Shown here: positions 1-64,000 of the stretch, piece by piece | How the letters are laid out: each line of letters begins with the position of its first letter | How positions within the stretch are numbered: the stretch's first letter is position 1 | Position numbers and translations under genes: made by a program | The notes under the pieces: generated by a model | Database searches by the model: none | Seen by the model: only the letters and a program-made list of their open reading frames with translations | Told to the model about the DNA's origin: nothing | Source of the DNA: Pseudomonadota bacterium | Lineage (GTDB): Bacteria; Pseudomonadota; Gammaproteobacteria; Burkholderiales; Ferrovaceae | Direction of reading: 5' to 3' | Length of the DNA: 64,000 bases | NCBI GenBank assembly: GCA_021796835.1 | Contig: JAKABO010000003.1 | Span: forward strand, 56,824 to 120,823

Positions 1-969
1 ATCGATCTTGCCAGTGAGACGTCGGACCCGGTCATCGGTTTCACGCGCGATCACCACCGGCATGAGATTGGAAACGCCCGAACGTTTGAGCCGCGGCTTG
101 AGTTGTTCGAGACGGCGCGCGGCCACGTCGAAAGCGTAGAGACGTCCCTGGTTATGCATCAGGGCGGCCAGATGCAGGGCCTTGCCCCCCGAACCGGCAC
201 AAAAATCCACCACCATGTCACGGCGGCGCGGGGCCACCAGGGCGGCCAGCAACTGACTGCCTTCATCCTGGATCTCCACCCAACCTTCGGTGAACAGGGG
301 CAAACGATTCAGGAGAGGACGTCCCTGCACCCGCACGCCCCAGGGAGACAAAGGCGTTGCCTCGGCAGCGATCCCCGCCGCCGTCAAAGCCGCCAGCACG
401 GCCGGTCGATCCGCCTTGAGCAGATTGACGCGCAAGTCCAGAGGCGCCGGTTTCTGCAGGGCCCACCCCAATGCCAGCCACTCGCCTTCCGGCAGGACTT
501 CCTGAACGGCACTCACCACCCATTCAGGCAAATGGGCCCGCACCGAGGGGGTATCGGGCAAACGTTGCGCCGCCAGTGCCGCCAACCAGTCCCGTTCCTC
601 GTCTCCCCGGCACAGTCCTTGCAATTCGCGGGCACTGCGTCCGCCGACCCGTTGCAAACTGGCCAGCACCAGGCGACGGGGCGCCGTGGCTGGAGCCAGG
701 ACCGTGAGGGATTCCCAGTGGCGCAGCAGACCATAAAAATGGTCCGTGACCCAGGCACGATCCCGTCCGCCCAATTGGGACTGGTCGCGAAAAAAGTCAT
801 GGAGCACCCGATCTGCCGGACGTGTTCCCGCCAACAGGATGCGCAGCACCTCCACCAGGGCCTCGAAGAGGGGGATCCTCACCCCGCCATTTTCCGCCTC
901 TTCCGGCGGTTTCGGCGATGGGGAAGAAGGACGGGCGGACCCACGCAAGGGGGAACGATTTTTTGTCAT
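1..969 (-). CDS. rsmB: 16S rRNA (cytosine-C5)-methyltransferase RsmB/NOP family (3' end runs off the window)
   Basis: Minus-strand reading from ATG at 969: MTKNRSPLRG...VDFCAGSGGKALHLAALM...; SAM-binding DFCAGSGGK motif; open to window edge; ATGA overlap with purN. Confidence 0.85.
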   Translation of the reverse strand, partial: MTKNRSPLRGSARPSSPSPKPPEEAENGGVRIPLFEALVEVLRILLAGTRPADRVLHDFFRDQSQLGGRDRAWVTDHFYGLLRHWESLTVLAPATAPRRLVLASLQRVGGRSARELQGLCRGDEERDWLAALAAQRLPDTPSVRAHLPEWVVSAVQEVLPEGEWLALGWALQKPAPLDLRVNLLKADRPAVLAALTAAGIAAEATPLSPWGVRVQGRPLLNRLPLFTEGWVEIQDEGSQLLAALVAPRRRDMVVDFCAGSGGKALHLAALMHNQGRLYAFDVAARRLEQLKPRLKRSGVSNLMPVVIARETDDRVRRLTGKID

Positions 970-1619
970 TGAAACTCTCCTGCCCAGAGCAGGCGTAAAT
1001 TTTGTTCTCGTGAATCGTCGTACCACCGCACCTGGCCGTCCGCCCCCAGAACCCAGCGACTTTCCGCCCAGGCCCGCAATACGTAAGGGAACAACCGGTG
1101 CTCCATGGACAATACCCGTGCCGCCAGAGTTGCTTCGTCATCCCCGGGTACTACCGGCACGACCCCCTGGGCCACGATGGGTCCGCGATCCAGTTCCGGG
1201 GTAACGAAATGCACGGTGCACCCATGCACCGCCACGCCTTCCGCGAGGGCTCGACGATGCGTATGCAACCCCGGGAACGCGGGCAACAGGGAGGGATGGA
1301 TGTTGAGCAGGCGCCCCTGATAGTGCGCCACGAATTCCGGCGTCAGGATACGCATGAACCCGGCCAGCACCACCAGATCCGGCGCAAAGCCGTCGATGGC
1401 CTGCTGCAGCGCCTGATCGAAGTCCGCCCGCCCGGCATACCCCTCGGCGGGGATGACGCGGGTGGGGATGCCCCGCGCCTGGGCCAGACCCAACCCTGCC
1501 GCATCCGCCCTGGGGCTGATGACGGCCACCACCTGGAGCGGTAACCGGGCTTCCAGCAAAGCGCCCAGATTGGACCCCCGCCCGGAAATCAGGACGACGA
1601 CCCGCCGCTCGGCGTTCAT
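966..1619 (-). CDS. purN: phosphoribosylglycinamide formyltransferase
   Basis: MNAERRVVVLISGRGSNLGALLEA... and NIHPSLLPAFPGLHTH motifs; lies directly downstream of purM. Confidence 0.93.
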   Translation of the reverse strand: MNAERRVVVLISGRGSNLGALLEARLPLQVVAVISPRADAAGLGLAQARGIPTRVIPAEGYAGRADFDQALQQAIDGFAPDLVVLAGFMRILTPEFVAHYQGRLLNIHPSLLPAFPGLHTHRRALAEGVAVHGCTVHFVTPELDRGPIVAQGVVPVVPGDDEATLAARVLSMEHRLFPYVLRAWAESRWVLGADGQVRWYDDSREQNLRLLWAGEFQ

Positions 1620-1624
1620 GGTCC

Positions 1625-2689
1625 TCACGCGACCCAGGTCGCTGGCGCGGCCTCGAGGCGCGGCACGATCTCGCCGATGGACCAGGCTTCCCAACCCAGG
1701 GCGTCAAAATGTTCCAGCACGGTTTTTTCGTCCTGGGGAGCCACCACCAGAGCCAGCCCTACCCCGCAGTTGAACACCCGCAGCATTTCTTCCTCGGCCA
1801 CGGCACCGCTGCGTTGCAGCCACTCGAACAACGGGGTGCGGGGCCAGCGCGCCCGCTCCAGGTGGGCAGCCAGTCCGGCAGGGATCACCCGCGGCAGATT
1901 GTCCACCAGTCCGCCCCCGGTGATGTGGGCCATGCCCTTGAGGGTCACCTGTTTCATGAGGGCCAGAACGGGCTTTACATAGAGACGGGTGGGGGTCATC
2001 AGCACATCGGCCAGCGTGGCGTGGCCATACACCCCGCCGGGAAAGGGCGCCTTCAGGTCTGCCCCGCTCCGGGAGACGATTTTGCGGATCAGGGAAAACC
2101 CGTTGGAATGCGCCCCACTCGAAGCCACTCCGATGACGCGGTCTCCCGCCTGAACCGTGGAGCCATCGATCAAGGCGGATTTTTCTGCCACGCCCACCGC
2201 AAATCCCGCCAAATCATATTCCCCCGCCGGATAGGAATCGGGCATCTCCGCCGTTTCCCCTCCGATCAGGGCACAGCCGGCTTCCTCGCAACCGCGCGCA
2301 ATCCCTTCGATCACGGTGGCCGCCTGTGCCACATCGAGCCGACCACAGGCAAAGTAATCCAGAAAAAACAGGGGTTCTGCCCCCTGAACCAGGATGTCGT
2401 TGACGCTCATGGCCACCAGATCGATGCCCACTTCCTCATGGCGGTTCAACTCGAAGGCCAGACGCAATTTGGTGCCCACGCCATCGGTGCCCGAAACCAG
2501 AACCGGTTCCTTGTAACGCTGGCCGATTTCCACCAAAGCGGCAAAACCACCGATGCCGCTCACCACCTCTGGACGCAAGGTACGCCGGGCAAAGGGCTTG
2601 ATGCGTTCCACCAGGGCATCCCCCGCATCGATATCCACCCCGGCACTCCGATAGGACAGTCCGGCATTGAATGGGTTGGAAACAGTCAC
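1625..2689 (-). CDS. purM: phosphoribosylformylglycinamidine cyclo-ligase
   Basis: [21 protein letters not shown]...[12 protein letters not shown]...; GTG start preceded by GGAGAA RBS. Confidence 0.93.
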
Positions 2690-2801
2690 AAAAATTCTCC
2701 AAAGTAGGATCGGATTCCTTCCAGAAGGATGCCGACCTGTTAAAATCACCCAGTCACAGACCGGACTTCCGAATTCTTTTTACCTGCAGATTTTAACCCA
2801 A

Positions 2802-3857
2802 ATGCCCCTGTCACGCCCCAGGTTCACCCAACGCCCTGAAATTTGGCTTGCCCTGCTGGCACTGGGTGCGCTGATCTACACTCTGGCCGACATTCTGGCG
2901 CCTTTCGTGGCCGGGCTCCTGCTGGCCTATCTCGGGCACCCGCTGGTCCGGCGCCTGAGCACCTCCTGGTTTCCCCGACCCCTGGCGGCCCTGGTCGTCG
3001 TGGGCAGTTTTCTGGGACTGGGATTGGGCTTCCTGGTGTTGCTCTTTCCCCTCCTGGCCCATGATCTCCTGCAACTGATCGCGCGCTTGCCCAACACGGC
3101 GGATGCCTGGCAAGCCGCCCTCATCCCCTACCTGCCCAGGAACCTCGGCATCGACTGGAGTACCAGTCTGAGTACCTGGCGCGAATTGCTGAAACAGCAC
3201 CTGGGATCGATCAGCGATGCTCTCCAGAACCTGCTCCTGTCCGCCCGTCACGGCGGATCGGTGCTGATCCATCTGTTCCTGACCCTGCTGCTGATTCCCG
3301 TCGTCACCTTCTACCTGCTCAAGGACTGGGATCGACTGATCCAGACCCTGGCTCAAAAACTTCCCCCGCGCAATGCGGCCCCCCTGCGCCAGCTGGCCCA
3401 CGAAATCGATGTCGTACTGGGCCAGTTCCTGCGCGGTCAAGTGCTGGTCATGACCTGCATGGCGACATTCTACGGCCTGGGTCTGCATTTCACGGGGCTG
3501 TCCTCGGGACTGGCCCTGGGCATCACCGCCGGATTGCTGGTCTTCATCCCCTACGTGGGCGTCTTCATCGGGTTCGTTCTGGCCGTTCTCACGGCGCTGA
3601 TTCAGGACCCTTCCCTGCTGCTGCCCGTCTGCGGTGTGTTTGCCGCCGGCCACGTGCTGGAAGGCTCGTTCATCACGCCCCGCCTGGTGGGGGAACGCAT
3701 CGGGTTACACCCCGTCATGGTCATCCTGGCCTTGCTGTCCTTCGGTCAACTGCTGGGTTTTTTCGGGATCGTGATCGCCCTGCCCGCCTCGGCCGTCGCC
3801 CGCATCCTGTTGGGCCATCTCCACCAGATCTGGTGGTCAAGGGAGACGACCCCCTGA
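2802..3857 (+). CDS. AI-2E/PerM family transporter (putative permease)
   Basis: Multiple hydrophobic TM segments; PYVGVFIGFVLA and FITPRLVGERIGLHPVMVILALLSFGQLLGFFGI typical of the family; between purM and hda. Confidence 0.85.
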   Translation: MPLSRPRFTQRPEIWLALLALGALIYTLADILAPFVAGLLLAYLGHPLVRRLSTSWFPRPLAALVVVGSFLGLGLGFLVLLFPLLAHDLLQLIARLPNTADAWQAALIPYLPRNLGIDWSTSLSTWRELLKQHLGSISDALQNLLLSARHGGSVLIHLFLTLLLIPVVTFYLLKDWDRLIQTLAQKLPPRNAAPLRQLAHEIDVVLGQFLRGQVLVMTCMATFYGLGLHFTGLSSGLALGITAGLLVFIPYVGVFIGFVLAVLTALIQDPSLLLPVCGVFAAGHVLEGSFITPRLVGERIGLHPVMVILALLSFGQLLGFFGIVIALPASAVARILLGHLHQIWWSRETTP

Positions 3858-4510
3858 TGCGCCAGCAGATCCTTGACCTGACCCCCGATCCGCGCCCGTG
3901 TCTGGACGACTTTGTACAAGGCAGTAACGGAGAGATCGTCAGCGCCCTGCGCCGCTGGCAAGAGGGCGAAGGAGAACGCCAGATCTACCTCTGGGGAGAT
4001 CCGGGCTCGGGAAAAACCCACCTCCTGCGCGCTCTGGTCCGGCCCGAGGAATTTGTGCGCACCACGCCGGAAACCCGTTTCGAGCCCGATCAAAACCCGA
4101 ACCTGGCCGTGGACGACGTGCATCTTTTGGGTTCGGAAGGTGCCCTGGACCTGTTTCACCGGTATAATGAGCGGCGGGATCAGGGATTGGGGCTACTGGT
4201 CAGCGGTTCCTGTCCCCCGGCCCACCTGCCTCTTTTCCCCGACCTGAGAACCCGTCTGGCCTGGGGGTTGGTGTTAAGGGTTTCGCCATTGAACGATGAA
4301 GAAAAAATTACAGCCCTGCATACCCACGCCCAATCCCTGGGGCTCACGCTTCCCCCGGCGGTCGCCCAGTACCTGTTGACCCATTGTCCGCGTCGCAATG
4401 ACTATCTTTTTTCGCTCATGAAAGAATTTCATCACTGGACCCTGGCCACACACCGTGCCACCATCACTTTGCCGATGGTGCGCGAAATCCTTGGAAACCT
4501 TCACTCTTGA
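3857..4510 (+). CDS. hda: DnaA regulatory inactivator Hda
   Basis: Short DnaA-like AAA+ protein: LWGDPGSGKTHLLRAL Walker A; starts in overlap with perM stop (TGATG). Confidence 0.88.
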   Translation: MRQQILDLTPDPRPCLDDFVQGSNGEIVSALRRWQEGEGERQIYLWGDPGSGKTHLLRALVRPEEFVRTTPETRFEPDQNPNLAVDDVHLLGSEGALDLFHRYNERRDQGLGLLVSGSCPPAHLPLFPDLRTRLAWGLVLRVSPLNDEEKITALHTHAQSLGLTLPPAVAQYLLTHCPRRNDYLFSLMKEFHHWTLATHRATITLPMVREILGNLHS

Positions 4511-4520
4511 CCCGACCTTC

Positions 4521-5189
4521 ATGCGCCTTGCCCTCTTTGATCTAGACCATACCCTGCTGTCCGGTGACAGCGATTTTGAATGGGGCCAGTTTCTGGCCAA
4601 CCAGGGCGTACTCGACCGCGTGCGTCATGAAGCCAAAAACCGGGCCTTTTATGACGACTACAGGGAAGGGAAACTGGACATCGATGCGTTCCTGGCCTTC
4701 CAGCTGGAACCTCTGTCCCGCTTTCCCCGTGCCCAACTGGATCAGTGGCATCGTCGCTTCATGACGGAACACATCCTTCCGCTGGTCAGCCCGGCGGCCC
4801 TCGAACGCGTCCGGGCCGAACAAGCGCAGGCCCAACTGGTTGCCATCATCACCGCCACCAATCGTTTCGTCACGGGTCCCATCGCCGCCCTGTTCGGCAT
4901 CGACCATCTGATCGCCACCGAACCCGCCCAGAACGAAGCGGGCCAATTCACCGGCAAAGTGCAGGGGATTCCCAGTTTCCGGGAAGGCAAGGTCACGCGC
5001 GTGGACGAATGGCTGGCCGGCCTGGGCCACCGTTGGCAGGACTTTACGGAAACCGCCTTCTACAGCGACTCCCAGAACGACCTCCCCTTGCTGGAACGGG
5101 CCAGCGAACCCGTGGTCGTGAATCCCGACCCCGTTCTTTCCGACCTGGCCCAACAACGGGGTTGGCCTGTCTACCACTGGAAATCCTGA
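4521..5189 (+). CDS. HAD-superfamily hydrolase (subfamily IB)
   Basis: MRLALFDLDHTLLSGDSDFEW; FYSDSQNDLPLLERA. Confidence 0.88.
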   Translation: MRLALFDLDHTLLSGDSDFEWGQFLANQGVLDRVRHEAKNRAFYDDYREGKLDIDAFLAFQLEPLSRFPRAQLDQWHRRFMTEHILPLVSPAALERVRAEQAQAQLVAIITATNRFVTGPIAALFGIDHLIATEPAQNEAGQFTGKVQGIPSFREGKVTRVDEWLAGLGHRWQDFTETAFYSDSQNDLPLLERASEPVVVNPDPVLSDLAQQRGWPVYHWKS

Positions 5190-5190
5190 C

Positions 5191-6498
5191 ATGATCCGGC
5201 GTCTTCTGAACAGGGTCTTCGGCCCCAAAAAAAACCGTCATGGCGCAAAGCCCCTCGCGCTGACCGCCTCCCAGCACTCCCTGCGCCCCCAGGCCATCAG
5301 TCCCTGCGCGCTGCGCGTGATCAAAACTCTCCAGGAAAACGGCTTTCAGGCCTATGTGGTGGGCGGTGCCGTGCGCGACCTGCTGCTGCAGAAATCGCCC
5401 AAGGACTTCGATGTCGCCACCAATGCCACGCCCGAACAGATCCGACGCCTGATCCGGCGCTCGCGCATCATCGGGCGACGTTTCCAGATCATCCACGTCC
5501 CCTGCCACGACGAAATCGTTGAAGTCACCACCTTTCGGGGCCATGCGCCCCATGACCATCATTCCCAGACCGACGAACATGGTCGCCTGACCCGGGACAA
5601 CGTCTTTGGCAGCCTGGAAGAAGATGCCGCCCGTCGTGACTTTACGGCCAACGCGCTGTTTTATGATCCGGTCCACAATATCCTGCTGGATTATTTCTCC
5701 GGAACGAAGGACATCGCTGCCCGCCGCCTGGTCATGATCGGCGATCCCGTCCAGCGGTTTCGCGAGGATCCGGTACGCCTGCTGCGCGCCATCCGCTTCA
5801 GCGCAAAGTTGGGTTTCACCCTGGATGCGGCCCTGATCGGGCCCCTGCGCGAATTGAGCAACCTGCTGTCCCCCATCCCCGAATCCCGCCTGTTTGACGA
5901 ATTGCTCAAGTTGCTCGTGTCCGGACAGGCTCGGTCCTGCCTGGAATTGCTCCACCAGTTCGGGCTGCATCCCCATCTTTTGCCGCATCTCGACACCCTG
6001 TGGGCCAACCCGGACCAGAGGCACTTCATCACCCTTGCACTGGATAATACCGATGAACGGCTACGGGACAAAAAACCGGTTTCTCCGGGCTTCCTGCTGG
6101 CTGCCCTGTTCTGGCCTCCGGTCCAGACCCTCTGGCAGGCCCGCCAGGCCCAGGGAGAACCCCTTTATCCCGCCCTGTTCGGGGCCATGGAAACGGTCCT
6201 GGATGCGCAGCGCAAGACCTTGCCCATCCCGCACCGTTTCGATGGCACCATGAAGGAAATCTGGAGCCTGCAACCCCGTTTTGAACAGCGCAGCGGCCAA
6301 CGGCCTTCCCGCCTGCTGGAGCACCCCCGCTTCCGGGCAGGGTACGATTTTCTGCTGCTGCGCTCTGCCAGCGGCAATGCGCCCCCCGAGTTGGGCGTCT
6401 GGTGGAAGACCTTCCTGGAAGCCGACCCCGACACCCGCCCCTCCCTCCTGGTGCAGGAGATCCGTAAACCACGCTCGCGTCGCCGTCGTACCCCATGA
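5191..6498 (+). CDS. pcnB: poly(A) polymerase I
   Basis: YVVGGAVRDLLLQKSPKDFDVATNATPEQIRRL; basic C-terminal tail RKPRSRRRRTP. Confidence 0.92.
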   Translation: MIRRLLNRVFGPKKNRHGAKPLALTASQHSLRPQAISPCALRVIKTLQENGFQAYVVGGAVRDLLLQKSPKDFDVATNATPEQIRRLIRRSRIIGRRFQIIHVPCHDEIVEVTTFRGHAPHDHHSQTDEHGRLTRDNVFGSLEEDAARRDFTANALFYDPVHNILLDYFSGTKDIAARRLVMIGDPVQRFREDPVRLLRAIRFSAKLGFTLDAALIGPLRELSNLLSPIPESRLFDELLKLLVSGQARSCLELLHQFGLHPHLLPHLDTLWANPDQRHFITLALDNTDERLRDKKPVSPGFLLAALFWPPVQTLWQARQAQGEPLYPALFGAMETVLDAQRKTLPIPHRFDGTMKEIWSLQPRFEQRSGQRPSRLLEHPRFRAGYDFLLLRSASGNAPPELGVWWKTFLEADPDTRPSLLVQEIRKPRSRRRRTP

Positions 6499-7013
6499 TG
6501 AGTCCCGCCTCCCTTCCGGCCCCGCACCTGGAACCCGTCAGCGCTTATATCGGCGTGGGCAGCAATCTGGCCGACCCGGTCCACCAGGTCACCTCGGCAC
6601 TCAATCGCCTGGATGCCTTCCCGGGAACGCGTCTGATCGCCCGTTCGAACCTGTACCGAAGCCCGCCCTTCGGGCATCTGGATCAACCGGATTTCATCAA
6701 TGCCGTCGCACACATCGAAACGGTCCTCGATCCCGAGACACTGCTGTCCGAACTGTTGAGTCTGGAACAGGCCCATGGACGGGTGCGCCTGTTTGCCAAT
6801 GGGCCACGTACCCTGGATCTGGATATCCTGATGTATGGAACGGAATGCCGCCAGAATGCGCGCCTGACCCTCCCCCATCCCCGGCTCGCCCAACGTTCCT
6901 TCGTGCTCCTGCCCTGGCTCGACGTGGCCCCGGAAACCCTCATGATTCCCGGACAGGGAACCATTGCCCGGTTGCTGTCCACCTGTCCCGGCCCGCTGGC
7001 CCTGCCCCTCTGA
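6495..7013 (+). CDS. folK: 2-amino-4-hydroxy-6-hydroxymethyldihydropteridine pyrophosphokinase
   Basis: YIGVGSNLADP...GPRTLDLDILMYG...LTLPHPRLAQRSFVLLP. Confidence 0.93.
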   Translation: MMSPASLPAPHLEPVSAYIGVGSNLADPVHQVTSALNRLDAFPGTRLIARSNLYRSPPFGHLDQPDFINAVAHIETVLDPETLLSELLSLEQAHGRVRLFANGPRTLDLDILMYGTECRQNARLTLPHPRLAQRSFVLLPWLDVAPETLMIPGQGTIARLLSTCPGPLALPL

Positions 7014-7031
7014 CCCACCCCCGAACAGTCC

Positions 7032-7853
7032 ATGGATATCCTGCACACCCTCAGCGCCCTGCGTCACCGCCTTGCCCAGGAACCCACGGTTGCCCTGGTC
7101 CCCACCATGGGGAACCTCCACGACGGACATATCGATCTGGTCCGCCGGGTCCAGTCCCATGCCCCCTGCGTGGTGACCAGCATTTTCGTCAATCGCCTGC
7201 AATTCGGTCCGCAGGAAGACTTCTCCCGCTATCCACGCACGCTGGAGGAGGACTGCGCCCGTTTGAAACAGGCCGGATGCGCCGTGGTTTTTGCCCCCCC
7301 GGAAAACGAGATGTATCCCGAACCCCAAACGGTCACGGTCGACCCTTCCCCGCTTCAGGACGAACTGGAAGGGGCCATCCGTCCCGGGCATTTCCGGGGG
7401 GTGGCCACCGTGGTCCTGAAACTGTTCCACATGGTTCAGCCCCAGGTGGCCATCTTCGGCAAAAAGGATTATCAGCAAACCCTGATTCTGCGCACCATGG
7501 TGCGTCAACTGGCCCTGCCCGTCACGCTCCTGGCGGCCGAAACGGTACGGGCGCCCGATGGCCTGGCGCTCAGTTCGCGCAACCGTTACCTGAGCCCGGC
7601 GGAGCGACAGCGTGCGCCCGAACTCCACCAGGCTCTGAAGGCCGTGGCCGAAGCACTGAAACAGGGAAAAACGCCGCAGGAAAGTCTGGAACGAGGACAA
7701 CTCGACCCCACCTGCTGGAGGACGGATTACATGACCGTACGCCGTGCCCAGGATCTGGGCGCCCCCACGCCCGAAGATCGTTCCCTGGTGGTACTGGGTG
7801 CCGCACGTCTGGGGAGCACCCGCCTCATCGACAACCTCGAAGTCTCACGCTGA
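7032..7853 (+). CDS. panC: pantoate--beta-alanine ligase
   Basis: [21 protein letters not shown]...[11 protein letters not shown]...SSRNRYLS. Confidence 0.93.
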
Positions 7854-10448
7854 CCCCTGAAGGCGGGCGCTGACCCAAGGCAGGACCGAGGCCAGCGCCT
7901 CCGGCAACGCATCGGGCCGGGTTCCTCCGGCCTGGGCCAGATCGGGGCGTCCCCCCCCCTTCCCGCCCACCTGTGGCGCAAGATAGCCCACCAGTTCCCC
8001 GGCCTTGAGGCGCGGGATCAGGTCGGCGGTCACCCCCGCCAGCACCGCCACTCTTCCGTCCTGCACTGCCGCCAGCACGACCACGGCCGAGAGGGCCTGC
8101 CCCTTGAGGGCATCCCAGGCCTCACGAAGGCCCTTGGCATCAGTGTCGGGTAGCGTGGTCGCCAGAACCCGAACCCCTTCCACGACCTGCGCCTGGTCGA
8201 GCAGAGCCACCCCGGCCCGCGCTGCCCCCTGTGCCTTCAGGCGGGACAATTCCCGTTCCCGCGCCTGCCCCTGTTCCAGCAGTTGCTGCAAACGTTTGGG
8301 CGCCTCCTGGGGGGTGGCGTGGAGTCGTTGCGCAAGTTCATACAGTTGGCGCTGTTCCTGTTGGGTCCAGAGCAGGGCAGTCGCGCCCGTCACGCCCTCC
8401 ACCCTTCGGGTTCCCGCTGCCACGCCGGACTGGGTCACCAGACGAAACAGTCCGATATCTCCCGTCCGGGCGACGTGGGTTCCCCCACACAGTTCAGTGG
8501 AAAACGCCCCCATGCCGATGACCCGCACCTCGGCGCCATATTTTTCGCCAAACAGGGCCATGGCCCCCTGGCGCAGGGCTTCATCGTAATTCATCGTCCG
8601 GATGGAAACCGGCACATTCCGTCGAATCTCCTCGTTGACCAGCATCTCCACTGCCTGTATCTGCTCGTTCGTCAAGGATTCACCGTGGGAAAAATCGAAA
8701 CGGGTGCGCTGGGCATCCACCAGTGAGCCGCGCTGGGCCACATGACCGCCCAACACCGCGCGCAGGGCGGCATGCAGCAGATGGGTGGCCGAATGGTTGA
8801 GGGCGGCCTGCCAGCGTGCGGTTTCATCGACGCGTCCCAGCACGGTCGCCCCCACGGTCAAGGCCCCCTCGAGCACGCGCCCCTGGTGGCCGAAAACCTG
8901 AGCCTGGATTTTCTGGGTATCGACCACCTCAAAATGACCGTCCTTTCCTTCCAGCCGCCCCCGATCCCCCACCTGCCCCCCCGCTTCGGCGTAGAACGGG
9001 GTACGATCGAGCACCACGATCCCTGTCTGACCCGCCTCCAGCCGGGACACCGGACTTCCTTCATGATAAAGGGCCTGCACCACGCTCGACTCCTGGAGTG
9101 TGTCGTAGCCCACAAAGGTCGTCACCGGTCCGTCGTACTCCACGCCACTCTCTGCCGTAAAGCGGGAAGCCGCACGGGCCCGCTCACGTTGTTGCGCCAT
9201 GGCCTGCTCAAAACCTTCCAGATCCAGCGTCGCCCCCCGCTCGCGTGCAATGTCTGCGGTCAGGTCCACGGGGAAGCCATAGGTATCCGCCAGGCGGAAG
9301 ATCACCTCGCCAGAAAGATGCTCGGCGTTCAGGCGCAGGGCCTCGTCCAGCACCGCCAAGCCATGCTCGAGCGTTTCGGAAAAACGTTCCTCTTCCTGCA
9401 GGAGTACGGCCTTGACCCGCTCCTGTGCCGCCACCAGTTCGGGATAAGCCTCTCCCATCACCGCCACCAGATCCTCCACCAAACGGTAGAAGAAGGGCTG
9501 TTTCTGCCCCAGTCGATAACCATGGCGAATGGCGCGCCGAATGATGCGGCGCAGCACATACCCCCGTCCCTCGTTGCCCGGAATGATGCCATCCACCACC
9601 AGAAAGGCACAGGCCCGGATATGGTCGGCAATGACGCGCAGGGACTGGCTGGCAGGGTCTGGAGCCCCCGTATGACGCTGGGCCGCCGCAATCAGGTCAC
9701 GAAACAGGTCGATCTCGTAGTTGCTGTGCACGCCCTGCAGGATCGCCGCAATCCGTTCCAGCCCCATTCCCGTATCCACCGAAGGACGCGGCAGGGGATG
9801 CAGCACCCCCTGTTCGTCGCGATTGAACTGCATGAACACCAGGTTCCAGATTTCGATGTACCGATCGCCATCGGCCTCGGCCGACCCCGGCGGCCCTCCC
9901 GCCACTTCGGGGCCATGGTCATAAAATATCTCGCTACAGGGTCCACAGGGCCCGGTATCCCCCATCTGCCAGAAGTTGTCCGCCGTGGCGATGCGCGTGA
10001 AACGGGCGGGGTCCACGCCGATCTCATCGAGCCAGATCGTGGCGGCCTCTTCATCGTCATGGTAAACCGTCACCCACAGACGCTCTTTGGGCAACCCCAG
10101 TTCCTCCGTCAGGAATTGCCAGGCGTACCCGATGGCTGCGCGTTTGAAATAGTCGCCAAAACTGAAGTTGCCCAGCATCTCGAAGAAGGTATGATGACGC
10201 GCCGTGTACCCCACATTCTCCAGGTCGTTGTGCTTCCCCCCAGCGCGGACACTGCGCTGACTGCTGGTGGCGCGGGTGTAGGGGCGCTGCTCCTTGCCGA
10301 GAAAGACGTCCTTGAACTGGACCATGCCCGAGTTGGTGAAGAGCAGGGTCGGATCATGGGCCGGCACCAGGGAACTGGAAGGCACGATGGTATGCCCATG
10401 CCGGGCGAAGAACTGCAGGAAACACGTACGCAGGGCGGAAGATTTCAT
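7845..10448 (-). CDS. alaS: alanyl-tRNA synthetase
   Basis: 867 aa; [41 protein letters not shown]. Confidence 0.97.
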
Positions 10449-10524
10449 GATCCGTTTCGACTGAAGATGAAGGGTTGAATAGAACCCGGGATTTTACCTG
10501 ATTTTTCTGCCCGAACCGCCCACC

Positions 10525-10956
10525 TCAGCGGATTCTCTTGCGCCGCAGGGGGTGTTGCCCGCTCTGCAAGCCATTCAGGGCCTTGTAGAGGGCCGCTTCC
10601 ATCTGCGCATATTCGAGGGCCGATACCCGCGCACGCAACAGGTTCTCCCGCGCCTGCTGCAGATCCCGATCTTCCCGGCCCGGGCCTTCCCGCTCTGTCA
10701 GAACGAAATCGAGCAACAGGGTTACCCGTTCCGGCTGTACCTCCACCGCACCACCGGAAACATAAAAGTGCTCTTCGGCCACGGGATCTCCCTGATCCAC
10801 CCGGACCCAGCCCGGACGCAATTCCGCCATGAGCGGAGCATGGCCCGGCAGAATGCCCAAATCCCCCAGTTCCCCCGGAATCACCACGAAGGAAGCCGGC
10901 CCCGAAAAAATCTGTCGTTCCAGGCTGACGATCTCCACCTGAAATACCCGCTTCAC
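10525..10956 (-). CDS. atpC: F-type ATP synthase epsilon subunit
   Basis: MKRVFQVEIVSLERQIFSGPASFVVIPGELGDLGILPGHAPLMAELRPG; GTG start overlapping the atpG stop (GTGA). Confidence 0.9.
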   Translation of the reverse strand: MKRVFQVEIVSLERQIFSGPASFVVIPGELGDLGILPGHAPLMAELRPGWVRVDQGDPVAEEHFYVSGGAVEVQPERVTLLLDFVLTEREGPGREDRDLQQARENLLRARVSALEYAQMEAALYKALNGLQSGQHPLRRKRIR

Positions 10957-11828
10957 CCCACCCCTCCCGTCGCCGCCGCCCCGGAAGTGATTTCGACCAG
11001 TTCACGGGTGATCTGTTCCTGGCGAAAACGGTGGTAGAGATGCTGCAGATCTTCCATGGCTTCCCGGGCATTGTCACTGGCCGCCTTCATGGCCATCATC
11101 CGCGCGCCCTGCTCGGATGCCATGTTCTCCGCCACCGCCAGCCAGATCGAGGTTTCCAGATAACGGCGGAGCATACGGTCCACGACTGTGGGGGAATCCG
11201 GCTCGTACAGGTAATCCCAGGACCCCGCCGGCGCGCCCAGCCGCTCACCCGAGAGCGGCAACAAGGCCTCCACCACGGGGCGCTGAACCAGCACGTTGAC
11301 AAAATGCGAATAGGCCACAAACAAGCCATCGATCCGACCTTCCCGAAAGTCCTTCAGGACCACGCCCAGGGGGCCGACCAGTTGTTCCATCTCGGGCGTA
11401 TCTCCCAGTCCCACCACCTGCGCGACCACCGGCACCCCCAGACGGCGCATGAAACTCAGCCCCTGGTTGCCGATCACGCACGCTTCCAGCGCCACGCCGC
11501 TGCGGCTCCATTCCCTCAGATATTCCCCCACCTGACGAAACAAACGAGTATTCAAACCACCGCACATGCCCTTGTCGGTGGTCACCAGAATCAGTCCCAC
11601 CCGTTTCATGGGCAGGCGCCGCGCCAGATAGGGAGAGCGGTATTCGAGACGGGCGTGGTGCATGTGTGCGGCAATGATGCGCACTTTCTCGCCAAAGGGG
11701 CGGGCTGCCTCCATGCGCATCATGATCTTGCCGATCTTGCTGCGTGCCACCATTTCCATGGCTCGCGTCAACTTCTGCAAATTCCGTACGGTCCCGATCT
11801 TGCCCCGAATTTCCTGGAGATTGGCCAT
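10953..11828 (-). CDS. atpG: F-type ATP synthase gamma subunit (divergent, full length)
   Basis: LQEIRGKIGTVRNLQKLTRAMEMVARSKI...TTDKGMCGGLN...ENMASEQGARMMAMKAASDNA at the C-terminus. Confidence 0.92.
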   Translation of the reverse strand: MANLQEIRGKIGTVRNLQKLTRAMEMVARSKIGKIMMRMEAARPFGEKVRIIAAHMHHARLEYRSPYLARRLPMKRVGLILVTTDKGMCGGLNTRLFRQVGEYLREWSRSGVALEACVIGNQGLSFMRRLGVPVVAQVVGLGDTPEMEQLVGPLGVVLKDFREGRIDGLFVAYSHFVNVLVQRPVVEALLPLSGERLGAPAGSWDYLYEPDSPTVVDRMLRRYLETSIWLAVAENMASEQGARMMAMKAASDNAREAMEDLQHLYHRFRQEQITRELVEITSGAAATGGVG

Positions 11829-11837
11829 GCCCCTGCC

Positions 11838-12917
11838 TCAGTGCCAAGGCCTGAAGAGCGGTGTCGCCACCTCACGCATCAGATCTTCCTCGTCGGCGGG
11901 GATGATCAGAACGGGAAGACTCCGTGCCGTGGAAATGAGGGGGGCGTTTTCCCGGTTGGCGCTCTCGTCCAGGGCAAACCCGAGAAAAGCCAGGGACTGC
12001 ACGATGAGCGACCGAACCACGCTGGCGTGCTCTCCAATGCCACCGGTAAAGACCAGCGCATCCAGTCCGCCCAGCAGGGTCGCCATACTGCCCACGCTCT
12101 GAGCGATCCGCCGGCAAAAGAATTCCACGGCAAAACGGGCCTCTTCCCGTCCGTCCGCCAGCAAGGTTTTCATGTCGGCGCTGATTCCCCCGGATAGGGC
12201 CCACAAGCCCATTTCATGGTAAACCACCTGGGTCAGTTCATCCCACGTCAACTCCAGTCCCAGGGCCAGGATGACCCCGGGGTCCAGGTCTCCGCTGCGG
12301 GTTCCCATCACCAACCCGCCCGCCGGACTGTACCCCATGGTGGTTTCAACGGACGTCAGGTGGTGCATGAGACAGGCACTGGCCCCCTGTCCGAGGTGCA
12401 ATCCCGCAATCCTTCCCTGGGCTCGCCGCGGACCCAGCACCTCGGGCAGGCGCCGCGCCAGGTGGGCATAACTCAAACCATGAAAACCGAATTTACGCAG
12501 ATGGAAACGGGAAGGAATGGGCAAGCGCGTGGCCAGGGCGGGCAAGGTGGCATGGAATGCCGTATCGAAGCAGGCGATCTGGGGGACAGAAAAATGAGCC
12601 GTGCAGAGGTCCACTCCCCTCAGATTGGCGGGCAGGTGAAGCGGTGCCAGGGGCACCAGGTCCTCGAGACGACTTCGCTCCACCCCGTCGATCACCCGGG
12701 CCGCCTCCGTGACGGCACCCCCATGCACCAGTCGATGAACCACGCCATCCGGACTCTGACCCTCCAGATCCTCGAGCAGGGACTGCAACGGACCTTCATG
12801 ATCCGTGGTTCCGGAAAAATGCCAGTGGCGAACCCCTTCCCTTCCCTGAAACAGGGTGGCACGCAGGGAAGAGGACCCACTGTTGAGGACCAGAAGGGTT
12901 AGTGGGGCCACCGCCAT
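11838..12917 (-). CDS. ackA: acetate kinase (short, 359 aa)
   Basis: [55 protein letters not shown]; 19 nt overlap with xfp. Confidence 0.9.
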
Positions 12918-15256
12918 TCCCGAATCTCCACCTGGTCCTCGCCAAACTCCCGCACATAGGCACGATGCGCCGTCAGGCGATCCTGCATCTGTTGGCGTAA
13001 CTGGGCATCCCGCTCCGCCGGAACGGCCACCCGGTCGAGCACGTCCATGACCAGATGAAAGCGGTCCAGTTCGTTCAGAACCGTCATGTCAAAGGGCGTG
13101 GTGGTGGTCCCTTCCTCCTTGTACCCGCGCACATGAAAATGGGCGCTGTTGGCATGGCGATAAATAAGTCGGTGGATCAACCAGGGATAGCCATGAAAGG
13201 CAAAGATGACCGGACAATGGGGTGTGAACAGGGCCTCGAAATCCGGTGCGGACAGCCCGTGAGAATGTTCCTCGTGGGGTTGCAGGGTCATCAGGTCCAC
13301 CACATTCACCACCCGTACCCGCAGATCCGGCAACTCCCGACGCAGAATATCCACCGCCGCCAGGGTCTCCAGGGTGGGCACATCACCACAGCAGGCCATG
13401 ACCACATCGGGGACTCCACTCCCTTCGGAACTGGCCCAGTCCCACCGGCCGATCCCTGACGCCACATGGGCGGCAGCGGCATCCCGATCCAGCCACTGCA
13501 AGGCTGGCTGCTTGCCGGCCACGATCACATTGACCCGATGCGTACTGCGCAGGCAATGATCGGTCACGCACAACAGGGTATTGGCATCCGGCGGCAGATA
13601 GACCCGGATGACATCGGCCTTCTTGTTGACCACGTGATCCAGGAACCCGGGGTCCTGATGGGAGAACCCGTTATGGTCCTGACGCCAGACATGGGAAGTC
13701 AACAGATAATTGAGCGAGGCCAGAGGAGGACGCCAGGACAGGTGCGCCGTGGTTTTGAGCCACTTGGCATGCTGGTTGAACATGGAGTCCACCAGATGGA
13801 TGAAAGCCTCGTAACACGAAAACAATCCGTGGCGCCCTGTCAGCAGATAGCCCTCCAGCCAGCCCTGGCAAGTATGTTCAGAAAGAATTTCCATGACCCG
13901 ACCATCCGCCGCCAGATGGTCGTCCTCGGGAAGCACGGGCAGCGCCCAGGTCCGGTTCGTCACTTCAAACACGGCACCCAGGCGATTGGATGCCGTCTCA
14001 TCCGGACCGAACAAACGGAAGTTGTCCTGATTGGAAGCCATGACATCGCTCAGAAAGCGCCCCATGAGGCGGGTCGCCTCGGCTTCCTGCTGTCCGGCCC
14101 GGGGGACCGACAGCGCGTGACTGCGCCAGTCGGCCAACACCAGATCGCGGCGCAAGAGCCCCCCGTTGGCATGAGGATTGGCGCTCATGCGGCGCGTCCC
14201 CAGCGGGGCCAGGGCCGCCAGAGAGGGGCGCAGATGCCCTTCGGCATCAAACAGTTCCTGGGGGCGGTACGAACGCATCCAGTCTTCCAGAAGCTGGAGG
14301 TGGTCGGGGCGGGCGCGCAGTTCGGACAGGGGAACCTGATGCGCGCGCCAGAACCCTTCGGTTTTCTGGCCATCCACGGTCTTCGGTCCGGTCCACCCCT
14401 TGGGACTGCGCAGGATGATCATCGGCCAGCGGGGGCGGCAGGGCTCCCCTCGCCCTGAACGGGCGGCCTGCTGGATCGTCCGGATGTCGTCCAGCACCCG
14501 ACCCAGCGTATCGCGCATCAGTGCATGCATGGTCAGGGGATCATCGCCCGCCACCCAGTGGACTTGATAACCGTACCCCTGAAACAGGGCGCTCACTTCG
14601 TCCTCGGGCATACGCCCCAATATCGTGGGATTCGCAATCTTGTAGCCGTTCAGGTGCAGGATCGGCAGCACGGCCCCGTCCCGGCGCGGATCGAGAAACT
14701 TGTTGGAATGCCAGGAAGCGGCCATGGGCCCGGTTTCGGCTTCTCCATCCCCCACCACACAGCAGGCGATCAGGTCCGGGTTGTCAAACACGGCCCCGTA
14801 GGCATGAGAAAGGGCGTACCCCAACTCACCGCCCTCATGGATCGAACCGGGCGTTTCCGGTGCCACATGACTGGGAATTCCGCCCGGAAAGGAGAACTGC
14901 TTGAACAGGCGACGCATCCCCGCCCGGTCCCGGGAAATATGCGGATAGATTTCGCTGTAGGTGCCTTCCAGCCAGGTATTGGCCACCATCCCCGGCCCGC
15001 CATGACCCGGCCCCGCCAGATAGATCATGGAAAGGTCCCGTTCCAGAATGGCCCGGTTCAGGTGAACGTAGATGAAATTAAGTCCGGGCGTCGTTCCCCA
15101 ATGCCCGAGCAGGCGGGGCTTGACGTCTTCCAGGGTGAGCGGACGCTCGAGCAGCGGGTTATCCTTCAGATAGATCTGGCCCACCGACAGATAGTTGGCT
15201 GCCCTCCACCACGCATCCATGCGCACGAGTTCTTCAGCGTCAGAAAACGGATCCAC
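12899..15256 (-). CDS. xfp: phosphoketolase (xylulose-5-phosphate/fructose-6-phosphate)
   Basis: 785 aa; [67 protein letters not shown]. Confidence 0.95.
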
Positions 15257-15285
15257 GAGACTCCCCCATCGGATTTGGTGGAGCC

Positions 15286-15291
15286 ATTATA
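15286..15291 (-). promoter_or_regulatory. Putative -10 element (TATAAT) of the xfp-ackA-atpGC operon
   Basis: Minus strand GGCCTCTATAATGGC, ~30 nt before the xfp GTG start (RBS GGGGGAG); no good -35 found. Confidence 0.45.
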
Positions 15292-15317
15292 GAGGCCTCC
15301 CGCACAAGAGAACAGTT

Positions 15318-17582
15318 TTAATGCACGCTTTCCGCCAGGTCTTCTTCGAACTCGAGATGAATCCTGTCCTCCTCGGTCAGATCGACCTCCACCTTCCCGC
15401 CCTGTGCCAGACGCCCAAACAGCAATTCATCTGCCAGGGCGCGCCGGATCGTGTCCTGGATCAGGCGGGCCATGGGGCGCGCACCCATCAGGGGATCGAA
15501 GCCGCGGCGCGCCAGGTAGGCCCGCAACCGCTCGGTAAAGGTGGCCTCCACGCGTTTCTCGTGCAACTGGGACTCGAGTTGCATGAGGAACTTGTCCACC
15601 ACCCGCAGGATGATGTCGCGGTCCAGGGGAGCGAAGGAAATTCGTGCATCCAGACGATTGCGAAACTCGGGAGAGAACAGGCGCTTGATTTCCTTCTCCT
15701 CATCTCCCTGGGTTTGCGCGCTCATGAAACCGATGCTGGCATGGGTCAAAGCCTCGGCTCCCGCATTGGTGGTCATGATCAGGATGGTGTTCCGGAAATC
15801 CGCCTTGCGCCCGTTGTTGTCCGTCAAGGTCCCGTGGTCCATCACCTGAAGCAGTATATTGGTGATGGAAGGATGCGCTTTTTCGATTTCGTCCAGCAAC
15901 AGGACCGAATACGGGTTCCTGGTGATGGCTTCCGTCAGCAATCCGCCCTGATCGAACCCCACATAGCCCGGTGGCGCACCAATGAGGCGGGAGACGGCAT
16001 GGGGCTCCATGTACTCGGACATGTCGAAACGGATCAGTTCCACTTTCAGGACGTAGGCCAGTTGGCGGGCCACTTCCGTCTTGCCCACCCCCGTCGGCCC
16101 GGAAAACAGAAAGGACCCCACGGGCTTCTGGGGATTCCCCAACCCGCTCCGTGCCATTTTGATGGCGGCACTCAAGGCGTCGATGGCCTGGTCCTGGCCG
16201 AAAACCACCGCTTTCAGGTCACGATCCAGCGTCCTGAGTGCGGCGCGGTCGGAGCGGGTAATGTTGTGCGCGGGAATGCGGGCGATCTTGGCGACGATCT
16301 CCTCGATTTCCCCCTTGCCGATCCATTTGCGTTGACGGGACTTGGGCAGGATGCGTTGCGCGGCACCGGCTTCGTCGATCACATCGATGGCCTTGTCCGG
16401 CAAATGGCGATCATTGATGAAACGGGCGGCCAGTTCCGCCGCACTGGTAATGGCCGCTTCAGTATAGCGCACCCCGTGATGCGTCTCGAAGCGGGACTTC
16501 AGCCCGCGCAGGATCTGCACCGTTTCCTCCACGGAAGGTTCGTTCACCTCCACCTTCTGGAACCGTCGGGCCAGGGCATGGTCCTTCTCGAAAACCCCGC
16601 GAAACTCCGTATAGGTCGTCGCGCCGATGCAACGCAAACTGCCTTTCGACAGCGCGGGCTTCAGCAGGTTGGAAGCATCCAGGGTCCCCCCTGAAGAGGC
16701 ACCCGCGCCGATCAACGTATGAATCTCGTCGACGAACAGGATGCTGTAGGGATCTTCCTGCAACCGTCTGAGCACCGCCTTGAGGCGTTGTTCGAAATCC
16801 CCCCGGTATTTGGTTCCAGCCAGCAGAGCCCCCATGTCGAGGCTGTAAACCGTGGCGGACCTGAGAATTTCCGGCACTTCCCCGTTCACGATGCGCGAGG
16901 CCAGTCCTTCGGCGATGGCCGTCTTACCCACGCCCGCCTCTCCCACCAGGAGGGGATTGTTCTTGCGGCGGCGGCACAGGATCTGGACGACCCGTTCCAC
17001 TTCCCGATCCCGTCCGATGAGGGGATCGATTTTTCCTGCGATCACCTGTGCATTGAGATCCACCGTAAAACTCTGCAATTCCCGCCCGGCGCCCGAGTCG
17101 CTCTCTCCATCGGCGGTTGCCTCCTCTTTTTGGGCGGATGCGGAATTTTTCACCTTGCTCACGCCGTGGATCATGAAGTTCACCATATCCAGGCGGGTGA
17201 TACCCTGCTGATTGAGGAAGAACACCGCATGGGAATCCTTTTCCCCACAGATGGCCACCAGCACGTTGGCGCCGGTCACTTCCTTCTTGCCCGAGGACTG
17301 GACATGCAGGATGGCGCGCTGGATGACCCGCTGAAAACCCAGCGTGGGCTGGGTGTCCACCGTCCCGGTTCCCTCCGTCTGGGGATTGTTTTCCTGAATG
17401 AAGGTGCTCAACTTTTCGCGCAGCCCCCCGACATCGGCACCACAGGCCTGCAATACCTCGAGTGCGGCAGCATTTTCCGTCAAGGACAACAACAGATGCT
17501 CCACGGTAATAAACTCGTGGCGTTTCTGACGCGCGTCCACAAAGGCCATGTGCAGACTGACTTCCAGTTCCTGGGCAATCAT
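15318..17582 (-). CDS. clpA: ATP-dependent Clp protease ATP-binding subunit ClpA
   Basis: [34 protein letters not shown]; two AAA modules [13 protein letters not shown] and [14 protein letters not shown]. Confidence 0.96.
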
Positions 17583-17887
17583 GATCCCCGTTCCTCCATG
17601 ATACATTGCAAAGGGTGTTGCGCCGCCCGTGCCAGCGTGACGACACGCGCCACCCGCGTTGCGGCAATATCCCGCGGATAAGTGCCGCAGAGTCCACGAC
17701 CCTCCGTGTGAACCTGCAACATGACTCGCACTGCCGCCTCCTGCCCCAGACCAAATACCCGCCCGAGCACATCCACCACAAATTCCATGGGGGTGTAGTC
17801 GTCATTCAGCAACAGGACATCAAAGAGCGGCGGCGGACTCACCCGAACCTCTTTCCTTTCCAGCACCGTTGTCAGTTCCCGACTCAT
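17579..17887 (-). CDS. clpS: Clp protease adaptor ClpS
   Basis: [24 protein letters not shown]; upstream of and overlapping clpA. Confidence 0.95.
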
Positions 17888-17960
17888 CCCCCCCCCTCAC
17901 CCGGATCCACCGTGAGGAAATTCACTGTCTCCCGGCTCCCTTTCCCCCCGTCCTCTGGAG

Positions 17961-17987
17961 ATATGGTTTCAGTCTAAACTTTTCAAG
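17961..17987 (-). promoter_or_regulatory. Possible sigma-32-like promoter for clpS-clpA
   Basis: Minus strand CTTGAAA (17987-17981) - 12 nt - AACCATAT (17968-17961); consensus CTTGAAA ... CCCCATnT. Confidence 0.35.
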
Positions 17988-18221
17988 AATTTTCGCAACC
18001 CCCTCACTCAAAAAGTTCATTTCTGATCATTTTTTGCACAAAACCACCCTTTTTCCAAAAAAAACCCGGATCCCCCCTTGACGATCAGCCCCAAACTCGC
18101 GTAAAAGTGCAACTGGAGTTTGGTTCCAAGTTGTCTGCATCACCGGTTTTGCCGTTTGCTGGCCTTGAAACTCAAACCTTATCCGGGTTTTTAAGGCCCA
18201 AATCATCACAGGAAAGCAAAC

Positions 18222-18425
18222 ATGGCAACAGGTACAGTCAAGTGGTTCAACGATTCCAAAGGTTACGGTTTCATCACTCCCGATGACGGAAGCGAAGATC
18301 TTTTCGCTCATTTCTCCGCCATCCAGATGGGCGGGTTCAAGACCCTGAAGGAAGGCCAGAAGGTCTCCTTCGATGTTACCCAAGGCCCCAAGGGAAAACA
18401 AGCCTCGAATATTCAAAACGCTTAG
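18222..18425 (+). CDS. cold-shock protein (CspA family)
   Basis: [34 protein letters not shown]. Confidence 0.96.
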
Positions 18426-18462
18426 TTGCGTGAACGGGACTTGACCGTCCCGTCATCATTCA

Positions 18463-18505
18463 GGCCAGGTTCCTTCCGCTTCGGCGGTTGAATCTGGCCT
18501 TTTTT
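18463..18505 (+). terminator. Intrinsic terminator after csp
   Basis: GGCCAG...CTGGCC stem followed by TTTTTT. Confidence 0.6.
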
Positions 18506-18523
18506 GTGTCCGCCCCCTTCCCA

Positions 18524-20122
18524 TCAACCCGAACCTTCTCCATGGCACCGGCGCAAGGCCACCTTGTCCACCTTGCCCGTGGCAGTATAGGGCAGGCTGT
18601 CCACCACCAGGAATCGATCGGGAATACTCCAGCGCGCCACATGCTGCGCCAGGTGTTGTCGTAATTCTTCTTCCGTCACCCCCCTTCCGGCTTCCAGCAC
18701 CATGATCAGAAGGGGGCGTTCCCCCCAATGCGGGTCAGGAAAGCCGATCACTGCCGCTTCCCGCACGGCAGGATGAAGCAAGGCCGCCTGTTCCACCTGA
18801 ACCGAACTGATCCATTCCCCGCCGCTTTTGATCAGATCCTTGACACGATCCGTGATCTGCAGGAATCCGTCCTCGTCCAGGGTAGCCACATCACCGGTCG
18901 GAAACCAGGCCCGCCCCGCGCCTCGCGCCTCCTTCCAGTAATGTTCACAAATCCACGGACCACGCACCTCCAGATGGCCGGGGGTTTTTCCATCCCGTGC
19001 CACTTCCCGTCCCGCGCTGTCCCTCAGGCGCATGTCCACGCCGAAGGGCGGACGCCCCGATTTCTCCAGCCAGCGCCAGCGCGCCTCGCCGGACAACCCC
19101 ATCTGGGCCCGTTTGGGACTCATGAGCGCTGCCACCGGACTGGTTTCCGTCATCCCCCATCCCGGCCGCACCGGCACCTTTTGTTCCTGTTCGAAATACC
19201 GCACCAGCGCCGGGGGACAGGCCGATCCCCCCACGCCGAGCAGGCGCAGATGATTCAGTTTCAGCGCCTGCGCCTGCAGAAAGGACATCAAACCGCGCCA
19301 TACCGTGGGAACGCCCGCACTGATCGTGACCTCCTCGCGTTCCAGCAGGGCATACAGGGTCGCGCCCTCCAGCCAGGGACCGGGCAAGACCAGTTTCGCC
19401 CCCACCAGAGCCGCCGCATGGGGAAACCCCCACGCATTGGCATGGAACAGGGGAACCACCGGCAATACCGAGTCGCAGGCAGAAAATCCGAGGCTGTCGG
19501 GCAAGGCCACGCTCATGGCATGAAGTACGGTGGAGCGGTGGGAATACACGACCCCCTTGGGTCGCCCCGTGGTTCCAGAGGTGAAACACAGACCGGCGGC
19601 CTGTTCCTCCGGCCAGTCCGGCCAGTCGAAACGCCCGTTTTCTTCGGCCAGCAGGGCTTCGTAGTCGAACCAGGCCCCCCGGGCCGGCGCACAGGCCTCT
19701 CCGGGTTCACCCATCAGGATGACCCAGGGCAAACGTACCCCCAGGTTCTCCAGGGTCTGCAACAGCGGCAGATGCCGGGCATCGGCCAGCAGTCCCACGT
19801 CCTGTGCATCCTGCAGGATTTGGACCAATTGCTCCGGAAACAGGCGTGGGTTGAGGGTATGACAAATCGCCCCAATCCCCGGGATCGCATAATACGCCTC
19901 GAGATGGCGGTGATGATTCCAGCCCAGCGTCCCCACCCGATCCCCCGGACGCACCCCCAGACGAATCAGCGCCTGGGCCAGGCGACGGGCACGCTGGTCG
20001 ATCTCTTCCCAACCAAAGGTGACTCCTTCCTGAGGCGCGCGCTGGGAAACCACGGCAGTTTTACCGTGCCAGCGCGCCGCGTGTTCCAGCAGGGCAGAAA
20101 CCAGCAGCGGACGTCCCATCAT
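18524..20122 (-). CDS. AMP-dependent fatty-acyl-CoA synthetase (AMP-binding enzyme)
   Basis: [65 protein letters not shown]; start codon uncertain. Confidence 0.88.
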
Positions 20123-20187
20123 GGAACCGATCACCTTTCCTCCCTCCTCATACGCTTCTCTCCTGCATGGTCTGATCCTCGATGATT

Positions 20188-20215
20188 TTGCACAGCCGCC
20201 GCCTCGTATTATACT
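20188..20215 (+). promoter_or_regulatory. Putative sigma-70 promoter upstream of bpt
   Basis: TTGCAC-16 nt-TATACT. Confidence 0.45.
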
Positions 20216-20289
20216 AGGGGACATGAACGCCATCCCTCTCCTGCGCACTTCTCCCCAAACCCCGTGAACGGTGCGCCTGGAGTGTCCCC

Positions 20290-21045
20290 ATGACACATCT
20301 TTACGACCTCCCGGTCCAGACCCTGCAGTGTTACGTCACGGCCAGTTATCCCTGCAGTTACCTGGAGGGACAGAGCGCACGCTCCCAGGTCGTGACCCCT
20401 GGCCCTCTGATCGACCAGGAGTTGTACAGTGTTCTGGTGGAAAACGGCTTTCGGCGCAGCGGACTTTTTACCTACCGCCCCCACTGTCACCACTGCCGCG
20501 CCTGCATTCCCGTACGGATCCGGGTACAGGATTTCGTCCCGTCGCGCATTCAGCGCCGGGTCTGGAAACGGCACCGGGCCCTGGAGGTACGCTCGCTGCC
20601 CTTGTGTTTCGAACCGGAGCATTTTTCGCTCTATACCCGATACCAGCAGGCACGTCACCGGGAAATCACCCAGGATCGCACCGGGGAAGACCAGTACCGC
20701 CAATTCCTGCTACAATCTTCCCTGCCTACCCGTCTGGTGGAGTTTCGTGAAGCAGGACAGTTGCGCATGGTCAGTTTGATCGATGAACTGGCCCAGGGAC
20801 TTTCTTCGGTTTACACCTTCTATGAGCCGGACATGCCCGGAACTTCCTACGGCACCTATAACATTCTCTGGCAGATCGAGGAATGTCGAAGCCAGCGACT
20901 TCCCTGGCTCTATCTGGGTTACTGGATTCGTTCCTGCACCAAAATGACTTACAAAAGCCGCTTCCAGCCCCTTGAAGCCTGGGTTTCAGGTGCCTGGACT
21001 TCGTTCCCTGAACTGCTCGAATCCCCCGACTCGCCGATACACTGA
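20290..21045 (+). CDS. bpt: aspartate/glutamate leucyltransferase (arginyl-tRNA--protein transferase family)
   Basis: SYPCSYLEGQSARSQVVTP; GFRRSGLFTYRPHCHHCRACIPVRI; YLGYWIRSCTKMTYKSRFQPLE. Confidence 0.93.
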   Translation: MTHLYDLPVQTLQCYVTASYPCSYLEGQSARSQVVTPGPLIDQELYSVLVENGFRRSGLFTYRPHCHHCRACIPVRIRVQDFVPSRIQRRVWKRHRALEVRSLPLCFEPEHFSLYTRYQQARHREITQDRTGEDQYRQFLLQSSLPTRLVEFREAGQLRMVSLIDELAQGLSSVYTFYEPDMPGTSYGTYNILWQIEECRSQRLPWLYLGYWIRSCTKMTYKSRFQPLEAWVSGAWTSFPELLESPDSPIH

Positions 21046-21054
21046 CCCCTCCCG

Positions 21055-22071
21055 ATGCTTTATCCCATTGCGCGCTCCCTGCTGTTTCGCCTCGATCCGG
21101 AAACCGCCCATATCCTGTCCCTGACCGCCCTGGACCAGGCGGCCCGATGCGGTCTGGTCAAACCCGGACACCTGGTTGCCACCCGCCCCCGCACCGTCAT
21201 GGGGCTGACCTTTGCCAATCCGCTGGGAATTGCCGCAGGCCTGGACAAGAACGGAACCTTCATTCAGGGCCTTGCCGCCCTCGGCGTCGGGTTCATCGAA
21301 GTCGGTACGGTCACCCCCCGTCCGCAGGACGGGAACCCCCGTCCCCGTGTCTTCCGCCTCCCGGCGGTGGAAGGATTGATCAACCGCCTGGGGTTCAACA
21401 ATCATGGCGTGGCCGCACTGGTGGAACAGGTCCGCCAGCGACGTCCGTCCGCCCTCCTCGGCATCAATATCGGCAAAAACTTCGATACGCCCCTGGAACG
21501 CGCGGTGGAGGATTACCGCGCCGCACTCGTGGCGGTGGCTCCCCACGCCGATTACGTCACGGTCAATATCTCCTCTCCCAACACTCAAAACCTGCGCCAA
21601 CTGCAGGGCGCCGAGGCCCTGCCCCCGCTCCTGAACGCCCTTCATGAAGAACGACTCCGGCTGGTGGAACGGCTGGGACGTCCCCTGCCCATTGCCATCA
21701 AGATCGCGCCCGACCTCACGCCCGCTGCCCTGACGGAGATTGCCCGGATTCTGGTGGAAGCCCATATGGATGCGGTGATCGCCACCAACACCACGATTGC
21801 CCGGGATCCCGTCCTGCACTTGCCCCATGGGCAGGAAACGGGGGGATTGAGCGGCGCGCCTCTCCATGAAAAATCCCTGGCCGTGGTGGCCCATCTGGCT
21901 CGAACGCTGGACGGGGCCCTGCCCATCATCGGCGTTGGCGGCATCACCAGCGCGGCGCGGGCCCAGGCCATGCTGGCTGCCGGGGCTCAACTGATTCAGG
22001 TCTATACCGGCCTGATCTATCGGGGTCCGGACCTGATCCGCGAGATTCTGGACAGTGACCGTCCGACATGA
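21055..22071 (+). CDS. pyrD: dihydroorotate dehydrogenase (quinone, class 2)
   Basis: [58 protein letters not shown]. Confidence 0.95.
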
Positions 22072-22316
22072 ATCCCACCCTGGCCACCCGCCGGCAAATT
22101 GCGCTGATCGATGAAACCCGCTGCATCGGTTGCTTCAAGTGTCTGCGCGCCTGTCCCGAGCAGGCCATCGTGGGCGCCGCACGCTGGATGCATACCGTCC
22201 TGCGCGCACTGTGTACCGGTTGTGAAAACTGTCTTCCGCCCTGCCCGGAAAACTGCATTACCTTTTTACCCGCCGCTCCCCTCGATGACTCCTGCCCGAC
22301 GCCAACAACTGTTTGA
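22068..22316 (+). CDS. small 2x[4Fe-4S] ferredoxin (RnfB C-terminal-like)
   Basis: [16 protein letters not shown] and [16 protein letters not shown] motifs; 82 aa; ATGA overlap with pyrD. Confidence 0.85.
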
Positions 22317-22917
22317 ACGATTGGCGCAGGCCAATCCCCATCCCACCACCGAACTGGTCTGGCACACCCCTTTTCAGTTGCTCCTGGCCGTCCTCCTGTC
22401 GGCCCAGTCCACCGATGTGGGCGTCAACCGGGCCACCGCGCCCCTGTTTCCCACCCTGCAGACTCCGCAGGACTTGCTGGCGCTGGGATCGACGGCCTTT
22501 GAACACGCCATCCGTTCCCTCGGACTGTACCGCACGAAGGCACGCCATGCCCTTGAAATGGCACAACTTCTGGTGGATCGACATGGCGGTCGGGTACCGG
22601 AGACCCGGAAGGAACTGGAAGCCTTGCCCGGCGTGGGACGAAAAACCGCCAATGTCGTCCTCAATACCCTCTACGGCCACCCCACCATCGCCGTGGATAC
22701 CCACGTCTTCCGGGTAGCCAACCGGACCGGACTGGCGCACGGAACCACGCCCCTGGCCGTGGAGCAGGCCCTGTTACGGGCGGTGCCCGAGCCTTTTCTG
22801 CAGCATGCCCACCACTGGCTGATCCTGCTGGGGCGACACGTCTGCCTGGCACGGGCACCACGCTGTGGCGCCTGCCCGATCCAGGATCTCTGTGACACGG
22901 GGAAAACCCGTGTTTGA
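22285..22917 (+). CDS. nth: endonuclease III
   Basis: [34 protein letters not shown]-terminal Cys cluster [17 protein letters not shown]. Confidence 0.95.
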
Positions 22918-23347
22918 TCCCAGCCGCGAAGAAGTCCGGAAATTTTTCATGGGTGCCTGGCAGGGCCACCGCAGCGGACGCCTGCTGAGCCCCCTGGAAG
23001 CACTGGCTGCGGAGGTCATTCAACACCACCCCGAATTTCACCCGCTGCTCGAATCGGATTCCGAAGAGACGCTGGCACGCACCTGGGGGCCGGAGGATGG
23101 CGGCATGAATCCCTTTTTACACCTGTCCCTGCATCTTGCCCTTGAAGAACAACTGGGCATCGACCACCCCTCCGGCATCAGCGCCATTTTTCAACGCCTG
23201 TGCCAGACCACCCGCGACGAACACGAGGCCCGTCACCGCCTGCTGGAGTGCCTGGGACAGATCCTGTGGGAAGCCCAACGCCAGGGAACCCCGCCCGACC
23301 AGGAACGTTACCGCCAGTTACTGCAAGCCACCCTGTCCTCCTCCTGA
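22910..23347 (+). CDS. DUF1841-like protein
   Basis: [47 protein letters not shown] start overlapping the end of nth. Confidence 0.75.
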   Translation: MFDPSREEVRKFFMGAWQGHRSGRLLSPLEALAAEVIQHHPEFHPLLESDSEETLARTWGPEDGGMNPFLHLSLHLALEEQLGIDHPSGISAIFQRLCQTTRDEHEARHRLLECLGQILWEAQRQGTPPDQERYRQLLQATLSSS

Positions 23348-24073
23348 CCCTTCGGGCCGCCACAGTCCCCGCCCGCCACTGGCCTGGTCGATACGTTCCA
23401 GTTGGGTGCGGTGGGCTTCCATTTCCACCTCGGTCGCCCGCGCCACGCGCAACCGATGCGCCGAAGCCGAGGCGACGTAACCGGGCATCTGCATCGAACC
23501 CGGCGAGGTTTCTTCGGGCATCAGCAGATTTTCCTGGCCGCGCGTCATGGCCAGATAGACCTCTCCCAGCAATTCGGCATCCAGCAGCGCCCCGTGGAAG
23601 GTGCGGTGGGCATGATCGATGTCGTACCGTTCGCACAGGGCATCCAGACTGTTGCGTTTGCCCGGAAACAGTTCGCGTGCCACCTTGAGGGAATCCACCA
23701 ACACGCCCGCCGGCAGATGCGCCAGCAAGGCAGGTTTTCCCAGCAGACCCAACTCGTGATCGAGAAAACCCAGATCGAAGGCAGCGTTGTGAATCACCAG
23801 ACAGTCCAGGGCCATTCCCCCGGAGGAATCACACAGGAACTCGATGAGACTTTCAGCCACCGCGCCGAAGGGGGGTTTGTCCTTCAAAAAATCCGTCGTC
23901 AGGCCATGTTTTTCCAAAGCGCCCGGATCACTGTCCCGCCCCGGATCGACGTAATGATGCCAGGTACGCGCACGACGCCGGGCAACGATTTCCACCAGGC
24001 CGATTTCCACCAGCCGATGCCCCTGACGCGGATCCAGTCCGGTGGTTTCGGTATCGAGCATCACCCAGCGCAT
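23318..24073 (-). CDS. dnaQ: DNA polymerase III epsilon subunit (proofreading exonuclease)
   Basis: [45 protein letters not shown]. Confidence 0.93.
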
Positions 24074-24510
24074 ACCCGCCCCTTTTCTTCCAGACCACGC
24101 CGCGCCAACGCATCGGCCCGTTCGTTCCCCGGATCCCCTGCATGACCCTTGACCCAGTACCAGGAAATCCGGTGACGCTGGGTCGCCTCCCAGAGTATCT
24201 GCCACAAATCGGCATTCCGCACCGGCTTGCGGGCAGAAGTGAGCCAACCATTGCGACGCCAGGCATGAATCCATTCCTGGATCCCCTTCTGGACATATTG
24301 GGAGTCGGTATACAGTTCCACTTCACAAGGCCGGGTCAGGGCAGTCAATCCTTCGATGACGGCCTGCAATTCCATGCGATTATTGGTGGTTTGCGCCTCC
24401 CCCCCCCAGAGTTCGCGCTCCCCGCCCACACTGCGCAACCACACGCCCCAGCCCCCCGGTCCGGGGTTGCCACTGCACGCCCCGTCCGTATAGATTCGAA
24501 CCACACTCAT
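24061..24510 (-). CDS. rnhA: ribonuclease HI
   Basis: [59 protein letters not shown]. Confidence 0.96.
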
Positions 24511-25310
24511 GACTGGGGCGATACCGGCACCGCTTTGGGGCGAGGCAAGAGAGGGATCACGTTGTCCTGCGCCGAGGAGGATTGTGCTCCTTGCCGACGG
24601 ACCCCCGCACTGCGTACCGCGGCAGCCAGGGAAGGATCCACCACGTTCTGGGGCTGCCAGCGCGGCGTGATCAGGCGCATGGCATGCACCCGCTTGACCG
24701 CCTGCAGCAGATAAATGCCACCGCCCACCCCCCACCAGCGATCGCCCGCTGGCTCCATGAAACGGAAACGGTGCAACCAGCGGGCGCTGGTAAAGGGCGG
24801 CGCGTAAGCGCCAAATCGCCCGCCATCCACCTCGAAACTCAACAAGGCCAGCCAGTCCTTGAGACGGGGGAGACTGATGAAGTGTCCCGACCACGGGGAC
24901 ACCCGTCGGTCCAGGGTGAACAACTGACGGACGCCCCACAGACTGCGCGGATTGAAACCCACGATGACCAATCGCCCCTCGGGGCGCATCACCCGATCCA
25001 CCTCGCGCAACAGGGCGTGAGGATGTTCCGTAAACTCCAGGGCATGGGGCATGACCACGAGATCCAGACTCTGGGTAGCCAGGGGCAGGGCACAGGGTTC
25101 GGCCTGGAGGGTTCCTCCCGGACTCGCGCTCACCGTCATATGATGCGGAATCCGGTTGGTGCGCAACCCGTCCAGATGCGACCAGCCGATCTGCAGCGCA
25201 TTGAAGCCGAAGAGGTTCGCCACCGCCTGATCGAGCATGTCCTGCTCCATCCGGAGCACATACTGCCCCAGGGGAGTCTCGAGCCAAGCGTGCAGGTTTT
25301 TCTGTTCCAT
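24507..25310 (-). CDS. SAM-dependent methyltransferase (type 11 domain)
   Basis: [52 protein letters not shown]; between rnhA and gloB. Confidence 0.85.
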
Positions 25311-25347
25311 GACAAAATTGTAGTCCAAATCCGGTTCTTTGTGGAAA

Positions 25348-26127
25348 ATGCCTAACTCTTTCTCTATCGTTCCGATCCCCGCCTTCGCCGACAATTACCT
25401 GTGGTTGATCCACAATGACCGCAAGGCGTGGATCGTCGACCCCGGAGAGGCCGCCCCCGTCCTGACCGCCCTTCGGCGCGGTCATCTGGAACTGGAGGGC
25501 ATCCTTCTCACCCATCACCATGCGGACCATTGCGGCGGGGTGGCGGAACTGTGCGCCCACTTTCCCGACCTGACGGTCTATGGCCCTGCGGCAGAAGCCA
25601 TCCCGGGCACGACCCACCCCCTTCGCGCAGGAGACGAGATCTCCCTGACCCCCCTGGGTTTGACCCTGACGGTACTGGAAGTTCCCGGACATACCCTGGG
25701 ACATGTGGCCTATCTGGGCCAGGATTGCCTCTTTTGTGGAGATACCCTGTTTGCGGCCGGTTGCGGTCGAATCTTTGAAGGAACGCCCGCCCAGATGTTT
25801 CACTCCCTGGCGCAACTGGCTGCCCTGCCTGACGAAACCGCCGTCTATTGTGCGCATGAGTACACGGTGTCCAATCTGGCCTTTGCCGCGCGGGTGGACC
25901 CGCACAATCCGGAACTCCAGAACTGGGCAAGGGAGGCTCGGGCTCAACGGGCGCGCGGGGAACCCACCCTGCCCAGCCGGATCGGTCGCGAACGGCGTGC
26001 CAATCCCTTCCTGCGCAGTGCCGATGCCGCCCTGACCCCGGCGCTGGATCATTACCTGGGCCATCCCGTGGGCACCGACCCACTGACTCGTTTCACGGTT
26101 CTACGCGCCTGGAAAAATCAGTGTTGA
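25348..26127 (+). CDS. gloB: hydroxyacylglutathione hydrolase (glyoxalase II)
   Basis: [25 protein letters not shown] metallo-beta-lactamase motif; [23 protein letters not shown]. Confidence 0.95.
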
Positions 26128-27542
26128 CCCGAATTCCGGTCCTTCTGGCGCTGTTATTCTGGATAGGTCCCGGTTGGGCCCAGGACCCGCTTCCTTCCTC
26201 CCTTTCCTCGCCCACGCCGGCACTCGTGAGCGAAGACGAACCTCAGGATCCCGGCCTGGACGACCTCGATCCGTCCCCCGATCCCGAATTACCCACCCAG
26301 GCCAGCGACCAGGCGCCGCCGGGAGAGGTCTGGGACCGGATCCGCAGCGGATTCGCCCTGCCCGATCTGACGGATGAGCAGGATAGCCGGTTGGTGGCCA
26401 AACAGATTGCCTGGCTTGCCGCCCGCCCGGATTATGTGGAAAGGACCCTCAACCGCAGCCGGATGTACCTCTTTTTCATTGTCAGCGAAGTCCAGCGCCG
26501 GGGCATGCCCACCGAAATCGCGCTCCTGCCTCTGGTGGAAAGCGCCTATAACCCCCATGCCCTGTCACGCAGCCAGGCTTCGGGCATCTGGCAGTTCATC
26601 CCCTCCACGGCCCGTCTCTTCGGCCTGCACAAGGATTGGTGGTACGACGGACAAAAGGATGTGGTCGCCACCACTTACAGCGCTCTGGACTATCTCCAGC
26701 GCCTGTATGACGAATTTCACTCCTGGGACCTGGCGCTGGCAGGCTACAACTGTGGAGAAGGAAAAATCCGTCGCGAAATTGCCTACAACCGTGCCCGCCA
26801 GTTGCCTGTCGACTTTGGTCACCTCAACCTGTCCGACGAAACCCGCAATTATGTCCCCCGTCTTCTGGCCGCCAAGGCCATCGTCCTCTCCCCGGAACAT
26901 TATGGCCTCATCCTTCCGCCCATTCCGGATGAACCTTACTTCTCTTCCATCACCACCCACAAGAAAATCGACACCAAGGTCGCTGCCCAACTGGCGGGCT
27001 TGAGCGTGGACGATTTTCTGATGTTGAATCCCGGTTTCAACCGGCCCCTGATCCAGCTCAGCGCCAACCGAACCACGACGATCCTGGTTCCCGTGTCCGC
27101 CGCCAGTTCCTTCATCGCACATCTGGATGACCCGGACCTCACCCTGGTGTCCTGGCAAACCCGCCAGTTGCAGCGGGGCGAGGCCATCGATCGGGTGGCC
27201 CATGAATACGGAATGAGCGGTGAGGAACTGAAACGCATCAACGGCATTGCGCCCAACCGCAGAATTGCCAGCGGCGGCGTCATTCTGGTCCCCCTTTCAA
27301 AAACGGCGGAAACCGGTTCTTCCGCCCCCCCCGCCGATCTTCCCGCCAGCCCCCCGGAGGCCGAACTCTCGGCTCCCCCCCCGAAGCATCACCCGACCCA
27401 TGGGAAAACCGGCAAAAGCGCCCACCTGTCCCCTACCCCTCATGGCAGGGGCCATTCAAAACAGGGTACCCATGCCAAAGGCACGAAGCGAACTTCCTCC
27501 GCCAGAACCCGGAAGCCTTCGTCTCATGCGCCCGCCCCCTGA
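26121..27542 (+). CDS. mltD: membrane-bound lytic murein transglycosylase D with LysM-type repeats
   Basis: ALLPLVESAYNPHALSRSQASGIWQFIPSTARLFGL; LALAGYNCGEGKIRR; LysM-like C-terminal half; low-complexity basic tail. Confidence 0.9.
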   Translation: MLTRIPVLLALLFWIGPGWAQDPLPSSLSSPTPALVSEDEPQDPGLDDLDPSPDPELPTQASDQAPPGEVWDRIRSGFALPDLTDEQDSRLVAKQIAWLAARPDYVERTLNRSRMYLFFIVSEVQRRGMPTEIALLPLVESAYNPHALSRSQASGIWQFIPSTARLFGLHKDWWYDGQKDVVATTYSALDYLQRLYDEFHSWDLALAGYNCGEGKIRREIAYNRARQLPVDFGHLNLSDETRNYVPRLLAAKAIVLSPEHYGLILPPIPDEPYFSSITTHKKIDTKVAAQLAGLSVDDFLMLNPGFNRPLIQLSANRTTTILVPVSAASSFIAHLDDPDLTLVSWQTRQLQRGEAIDRVAHEYGMSGEELKRINGIAPNRRIASGGVILVPLSKTAETGSSAPPADLPASPPEAELSAPPPKHHPTHGKTGKSAHLSPTPHGRGHSKQGTHAKGTKRTSSARTRKPSSHAPAP

Positions 27543-29194
27543 GAGGACAGTGGAATACCCTGAGGGACGGCTTTGAGCAACTGCTGGGTATAGGGATGGC
27601 GCGGACGCGCATAGAGGTCTTCCGCGCTCCCCCGTTCCACGACCTGCCCGGCGTACAGAACCAGGATTTCATCGGCCATGAACCGGACCACGGCGAGATC
27701 GTGGGAAATGAACAGCAGGCTGAGGTCGAGTTCGTCCTGCAGATCCCGTAACAGATTCAACACCTGAGCCTGAACCGACACATCCAGGGCAGAAACGGAC
27801 TCGTCACAGATCAGCACGCGCGGATTCACCGTCAGGCAACGCGCAATGGCAATCCGTTGGCGTTGCCCACCGGAGAATTCATGGGGGTAGCGGTTCAGTG
27901 CCCGTTGGTCCAACCCGACGCGCTCCAACCAGCGCACCGCCAGTTCCAGCCGTTCGCCTGCACCGTTCCCCAGCCCCTGAAGCATGAGGGGTTCGGTCAG
28001 CAACTGGGCAACGGTGAAACGCGGGTTGAGGGAGGCAAAGGGATTCTGAAACACCATCTGTACCTGGGCCGGCCGCCCGTTCCTGCATAAGCGGATCTGT
28101 CCCGTGTCGGGGGTCAGGATACCGGCCACTATCCTGGCCAGGGTGGATTTGCCGGAGCCGGATTCGCCCACCACCCCCAGGGTACGTCCGGCCTGCAAGG
28201 TAAACCCAATGGGTTCCAGCGCCTGAAAACGGGCGCGTCGCCAGCCTGAACCCTGAATCACGAAGGACTTGCTGACCCCCGTCACTTCCAGGACCACCGG
28301 CAACGAACCCGACGGACGGGAACCGGAAGAACCCCGGGCGGGCATCAATTCCCCCTGGTCATCGATCATGGGCAAACGCGCAGGCAAATTGCCCAGCGTG
28401 GGACGGCAGGTCAGCAATGCCCGGGTATAGCCATGGCGGGGAGCCACCAGGACTTCGGCGCAGCGCCCCTGCTCCACCACCCGTCCCTGGCGCATCACCA
28501 CCACCTCCTCGGCAATTTCCCCCACCAGCGCCAGGTCATGGGTAATGAACAGAATGGCCATGGACAGTTCGCGCTGCAGTTCCCGTAACAGGGTCATGAT
28601 CTGCCGCTGCACGGTGACATCCAGGGCCGTGGTCGGTTCGTCGGCAATCAGCAACTGGGGATGGGTACTGATCGCCATGGCGATCATGACCCGCTGCTGT
28701 TGGCCCCCGGACAGCTGATGGGGATAAGCGGACAGCCGTGCCGCCGCATTGGCAATGCCCACCTGCGACAGGAGTTCCAGGGAACGTTGGCGTACCTGCC
28801 GCGCGGACTCGATCCCTTCTGCACGGCGCACCGATTCGCCCAGTTGCATTCCGATGGTAAATACCGGATTGAGCGAACCCTGGGGATCCTGAAAGATCAT
28901 CCCCAGGGAACGCCGACGCAGAGCGCGCATGGCCTGAGGAGAGAACTCCAGAAGATTGTTCCCTTCCCACAAAATGCGACTGCGCTCGTGGATATGGGTA
29001 TGGGATTGCGGGAGAAGGCGCAGAATGGAGAGCGCGGTCACCGATTTCCCGCTGCCCGACTCACCCACCAGAGCAACGGTGGCGCAGGGTGGCACGGTAA
29101 AATCGACGCCGCGCACCGCTGCCAGGGGATGATCTCCGGCACGGCGAAAGGTCACCTCGAGGTCACGCACCTCCAGCAAAGGCAAGGGCTTCAC
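27524..29194 (-). CDS. peptide ABC transporter, fused dual ATP-binding protein (YejF/DppDF type)
   Basis: Two ABC cassettes: [15 protein letters not shown] / [13 protein letters not shown] and [14 protein letters not shown] / [13 protein letters not shown]. Confidence 0.92.
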
Positions 29195-30231
29195 GAGTTC
29201 AACCTCGGATCGAGCGCATCCCGCAGGGCATCAGTCAGCAAACTCGAGGCGGTGACAAAAACGGCCATGGCCACCGTGGTGACCACCAGTTGCCACCACT
29301 TACCCAGGATCAGTTCGTTCTGCGCCTCGTTCAACATGCTGCCCCAGGATACCGAACTGACCGGGACGCCAAACCCCAGAAAACTGAGAATCACCTCCGA
29401 TTTGATGAACCCCACCAGATTCTGGGAAAACTGGACCAGGACCACGTGACCGACATTGGGCAGGATATGTACCCACACACGCCGCCCATGGGAAGCGCCC
29501 AGGGCACCGGCAGCCAGCACATATTCCCGGGTGCGATGCTTCATGTATTCGGCCCGGACCAGGCGAAAAACCCCGGTCCATCCCGTCAGACCGAGAATCA
29601 GGATGAGGGTGCCCACCCCTTTCTGCTGAAGTACGGCAGCCACCGCAAAAACCAGCAACAGGTAGGGAATGGAGGTCAATACACCATAAAAACCATTCAA
29701 CAGGTCATCAACGACCCGCCCGTAATAACCCGCCAGAGCGCCCAGGACGGTCCCGATCAGGGTGGCCACGAAAGCCGCCACCAGCCCCACCCAAACCGAG
29801 GTCTGGGTCCCCTTGAGCACCTTTTGCCCCACGTCCCTGCCCCATTTGTCCGCACCGAAAGGCAGGGTCAGGCGATACGACACAGGCTCGGGCTGGATCC
29901 GCTGTGCAGCGGCCCGCGCTTCACTCCAGAGCGGCTCCAGCGGATCGGTCCAACCATACAGGGGAACGACCAGGGTGCGATCCCAGGCCTCTCCGGCTGG
30001 CAGGGTCACCCGATTCGCGGCAGAGACGAACCAGGTCGGCGGCGCATAATTGACGGCTACCGGGTCGTTCCAGCGCGTTCCCAGCCAACCGGCCAGCACC
30101 ATCCCCACCAGTACCAGATAAAATGTCACCACCCCCAGGGAAATGCGCCCCACCGGATCCCGCCACAGGCGGCGCAGGGCGAGGCTCCAGGCACTCTCAG
30201 AACGCATCGATGAATCCATTTGTACCGTCAT
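29191..30231 (-). CDS. peptide ABC transporter permease (DppC/YejE type)
   Basis: LWRDPVGRISLGVVTFYL; FGADKWGRDV; TM segments; ATGA coupling to the ATPase gene. Confidence 0.9.
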   Translation of the reverse strand: MTVQMDSSMRSESAWSLALRRLWRDPVGRISLGVVTFYLVLVGMVLAGWLGTRWNDPVAVNYAPPTWFVSAANRVTLPAGEAWDRTLVVPLYGWTDPLEPLWSEARAAAQRIQPEPVSYRLTLPFGADKWGRDVGQKVLKGTQTSVWVGLVAAFVATLIGTVLGALAGYYGRVVDDLLNGFYGVLTSIPYLLLVFAVAAVLQQKGVGTLILILGLTGWTGVFRLVRAEYMKHRTREYVLAAGALGASHGRRVWVHILPNVGHVVLVQFSQNLVGFIKSEVILSFLGFGVPVSSVSWGSMLNEAQNELILGKWWQLVVTTVAMAVFVTASSLLTDALRDALDPRLNS

Positions 30232-30237
30232 TCCGTC

Positions 30238-31182
30238 CTACTCCAAACCTACCCGGGGGTCCAGCCACCGGTAACACAGATCGCCCAGAAAATTGACCGC
30301 CAGGGTGGCCATGGCCACATACACGGTGATCGCCTTGATCAGGGGGAAATCACTCCGCTCCACGGCCAGAATGATTTCCCGGCCGATGCCGGGAATGGCA
30401 AAAAACCGCTCCAGCAGAAAGGCGCCCGTCAGCAATCCGGGCAATCCCATCAGAACATTGGTCACGATCGGAATGGCCGCATTGCGCAGAACGTGCACGA
30501 ACAGAATGCGTCTCTCCGACAATCCCTTGGCACGCGCCGTCCGCACAAAATCCTGATCGATCTCTTCCAGTATGAAGGAACGATAGAGCCGGATCGAGGG
30601 CGCGACACTCACGAGAAGCCCCAGCAATACAGGCAAAAGTGCATAGACCCGCAAATTGGTCAGGACGGAATCGCTCCACCCCTTGACCGGAAACCATCCC
30701 CACAGGTAGGCAAATACGTATTGCCCCACGATGATGTAGACCAAAAGACTGATCGACATGGCCACCGTACTCACCATGCGTACCCCCTGATCCAGCCAGG
30801 AACCCCGCAACGCCGCCACCAGCAGGGCCACGGCCACGGCCACCAGGGTCTCCAGGATCAGCATGGGGATCAGCAGCGTCAGGGAGGGCCCCAGCCGGGA
30901 GCGGAAAATGGCGGAGACGGGCTCATGGGTGGACCAGCTCTCCCCGTAATCCCCGCGCAAAACCTGCCCGACAAAGTCCAGAAACTGCTGCCAGAGCGGG
31001 CGGTCGAGGCCCAGTTGGTGGCGTACGTTGGCCAGGTCCTGCGCGCTGGCCATTTTGCCGGCCAGGATCGTGGCAGGGTCCCCCCCCACCCAGTTGAACA
31101 GGATGAAGACCAGCAGGATCACCCCCAGCAGAGTCAGCAGGGCCTGTCCCAGGCGCCGGACCAGAAACAGTAATCCGCTCAT
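30238..31182 (-). CDS. peptide ABC transporter permease (DppB/YejB type)
   Basis: LLFLVRRLGQALLTLLGVILLVFILFNWVGGDPA; DFVRTARAKGLSERRILFVHVLRNAAIPIVT. Confidence 0.92.
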   Translation of the reverse strand: MSGLLFLVRRLGQALLTLLGVILLVFILFNWVGGDPATILAGKMASAQDLANVRHQLGLDRPLWQQFLDFVGQVLRGDYGESWSTHEPVSAIFRSRLGPSLTLLIPMLILETLVAVAVALLVAALRGSWLDQGVRMVSTVAMSISLLVYIIVGQYVFAYLWGWFPVKGWSDSVLTNLRVYALLPVLLGLLVSVAPSIRLYRSFILEEIDQDFVRTARAKGLSERRILFVHVLRNAAIPIVTNVLMGLPGLLTGAFLLERFFAIPGIGREIILAVERSDFPLIKAITVYVAMATLAVNFLGDLCYRWLDPRVGLE

Positions 31183-31194
31183 GTTGTTTTCTCG

Positions 31195-32964
31195 TCAGGG
31201 GGTTGCGCCATGCCGCTCCTCCACATCCAGGTAATTCCACACCGAAGGCAGGATCGGGTGCGCCCGGTAACCCAGCACCCAGGGCTGAGACAGGACATTG
31301 CGCAGGGCCGAGGTGCTGACCTTGGTCACCCCATACAGTTCCAGGCGGCGCGCCAACCGATGGTACAGGGCATCGCGCCGGGGGGAATCGGGCAGGGTGA
31401 GGGTTTGCTCGTAGAGTCGGTCCCATTCCGGGTCCTGATAGCAACTGGCGTTGTTCTCATGGGTATGCGGTCCGTACCAGAGTTGCATGAAATTGTCTCC
31501 ATCCGGGTAATCGGCAATCCAGGCCGACAGGCGAAACTGGACCTGGCATTGCCGTTCTGCCCGTATGATGTCCGGAAACTTGAGTTTGTTGCTGGAAAAC
31601 CGCAGGCCGATGCGGTCCAGGGATTTTTTCATCACCTCATCCAGTTCGCGATCCTGCGAAGAAAGTCCCGTCGTATACTGAACTTCCAGTGGCTTTCCAT
31701 CCGGCTGAAGCCGATAGCCGGTTCTGTCCCGCCGGTATCCATAGGCATCGAGCAATTGATTGGCCAGCTCAGGGTCATAATTCAACAAACTCTGGTACTG
31801 GGCATCGGCGCCCGCCACGCCCGGCGGAATCGGGTAGGTGGTTCGGATCGCCTGACCCTTGTCGATGACCCGCATCATCTCGCCATCATTCATCGCCAGA
31901 AAGATGGCGCGCCGCAAGGCAATTTTGGCGGGGGTCATGCCGCCCAGCACAGGATCCTGCTGATTGATGAAGTAGTAGGCGATGGCCGGTTCCACGATCC
32001 GGTCCAGATGAACCCCGCGCCGGACCCATTCCGGACGCAACTGATCCCCACTCAGGGCCAGCGGAGAAAACTGGGCAGGAATCCCCAGGATGTCCAGTTC
32101 CCCCTTGCCAAAACTGAGCCAGGCCGACTGGGCTTCCTCGATGATCTGAATATCGATCCGATCGATCCGGGGCAGCATTTTTCCTTCCATTTGTGCCACC
32201 AGACGTCGATTCTCCGGATCATTGCCGGGAGAAAAATGCCAGACTTCGGGGCGGTAGTTGGGATTGCGGATCAATTCGATGCGCGCCGAGCGCAACCACT
32301 GTCCCAGGCGATAGGGTCCGGTCCCCACCGGATGGGATGCCGTATCCCCGGCATACGCCTCGATCACCTCCCGGGCCACGATGCCCATGACCGGCTGGGC
32401 CATGGCATGCCCGAAATTGTAGTCGGTAGTTTTCAGGTGCACGCGCACATGCCAGGGATCGAGCACCGTCAGCCCCGCCACGGGCGTGTCGTAATCAAAA
32501 TGCCCGGTCGCCCGGGCCTGGGCTGCCCGCTCATCCAGTCCCTCGATTTTTCCGTCCAGCAGGAACTTGTACGGGGAACGGTTTTTGGGATCCATGAAAC
32601 GCATCAGGGTATAGACCACATCGGTCGCGGTCACTTCCCGCTTCTTGCCCCGAAAAACCGGGTCAGGAGAAAAATACACGCCCTTTTTCAGGGTAAAGGT
32701 CCAGACGCGCCCCTGCCCGCTCACGCTGGGCATGGTTGCTGCCAATCGCGGCACCAGTTTGGCGGGTCGTGCCAGATAATCGTAAGTCAGCAACGATTCA
32801 AACAGTTGCTGTTCGATGGCCGCCGTGTTGAGATCGGAAGTCTGTACCGGATCAAACCCCGTTTCAGAAGCAGAGAACGCCACATGCAGAACTTTTTCCT
32901 GGGCCTGCAGCGAGGACATCCACAGCAAGGCCAGCCACAGCACCCAAACTCTTCCCCCCTTCAT
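31195..32964 (-). CDS. ABC transporter substrate-binding protein, family 5 (peptide type)
   Basis: Signal peptide MKGGRVWVLWLALLWMSSLQAQ; VLHVAFSASETGFDPVQ...VWTFTLKKGVYFSPDP...VTATDVVYTLMR. Confidence 0.9.
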   Translation of the reverse strand: MKGGRVWVLWLALLWMSSLQAQEKVLHVAFSASETGFDPVQTSDLNTAAIEQQLFESLLTYDYLARPAKLVPRLAATMPSVSGQGRVWTFTLKKGVYFSPDPVFRGKKREVTATDVVYTLMRFMDPKNRSPYKFLLDGKIEGLDERAAQARATGHFDYDTPVAGLTVLDPWHVRVHLKTTDYNFGHAMAQPVMGIVAREVIEAYAGDTASHPVGTGPYRLGQWLRSARIELIRNPNYRPEVWHFSPGNDPENRRLVAQMEGKMLPRIDRIDIQIIEEAQSAWLSFGKGELDILGIPAQFSPLALSGDQLRPEWVRRGVHLDRIVEPAIAYYFINQQDPVLGGMTPAKIALRRAIFLAMNDGEMMRVIDKGQAIRTTYPIPPGVAGADAQYQSLLNYDPELANQLLDAYGYRRDRTGYRLQPDGKPLEVQYTTGLSSQDRELDEVMKKSLDRIGLRFSSNKLKFPDIIRAERQCQVQFRLSAWIADYPDGDNFMQLWYGPHTHENNASCYQDPEWDRLYEQTLTLPDSPRRDALYHRLARRLELYGVTKVSTSALRNVLSQPWVLGYRAHPILPSVWNYLDVEERHGATP

Positions 32965-33101
32965 CCACCCCCCTCTTTCATGCCCGCTCCTCCCGATCGT
33001 CCCTGCAAAACCCACCTGCCATCCGCCCATTCTATCGCGTCCGACCGCGCCTTTCCGAAGGGAATGGTTTATCATGAGGCCCTGACAGAGGAGACCAACC
33101 C

Positions 33102-33887
33102 ATGGGATTTTTGGCAAACAAGAACATACTCATCACCGGATTGCTGAGCAATCGTTCCATCGCCTGGGGGATCGCCCAGGCCATGCAAAGGGAGGGGGCC
33201 CGGTTGGCGCTCACCTATCAGGGCGACGCGGTGCGCGGACGGGTGGAGAAACTGGCCACGGAACTGGGGATCAGCGAACTCTATCCCTGTGATGTGGCGC
33301 AGGACGATCAGATCGAGGCACTCTTCCATTCGTTGGGACAACGCTGGGATGGACTGGATGGCATCGTTCATTCCATTGCCTTTGCTCCCCGTGAGGCCCT
33401 CAGCGGCACTTTTCTGGATTCCGTGACCCGGGAAAACTTTCGGATCGCCCATGACATCAGTTCCTACAGTTTTGCAGCCCTGGCCAAGGCGGGCGCTCCC
33501 CTCATGGCCGGTCGTCAGGGCGCCCTGCTGACCCTGTCCTATCTGGGCGCCGAGCGTTCCGTACAAAACTACAACGTCATGGGACTGGCCAAGGCCAGTC
33601 TCGAGGCCAATGTCCGTTATCTGGCACAAAGTCTGGGCCCCGGAGGCATTCGCGTCAACGGCATTTCTGCGGGGCCCATCAAAACCCTGGCTGCCGCGGG
33701 CATCGGTGATTTCGGCAAGATTCTGGGCTATGTGGAGCAAACCGCCCCCCTGCGCCGCAATATCACCATCGAGGAAGTGGGAAATGTGGCCGCTTTCCTG
33801 TGCAGTTCCCTGGCTTCTGGCGTGACGGGAGAAATCGTTCATGTGGACGGCGGTTTTTCCAGTACCGTCCCGGGCATGGGAGGCTGA
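33102..33887 (+). CDS. fabI: enoyl-[acyl-carrier-protein] reductase (NADH)
   Basis: [55 protein letters not shown]. Confidence 0.97.
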
Positions 33888-33901
33888 TTCACGGGATGAG
33901 A

Positions 33902-33928
33902 CCGGGTGGGGGGATCTCCCCCCACCGG
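33902..33928. terminator. GC-rich palindrome between convergent fabI and ppiD (candidate bidirectional terminator without U-tract)
   Basis: CCGGGTGGGGGGATCTCCCCCCACCGG between the two stop codons. Confidence 0.4.
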
Positions 33929-33931
33929 AAG

Positions 33932-35833
33932 TCAGTGCTGAGGAATCTCTCCCAGCACGCTCTTGTCCACCACCTGAATGGTGGCCTTCTGACGCAGGGC
34001 GGCCATGAACTCTTCCATGGCTTCATCCCCGTAGGCGCGCGTCAAGCCCGTTTCGGCTTCCTTCCGCGCGGCAGGTTCATCGGTACGTCCCGGCTGAATC
34101 TGGGTAACCCGCACCAGGATAAAATCGCCGTCCGGGGTGGATGCCCCCGCATAACCGGGCAGATGTCGTTCACCCACCCGAAAGGCAGGGGTCACCACGG
34201 CCGGAGGCAAACCACCGCCATAGGCCTGCTGACGGGTCAGGAGCCGCTCCCCGGACCAGGTCAGGCTGGAGTCTGCCTGGCCCGCCTGTAATTCCTTGAG
34301 TTTCTCTTCGCCTGCCCGACGGGCCAGAACCGCCGCCTGCTGCGCCTCGAGCCGTTGCTCGATGGCAGGAGTCGCCTGTTCCAGCGGTTTCAGAGTCGCC
34401 GCTTGATCCATGGTGACCCGGGCAGCCACCAGCAAACCGGGAGCCACCTCGATGGCGGGCGTATTGCGATGATCCTTGATCACCGCCGTAGAAAACAATG
34501 CCTGTTGCAACTTTGGATTGGACCAGATGCCCGTTTTCTGGTCTTTGCTGATCCCGCTGGCGGTCTGCAGCGTCAGATGAAATTTGTCGGCGGCAGGCTG
34601 CAAACTGCCGGATTGCTCATAAACCAGCGTGGTAAAAGCATCCGCCTCCTCGGAAAATTTCTGGCTGGCCTTCTGACGGCGAATCTCTGCGGTCAGTTGG
34701 GGCGTCACCTCCTCGAGACTCAAATGCTTCGCCTCATGGATATCCGTCACCTGAATCACGTGATACCCGAAGTCCGTTTCGATCGGGCCGGAGAATTCCC
34801 CTTTCTTCAGGGCAAACACAGCCTTTTCGAAGGGGGGGGTCATGGTTCCCCGGGCAAAGAATCCCAGATCCCCGCCCTGATTGGCCGAACCCGGGTCCTG
34901 GGACTCCGCCTTGGCAACCGCTGCAAACTGTTCGGGATGAGCCTGCAAACGGGTCAGCAACTGTTGGGCATGCTGTTTGATCGACTGTCGCTGGGCCGGA
35001 CTGGCGCCACTGGGAACGGTGAGCAGAATATGCCGTGCCCGGCGCATTTCCTGTCCGGTCCAGCGACTCTGGTTGGCGGGATCCGCGTACGCCTTGCGTA
35101 ATTCCTCGGGCAGAACCGTCACCCCCGCTGCCAGTTGATCCGCCGCCAGGGTCACATATTGAATGGAAATCTGTTCGGGAATGCGGAATTCGTCCGGGTG
35201 CGCCTGATAATATTTCCTGACCGCATCGTCGGCCAGCTTGACCTCGCCCAAAAACTGGCTCGAACTCAGGGTTGCAGTGGATACGGCGCGAATCTGTCCA
35301 TCCAGTTTGAGGAAGGCATCGAGGCTCTGCTCGGGCACCCACGCCGTGGTCGTCAGGGATTCCTGTTCCAGTTGCAGTTTCAGGTCGGCGCGCAAACGCT
35401 TTTCGAACTGGGCCGGGGTCATCCCCTGAGCGCGGAGCACCTGCTCATAACGGGATTGAGAAAACTTGCCGTTTTCCTGGAACACGTCCACCCGGGAAAT
35501 TTCGTCCACCAACAACTGATCCGGGATGGTCAGATGGTGATCGGCGGCGTATTCGAGCAATAACTGGCGGTTGACCAGCGCGTTCATGGCTTCATAACGC
35601 AAGGCCGGAGAATCCGCCCCGCCCGCGTTCTGCATCTGTTGTTGCTGGTTGCGCAGGGCGTCACGAAACTCTGACTGAGAAATGGCCACGCCATCCACTT
35701 TCAGCACCGTACCCCCCTCCCCGCCCTGGCGCAGATAATATTCCAGACCAAACAAGGCAAAAGGTACGGTGATCAGGGCAAGCACCACCTTGGCGACCCA
35801 GGTTTGAGACAACGAACGAAAACCATCCAGCAT
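33932..35833 (-). CDS. ppiD: PpiD/SurA-type peptidyl-prolyl isomerase, periplasmic chaperone
   Basis: [33 protein letters not shown]; parvulin domain [17 protein letters not shown]...[23 protein letters not shown]. Confidence 0.9.
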
Positions 35834-35849
35834 GAGAACCTCTCGAAAC

Positions 35850-35880
35850 AAAAAAACCGTTGATTTCTCAACGGCCTTTG
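35850..35880 (-). terminator. Intrinsic-terminator-like hairpin in the ppiD leader
   Basis: Minus strand CCGTTGAGAAATCAACGG then TTTTTTTG; ~18 nt before the ppiD ATG. Confidence 0.65.
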
Positions 35881-35886
35881 TTGTTT

Positions 35887-35960
35887 TGGCGGAGCGTGTG
35901 AGACGGAGCCCGCAATCCCCGACGTGACAGGCCGACACCAAAACTCATTGAATTCGGGCG
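35887..35960 (-). pseudogene. Decayed tRNA-Asp-like sequence
   Basis: GCCTGTCACG anticodon region, GGGATTGCGGGC, GCTCCGCCA 3' end align with tRNA-Asp(GTC) at 44777-44853; the 5' half is eroded. Confidence 0.6.
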
Positions 35961-35989
35961 ATTATAGCCGTTCCATCGCCCAAAGACAA
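35961..35989 (-). promoter_or_regulatory. sigma-70-type promoter reading into the decayed tRNA/ppiD leader
   Basis: TTGTCT (35989-35984) - 17 nt - TATAAT (35966-35961) on minus strand. Confidence 0.6.
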
Positions 35990-36030
35990 CAAACCTTCGC
36001 CTTGCTCCCTCAACCGCGCCTGGCTGGGCA

Positions 36031-36609
36031 TCAGGGGGAAGGCGGCGGGGGTGGACCATTCGATTTTTGAGGGCTCCCCCCGGTCCACCATCCCGGCGGC
36101 GGTGGCGGAATATTCATCGAGGATCCCTTCGAACGCCCCAGTTGCGCTTCCAGCACGGCATTTTCGCGCTCCTGCGCGGTGAGTTGGTCCTGAAGCACCT
36201 GCTTTTCGGCCCGATCATGCTGCGCGGCCAGAATGCGGGCCTTGAGTTCACTTTCGTCCACGGTGACCCGCGCAGTCACGGACAATTGCTCATGTCCGTC
36301 TTTCAGCAACGAAAAGTGTTCGCCGGTTTCGACGATTTTGACCATGGATGCCGTAATGACCTTGGTTTCCTCCTGAAGATCGTCGTTCTTCAGGGTCGTC
36401 CGGGTTTCAATGTACGCACCCACCTCCCGCAGCGCCCGGGCACGAATCTCGTCCATGGCATTTTTCCGGGCCGTACTGCGACTGTCCGTCTCGCCCAGGT
36501 TGTACTGCACCGTATAACTGCGGGTCCAGGTTCCCGCTTCCGCAGAGAACGCGCACAGAAGGAGCGTGACTGCCGCACCCGTCGTCCGGAATTTCAGAGG
36601 GATCATCAA
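36031..36609 (-). CDS. secreted LPP20/FlgT-like protein with coiled-coil and Pro-rich C-terminus (function unknown)
   Basis: Signal peptide ...LLLCAFSAEA; STARKNAMDEIRARALREVGAYIETRTTLKND; tail PPPPPGWWTGGSPQKSNGPPPPPSP. Confidence 0.65.
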   Translation of the reverse strand: MMIPLKFRTTGAAVTLLLCAFSAEAGTWTRSYTVQYNLGETDSRSTARKNAMDEIRARALREVGAYIETRTTLKNDDLQEETKVITASMVKIVETGEHFSLLKDGHEQLSVTARVTVDESELKARILAAQHDRAEKQVLQDQLTAQERENAVLEAQLGRSKGSSMNIPPPPPGWWTGGSPQKSNGPPPPPSP

Positions 36610-36612
36610 AAT

Positions 36613-36963
36613 TCATTTCCCCAGCAGTACGCAGTACAGGCTCCCTTCCTGCCCTGTAATGGTTTTTTCTTCCAGTATCTCCACGGGAGGTACGCCCCCT
36701 TCCGCGACTTCGTTGACGATGCGGGTGTAGGTCTCGCCGTTGACCTGTTCACGCCCCCCCACCGACAGGCTCTTCGCCCGGGCCATGTTGCGCCGTGCAT
36801 CGATGATCGCACGCGTACGTGCGTCCGGATAGTGCAGCGAAGCGCAACCCGGGAAAGCCATGCGCCCGGAGAACATGACCCCGTTGGTTGCCGACTCCCA
36901 TCCGGCTTGCGCGCTCAGGGTAGATCCTCCGAGCAGCGCGACCAGCAGATTAGTTACCCGCAT
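36613..36963 (-). CDS. small secreted LPP20-like protein (function unknown)
   Basis: MRVTNLLVALLGGSTLSAQAGWESATNG...DARTRAIIDARRNMARAKSLSVGG; 116 aa. Confidence 0.6.
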   Translation of the reverse strand: MRVTNLLVALLGGSTLSAQAGWESATNGVMFSGRMAFPGCASLHYPDARTRAIIDARRNMARAKSLSVGGREQVNGETYTRIVNEVAEGGVPPVEILEEKTITGQEGSLYCVLLGK

Positions 36964-37756
36964 GATCGGGATTGGGAGGGGGTGGGGACATCGCATCCCC
37001 CGGACCGGGTCCCTCGCTCACGCTGGACGGGGCAGACCCGGCGGCAGGGGGGGCAGTGGATTCAATCACGGTCGTGGTCGTGAAGGGGGTTCCCGGCGGA
37101 AGCGTCTGTGCGGGTTGGGCGACCCGTTGTGCATTCTGTTTTTGCAATTTGTCCAACCGACCGGACAATTCGTCGAAGGCATGCTTGATATCTTCGCTCG
37201 ATGCGCTGGAGCCACGTTCCTGAAGGACGCGATTCACCTGATTGTAGGGCAATTTCAGCAGAACATAGGCCGTATACGACCCATCCACCGGACGGACATT
37301 CTGGTGAATCACCTCAAAGCCCACGATGGGCACCTGACTGACCAGACTGTCGATCATTTGCGTGTATTGCGACTGGCTATAGTTGCCACTCTTGTCCTGT
37401 GAATACTGTTGCTCCGAGCCCGAGAGAAGTTGATTGTAGTTTTTTGCCAATCCGTATTCGCCATCCAGCATGGCCTTCCGGATGGCCAGGCGGATCGTGT
37501 CGGACTCGCCGATCCCCACGGCATATACCCCGTCATCATCCGGGGGCGGGGCCTGTATCGCCCACTCCGGGATCTTGGAAATATTCGTTTCAAGACGCTT
37601 CTGTTCGGCCGCCCGCTGATCCGCGGCAGCCTGGGTATGGATTTTCACGGCAGCAGCCTCATCGGCCGCGGTTTCCTTCATGCTATTGCTGCTCGAACAA
37701 CCCGACAGGGCAACCAGGGCGCCGAGCACGCACAGGGCAATGACTTTCTTGTTCAT
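36950..37756 (-). CDS. LPP20-family lipoprotein
   Basis: Lipobox MNKKVIALCVLGALVALSGCSSS; IPEWAIQAPPPDDDGVYAVGIGESDTIRLAIRKAMLDGEYGLAKN. Confidence 0.75.
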   Translation of the reverse strand: MNKKVIALCVLGALVALSGCSSSNSMKETAADEAAAVKIHTQAAADQRAAEQKRLETNISKIPEWAIQAPPPDDDGVYAVGIGESDTIRLAIRKAMLDGEYGLAKNYNQLLSGSEQQYSQDKSGNYSQSQYTQMIDSLVSQVPIVGFEVIHQNVRPVDGSYTAYVLLKLPYNQVNRVLQERGSSASSEDIKHAFDELSGRLDKLQKQNAQRVAQPAQTLPPGTPFTTTTVIESTAPPAAGSAPSSVSEGPGPGDAMSPPPPNPDHAGN

Positions 37757-37888
37757 CACAGATCTCCCAAGAGTTTGTGCTTGCCCATTGTACACATGAA
37801 GCACGCCAACAAACCAGATACACAAGGTTACAGATGGACCTTTCCAGATCCGCCCCACGGACTGAACTTCTGCTATAGTACGACCATC

Positions 37889-38293
37889 ATGCACCGAAAA
37901 GAAATTCGCCTGAAAATTTCCCTGGTTGTCATCATGCTGCTGGCCTGGAGTCAGTTCGTGGTTGCAGCGCACGCCTGTTCCCGGCTGTCTCCTGCCGCCA
38001 ACGATCTGGTCAGGATGCCCGCGACCATGCAGGCGAACTGCAGCGGGATGGACGGCCCATCCGGGACGAAAGGCTCCCCTTCCCAGTGTTGCCTTGCCCA
38101 TTGCGAACAATCCGCGCAATCCCATCAAGTCTCCGTTCCCGACCTTCCCTCGGTGAGTCTGGTCGCGCTCTTTGCAGTCCCCGCCATGGATCCCCGCGGC
38201 CCATGGTCTTCCCCCCTCATTCGCCCCTCCTTCCTTTTCCTGACGGAGGGCTCGCCGCCGCTCCGCATCCGATATCAGGTTTTCCGGATCTAG
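37889..38293 (+). CDS. small Cys/His-containing exported protein preceding the Cus operon (function unknown)
   Basis: 134 aa; N-terminal hydrophobic signal; SQCCLAHCEQSAQSHQ; first ORF of the efflux operon. Confidence 0.6.
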   Translation: MHRKEIRLKISLVVIMLLAWSQFVVAAHACSRLSPAANDLVRMPATMQANCSGMDGPSGTKGSPSQCCLAHCEQSAQSHQVSVPDLPSVSLVALFAVPAMDPRGPWSSPLIRPSFLFLTEGSPPLRIRYQVFRI

Positions 38294-38371
38294 ATCTTCC
38301 CTGCAAGTTCAGGTCGTGTCGCTTTGGGTTTGCGACGCGGATTTCTGTTGCTTGTCGGAGGCAAGATCATC

Positions 38372-39622
38372 ATGTCAACACTACGGATTACCCCTCGCTG
38401 GCCACTCGTGCTGGCGATTCTGCTGGCGACCTGGGCCCCGGTCAGCCAGGCACTGACCTATCAGGAGGCCCTGGATATCGCGGAATCCCGCGCTTCGGAA
38501 CTGAAGGCCCGCCAAAATACCGTCTCTGCCGCCCAGGCGGCACGCATCTCGGCAGGGGAATTGCCTGACCCGAAACTGGTGATGGGCGTGGATAACCTGC
38601 CGGTACAAGGCTCCGAGGCCTGGAGCACCACCCGTAATTTCATGACCATGCAGCGCGTTGGCGTCATGCAGGAAGTCACCAATGGCGATAAGCGCGAGGC
38701 CGCACAACGCCTGGCGGATACCAGGATCGCCCAGGCTGACGCCGAACTGGAGATCGAGCGTCTGTCTGTCAAACGGCAAACCCGACTGGCTTGGCTCAAG
38801 GTCTATTTTTTACAGCAGCAACGCGCTCTGCTGGATCAGATCGAGGCAGAAAATCATCTGCTCAGCACCGCCGTTACGGCGCGATTGGCCTCGGGACGGG
38901 GCAAAGGCGGCGATAGCCTGCAGTCCCGTCAGGAATTCATTGCGCTGGAGGACCGACGCGATGATCTGGAGCGGGACTTGACCAAGGCACGGGCCGAGTT
39001 GGCCCGCTGGGTGGGTGCGATCGCCACCGAACCCCTGACCGGCCCTCCCCCTGCGTATACGCCCAATCCGGAACATTTGCGGCACAACCTGAATCGTCAT
39101 CCCGATATCGCCATTTTCGGGATCCAGGAGGATTCGGGAAAGGCCGAGGTGAACCTGGCCGAAGCAGCCAAAAAACCCGACTGGGCGGTGGAACTGGATT
39201 ACGAACATCGTGCCCCTCTCTTTGGCGACATGATTTCGGTTCAATTCACCTTTGACCTGCCCATCTTTGCCAAGACCCGCCAGAATCCCCAGATCGCTGC
39301 CCGCGAGCAGGAACTCGAGCGCGTCAGTGCCGAACGCGAAAGCATGGTGCGTGATCATATTGCCGCTCTGGAAGCCCTGTTGGCAGAGCAGACCGCAGTG
39401 GTGCGTCAGATCGATCGCATCGACCAGGACTGGTTGCCGCTGGGACAACAGAAGGTCGATCTGACTCTGGCAGGGTACCGTGCAGGGCAGGAACCGCTGA
39501 CCTCGGTCCTCGACGCGCGCAAGTTTCTCATCGACACCCGCATGAAACGCATCGATTTGGCAGCACGGCGCGCTGCCATAGAAACCGAATTGAGTTACCT
39601 GTCCGAGGAAATCAAACCATGA
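38372..39622 (+). CDS. TolC/CusC-family outer membrane efflux protein
   Basis: LTYQEALDIAESRASELKARQNTV; periodic helical outer-membrane efflux repeats; ATGA coupling to the next gene. Confidence 0.88.
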   Translation: MSTLRITPRWPLVLAILLATWAPVSQALTYQEALDIAESRASELKARQNTVSAAQAARISAGELPDPKLVMGVDNLPVQGSEAWSTTRNFMTMQRVGVMQEVTNGDKREAAQRLADTRIAQADAELEIERLSVKRQTRLAWLKVYFLQQQRALLDQIEAENHLLSTAVTARLASGRGKGGDSLQSRQEFIALEDRRDDLERDLTKARAELARWVGAIATEPLTGPPPAYTPNPEHLRHNLNRHPDIAIFGIQEDSGKAEVNLAEAAKKPDWAVELDYEHRAPLFGDMISVQFTFDLPIFAKTRQNPQIAAREQELERVSAERESMVRDHIAALEALLAEQTAVVRQIDRIDQDWLPLGQQKVDLTLAGYRAGQEPLTSVLDARKFLIDTRMKRIDLAARRAAIETELSYLSEEIKP

Positions 39623-40857
39623 ATCCAAAACAGATGGTCCTGATGGGCGCTGCCGTTGTGGCTCTGGTCGCCGTGGGCGCTGGTGCGGGCTACCGGTTTG
39701 CCATGACCCGACCCGTGGTCATGGCCAATAAAACGCCCGTCGCGGAGGCTCCCGGACAGTCTGTCCTGTATTGGTACGACCCCATGAAGCCGGACCAACA
39801 TTTCGACAAACCCGGCAAATCCCCCTTCATGGATATGGAACTGGTCCCCATGTATGGCGGGGGTAACCCGGTGGACAGTGGCGTATCCATCGACTCCCGG
39901 CTGACGCAGAACACGGGGGTGAGGCTGGCCACTGTGGAGAAGGGTCAACTGGGGCGCGGACTGGAAGTCGTCGGGACCCTCGCCTTCAATGATCGTCTGG
40001 TGACGGTGATACAGGCACGCACGGGCGGATTGGTGGAGCGGGTATATGCCCGCGCCCCCAACGACGTGATCCCGGCCGGTGCGCCCCTCGCCGATCTGCG
40101 TGTGCCAGAGTGGTACGGCGCCCAGATGGAATACCTGTCCCTGCGCCAGGCCGGTGACCCCGGACTGGCGGGCGCGGCGCGCACGCGACTGCTGCAACTG
40201 GGCATGAGTGAGTCCCTGGTGGCTCAAATAGAAAAGTCCGGAGAACCGCGAGCCGTGGTGACCATAGCGGCACCGCAGGGCGGGGTATTGCTGGAACTCG
40301 ATCTCCGGGCAGGCATGACCATCCTGCCCGGCCAGACCTTGGCACGCATCAACGGCTTGAACAGTGTGTGGCTGGATGCCGAGGTTCCGCAGGCACAAGC
40401 GGCAGGTCTGGCGGTGGGCCAACCGGTATCGGCCACTTTCACGCCCTGGCCGGGGCGCGTGTTCGCGGGCCGGATCCGTGCCTTGCTGCCAGCGCTGGAA
40501 CAGGATGCCCGCACCTTGCAAGTCCGGACGGAATGGTCCAACCCGGAGGGCAGGTTACGCCCGGGAATGTATGCCCAGGTCCATTTACAGAAAGCCCTGG
40601 GCCCCGACCGGGTGCTGGTTCCTTCTGAAGCCGTCATCGCCACAGGCAAACGGAATGTGGTCATCGTGGCCGGAGACGGGGGGCATTTTCGTCCGGCCGA
40701 AGTGACGGTGGGCCACGAAGATGGGGGCAAAACGGAGATTCTCGCGGGTCTTCAGCCCGGCGAGAAAATCGTGGTCTCGGGCCAGTTCCTGATCGACTCC
40801 GAGGCCAGCCTCAAAGGTGTGCTGGCCCGCATGGAGAAGTCGGGAGAACAGAAATGA
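39619..40857 (+). CDS. cusB: Cus-type RND efflux periplasmic adaptor
   Basis: [30 protein letters not shown] metal-binding motif; membrane-fusion domain. Confidence 0.9.
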
Positions 40858-43800
40858 TCGCCCACCTCATCCGCTGGTCCGTACGCAACCGGTTTCTGGT
40901 CTTGCTGGCCACGCTGGCTCTGACCGCCTGGGGCGTGTGGTCGATACGCACGACTGCTGTGGATGCGCTGCCGGACCTCTCCGATGTCCAGGTCATCATT
41001 CGTACCTCGTGGCCGGGCCAGGCCCCCCAGATCGTCGAGGATCAGATCACTTATCCGCTGGCCGCCACCATGCTTTCGGTACCGGGCGCCAAAACGGTGC
41101 GCGGTTATTCGTTTTTTGGAGACTCCTTCGTCTATGTGCTGTTCGAGGAGGGAACGGATCTTTATTGGGCACGCTCCCGGGTCCTGGAATATCTCAATCA
41201 GATGCAGGGGAAATTGCCCACCGGAGCGCGCACCGCGCTCGGACCGGACGCCACGGGGGTGGGCTGGATTTTCGAGTATGCGCTGGTGGATCGGACGGGC
41301 CGACACGATCTGGCCGAACTGCGCAGTTTGCAGGACTGGTTTCTCAAGTACGAATTGAAAAGTGTTCCGGATGTGGCCGAAGTGGCTTCGGTGGGGGGCA
41401 TGGTGCGCGAGTACCAGATCGTGCCGGACCCCGTGCAGTTGGCTGCCTACCATATCACCTCGGACCAGTTGATCGCGGCACTGCGCAACGGCAATCAGGA
41501 GGCTGGCGGGGGCGTGGTGGAACAGGGTGAAGCGGAGTACATGGTGCGCGCCACCGGCTATTTAAAAACCCTGGAGGACTTTCGCCACATTCCGGTGGCC
41601 CTGCCCAAGTCCGGCATCCCGGTGTATCTGGGTGATGTGGCGCGGGTTCGACTGGGTCCGGAAATGCGCCGTGGGATCGCCGAACTCGATGGCCAGGGTG
41701 AAGTGGCAGGGGGCGTGATCATCCTGCGTTCCGGCAAGAATGCGCGAGAAACCATTGCCGCCGTCAAAACCAGACTTGCCGTCCTCGAAAAAAGTTTGCC
41801 CCCGGGGGTAGAAGTCGTCATCACCTACGACCGCAGTCAACTCATCGATCGTGCCGTGAAAAATCTCGACCATAAATTGATCGAGGAATTTGTCGTGGTG
41901 GCGGCAGTCTGCGGACTATTCCTGTGGCATCTGAGATCCGCGTTGGTAGCCATCATCTCGCTTCCCCTGGGCGTACTCACCGCCTTCATCCTGATGCGCT
42001 ATCAGGGGATCAACGCCAACATCATGTCCCTGGGCGGAATTGCCATTGCGGTGGGCGCCATGGTGGATGCGGCGGTGGTCATGATCGAAAACGCTCATAA
42101 AAAGATCGAATCCTGGCGACGGCAACACCCAGGGTGCACGCTGGAAGGGCCGGAACACTGGCAGGTGGTGACCGACGCCGCCGTGGAGGTTGGCCCTGCC
42201 CTGTTTTTCAGCCTGATCATCATCACTCTCTCCTTCCTTCCCGTATTCACCCTGGAGGCTCAGGAAGGTCGAATGTTTGCCCCCCTGGCTTTCACCAAAA
42301 GTTATGCCATGGCAGGCGCAGCCGCCCTGGCCGTGACCCTGATTCCCATCCTGATGGGTTATCTGATCCGTGGTCACATTCCGGATGAAGCGCGCAATCC
42401 GCTCAATCGCTGGCTGATCGCGGCTTATCATCCCTTGCTGGACAGGGTGCTGCGCCGCCCCGGAACCACTTTGCTGATCGCGTTGGGGTTTCTGGCGACC
42501 ACGCTGTGGCCGATTTCACAGCTGGGAGGTGAATTCATGCCGCCACTGGATGAGGGAGACCTGCTCTACATGCCTTCCGCCTTGCCCGGATTATCGGCAG
42601 CCAAGGCTGCCGAACTGCTCCAGCAGACGGATCGCCTGATCAAGACCGTACCGGAAGTCGCTCATGTATTTGGCAAGGCGGGGCGCGCTGAAACGGCCAC
42701 CGACCCGGCGCCAATGGAGATGTTCGAAACCACGATCCAGTTCAAACCCCATGACCAATGGCGCCCGGGATTGACCCCGGAATCGCTGGTGGCCGAGTTG
42801 GACAAGGTCGTCCGGGTGCCGGGGCTCTCCAATGTCTGGATCCCCCCCATTCGCAATCGCATCGACATGCTCGCCACCGGGATCAAAAGCCCTATCGGGG
42901 TAAAGGTTTCCGGTCCCGACATCGCCACCATCGAAACCGTTGCGCTGGCCGTGGAACGAGTGGCCAAATCGGTGCGCGGGGTTTCCTCCGCGTTTGCGGA
43001 AAGGCTTTCGGGCGGCCTTTACATCACGATCGATATCGACCGGGAAAAAGCGGCACGCTATGGCCTCAACATCCGCGATGTCCAATCCGTGGTCACCCAC
43101 CTGATCGGCGGCGAAGCCGTGGGAGAAACCGTCGAGGGAACCGCACGGTACCCCATCAACGTACGTTATCCCCGCTCCGACCGAAATACTCTGGAAGCCC
43201 TGCGTCAACTACCCTTTGTCACTGCCGGTGGACAGTGGATCACGCTCGGGACCGTGGCCCGGTTACATTACAACGAAGGCCCCCCCATGCTGAGAAGCGA
43301 GAATGCACGCCTGGCCAGTTGGGTCTATGTGGATGTGCGTGACCGCGATCTGGCCTCCACCGTGGAGGACCTGCGCCGGGCCATCGCTCAGGAAGTTCCT
43401 TTGCCCGCCGGCGTCAGCGTGGCCTATTCGGGTCAATTCGAATTTCTCGAGCGCGCCAATGAACGCCTCAAAGTGGTGGTCCCCGCCACGCTGCTCATCA
43501 TTTTTGTGCTGCTCTATCTGACCTTTCAACGCGTGGATGAAGCACTGTTGATCATGGGTACGTTGCCCTTCGCGCTGACCGGCGGAGTCTGGTTGTTGTA
43601 CCTGCTGCATTACAACCTTTCCGTCGCCACCGCGGTGGGATTCATCGCGCTGGCCGGGGTATCGGCGGAGTTTGGCGTCATCATGCTGATCTATCTCCGA
43701 CAGGCACTGGAAGCGCGCCTGGCAACCGGGGCTCCCCTGACCCGTACGGTTCTCGAGGACGCCATCCGGGCAGGCGCCGTCCTCCGGGTTCGTCCCAAGG

Positions 43801-43988
43801 CCATGACCGTGGCAGTCATCCTGGCGGGGCTCTTGCCCATCCTGTGTGGGAGCGGGACGGGTTCCGAAATCATGAGTCGCATCGCGGCCCCCATGGTCGG
43901 AGGCATGCTCACCGCCCCCTTGCTGTCCATGTTCATCATCCCGGCCGCCTACCGGCTGATGCGGTTGCGAAGAAATGGTTCCAAATAA
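40854..43988 (+). CDS. cusA: Cus-type heavy-metal RND pump
   Basis: 1044 aa; [79 protein letters not shown]. Confidence 0.93.
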
Positions 43989-44048
43989 GCAGCGGTGCGG
44001 CCGGGCTGCTTTGATTATCGGCCGCTTTTGAAAAAGGAGAAATAAACG

Positions 44049-44405
44049 ATGTCTCAATTGAACTCTCTGCTGGTCGCCCTTGGGCTTTCACTGGTGTTCC
44101 CGGCTCTGGCCGACGGTATGAACGAGATGCCTCCCATGCAAGGAAGTGCAATGGGAAACGGCGCTGAGATGACCTCAAAAATGGCACATGGAATTGGCAC
44201 GGTGAAGGGCGTAGATACCAAAAAAGGCACGATCACTCTTGCTCACCAACCCATAAAGGAATTGAATTGGCCTGCCATGACCATGACCTTCAAGGTCGCA
44301 AAATCAGAGTTGCTTAATGGCGTTACCGTTGGACAGCATGTGAATTTTACATTACAAGGAAACGATATGAACCCTGTAGTTACAGCGATCAGCATCACCA
44401 AATAG
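44049..44405 (+). CDS. cusF: CusF-type periplasmic Cu(I)/Ag(I) chaperone
   Basis: GTVKGVDTKKGTITLAHQPIKELNWPAMTMTFKV: His and W-x2-M-x-M ligand pattern. Confidence 0.88.
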   Translation: MSQLNSLLVALGLSLVFPALADGMNEMPPMQGSAMGNGAEMTSKMAHGIGTVKGVDTKKGTITLAHQPIKELNWPAMTMTFKVAKSELLNGVTVGQHVNFTLQGNDMNPVVTAISITK

Positions 44406-44488
44406 TCAGTGGAATCCTCCCCGACCTCAGCCTTTGTCTGCCAGGGGCTGGCTGTAACTGGGAGCCTGTACAACCGAACCCTGAACGA

Positions 44489-44711
44489 CCGGTTCGGTTG
44501 ACGCTGGGTCGCAGCGGCGACATCACCAACGCTCAACATTGCAAAGTCGAGGTGTATCTCCCCGGCGTGGGCTGGGTGTCGGCGGAACCCGCCGCCCATT
44601 CCGGGGCCACACCCCGTGCCCGAACCCGCTTCCCTCTTGCTCATCGGTGTGGGGCTCCTGGGTTTGGCATCGGTTTTCAGGCGCAAGGGAACGACCTCCA
44701 GGTTCCACTGA
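44489..44711 (+). pseudogene. Remnant: transglutaminase-like fragment followed out of frame by a PEP-CTERM C-terminus
   Basis: Frame 2: TLGRSGDITNAQHCKVEVYLPGVGWVSAEPA; frame 3: PVPEPASLLLIGVGLLGLASVFRRKGTTSRFH* (ends 44711). Confidence 0.65.
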
Positions 44712-44735
44712 GCAGAAATACTCCGCCGGAACACC

Positions 44736-44770
44736 AAAAAAAAACCGCTGATTTCTCAGCGGTTTTTTTT
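44736..44770 (-). terminator. Terminator of the hupB-tRNA-Val-tRNA-Asp unit (symmetric, possibly bidirectional)
   Basis: CCGCTGATTTCTCAGCGG flanked by poly-A and poly-T. Confidence 0.8.
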
Positions 44771-44776
44771 GTTGCT

Positions 44777-44853
44777 TGGCGGAGTGGACGGGACTCGAAC
44801 CCGCGACCCCCGGCGTGACAGGCCGGTATTCTAACCAACTGAACTACCACTCC
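44777..44853 (-). tRNA. tRNA-Asp(GTC)
   Basis: GGAGTGGTAGTTCAGTTGGTTAGAATACCGGCCTGTCACGCCGGGGGTCGCGGGTTCGAGTCCCGTCCACTCCGCCA; encoded CCA. Confidence 0.97.
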
Positions 44854-44888
44854 TTTCAACTTTTGACCGGCGAATGAGACCCGGTATC

Positions 44889-44964
44889 TGGTGGGTGCTG
44901 AGGGGCTCGAACCCCCGACATTCGCCTTGTAAGGGCGACGCTCTACCAACTGAGCTAAGCACCC
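44889..44964 (-). tRNA. tRNA-Val(TAC)
   Basis: GGGTGCTTAGCTCAGTTGGTAGAGCGTCGCCCTTACAAGGCGAATGTCGGGGGTTCGAGCCCCTCAGCACCCACCA. Confidence 0.97.
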
Positions 44965-44972
44965 AAAGACCG

Positions 44973-45245
44973 CTAGTTTACACTATCCTTGAGAACTTTG
45001 CCAGCCCTGAATTTTGGAACTTTTGCCGCTTCGATCTGGATGGTCTCCCCTGTACTGGGGTTACGTCCGGTACGCGCTGCCCGTTTCCCCACGTGAAACG
45101 TCCCAAACCCGACCAGAGAAACCTGTCCGCCCTTCTTGAGCGTCGACTGAATGGCGCTGATCGCTCCCTCCAGAGCCCGTCCCGCAGCCGCTTTAGAAAT
45201 ATCTGCCGCCTCAGCCATCTGTTCGATCAGTTCACTTTTGTTCAC
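44973..45245 (-). CDS. hupB: DNA-binding protein HU
   Basis: [32 protein letters not shown]...[26 protein letters not shown]. Confidence 0.96.
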
Positions 45246-45329
45246 CTGGAATACCCCTTATTGTTAGTTAGGAACAACAACAGACCTCTTCATCCTGCAC
45301 GGGATGTTTCTCCTCAGGACGCATCGCCC

Positions 45330-45358
45330 TTTATAAGGGGCAACGCGCCCTCTGTCAA
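45330..45358 (-). promoter_or_regulatory. sigma-70 promoter of hupB (and tRNAs)
   Basis: TTGACA (45358-45353) - 17 nt - TATAAA (45335-45330). Confidence 0.75.
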
Positions 45359-45383
45359 CCATTTTTCGGCAAGTTGTTACAAA

Positions 45384-47822
45384 TTAATGCGTGATACCCG
45401 CAGGCGTGACCGCGGCTTCCCCATGGGGCTTCAGGGGGGTCGCCGCGGCAGGAACGGGGGTAAGCGACTCTCCCGGACTCGCCTCCGGCAAGGGAACCGG
45501 TTCGCGTTCCAGGGCCAGGGCCAGAACCTGGTCGATCCAGCGCACCGGATGCAACTCCAGACGTCCCTTGATATTGTCCGGGATTTCCACCAGATCCTTG
45601 CAGTTTTCCTGGGGGATCAGGACGGTCCGGATCCCCCCACGATGGGCGGCCAGCAATTTTTCCTTGAGGCCACCGATGGCCAATACCTCGCCCCGCAGGG
45701 TGATCTCCCCCGTCATGGCCACATCGGCCCGCACCGGAATGCCTGTCAACACGGAAACCATGGCTGTGGTGATGGCCGTCCCCGCACTCGGTCCGTCCTT
45801 GGGCGTCGCGCCTTCGGGCAAGTGGATGTGAATATCGGATTTTTCATAGAAATCGGGCGGAATGCCCAGGCGCGTGGCGCGGCTGCGCACCACACTGAGC
45901 GCGGCCTGGATGGATTCCTGCATGACCTCCCCCAGTTTCCCGGTGGTGGTCATTTTGCCTTTTCCGGGCACCCGGGCCGCCTCGATGGTCAACAATTCAC
46001 CGCCCACTTCCGTCCAGGCCAAACCGGTCACCTGTCCCACCTGGTTGGTTTTTTCCGCCACCCCAAAGGTGTAGGGGCGAACGCCCAGATATTTTTCCAG
46101 ATTGCGCGAAGTCACTGCCACCTTCCCGGTTTTTTTCGACAAAAGCAGATGCTTGACTACCTTCCGGCAGATCTTTGCAATTTCGCGATCGAGCGCGCGT
46201 ACGCCCGCCTCCCGCGTGTAATATTGGACGATGTCGCGCAGCGCCCCCTCTGCCACCGAAATTTCATCTTCCTTCAACCCATTGGCTTTCAACTGTTTGG
46301 GCAGAAGGTACTGACGCGCGATATTGATCTTCTCGTCTTCCGTATACCCCGACAGCCGAATCACCTCCATCCGATCCAGCAGGGGGGATGGAATATTCAG
46401 GGTATTGGCCGTCGCGACGAACATCACGTCAGACAGGTCGTATTCCACCTCCACATAGTGATCGGTAAAGGTATGATTCTGCTCCGGGTCCAGGACCTCG
46501 AGCAAAGCCGAAGAAGGATCCCCCCGGTAATCCTGCCCCATCTTGTCCACTTCATCCAGAAGAAACAGGGGATTGCGCACCGCCACCTTGGTCAGGCTCT
46601 GCAGAATTTTCCCCGGCATGGCGCCGATATAGGTCCGACGATGTCCGCGAATCTCCGCTTCATCCCGTACGCCACCCAATGCCATGCGCACGAACTTGCG
46701 GTTGGTGGCGCGGGCGATGGATTTCCCCAGGGAAGTTTTTCCGACGCCCGGCGGCCCCACCAGGCACAGGATCGGAGCCTTGACCTTGTCCACCCGGGCC
46801 TGAACGGCCAGGTATTCGACAATCCGTTCCTTGACCTTGTCCAACCCGAAATGATCCTGGTCCAGTATCTTTTCACAGTTGGCCAGATCCGAACTGACCC
46901 GGGTTTTCTTTTTCCAGGGCAGTGCCACCAGGGTATCGATGTAGTTACGCACCACCGTGGCCTCCGCCGACATGGGCGACATCAGACGCAATTTCTTGAG
47001 TTCTGCCTCGACCTTGGACTGGGCTTCCTTGGACATGTGTGCCGCGCGGATCTTTTTTTCCAGATCCTCGATATCCGCACCATCCTCATTGTCTCCCAAC
47101 TCCTTCTGGATGGCCTTGACCTGTTCATTGAGATAGTATTCGCGCTGGCTTTTCTCCATCTGGCGTTTGACGCGCCCCCGGATGCGCTTCTCCACCTGCA
47201 GGATGTCGATTTCGCTTTCCAGCAGGGAAAGCAATTGCTCGATACGCTTGCGGATATCGAAAAGAGCCAGAATCTCCTGTTTTTGCTCCAACTTCAGAGG
47301 CACATGGGTGGCCACCGTGTCGGCCAGACGTCCCGCCTCCTCGATACTGGAAAAAGAACTCAACACCTCCTGAGGAATCTTCTTGTTCAGTTTGACGAAT
47401 TGCTCGAACTGTCCCAGCAAGGTACGGCGCAGGGCTTCCAGTTCGGGATGATCGCCGGAGGATTCCTGGATGGGCGTCGCCACCCCAAGAAAATGGGATT
47501 GATTGGGTTCCGTGACCTCACTCACCGTCACCCGCTGGACGCCTTCCACCAGCACCTTGACCGTGCCATCCGGCAATTTCAGCAATTGCAGGATCGTGGC
47601 AATGCTCCCCACGTCATACAACTCATCCACACCGGGATCATCATTGGAGGCAGATTTCTGTGCCACCAGCAGGATATTCTTGCCCGCTTCCATGGCCAGT
47701 TCCAGAGCTCGAATGGATTTGAGGCGACCCACGAAGAGGGGAATGACCATATGAGGGAAAACAACCACATCCCGCAGAGGAAGCAGAGGTAATTGCACGG
47801 ATTCCTGAGTGACTGTACTCAT
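45384..47822 (-). CDS. lon: ATP-dependent protease Lon
   Basis: 812 aa; [55 protein letters not shown] catalytic Ser. Confidence 0.98.
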
Positions 47823-47855
47823 AAGAGATAACCTCTGAAAGTTGAACCTGACAAC

Positions 47856-47884
47856 AGATGGGGGAAATCCTCAGAGGTTTCAAG
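47856..47884 (-). promoter_or_regulatory. sigma-32 (heat-shock) promoter of lon
   Basis: CTTGAAA (47884-47878) - 14 nt - CCCCATCT (47863-47856), matching consensus CTTGAAA-N11-16-CCCCATnT. Confidence 0.75.
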
Positions 47885-47894
47885 AGGGACAGCC

Positions 47895-49151
47895 TTAAAC
47901 CCCCACCACCTTTTGTGTATCGGCATAAATCAGCAGGGGAGAACCATCCGACAGGATGCAGTTTTCGTCCACCACCACCTTGCTGACATTCTGACGGGTC
48001 GGTAGTTCAAACATCGTATCCAGCAGCGCGTGTTCGATGATGGAACGCAGGCCCCGGGCTCCGGTCTTGCGTTGCAGGGCCTTGCGCGCAATGGCCTGAA
48101 GTGCGCCGGGACGAAATTCCAGTTCCACGTTCTCCATGGAAAACAATTTCTGAAACTGGCGCGTCAGCGCATTCTTCGGTTCCGTCAAAATCTGGATCAA
48201 AGCCTCCTCATCCAGTTCCTCGAGGGTTGCCAGCACCGGCAGGCGACCCACGAATTCAGGAATCAGGCCAAACTTGATCAGATCTTCCGGTTCCACTTCA
48301 GACAATGCCTGGGTCAATCCCCGGTCGTCCTTTCCCATCACTTCTGCGCCAAAACCGATGCCCGACCGGTCCGAACGGTTTCGAATGACCTTGTCGAGCC
48401 CGCCAAAGGCTCCCCCGCAGATAAACAGGATGTTGGTGGTATCCACCTGCACGAACTCCTGGTTGGGGTGCTTGCGTCCACCCTGGGGAGGCACGGAAGC
48501 CGTGGTTCCCTCGATCAGTTTGAGCAGGGCCTGTTGTACCCCTTCGCCGGAGACGTCGCGGGTGATGGAGGGATTGTCCGACTTGCGTGAAATCTTGTCG
48601 ATTTCATCGATGTACACGATCCCCCGCTGCGCCTTCTCCACATCATAGTCGCATTTCTGAAGCAGTTTCTGGATGATGTTTTCCACGTCCTCACCCACAT
48701 AACCTGCTTCCGTCAGGGTAGTGGCATCCGCAATCACGAAGGGAACATTGAGCAGACGCGCCAGAGTCTGGGCCAGCAAGGTCTTGCCGGACCCCGTCGG
48801 GCCAATCAGGAGGATGTTGCTCTTGGACAACTCGATGTCCTTGTCCTTGCCGTGATGGCGCAAGCGTTTGTAGTGGTTGTACACCGCCACCGCCAGAATC
48901 TTCTTGGCCCGTTGCTGGTGAATCACGTATTGGTCCAGTATGTCGGCGATTTCCTGGGGAGTCGGCAAATCCGCCTTTACCTGGCGCGCATCGGCATCCT
49001 GAATCTCCTCACGAATGATGTCATTGCACAATTCGATACATTCATCACAAATGAATACCGAAGGACCTGCAATCAACTTGCGCACTTCATGCTGGCTCTT
49101 GCCGCAGAAGGAACAATAAAGCAATTTTTCGCCGCCGTTTTTGTCGCTCAT
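47895..49151 (-). CDS. clpX: ATP-dependent Clp protease ATP-binding subunit ClpX
   Basis: [30 protein letters not shown] zinc finger; [15 protein letters not shown]. Confidence 0.98.
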
Positions 49152-49188
49152 TTCTCTTTACCCAGTCTCCGAATTCCGATCAATTCGT

Positions 49189-49815
49189 TCAAGAACTCGC
49201 TATTTCCCCACGTCGGCTCAATACCCGATCCACCAAACCGTAGTCCAGTGCTTCCTGCGCGTTCATGAAATTATCACGATCCGTGTCCTTTTCCAAGTCC
49301 GTCACCTGTTTACCGGTGTGATGAGCCAGAATCTCGTTCAGGCGATGGCGGAGGTACAGGATTTCCTTGGCCTGGATTTCGATGTCGGAAGCCTGCCCCT
49401 GCGCGCCCCCGGAGGGTTGATGGATCATGACCCGGGAATTGGGCAACGCGTAACGTTTCCCCGGAGCCCCGGCCGCCAGAAGAAAGGCGCCCATGCTGGC
49501 CGCAATGCCCATGCAGGTGGTACTGACATCGGACTTGATGAACTGCATCGTGTCATAAATGGCCAACCCGGCAGAAACCGAACCGCCGGGGGAGTTGATG
49601 TACAGATGAATGTCCTTGTCCGGGTTTTCAGACTCCAGAAACAACAACTGAGCCACGACAATGTTGGCCACCCCATCGTTCACCGGGCCCACCAGAAAAA
49701 TCACCCGTTCCTTCATCAGGCGGGAGAAAATGTCGAAGGCCCGTTCGCCCCGTCCGCTTTGTTCCACTACGGTGGGGACCAACCCCAGCCCTTGAATATC
49801 CATGTATTCCCCCAT
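49189..49815 (-). CDS. clpP: ATP-dependent Clp protease proteolytic subunit
   Basis: [52 protein letters not shown]. Confidence 0.98.
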
Positions 49816-49882
49816 TTGATTGGTTATGACGGATTTTTACCCGGGATTCTGGAGTAGGACCCCCTGGTGCCCAAAAAATTCC

Positions 49883-51187
49883 TCAACCTGCCTGAACTGA
49901 ACGAGTCATGTCTTCAAAGGAACGCACCACGTCGCTGACCGCGACCTGATCACACACCCAACGCACAACCGCTTCTTCCAGGGCCAGGTTTTCCACTTGC
50001 TGACGCTGGGCCGGATTCTGGGTGTACCATTGCACCACTTCCTCGGGGCGCTCATAGGCCGACGCCATTTCCTCGATGAGTTCCTGAACCTGTTGCGCAC
50101 CGGCGGAAATTTCAGCCCGTTTGACCAACTCGGCCACGATCAGACCCAAAGTCACCCGCCGCCGGGCAGAAGCCTCGAACAGGGTATCCGGCATGTCGGG
50201 CAACTGTCTTCCCGGGGCCTGGTCCTGCATTTCTTCCTGGGCATTCTGGCGCATGCGGTGAATTTCGTTGTACACCAACACCTGGGGTACGGGAATGGGT
50301 GCGACCTGGAGCAGGATTTCCATGACCTGTTCCTTGACCAGCGTACGAATCTTCTGACGAACTTCCCGTTCCAGATTCAAACGCAATTCCTGACGCAACT
50401 CCGCCACGCCCCCTTCCGTGACCCCGACGGAACGCAGGAAATCCTCGTCCAGTTCAGGAAGAACGGGCGCCGCCACTTCGCGCACCCGGACCAGAAAGGA
50501 AACTGTTTTACCCGCCAGTTCAGCGGCCGGGTAATCGGCAGGAAATTCCAGGGGAAAGGTTTTTTCCTCGCCAGCGCGCATCCCCAGCAAAGCCCGTTCA
50601 AAGTCGGCCAGAAAACGTCCACTCCCCAGCACCAGTGACACGTCCTGCCCCTTGCCACCGGCAAATTCCACGCCCTCCAGCGTTCCGGTGAAATCGACCC
50701 GTACCCGATCCTCGTTCTGGGCGGCCCGTTCCACAGCCTCATACTGAACCCGTTGACGGCGCAGGACATCGAGAGTACGCTCGATATCCTCCTCGCTCAC
50801 CGTCACAACCGGTTTCTCGATGGTGTAGCCGGTCCATTCTCCCAGCACCACTTCGGGATAGACCTCAAAAATCGCCGCGAATTCGAAGGTATCGGCCTGT
50901 TCCGTGGCGGTCGCCTCAAACCGGGCGGGTCCGGCCACCCTCAATTCCTGGGAGCGGACTGTTGCGCCGAAGTGACCCTGCGCCATCTCGTTCAGCACTT
51001 CATCCTGAACCTGCGCACCATACTGCTGAACCACCAGACGATAAGGCACCTTACCAGGACGAAACCCTTGCATACGCACCGTCCGTGCCAATTTTTTGAG
51101 ACGCTGTTCCGTCAACGCATGTACGTCGGCCAGAGGCAATGCCAATTGCAGGCGACGTTCGAGGGGGGGGGTGTTCGGGTTGTCCAT
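49883..51187 (-). CDS. tig: trigger factor
   Basis: N-terminal ribosome-binding domain with QGFRPGKVPYRLVVQQYG; FKBP-type PPIase region; upstream of clpP. Confidence 0.95.
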   Translation of the reverse strand: MDNPNTPPLERRLQLALPLADVHALTEQRLKKLARTVRMQGFRPGKVPYRLVVQQYGAQVQDEVLNEMAQGHFGATVRSQELRVAGPARFEATATEQADTFEFAAIFEVYPEVVLGEWTGYTIEKPVVTVSEEDIERTLDVLRRQRVQYEAVERAAQNEDRVRVDFTGTLEGVEFAGGKGQDVSLVLGSGRFLADFERALLGMRAGEEKTFPLEFPADYPAAELAGKTVSFLVRVREVAAPVLPELDEDFLRSVGVTEGGVAELRQELRLNLEREVRQKIRTLVKEQVMEILLQVAPIPVPQVLVYNEIHRMRQNAQEEMQDQAPGRQLPDMPDTLFEASARRRVTLGLIVAELVKRAEISAGAQQVQELIEEMASAYERPEEVVQWYTQNPAQRQQVENLALEEAVVRWVCDQVAVSDVVRSFEDMTRSVQAG

Positions 51188-51269
51188 GGTTACCTTGCCT
51201 TAGAATATTGACCTGAACCGATCATTATACGAAAACCTTTCCCCCTTGACCACTCCCCTGTTCCCGTAC

Positions 51270-52955
51270 TCAGGGCAACAGGCGGATCACGGTTCCATCC
51301 CGCCGCGGATCGGCAGCGCCCTGGCGCTCGTGGGTTTGCGGGTTTTCACCCACCCACTGCACCGAACCCAGAGGAATCTCGCTCACCGTCACCTCATGTC
51401 CGCGCGCACGCAGTTGATCGAGGACGGCAGGGGCAAGGGATTTTTCCACCAGCGTATGGCCCTGTGCATCCATGACCGCATAACGTGGCAGATTCAAGGC
51501 CGCTTCCGGGGTCAGCGCATCATCCAGCAGATCCTGGGTCATTTCGAGGACAGTGCTGATGATGCTGACGCCGCCTGGGGACCCATAGGCCGATACCCAC
51601 TGATCGCCCTTGAAAACCAGGGTAGGAGCCATGCTGCTCCGGGGCCTGCGCTGCGGGCGCACATCGTTGGCGCCAGGATCCCCCGGCCCGGCCTGGGGTT
51701 TCAGGTTGAAGTCCGTCAGTTCACTGTTCAGAAAAAATCCATACCCCGGTACCAGAATCCCGCTGCCCCAGGGCGCCTCCACGGTACTGGTCACGCTCAC
51801 CACATTTCCCTCATGATCCACCACGGTGAACTGGGTGGTGTTCGTTCCCTCGGGCCAGGTACCAGGAAGCACATCCTTCATCCGCTTCCCGCGTTCCAGA
51901 CGCCGGGATTGCTGCGCCAGATAAGGCGGTGAAAGCAAATGCCCGAGGGGAATCGGGGTGGCGGCCGGATCTCCCAGCCAGCGTGCCCGATCCGCCATGG
52001 CCAGACGCAGGGCTTCGATGGTCAGATGTATTTCGTCCGGATCTCCCGCCCCCAATCCCGGAAGCGTTCCCAACCGGAAGGGAGCCAGGGTTTGCAGCGC
52101 CTGCAATACAGCCACCCCCCCCGAAGAAGGAGGCGGCATGGTCACGATCCGGTAGCCCCGATATTCTCCTTCCAGGGGCGCTCGCCAAACCGGCCGATAA
52201 TGCGCCAGATCCTCCAAGGACATACGCCCCTGGCCCGCCGGTCCCGCCCGTGTTCGACGCTGGGCAACCACCATGGCACGGGCGATCTCCCCCTCATAAA
52301 ACACCTTGGGCCCCATACGTGCGATGAGGCTCAGGGAATGGGCCAGTTCCGGCTGGACCCAGCGTTGTCCCAGGGAGCGGACCTGCCCCTGGGCATCCCG
52401 GGTCAGGGCACGGGCTTCCGGTTGCAGCGCGGCCCGGGAACTCTGCAGGGAATGGGCCAGATAGGGTGTAATGACGATGCCTTTCCGGGCGTAGTCAATG
52501 GCGGGTTGCAAAGACTGGGCAAGCGTCAGATGGCCCCAGCGTCGACGCAGCGCTTCGACTCCCGCCAGGGTGCCGGGCACGCCCACCGCGATGCCACTGG
52601 TGGATGCCTCCAGATAATTCAGTCGGGAAAACTGGTCCGGGGTATCGGCGCGCGGCGCGACCTCGCGGGCATCCAACGCATAAACCTGGTGGGTCGCCGC
52701 CCGGTACACCAGAAAAAACGCCCCTCCGCCGATTCCCGAGGATTGGGGCTCCACCACATCGAGGGCAAACTGGATGGCTGCCGCCGCATCCACGGCGTCC
52801 CCTCCGCGTTCCAATGCCCATGCCCCCGCCTCCGCTGCCAAAGGGTGAGAGGTGGCAATGACCGCCTCACCGGCAGACCAGACGTACTGGGTGACGAGCA
52901 TGCCCAGCAGCCACTGCCCCAGCCGTTTTCCGAGGAGCGGCCAGTCCGGTCTCAT
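51270..52955 (-). CDS. ggt: gamma-glutamyltranspeptidase
   Basis: ATSHPLAAEAGAWALERGGDAVDAAAAIQFALDVVEPQSSGIGGGAFFLVY; catalytic TTQFTVVDHEGNVVSVTSTV; YGSPGGVSIIS. Confidence 0.93.
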   Translation of the reverse strand: MRPDWPLLGKRLGQWLLGMLVTQYVWSAGEAVIATSHPLAAEAGAWALERGGDAVDAAAAIQFALDVVEPQSSGIGGGAFFLVYRAATHQVYALDAREVAPRADTPDQFSRLNYLEASTSGIAVGVPGTLAGVEALRRRWGHLTLAQSLQPAIDYARKGIVITPYLAHSLQSSRAALQPEARALTRDAQGQVRSLGQRWVQPELAHSLSLIARMGPKVFYEGEIARAMVVAQRRTRAGPAGQGRMSLEDLAHYRPVWRAPLEGEYRGYRIVTMPPPSSGGVAVLQALQTLAPFRLGTLPGLGAGDPDEIHLTIEALRLAMADRARWLGDPAATPIPLGHLLSPPYLAQQSRRLERGKRMKDVLPGTWPEGTNTTQFTVVDHEGNVVSVTSTVEAPWGSGILVPGYGFFLNSELTDFNLKPQAGPGDPGANDVRPQRRPRSSMAPTLVFKGDQWVSAYGSPGGVSIISTVLEMTQDLLDDALTPEAALNLPRYAVMDAQGHTLVEKSLAPAVLDQLRARGHEVTVSEIPLGSVQWVGENPQTHERQGAADPRRDGTVIRLLP

Positions 52956-53764
52956 GAAGGCGGGATGTCCTTCGGGGTTTCGGCAGAGTTTGCGCGCCGG
53001 GAATGACGTTTTTGCCATTGGCGGGTCCCCCACAGAACATAGCCGGAAACGGCGTAGATCAGGAAAAAGCCCCAGAGGACGCGGGACTGATCCAGGCTCA
53101 GCACGACGAACAGCAGCAGAATCAGCAAGGCTGCCCAGAAAGGGACGCTGCGGCGCAGGTTGAGATCCTTGAAACTGTAAAAACGAACGTTGGAGACCAT
53201 GGACAATCCGGCAAACAAGGTGATCACCCAGGCCACCCAGGCCACCTGGGGTCCTTCCAGCTGGTAGTCGGAGTGCAATACCCACACCATGCCGGCCAGC
53301 AAGGCCGCTGCCGAAGGACTGGGGAGACCGGTGAACCAGCGTTTGTCCGCCACCCCCAGTTGAGTGTTGAAACGGGCCAGGCGCAGGGCAGCCCCGGCGC
53401 AATAGACGAAGGCCGCCAGCCAGCCCAGTTTGCCCATGCCGCGCAATGCCCAGTCGTACATGACCAGAGAAGGCGCAGCGCCGAAAGACACCATGTCCGA
53501 AAGACTGTCGTATTCCGCCCCGAACGCACTCTGGGTATGGGTGAGACGAGCCACTCGCCCATCCAGGCCATCCAGGACCATGGCGATGAAGATGGCCTGG
53601 GCCGCCAATTCAAAATGCCCGTTCATCCCCTGCACGATGGCAAAAAACCCGGAAAACAGAGAGGCCGTGGTAAACAGGTTGGGGAGCAGGTAAATTCCCC
53701 GACGCTGGTGAGTCGCGCCGGGGCCCATTCCCCCGGCAGGTTCCTCGGGCTTGGGCATGCTCAT
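52952..53764 (-). CDS. pssA: CDP-diacylglycerol--serine O-phosphatidyltransferase
   Basis: [37 protein letters not shown]-alcohol phosphotransferase motif. Confidence 0.95.
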
Positions 53765-54426
53765 GACGGTCTGGTCCCCGGTTCCGGCCATTCCGCCACG
53801 ACCGTGGTCGTGGCCTTGACCACATCCCCCAGCGCGACCCGGATGCGAACCTCGGGCGGAAGGTAGAGGTCGACGCGCGAGCCGAACCGGATGAACCCGT
53901 AACGCTCGCCGGCGCTCACCTCGCTGCCGGGAACCACATAGCACAGGATACGTCGGGCGATCAGACCCGCCACCTGCACGCAGGTCAAGGCCCCATGGGG
54001 CGTATCCAGAATCACGGCATTGCGTTCATTGGCCTCGGAAGCCTTATCCAGATCGGCATTGACGAACTGGCCCGGATGGTACTCGACGTGGCGCACCTTT
54101 CCATGGACCGGGCTGCGGTTGGAATGCACATTGAACACGTTCATGAACACGCTGACCTTGACGGCGGAACGTTGCAGCCACGGGTCCTGCACCGGCATGA
54201 TGGCCACGATGCGCCCATCGGCCGGAGACAGGATGAACTGCTCCCCCACCGGAACCAGACGGGGAGGATCACGGAAAAACTGCAGGACGAAGAGAGTCAG
54301 GACCCAGAAAGGAAGGGCCCACAAAAAACCGAGTCCCCATTCCACACACAGGGACACCATGGCGATCCCCGCGAGGTACGGCCACCCCTCGCGGGCAATC
54401 AAAGGATGCGGGTAGTTGGAATTCAA
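53761..54426 (-). CDS. psd: phosphatidylserine decarboxylase
   Basis: [39 protein letters not shown]-terminal processing region. Confidence 0.93.
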
Positions 54427-54427
54427 G

Positions 54428-55468
<1,041 letters not shown>

Positions 55469-55474
55469 TTAAAT

Positions 55475-55966
55475 TCAAGCCCGCATGATCCAGTCACCAC
55501 GCCCGATCCCGGAAGCCCCGGTACGCACGGTTTCCAGAATCATGAGGGGATCGAGGGCTTCGAGAAAGGCGTCCAGTTTATCACGGGGCCCCGTCAGTTC
55601 GATGGTATAAGTTTTGTCGGTCACATCGACGATGCGCCCGCGAAAGATATCGGCCGTGCGCTTGATCTCTTCGCGCGCACCGTTTTCAGCCCGGATCTTG
55701 ACCAGCATGAGTTCACGTTCGAGGTGACGTCCCTCGTTCAGGTCAAAGACCTTGACCACATCCACCAACTTGTTGAGTTGCTTGGTGATTTGTTCCATCA
55801 CTTCAGCCGAACCATTGGTCACGATGGTCATGCGTGAAAGAGTGGGATCTTCGGTGGGAGCCACCGTCAGGGACTCGATGTTATAGCCGCGCGCGGAAAA
55901 CAGCCCGGCTACCCGGGACAGGGCACCGGCTTCGTTTTCCAGGAGAAGTGAGAGGATATGGCGCAT
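55475..55966 (-). CDS. ilvH: acetolactate synthase small subunit
   Basis: MRHILSLLLENEAGALSRVAGLFSARGYNIESLTVAPTEDPTLSRMTIVT ACT domain. Confidence 0.97.
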   Translation of the reverse strand: MRHILSLLLENEAGALSRVAGLFSARGYNIESLTVAPTEDPTLSRMTIVTNGSAEVMEQITKQLNKLVDVVKVFDLNEGRHLERELMLVKIRAENGAREEIKRTADIFRGRIVDVTDKTYTIELTGPRDKLDAFLEALDPLMILETVRTGASGIGRGDWIMRA

Positions 55967-55984
55967 GGGGAAACCTTTCAGCGG

Positions 55985-57694
55985 TTACAGGTCTTCGGCA
56001 CCCAGCAGCATCTCGGTGAGACCCTGCCCGGCTTTGACCATGGGGAAAACATTTTCGGTGGGATCGGTCATGAAATCAAGAAACACCACCCGGTCCTTGA
56101 GGGCAAAGGCTTCGCGCAGAGCGCCTTCCACGTCGGCGGGGTTCTCGACACGAATCCCCACATGCCCGTAACTTTCAGCCAATTTCACAAAGTCCGGCAA
56201 GGCATCCATGTAGGATTCGGAATAACGGTTGCCATGCAGGATTTGTTGCCATTGACGGACCATACCCAGGTAGCGGTTATTCAAGTTGATGATCTTGACC
56301 GGCAGATGGTACTGCTTGCAGGTGGATAATTCCTGGATGCACATCTGGATGCTGGCTTCTCCGGTAATGCAGGCCACCACCTGGTCCGGAAAGGCCAGTT
56401 GGGCGCCCATGGCTGCAGGCAGGCCAAAACCCATGGTTCCCAACCCTCCGGAATTGAGCCAACGGCGCGGCTTGTCAAACTTGTAGTACTGGGCCGCCCA
56501 CATCTGATGTTGCCCCACGTCCGAAGTAATGATGGCATCCCCTCCAGTCACCTGATACAGGGTTTCCACCACGAACTGGGGTTTGATGAGCGTATCACTG
56601 CGCTCATAATGCATGCAATCCCGTGCACGCCATTCCCCGATCTGATGCCACCATTGTTTCAGGGCAACCGGGTCGAGGCGTTGTGGGGTCTCGGCCACCA
56701 GTTTCAGCATCTCCTGCAGAACTTCCCGCACATCCCCCACGATGGGAACATCCACCCGCACCCGCTTGGAAATGGAAGAGGGATCGATGTCGATGTGAAT
56801 GATGCGCCGCCCCTCCACGAAGAAGTGACGCGTATTTCCGATGACCCGGTCATCGAAGCGGGCTCCCACGGCCAGCAGCACATCGCAGTGTTGCATGGAC
56901 AGATTGGCCTCATAGGTTCCGTGCATGCCCAGCATGCCCACGAACTGCGGATCGGTGGCCGGATAGGCCCCCAACCCCATCAGCGTATTGGTACAGGGCA
57001 CCCCCAATTCGCGCACCAGGCGAGTCAGCAACTCACTGGCTTCTCCCAGCACCACGCCGCCCCCCGCATAAACCATGGGACGACGGGCCTCGAGCAACAT
57101 CTGGACCGCCTGACGAATCAAGCCGGGATGCCCCTTGACCACCGGGTTGTAGGAACGCATCTCGATCTGTGCCGGATACAGAAAATCGGTCACCTGTTGC
57201 GAAATATCCTTGGGAATGTCCACCAATACCGGCCCCGGACGCCCCGTGGTCGCCACATAAAAGGCTTTCTTCATGGTTTCCGCCAGATCCTCGACCCGCT
57301 TCACCAGAAAGTTATGTTTCACGCAAGGGCGGGTAATCCCCACCGTATCCACTTCCTGGAAGGCATCCAGACCGATGGCTGCCGTGGGCACCTGGCCAGA
57401 AATGACCACCATCGGAATGGAATCCATGTACGCCGTCGCAATACCGGTCACGGCATTGGTCACTCCGGGGCCGCTGGTGACCAGCGCCACCCCCGGACGA
57501 CCCGTGGCCCGGGCATAGGCATCGGCGGCATGAAGCGCTGCCTGCTCGTGCCGCACCAGGATATGCTTGACCTTGTCTTGCTGAAACAAGGCATCGTAAA
57601 TAAACAGGACGGCTCCGCCGGGATATCCGAAAATATACTCGACGCCCTCTTCCTCCAGACACCGGATGGTGATTTCTGCCCCACTGAGTTGCAT
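55985..57694 (-). CDS. ilvB: acetolactate synthase large subunit
   Basis: MQLSGAEITIRCLEEEGVEYIFGYPGGAVLFIYDAL; TPP-binding GLGTMGFGLPAAMGAQLA; symbol could equally be ilvI. Confidence 0.95.
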   Translation of the reverse strand: MQLSGAEITIRCLEEEGVEYIFGYPGGAVLFIYDALFQQDKVKHILVRHEQAALHAADAYARATGRPGVALVTSGPGVTNAVTGIATAYMDSIPMVVISGQVPTAAIGLDAFQEVDTVGITRPCVKHNFLVKRVEDLAETMKKAFYVATTGRPGPVLVDIPKDISQQVTDFLYPAQIEMRSYNPVVKGHPGLIRQAVQMLLEARRPMVYAGGGVVLGEASELLTRLVRELGVPCTNTLMGLGAYPATDPQFVGMLGMHGTYEANLSMQHCDVLLAVGARFDDRVIGNTRHFFVEGRRIIHIDIDPSSISKRVRVDVPIVGDVREVLQEMLKLVAETPQRLDPVALKQWWHQIGEWRARDCMHYERSDTLIKPQFVVETLYQVTGGDAIITSDVGQHQMWAAQYYKFDKPRRWLNSGGLGTMGFGLPAAMGAQLAFPDQVVACITGEASIQMCIQELSTCKQYHLPVKIINLNNRYLGMVRQWQQILHGNRYSESYMDALPDFVKLAESYGHVGIRVENPADVEGALREAFALKDRVVFLDFMTDPTENVFPMVKAGQGLTEMLLGAEDL

Positions 57695-57780
57695 GACTGT
57701 CTACTCAAAACCGAAACCCTGTAGGGTAGCGAGATCTTCCGTTCCGGTCAAGTACAAACTCACCGAGGAAACTACGGCAG

Positions 57781-58992
57781 TTACTGAACCATTTGGTTCA
57801 AGTCCATGATGGGCATCAGAATGGCCAGCACAATCAGGCCCACCACCCCCCCCATGAGCAGAATCAGGGCAGGTTCCAACAGTGTGGTCAGCAACATGAG
57901 GCGGCGTTCCAATTGCTGCCCCTCATGACGGGCAGCCTGGGTCAACAGGTCATCCAGGCGCCCCGTCCGCTCTCCCGCCTGAATCAGTTGCATCAATGTG
58001 CGCGGAAAGAGCATGCTCGCCTCCAGGGCGCGGGCCAGTCCACTGCCTTCCCGAACCCGTTCCAGGGCTTCCAGAAGCGCCTGACGCAGGGCACGGTTAT
58101 GGACAGCCTGAGCCGCGCCCTGCAAGGCGGACAACAAGGGCACGCCCCCACCCACCAGAATCGCCAGGGTACTGGCCAGGCGCTCGGTATCGTAACTCAA
58201 CCCCAACCGCCCCACCAGGGGCCAACCCAGGACGTGCCGGTCCCAACGCAGGCGCAGTGCGGGTTTCCGCCATAGATGCAGCCCCCCCCAGGCCAGCATG
58301 CCCATGCCCGCCAACCCCCAGAGACCCCATTGACGAATCCCGTCCGACAGGAAGATCAGAACCCGCGTCAAAGTGGGCAGCGTTTGATGATTGCTGGCAA
58401 AAACCCCCACCACCTGCGGCACCACGGAACTCATCAGAAACAGAACGATGGCCGTGGCCACCCCCATCAGGACCACGGGATAGGCCAGAGCACCCAGCAC
58501 CTTGCCGCTCAGATGATCCTGCGCGGCCGCATAATCGGCCAAGCGTTCGAGCACCCAGGCCAAACGTCCGCTTTTTTCTCCCGCCGCCACCAGGGCCGGA
58601 TACAGGCTGGGGAAATCCCGGGGAAATTGCCCCAATGCCTGCGCCAGAGGACTCCCCGCCACCACTTCGGCACGAATCTTCAGAAGCCGTTGGCGCACCC
58701 CTTCCCGTTCGGCCTCGGACGCCACGCCGGCCAGCGCCTCATCCAGCGGGACGCCCCCACCCAGCAATACCGCCAACTGGCGTGTGATCAATACGCGCTC
58801 CCGTCCGGAAAGACGGCGTTGTATCCAGTGCCCCAGTCCCGTGCCCACCCCGGTCGATTCCGCACGCACGCGAATCGGGCTCAACCCGCGACTGCGCAAC
58901 ATCGTCCGGGCCTGGCGGGGCGAATCGGCCTCGAGCGTGCCCTGCTCCCTTTGCCCCGAATCATCCAGCGCTTCAAACCGGTAGTGGGTCAT
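57781..58992 (-). CDS. gspF: type II secretion system inner-membrane protein F
   Basis: [42 protein letters not shown]; two T2SSF domains. Confidence 0.92.
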
Positions 58993-60419
58993 GAATCGTC
59001 GGCACCGGTCACGCGCCACAATTCCTCGGCCGTGGTCTGCCCCCCTTCCACCCAGCGCTGTCCATCCATCCGTAACGTACGCATGCCGGAAGCGAGCGCC
59101 TGGAGGCGCACCTCGGATTCCGGACGCTGCTGATGAATCAGCGTTTGCAGGGCTGGGGTGATTTCCAGCAGTTCGTAAATTCCCATGCGTCCCCGGAAGC
59201 CACTCTGCCCGCAGACCTCGCACCCGCTCCCGCCACAGGCGGTGCAGCAGCGCCGGACCAGACGCTGGGCCAGCACCCCCAGCAGGGAACTGGACAACAG
59301 GTAGGGCTCCACGCCCATGTCGACGAGACGGGTCAGGGCGCTGACCGCATCATTGGTGTGCAGGGTCGCCAGCACCAGATGCCCCGTCAAACTGGCCTGC
59401 ACCGCGATCTGGGCGGTTTCCGCGTCGCGGATCTCGCCGATCATGATGACATCGGGATCCTGGCGCAGCAACGCACGCAGGGCGCGCGCAAAGGTCAGGT
59501 CGATCCGCGGGTTGATCGGCGTCTGACCGATCCCGTCGATGTGATATTCGATGGGATCCTCCACCGTCAGGATGTTGGTGGTCTGACGATCGAGGCGCAG
59601 CAGGGCGGCATAGAGCGTCGTGCTTTTCCCGCTCCCGGTGGGTCCGGTGACCAGCACGATGCCGTGGGGACGGTGGACCAGTTGGTCGAAGGACCGCAGG
59701 GTATCCGGGGCCATCCCGAGACGCGCCAGATCCAGTCGCCCCAGGTCCTTTTCCAGGAGACGCAGGACCGCCCGTTCCCCGTACCCCGTAGGGAGCGTCG
59801 AAACCCGCACATCCACGGACCGCCCCGCCACCTTGAGCGCGATCCGGCCGTCCTGGGGCAGACGTTTTTCGGCAATGTCCAACTGGGCCATGATCTTGAG
59901 GCGGGAAATGAGCGCCGCATGAAGCGCCCGCTTGAGTTGTACCACCTCGCGCAGCGTTCCGTCCACCCGAAAACGCACCACGCACTCCCTTTCCGCGGCT
60001 TCGATATGGATGTCCGAGGCGCCTTCCCGGGCCGCCTGGGACAACAAGGCATTGAGCATCCGGATGATGGGCGCGTCATCCTGCGTCTCGAGCAGATCCT
60101 CCACTTCGGGCAAGTCCTGCATGAGGCGCGACAGATCGGCTTCGTCCTCCACTTCGCCCACCACCTGGGCCGCTTCGCCTTGCTGCGTCCGATAGGCCTC
60201 GCTCAGCGCCTCCTTCCATTCCGGAGTCGTCAGGGTATGGCAAACCAGCGCCCCATACCGGCGACCCACCTCCAGCACCCCTGTCGGGCAAGTTCCTTCA
60301 TGAACCCAGACCTCGGTAACCCCCGCCTGCCGGGCCACGGCCAACACGCCCTGCGCGCGGGCAAAGGCAAAGGGCAGCAAACGGGCCGCCAGCGGGGTCG
60401 GTACGGCAGGTCCCGCCAT
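58989..60419 (-). CDS. gspE: type II secretion system ATPase E
   Basis: [90 protein letters not shown]. Confidence 0.95.
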
Positions 60420-60421
60420 GC

Positions 60422-62740
60422 TCAGGGTGCCCCTGCCGGGTCAGGGACGGCGCGGGAATCGCCCCCCGGCAAAGGAGTGGCCGTGGGAAGCGGCGAGGCA
60501 TGGCGCGGATCCACAAAGGGGGCCCCCGACCCCTGAGCCGGCGTCAAAGGAGTCAAGGTTTCATTGGAAAGAATGCGGACATTACGCGGTGCTCCATCCC
60601 TCATTTCCTGCGTCCAACCATACCGGTCATTGGTCAGGGCGTCACTCTGTTCTGCCGTACGAATGACGTAGGGGCGCAGGAACAGCATGAGGTTGTCCTT
60701 GATCCGGGCTTTGGATTCGTAGCGAAAAAGTGCCCCGAGGTAGGGAATTTCCGCCAGCCACGGGGTCTTTTCCATGGTGTCCGAATAATTGTCGGACAGC
60801 AACCCGCCCAGTACGATCAATTGACCGTCATGAACCAGTACGCTGGAATCCACCGAACGTTTGGTATAACTCGGACCGTTGACGTTGTTGAGCGTGGTGG
60901 CATCGAGCGCCGAGGATTCCTCATAGATCTGCATCTTGACCAACCCGCCCTCGGAGATCTGGGGCCGAATCCGCAAAATCAATCCGATGTCCTTCCGGTC
61001 CACTGTGGTGAAGGGATTGACGGTACCCGTGATGCCGGTCTGCGCGTAGGACCCGGTCACAAATGGGACGTTCTCGGCGATGATGATCTGTGCCGTCTCG
61101 TTGTCCAGGGTCAGAAGATTTGGCGTGGACAGGACATTCACGCCGCTGATCAGACTGACCGCCCGAACCAGGGCAGCCATCCCCATCACCCCATTGAAAC
61201 TATGCAGGACAGCCAGATTGGTGCCTGCCGCCGGGGTCACCAGGGGCGGCGTGGCACCGGCCCCCAGGTTGAGCAGACTGCTGGTTTGAGACCCCAGAGT
61301 GACGATATTCGCGCCAGGATTGGCGGCATTGAAACTGGTTCCTGCAAATGCCTGGGTGGACCCGCCGCCCAGCAACCCCTGCAACTGGGTCCCAAATTCT
61401 TCGGTCTTGTTGCTGGATACCTCGACGATCATCGATTCCACGTAGATTTGCGGACGTCGTGCATCCAACCGGTCGATCACCTCCCGCAGATTGCGATAAA
61501 CCCGTTCATTGGCCGTGATAATCAGCGAGTTGGTGGCCACATCGGCCTGAATCATGCCTGCCGGCAAAGATCCGCCCGCGCCGCCCGCCCCCGCTGTCGC
61601 GGCACCTCCACCTGCCCCACCCGGCCCTGCCGCCCCCCCGTTCACCCCACCCCCGGCTCCCGCGCCAAAACTCGTGGCCCCCGCCGAAGGAGATGGAGGC
61701 GAACCCGAGCCCGAGGAGGATGCCGAGGTCCCGGAGCCCCCGCCCGTGTTGCCCGTCGCATTCCCGGCGAAGGGGCTCCCCAGCGCAGAAAAGGCAGTCT
61801 CGCCCGCTGGCGTCGTCAAGCCTGTTCCATCGGCGGTCACGATCCCGCGCAAAGTTTTGGCCAATTGAATCGCTTCCGCATTCCGCAACGGGACGACCCA
61901 GATATTGCCCGGCTGCGCCGTGGGCGCGTCCAGTTTGTCGATCAGGGAATGCAACTGCTGCAGGCGGGTCAGGGTCGGGGCCTTCAGGATGAGGCTGTTG
62001 GTGCGTGGTTCCGCCAGGGCAAGGGCTTTCAGATTGGGGTCCCCACTCCCGGGATCCGCCACATGGTTCACCAGGTTCGCCAGATCGATGGCCAGCGCAT
62101 GGTGCAGGGGAATGACCTCGGCCTCGCCCAATTGCGGCACATCGAGGGAGTCGATCAACTTGGCGATACGCCCCAGATTTTCTGCATAGTCCGTCACCAC
62201 CAGCGTATTGTTGGCCGGATAGGCGGTGATGGGGTTGTTCGGCGCAATCAGGGGGCGCAGCACAGGCAGCAGATTGCTGGCCGATTCGTAGCGCAGATGA
62301 AAAACCCGTGTCACCACCTGACTGCCGCCCGCCACGGAAGTCGCACGCGGCCCCGGACCCCCGCTATCCTCGGAAACTGCTCCACCCAGCGTCTTGGCAT
62401 CGGCTTCAGGAACCACCCGATACAATCCGTCGCTCCTGACCAGAGCAAACCCCTGCATGCGCAAACTGGCCCCCAGCAGATCGAGGGCCTCCGGTCCCGT
62501 CACCGGCTTGTCACTGGCCAGGCTGAGGGTTCCCTTGACGCGCGGATCCACCAGAATGTTCACCCCCACCGCTTCTCCCACGGCCTTGATCACACCCTCC
62601 AGATCCGCATTGATGAAATTCAGGGTCAGCAGACCGGGTTGGGCCAGAGGCGCGGGCCCCGTGCCTTCTGCGGCCTGAAGCGAAATCATCGGAAGCCCCA
62701 GCCAGGCCCAGCAAAAAGCATAAAGAAAAAGTTTTTTCAT
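60422..62740 (-). CDS. gspD: type II secretion system secretin D
   Basis: Signal peptide; N0-N3 repeats; secretin domain [47 protein letters not shown]. Confidence 0.95.
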
Positions 62741-62762
62741 CGCATCGATCCCTGCTGCAGGC

Positions 62763-63515
62763 TCATGGTACATAATCCAGTCTCACACCTTCCCCCTCTG
62801 GCTTGCCCAGGATGCTCAACAAACCAGCCAGCACGAACCGTTGAGCGGGATCGGCACTGGCCTGGCCCGTAAAGTGGAATTTCCCGGGCCCTTGTTCCCC
62901 TTCCCCACGCAATTGTAACGGACCCTGACGGGTGGTCAGGGTCAAATGGGTTCCCAATCGGCTCACCACCGCACGCACTTCGTAACTCCCCAACGGCGTG
63001 ACTGGAGACAGGCGGGAGGTCAGCGCCTCCAGAAGACACTCCCCTGTCCAGGGATGGGTCAATTCCCCGCCCTGCCACTGCGCCGCCCCCCACTGGACAT
63101 GAACCCGCCCGCCTGGATGCAGGGTAGTGAAGGGCATCCCCAGGCCTTCCAGCAATTGGGCCGGGAAATACCCCTGTCCCGGCTGCAGGTCCCAAACCCC
63201 GCCGTGCCAGCGCCCCCGAACCAACAGGCCGGCATGCTCGGTGGCATTGGTCAGTATCAAACCCAATCCTGTCCATTGCGGTTCGATCCGCCACTCTATC
63301 CGTCCCGGCCAGTCTCCCTCGGCCTGTCCATTCACCAGGGCCAATTCCGCCGACCCATGCCACAAGGTTCCGACTTCATTGGTCAGACGCACCCTTCCCC
63401 CTGACCCGGCACTGATCCAGGGCGACACGGCAGTGGCAGGCCATTGCCACAATATCACGCCCAACAGCAGCAATAGCCCCAGGCCCGGAAGCACGCCGCG
63501 CAGCGTCCGTTTCAT
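62763..63515 (-). CDS. gspN: type II secretion system protein N
   Basis: N-terminal TM; ANEVGTLWHGSAELAL-like region; position between M and D genes. Confidence 0.75.
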   Translation of the reverse strand: MKRTLRGVLPGLGLLLLLGVILWQWPATAVSPWISAGSGGRVRLTNEVGTLWHGSAELALVNGQAEGDWPGRIEWRIEPQWTGLGLILTNATEHAGLLVRGRWHGGVWDLQPGQGYFPAQLLEGLGMPFTTLHPGGRVHVQWGAAQWQGGELTHPWTGECLLEALTSRLSPVTPLGSYEVRAVVSRLGTHLTLTTRQGPLQLRGEGEQGPGKFHFTGQASADPAQRFVLAGLLSILGKPEGEGVRLDYVP

Positions 63516-64000
63516 GGGCCCGATTCCAGGATCAGATGCGCCGTCAATCCCTGTCCCGGGACCCGTTGCACATCGGCCTCCACCACCCTCACCCGCACCA
63601 CCGAGGCCACTCTGTCCAGCCAATGGGCGAGAACCGAAAAATCCGCGCCCGCCCACACCATCTCCACGCCCTTGTCCCGGGCCGTGAACTGCACCAACCT
63701 GGCGTTCAAAAGCCGTCCCTGACGCTGCAACACGTCGAGCAAGGCTTGGGGGGGGAGCGCCCGGGGGGGCTGGACGAGTGCGCCCAGCCCCTGCAAACGT
63801 TCCAGATCATGACGCATCCCCGGCAACGCCTGCTCCAACCGGGCCACGCCTTCCCAGCCCCGGGTCCACAGGCATTGCAAAACGGCCACCAGCAATATGC
63901 CCGCCAGCGCCCCCAGAAGTTGACGTTCCCTTGGCTGGCGAGCGCCCCAGCCTTGCTCCAGGCGGACCCGCAGGATGTCGATGTATTCCCCCGCCGCCCT
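63512..64000 (-). CDS. gspM: type II secretion system protein M (5' end not resolved / off window)
   Basis: RERQLLGALAGILLVAVLQ TM segment followed by a coiled region; overlaps gspN; frame stays open to the window edge. Confidence 0.65.
   Translation of the reverse strand, partial: RAAGEYIDILRVRLEQGWGARQPRERQLLGALAGILLVAVLQCLWTRGWEGVARLEQALPGMRHDLERLQGLGALVQPPRALPPQALLDVLQRQGRLLNARLVQFTARDKGVEMVWAGADFSVLAHWLDRVASVVRVRVVEADVQRVPGQGLTAHLILESGP

Follow-up and report, generated by a model that had tools for sequence, protein, structure and literature searches.

The leader of the ppiD gene in Ferrovum (Ferrovaceae) is probably the scar of an old island in a tRNA-Asp gene, in which a newer promoter and read-through of a terminator would feed ppiD. 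The odd architecture would then come from an ordinary event and be an instance of known phenomena. The stretch of 64,000 nucleotides analysed here (hereafter the window) belongs to a Ferrovum genome (G000), and the leader was compared in six Ferrovum genomes, five of them insert-bearing (G000, G001, G003, G005 and G006) and one more distant (G002). On the minus strand a promoter-like sequence is followed by the 3' half of a tRNA-Asp, a terminator hairpin, the sequence GAGAGG and the ppiD ATG (Table 1). All the elements of the original prediction, namely promoter, tRNA-Asp remnant, terminator and start codon, were found at the places it had given them.

Table 1. Features of the ppiD leader and of the surrounding locus (positions in the window)
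Feature	Position	Strand	Basis and remarks
ppiD, 633 aa, SurA_N_3 and rotamase domains	33932..35833	-	Pfam
ppiD ribosome-binding site GAGAGG	35839..35844	-	Sequence; identical in five genomes
Intrinsic terminator inherited from the tRNA-Val/tRNA-Asp operon	35850..35874	-	Hairpin identity across genomes
Displaced tRNA-Asp 3' half (anticodon stem to CCA), degenerate, putative island attachment scar	35887..35934	-	Consensus match, BLAST
Start of the predicted leader RNA (~20 nt), of non-tRNA origin	35935..35954	-	Holds GUUUUGG, able to pair with CCAAAAC at the tRNA trailer
Putative sigma-70-type promoter TTGTCT-N17-TATAAT, GC-rich discriminator	35961..35989	-	Sequence, scan, conservation; predicted start near 35954
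Accessory trio, exported or lipoprotein genes, weak LPP20 match	36031..37762	-	Pfam and relatives; directly upstream of ppiD, same strand
Copper efflux cluster cusC-cusB-cusA-cusF	38324..44405	+	Pfam OEP, HlyD_D23, ACR_tran, CusF_Ec; variable island cargo
Intact tRNA-Asp(GTC), putative regenerated target gene	44777..44853	-	ARAGORN and Rfam
Intact tRNA-Val(TAC)	44889..44964	-	hupB (44973-45245) and lon precede

The tRNA-derived part of the leader was compared with the intact tRNA-Asp of the window. In whole-genome BLAST the leader matched this gene with an E value of 4.9e-14 (tRNA part plus terminator), and the reverse search, with the intact tRNA-Asp against the genome, recovered the remnant with an E value of 5e-9. 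The same kind of search found the remnant in both G000 and G001, each match starting at the anticodon stem. When the five-genome consensus was set ungapped against tRNA-Asp, 39 of 49 positions matched from the anticodon stem to CCA, against 10 of 28 in the 5' half, which is at chance level (p 0.20), and the best change point in identity fell after tRNA position 28 (permutation p 0.004). The decayed tRNA-Asp proposed earlier is therefore a significant match, of the 3' half alone (35934-35887). This distribution bears on another possible origin of the leader, a tandem duplication of the complete tRNA-Asp gene with its promoter, followed by decay and by separation through unrelated insertions. 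Such a duplication would account for a promoter with a GC-rich discriminator placed as a tRNA promoter would be, for a short TTCA..GTT match in register with the D arm and for the twofold terminator of G000. Nevertheless, it is unlikely, because identity is at chance in the 5' half but reaches 80% in the 3' half, changing at the anticodon stem, and because the terminator that follows the intact tRNA in sister species is a different one.

The recognised mark of an island in a tRNA gene is an intact copy of the gene at one end and a displaced 3' piece of it at the other, and crossover at the anticodon defines one class of such sites (Islander, PMC4383910). The intact tRNA-Val and tRNA-Asp of the window (44964-44777) adjoin hupB and lon and lie ~8.8 kb from the remnant. 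The 3' fragment (35934-35887) is downstream of the intact tDNA (44777-44853) in the same orientation, runs to CCA and begins at a known crossover site (after position 28), and the uninterrupted site is present in close relatives: tRNA-Asp, terminator and ppiD follow one another directly in two Ferrovum genomes, G004 and G007. The ancestral row is lon-hupB-tRNA-Val-tRNA-Asp-terminator-ppiD without a gap (the G007 contig begins at tRNA-Val, and lon and hupB are not seen there), and the uninterrupted order was also observed outside the genus, in other Ferrovaceae genera (G010, G013, G014, G019, G023 and G024). The intact tRNA-Asp and ppiD are several kb apart in the five insert-bearing genomes, with accessory genes of differing content between them. 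The exported-protein trio beside ppiD is present in all five and the cus copper-efflux cluster in four, other genes being found in G003, whose PpiD is 91–93% identical. Among the genomes searched, the ppiD-proximal protein of the trio (36031-36609) was found in the five island-bearing Ferrovum only, as were close orthologues of 36950-37762. The scar-type leader is also present in G002, where the upstream genes are different and the tRNA-Asp locus itself is absent from the assembly.

No match to the tyrosine integrase family (PF00589) was listed on the site contigs of the five insert-bearing genomes, and integrases are present on other contigs in G005 and others. Since the site lacks an integrase, it is filed as a scar or remnant rather than as an intact island, and the event would be old or the element decayed. 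The insert does not differ from its surroundings in base composition (GC 0.54–0.65 throughout), which speaks neither for nor against a foreign origin. As judged from the comparison on which the displacement rests, an island would have entered the tRNA-Asp gene of the conserved row, and recombination near the anticodon, by an inferred recombinase, would have regenerated tRNA-Asp at one end, while the displaced 3' half stayed with the operon terminator before ppiD at the other. The site resembles Islander islands (PMC4383910) in its intact tRNA, same-strand 3' fragment, variable accessory cargo and anticodon boundary. It differs from them in having no integrase and a degenerate fragment, in the operon terminator carried by the displaced piece and in the position of the tRNA fragment, which ends ~54 nt from the ppiD start codon.

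Regarding the cargo, CusB and CusC are only 56–61% identical to their counterparts at this position in G001, G005 and G006, as compared with 91% for PpiD and 97% for Lon, which suggests that the cus genes were acquired separately or replaced at a hotspot. Between tRNA-Asp and ppiD at loci L043 and L045, reading of the translations suggested a creatininase-like and a beta-propeller-like gene in G003 and an AbrB/PIN-type pair in G006.

The terminator hairpin consists of the stem CCGTTGA (35874-35868), the loop GAAA and TCAACGG (35863-35857), followed by T7 (35856-35850), and the ATG at 35833 sits 16 nt past the T run. Pattern scans of a 5-kb stretch found four terminators (4.8 expected) and one promoter (1.5 expected), neither of them above chance. 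Because the bare patterns are at chance level, comparison among relatives was needed, and it is their conservation in the six Ferrovum genomes that makes both elements more than chance matches. Four-fold degenerate sites of ppiD, with an identity of 0.75 among the five genomes and 0.32 against G002, served as neutral reference. The identity of the terminator was 0.98 in both comparisons, the sole difference being T6 or T7, and the hairpin is identical in the six genomes with a scar-type leader even where sites are saturated. In G004 this hairpin follows the intact tRNA-Asp and lies immediately ahead of ppiD; G007 has it there too, with a single change in the loop. To judge from these identities, the terminator of the ppiD leader is the ancestral one of the tRNA-Val/tRNA-Asp operon. 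The intact tRNA-Asp of the insert-bearing species has its own terminator, which relieves the old one of any task for the tRNA. On this comparative evidence selection nevertheless maintains the old terminator, even though tRNA transcripts now end elsewhere. The hairpin of the original prediction thus gains support as a selected element.

In the window, CCGCTGAGAAATCAGCGG-T9 at 44740-44776, behind the intact tRNA-Asp, is nearly a duplicate of the ppiD terminator, and an unrelated terminator is found behind the intact tRNA-Asp of G001, G003, G005 and G006. The copy suggests a later exchange at the site in this species. The terminator was also considered as a repeated genomic element and rejected as such, the whole genome holding only two sites with this sequence, both at this locus.

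The promoter comprises the -35 hexamer TTGTCT (35989-35984), a 17-nt spacer and the -10 hexamer TATAAT (35966-35961). Pairwise identity of the hexamers was 0.97 among the five Ferrovum genomes and 0.82 against G002, as compared with 0.53 and 0.34 for the flank upstream of the promoter, and the following leader block (35954-35931) gave 0.94 and 0.60. In G002 the promoter is kept despite a divergent upstream gene. This putative promoter, proposed earlier from the window alone, is therefore more conserved than neutral sites, and would be active on that evidence. A search for another tRNA promoter of the genome from which it might have been copied gave, with a strict pattern, no second mismatch-free combination of -35, -10 and discriminator.

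Between the terminator and the ATG, no -10 motif of the form TANNNT was present in the six genomes or in G004 and G007, in agreement with the earlier claim that no promoter fits there. As a consequence, transcription of ppiD should begin before the terminator and continue through it. The leader thus has the layout of an attenuator, with a conserved promoter, leader and terminator and no promoter between terminator and gene. Most likely, ppiD mRNA begins at a promoter acquired at the edge of the island and is completed by read-through of the inherited terminator; the comparison supports the read-through that had been predicted, as a deduction from the layout. The TTGTCT-N17-TATAAT promoter, brought along with the island or arisen at its edge, would have replaced the lost supply from the tRNA operon. 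Most transcripts would end at the terminator after ~100 nt, and the share that reads through would be the ppiD mRNA. Today the terminator is likely to hold down ppiD expression or to stop transcripts arriving from upstream. No terminator was found for the accessory trio, which is encoded on the ppiD strand; hence part of the ppiD mRNA may come from the trio.

The position of the trio could also mean that the terminator only ends upstream transcripts (those of the trio and formerly of the tRNAs) and that ppiD has a non-sigma-70 promoter within the hairpin, of a kind that the scans, covering sigma-70-like sites only, would have missed. We consider this distinctly improbable, since G002 retains the terminator despite its divergent upstream gene and the T run ends only ~16 nt before the ATG. 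Translation-coupled attenuation, in which the ribosome on a near-leaderless small ORF starting at ATG 35948 would control the hairpin, is extremely improbable. The ATG and first codons of this ORF are conserved and its stop falls inside the stem in G000 and G002, but it is without a ribosome-binding site and its frame and stop vary among the six genomes (26, 58 and 95 codons). A leader peptide from this ATG was rejected because the frame is not conserved.

The leader RNA itself was compared among genomes. The original prediction had suggested an exapted tRNA, with a tRNA-like leader RNA that would serve as sRNA or as sensing attenuator for ppiD. In favour of this are the conservation of promoter and terminator, an identity of 94% in five genomes over the first 24 nt of the leader, an anticodon hairpin that most genomes retain through G-U changes and a possible GUUUUGG/CCAAAAC helix closing the leader. 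However, the tRNA-derived block has an identity of 0.82 among the five genomes, near the neutral 0.75 (0.45 against G002), and in all five the acceptor stem is gone and the T stem broken. Neither ARAGORN nor Rfam detected a tRNA gene at the remnant, whose cloverleaf stems are not retained. The leader alignment contains no compensatory pair changes, and folding z-scores against shuffled sequence were only -0.04 to -1.3. RNAalifold gave a different, weakly supported fold for the six leaders, with a covariation term of -0.24. The closing helix is conserved in sequence without covariation, G002 retaining part of it only, and no alternative antiterminator fold had covariation support. As far as the comparison can tell, the tRNA fragment drifts near-neutrally and a tRNA-like RNA is not supported, which makes the exapted leader very improbable. 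A short terminated leader RNA of ~100 nt is plausible; a function for it is not supported by any evidence here.

Read-through of terminators is well documented in E. coli. SMRT-Cappable-seq revealed at least 5% read-through at 75% of termination sites (PMC6131387), and the glyV-X-Y terminator is an attenuator with read-through into datA (PMC10950094). Read-through being common, and functional for a tRNA operon, its occurrence before ppiD is plausible. The Ferrovum leader would share with the partial read-through of E. coli (PMC6131387) the expression of a downstream gene by incomplete termination, but its terminator sits in the leader, beside the ribosome-binding site of the gene. With glyV-X-Y/datA (PMC10950094) it would have in common a tRNA-operon terminator and a downstream function through read-through. 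For datA the read-through has been measured and its target is a DNA site, whereas in Ferrovum read-through is inferred and the tRNA is disconnected.

The arrangement of tRNA, terminator and ppiD extends across the clade and offers a lead in itself. Among 78 named loci, mostly from Burkholderiales, ppiD is closely preceded by a co-oriented tRNA-Asp or tRNA-Val in 75, and 68 of these 75 have a terminator between tRNA and ppiD. The end of the terminator lies at most 35 nt from the ppiD ATG in 22 of the 75 and at most 50 nt in 36, although individual distances may be off because start codons were assigned by rule. The betaproteobacterial order is hupB-tRNA-Val(-tRNA-Asp), operon terminator and then ppiD. 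Judged by this gene order, the terminator before ppiD is the inherited end of the tRNA-Val/tRNA-Asp operon and not a Ferrovum invention. An extended -10 sequence, TGnTARACT, occurs ~38 nt before the ppiD ATG in the sister genera G008, G013, G014, G019 and G023 (loci L048, L050, L051, L053 and L054) and is missing in Ferrovum; owing to this motif, ppiD appears to have its own promoter in those genera. It is possible, if rather doubtful, that expression of ppiD in Betaproteobacteria passes through a leaky tRNA-operon terminator which is regulated and retained for this purpose and would tie PpiD to tRNA transcription; Ferrovum, whose island severed the tRNA while promoter and terminator stayed, would then be a natural experiment in which the terminator serves ppiD itself. 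A search of the literature for ppiD, tRNA-Asp and hupB together gave no hit. With a terminator freed from its tRNA and still preserved before ppiD, supply by tRNA-operon read-through becomes testable in Betaproteobacteria with existing RNA-seq and Term-seq.

Finally, across the Burkholderiales loci L055-L134 the stem GGCGAAC/GTTCGCC is conserved between tRNA-Val/tRNA-Asp and ppiD, often 15–50 nt before the ATG, and shows paired changes, e.g. GGTGAAC/GTTCACC.
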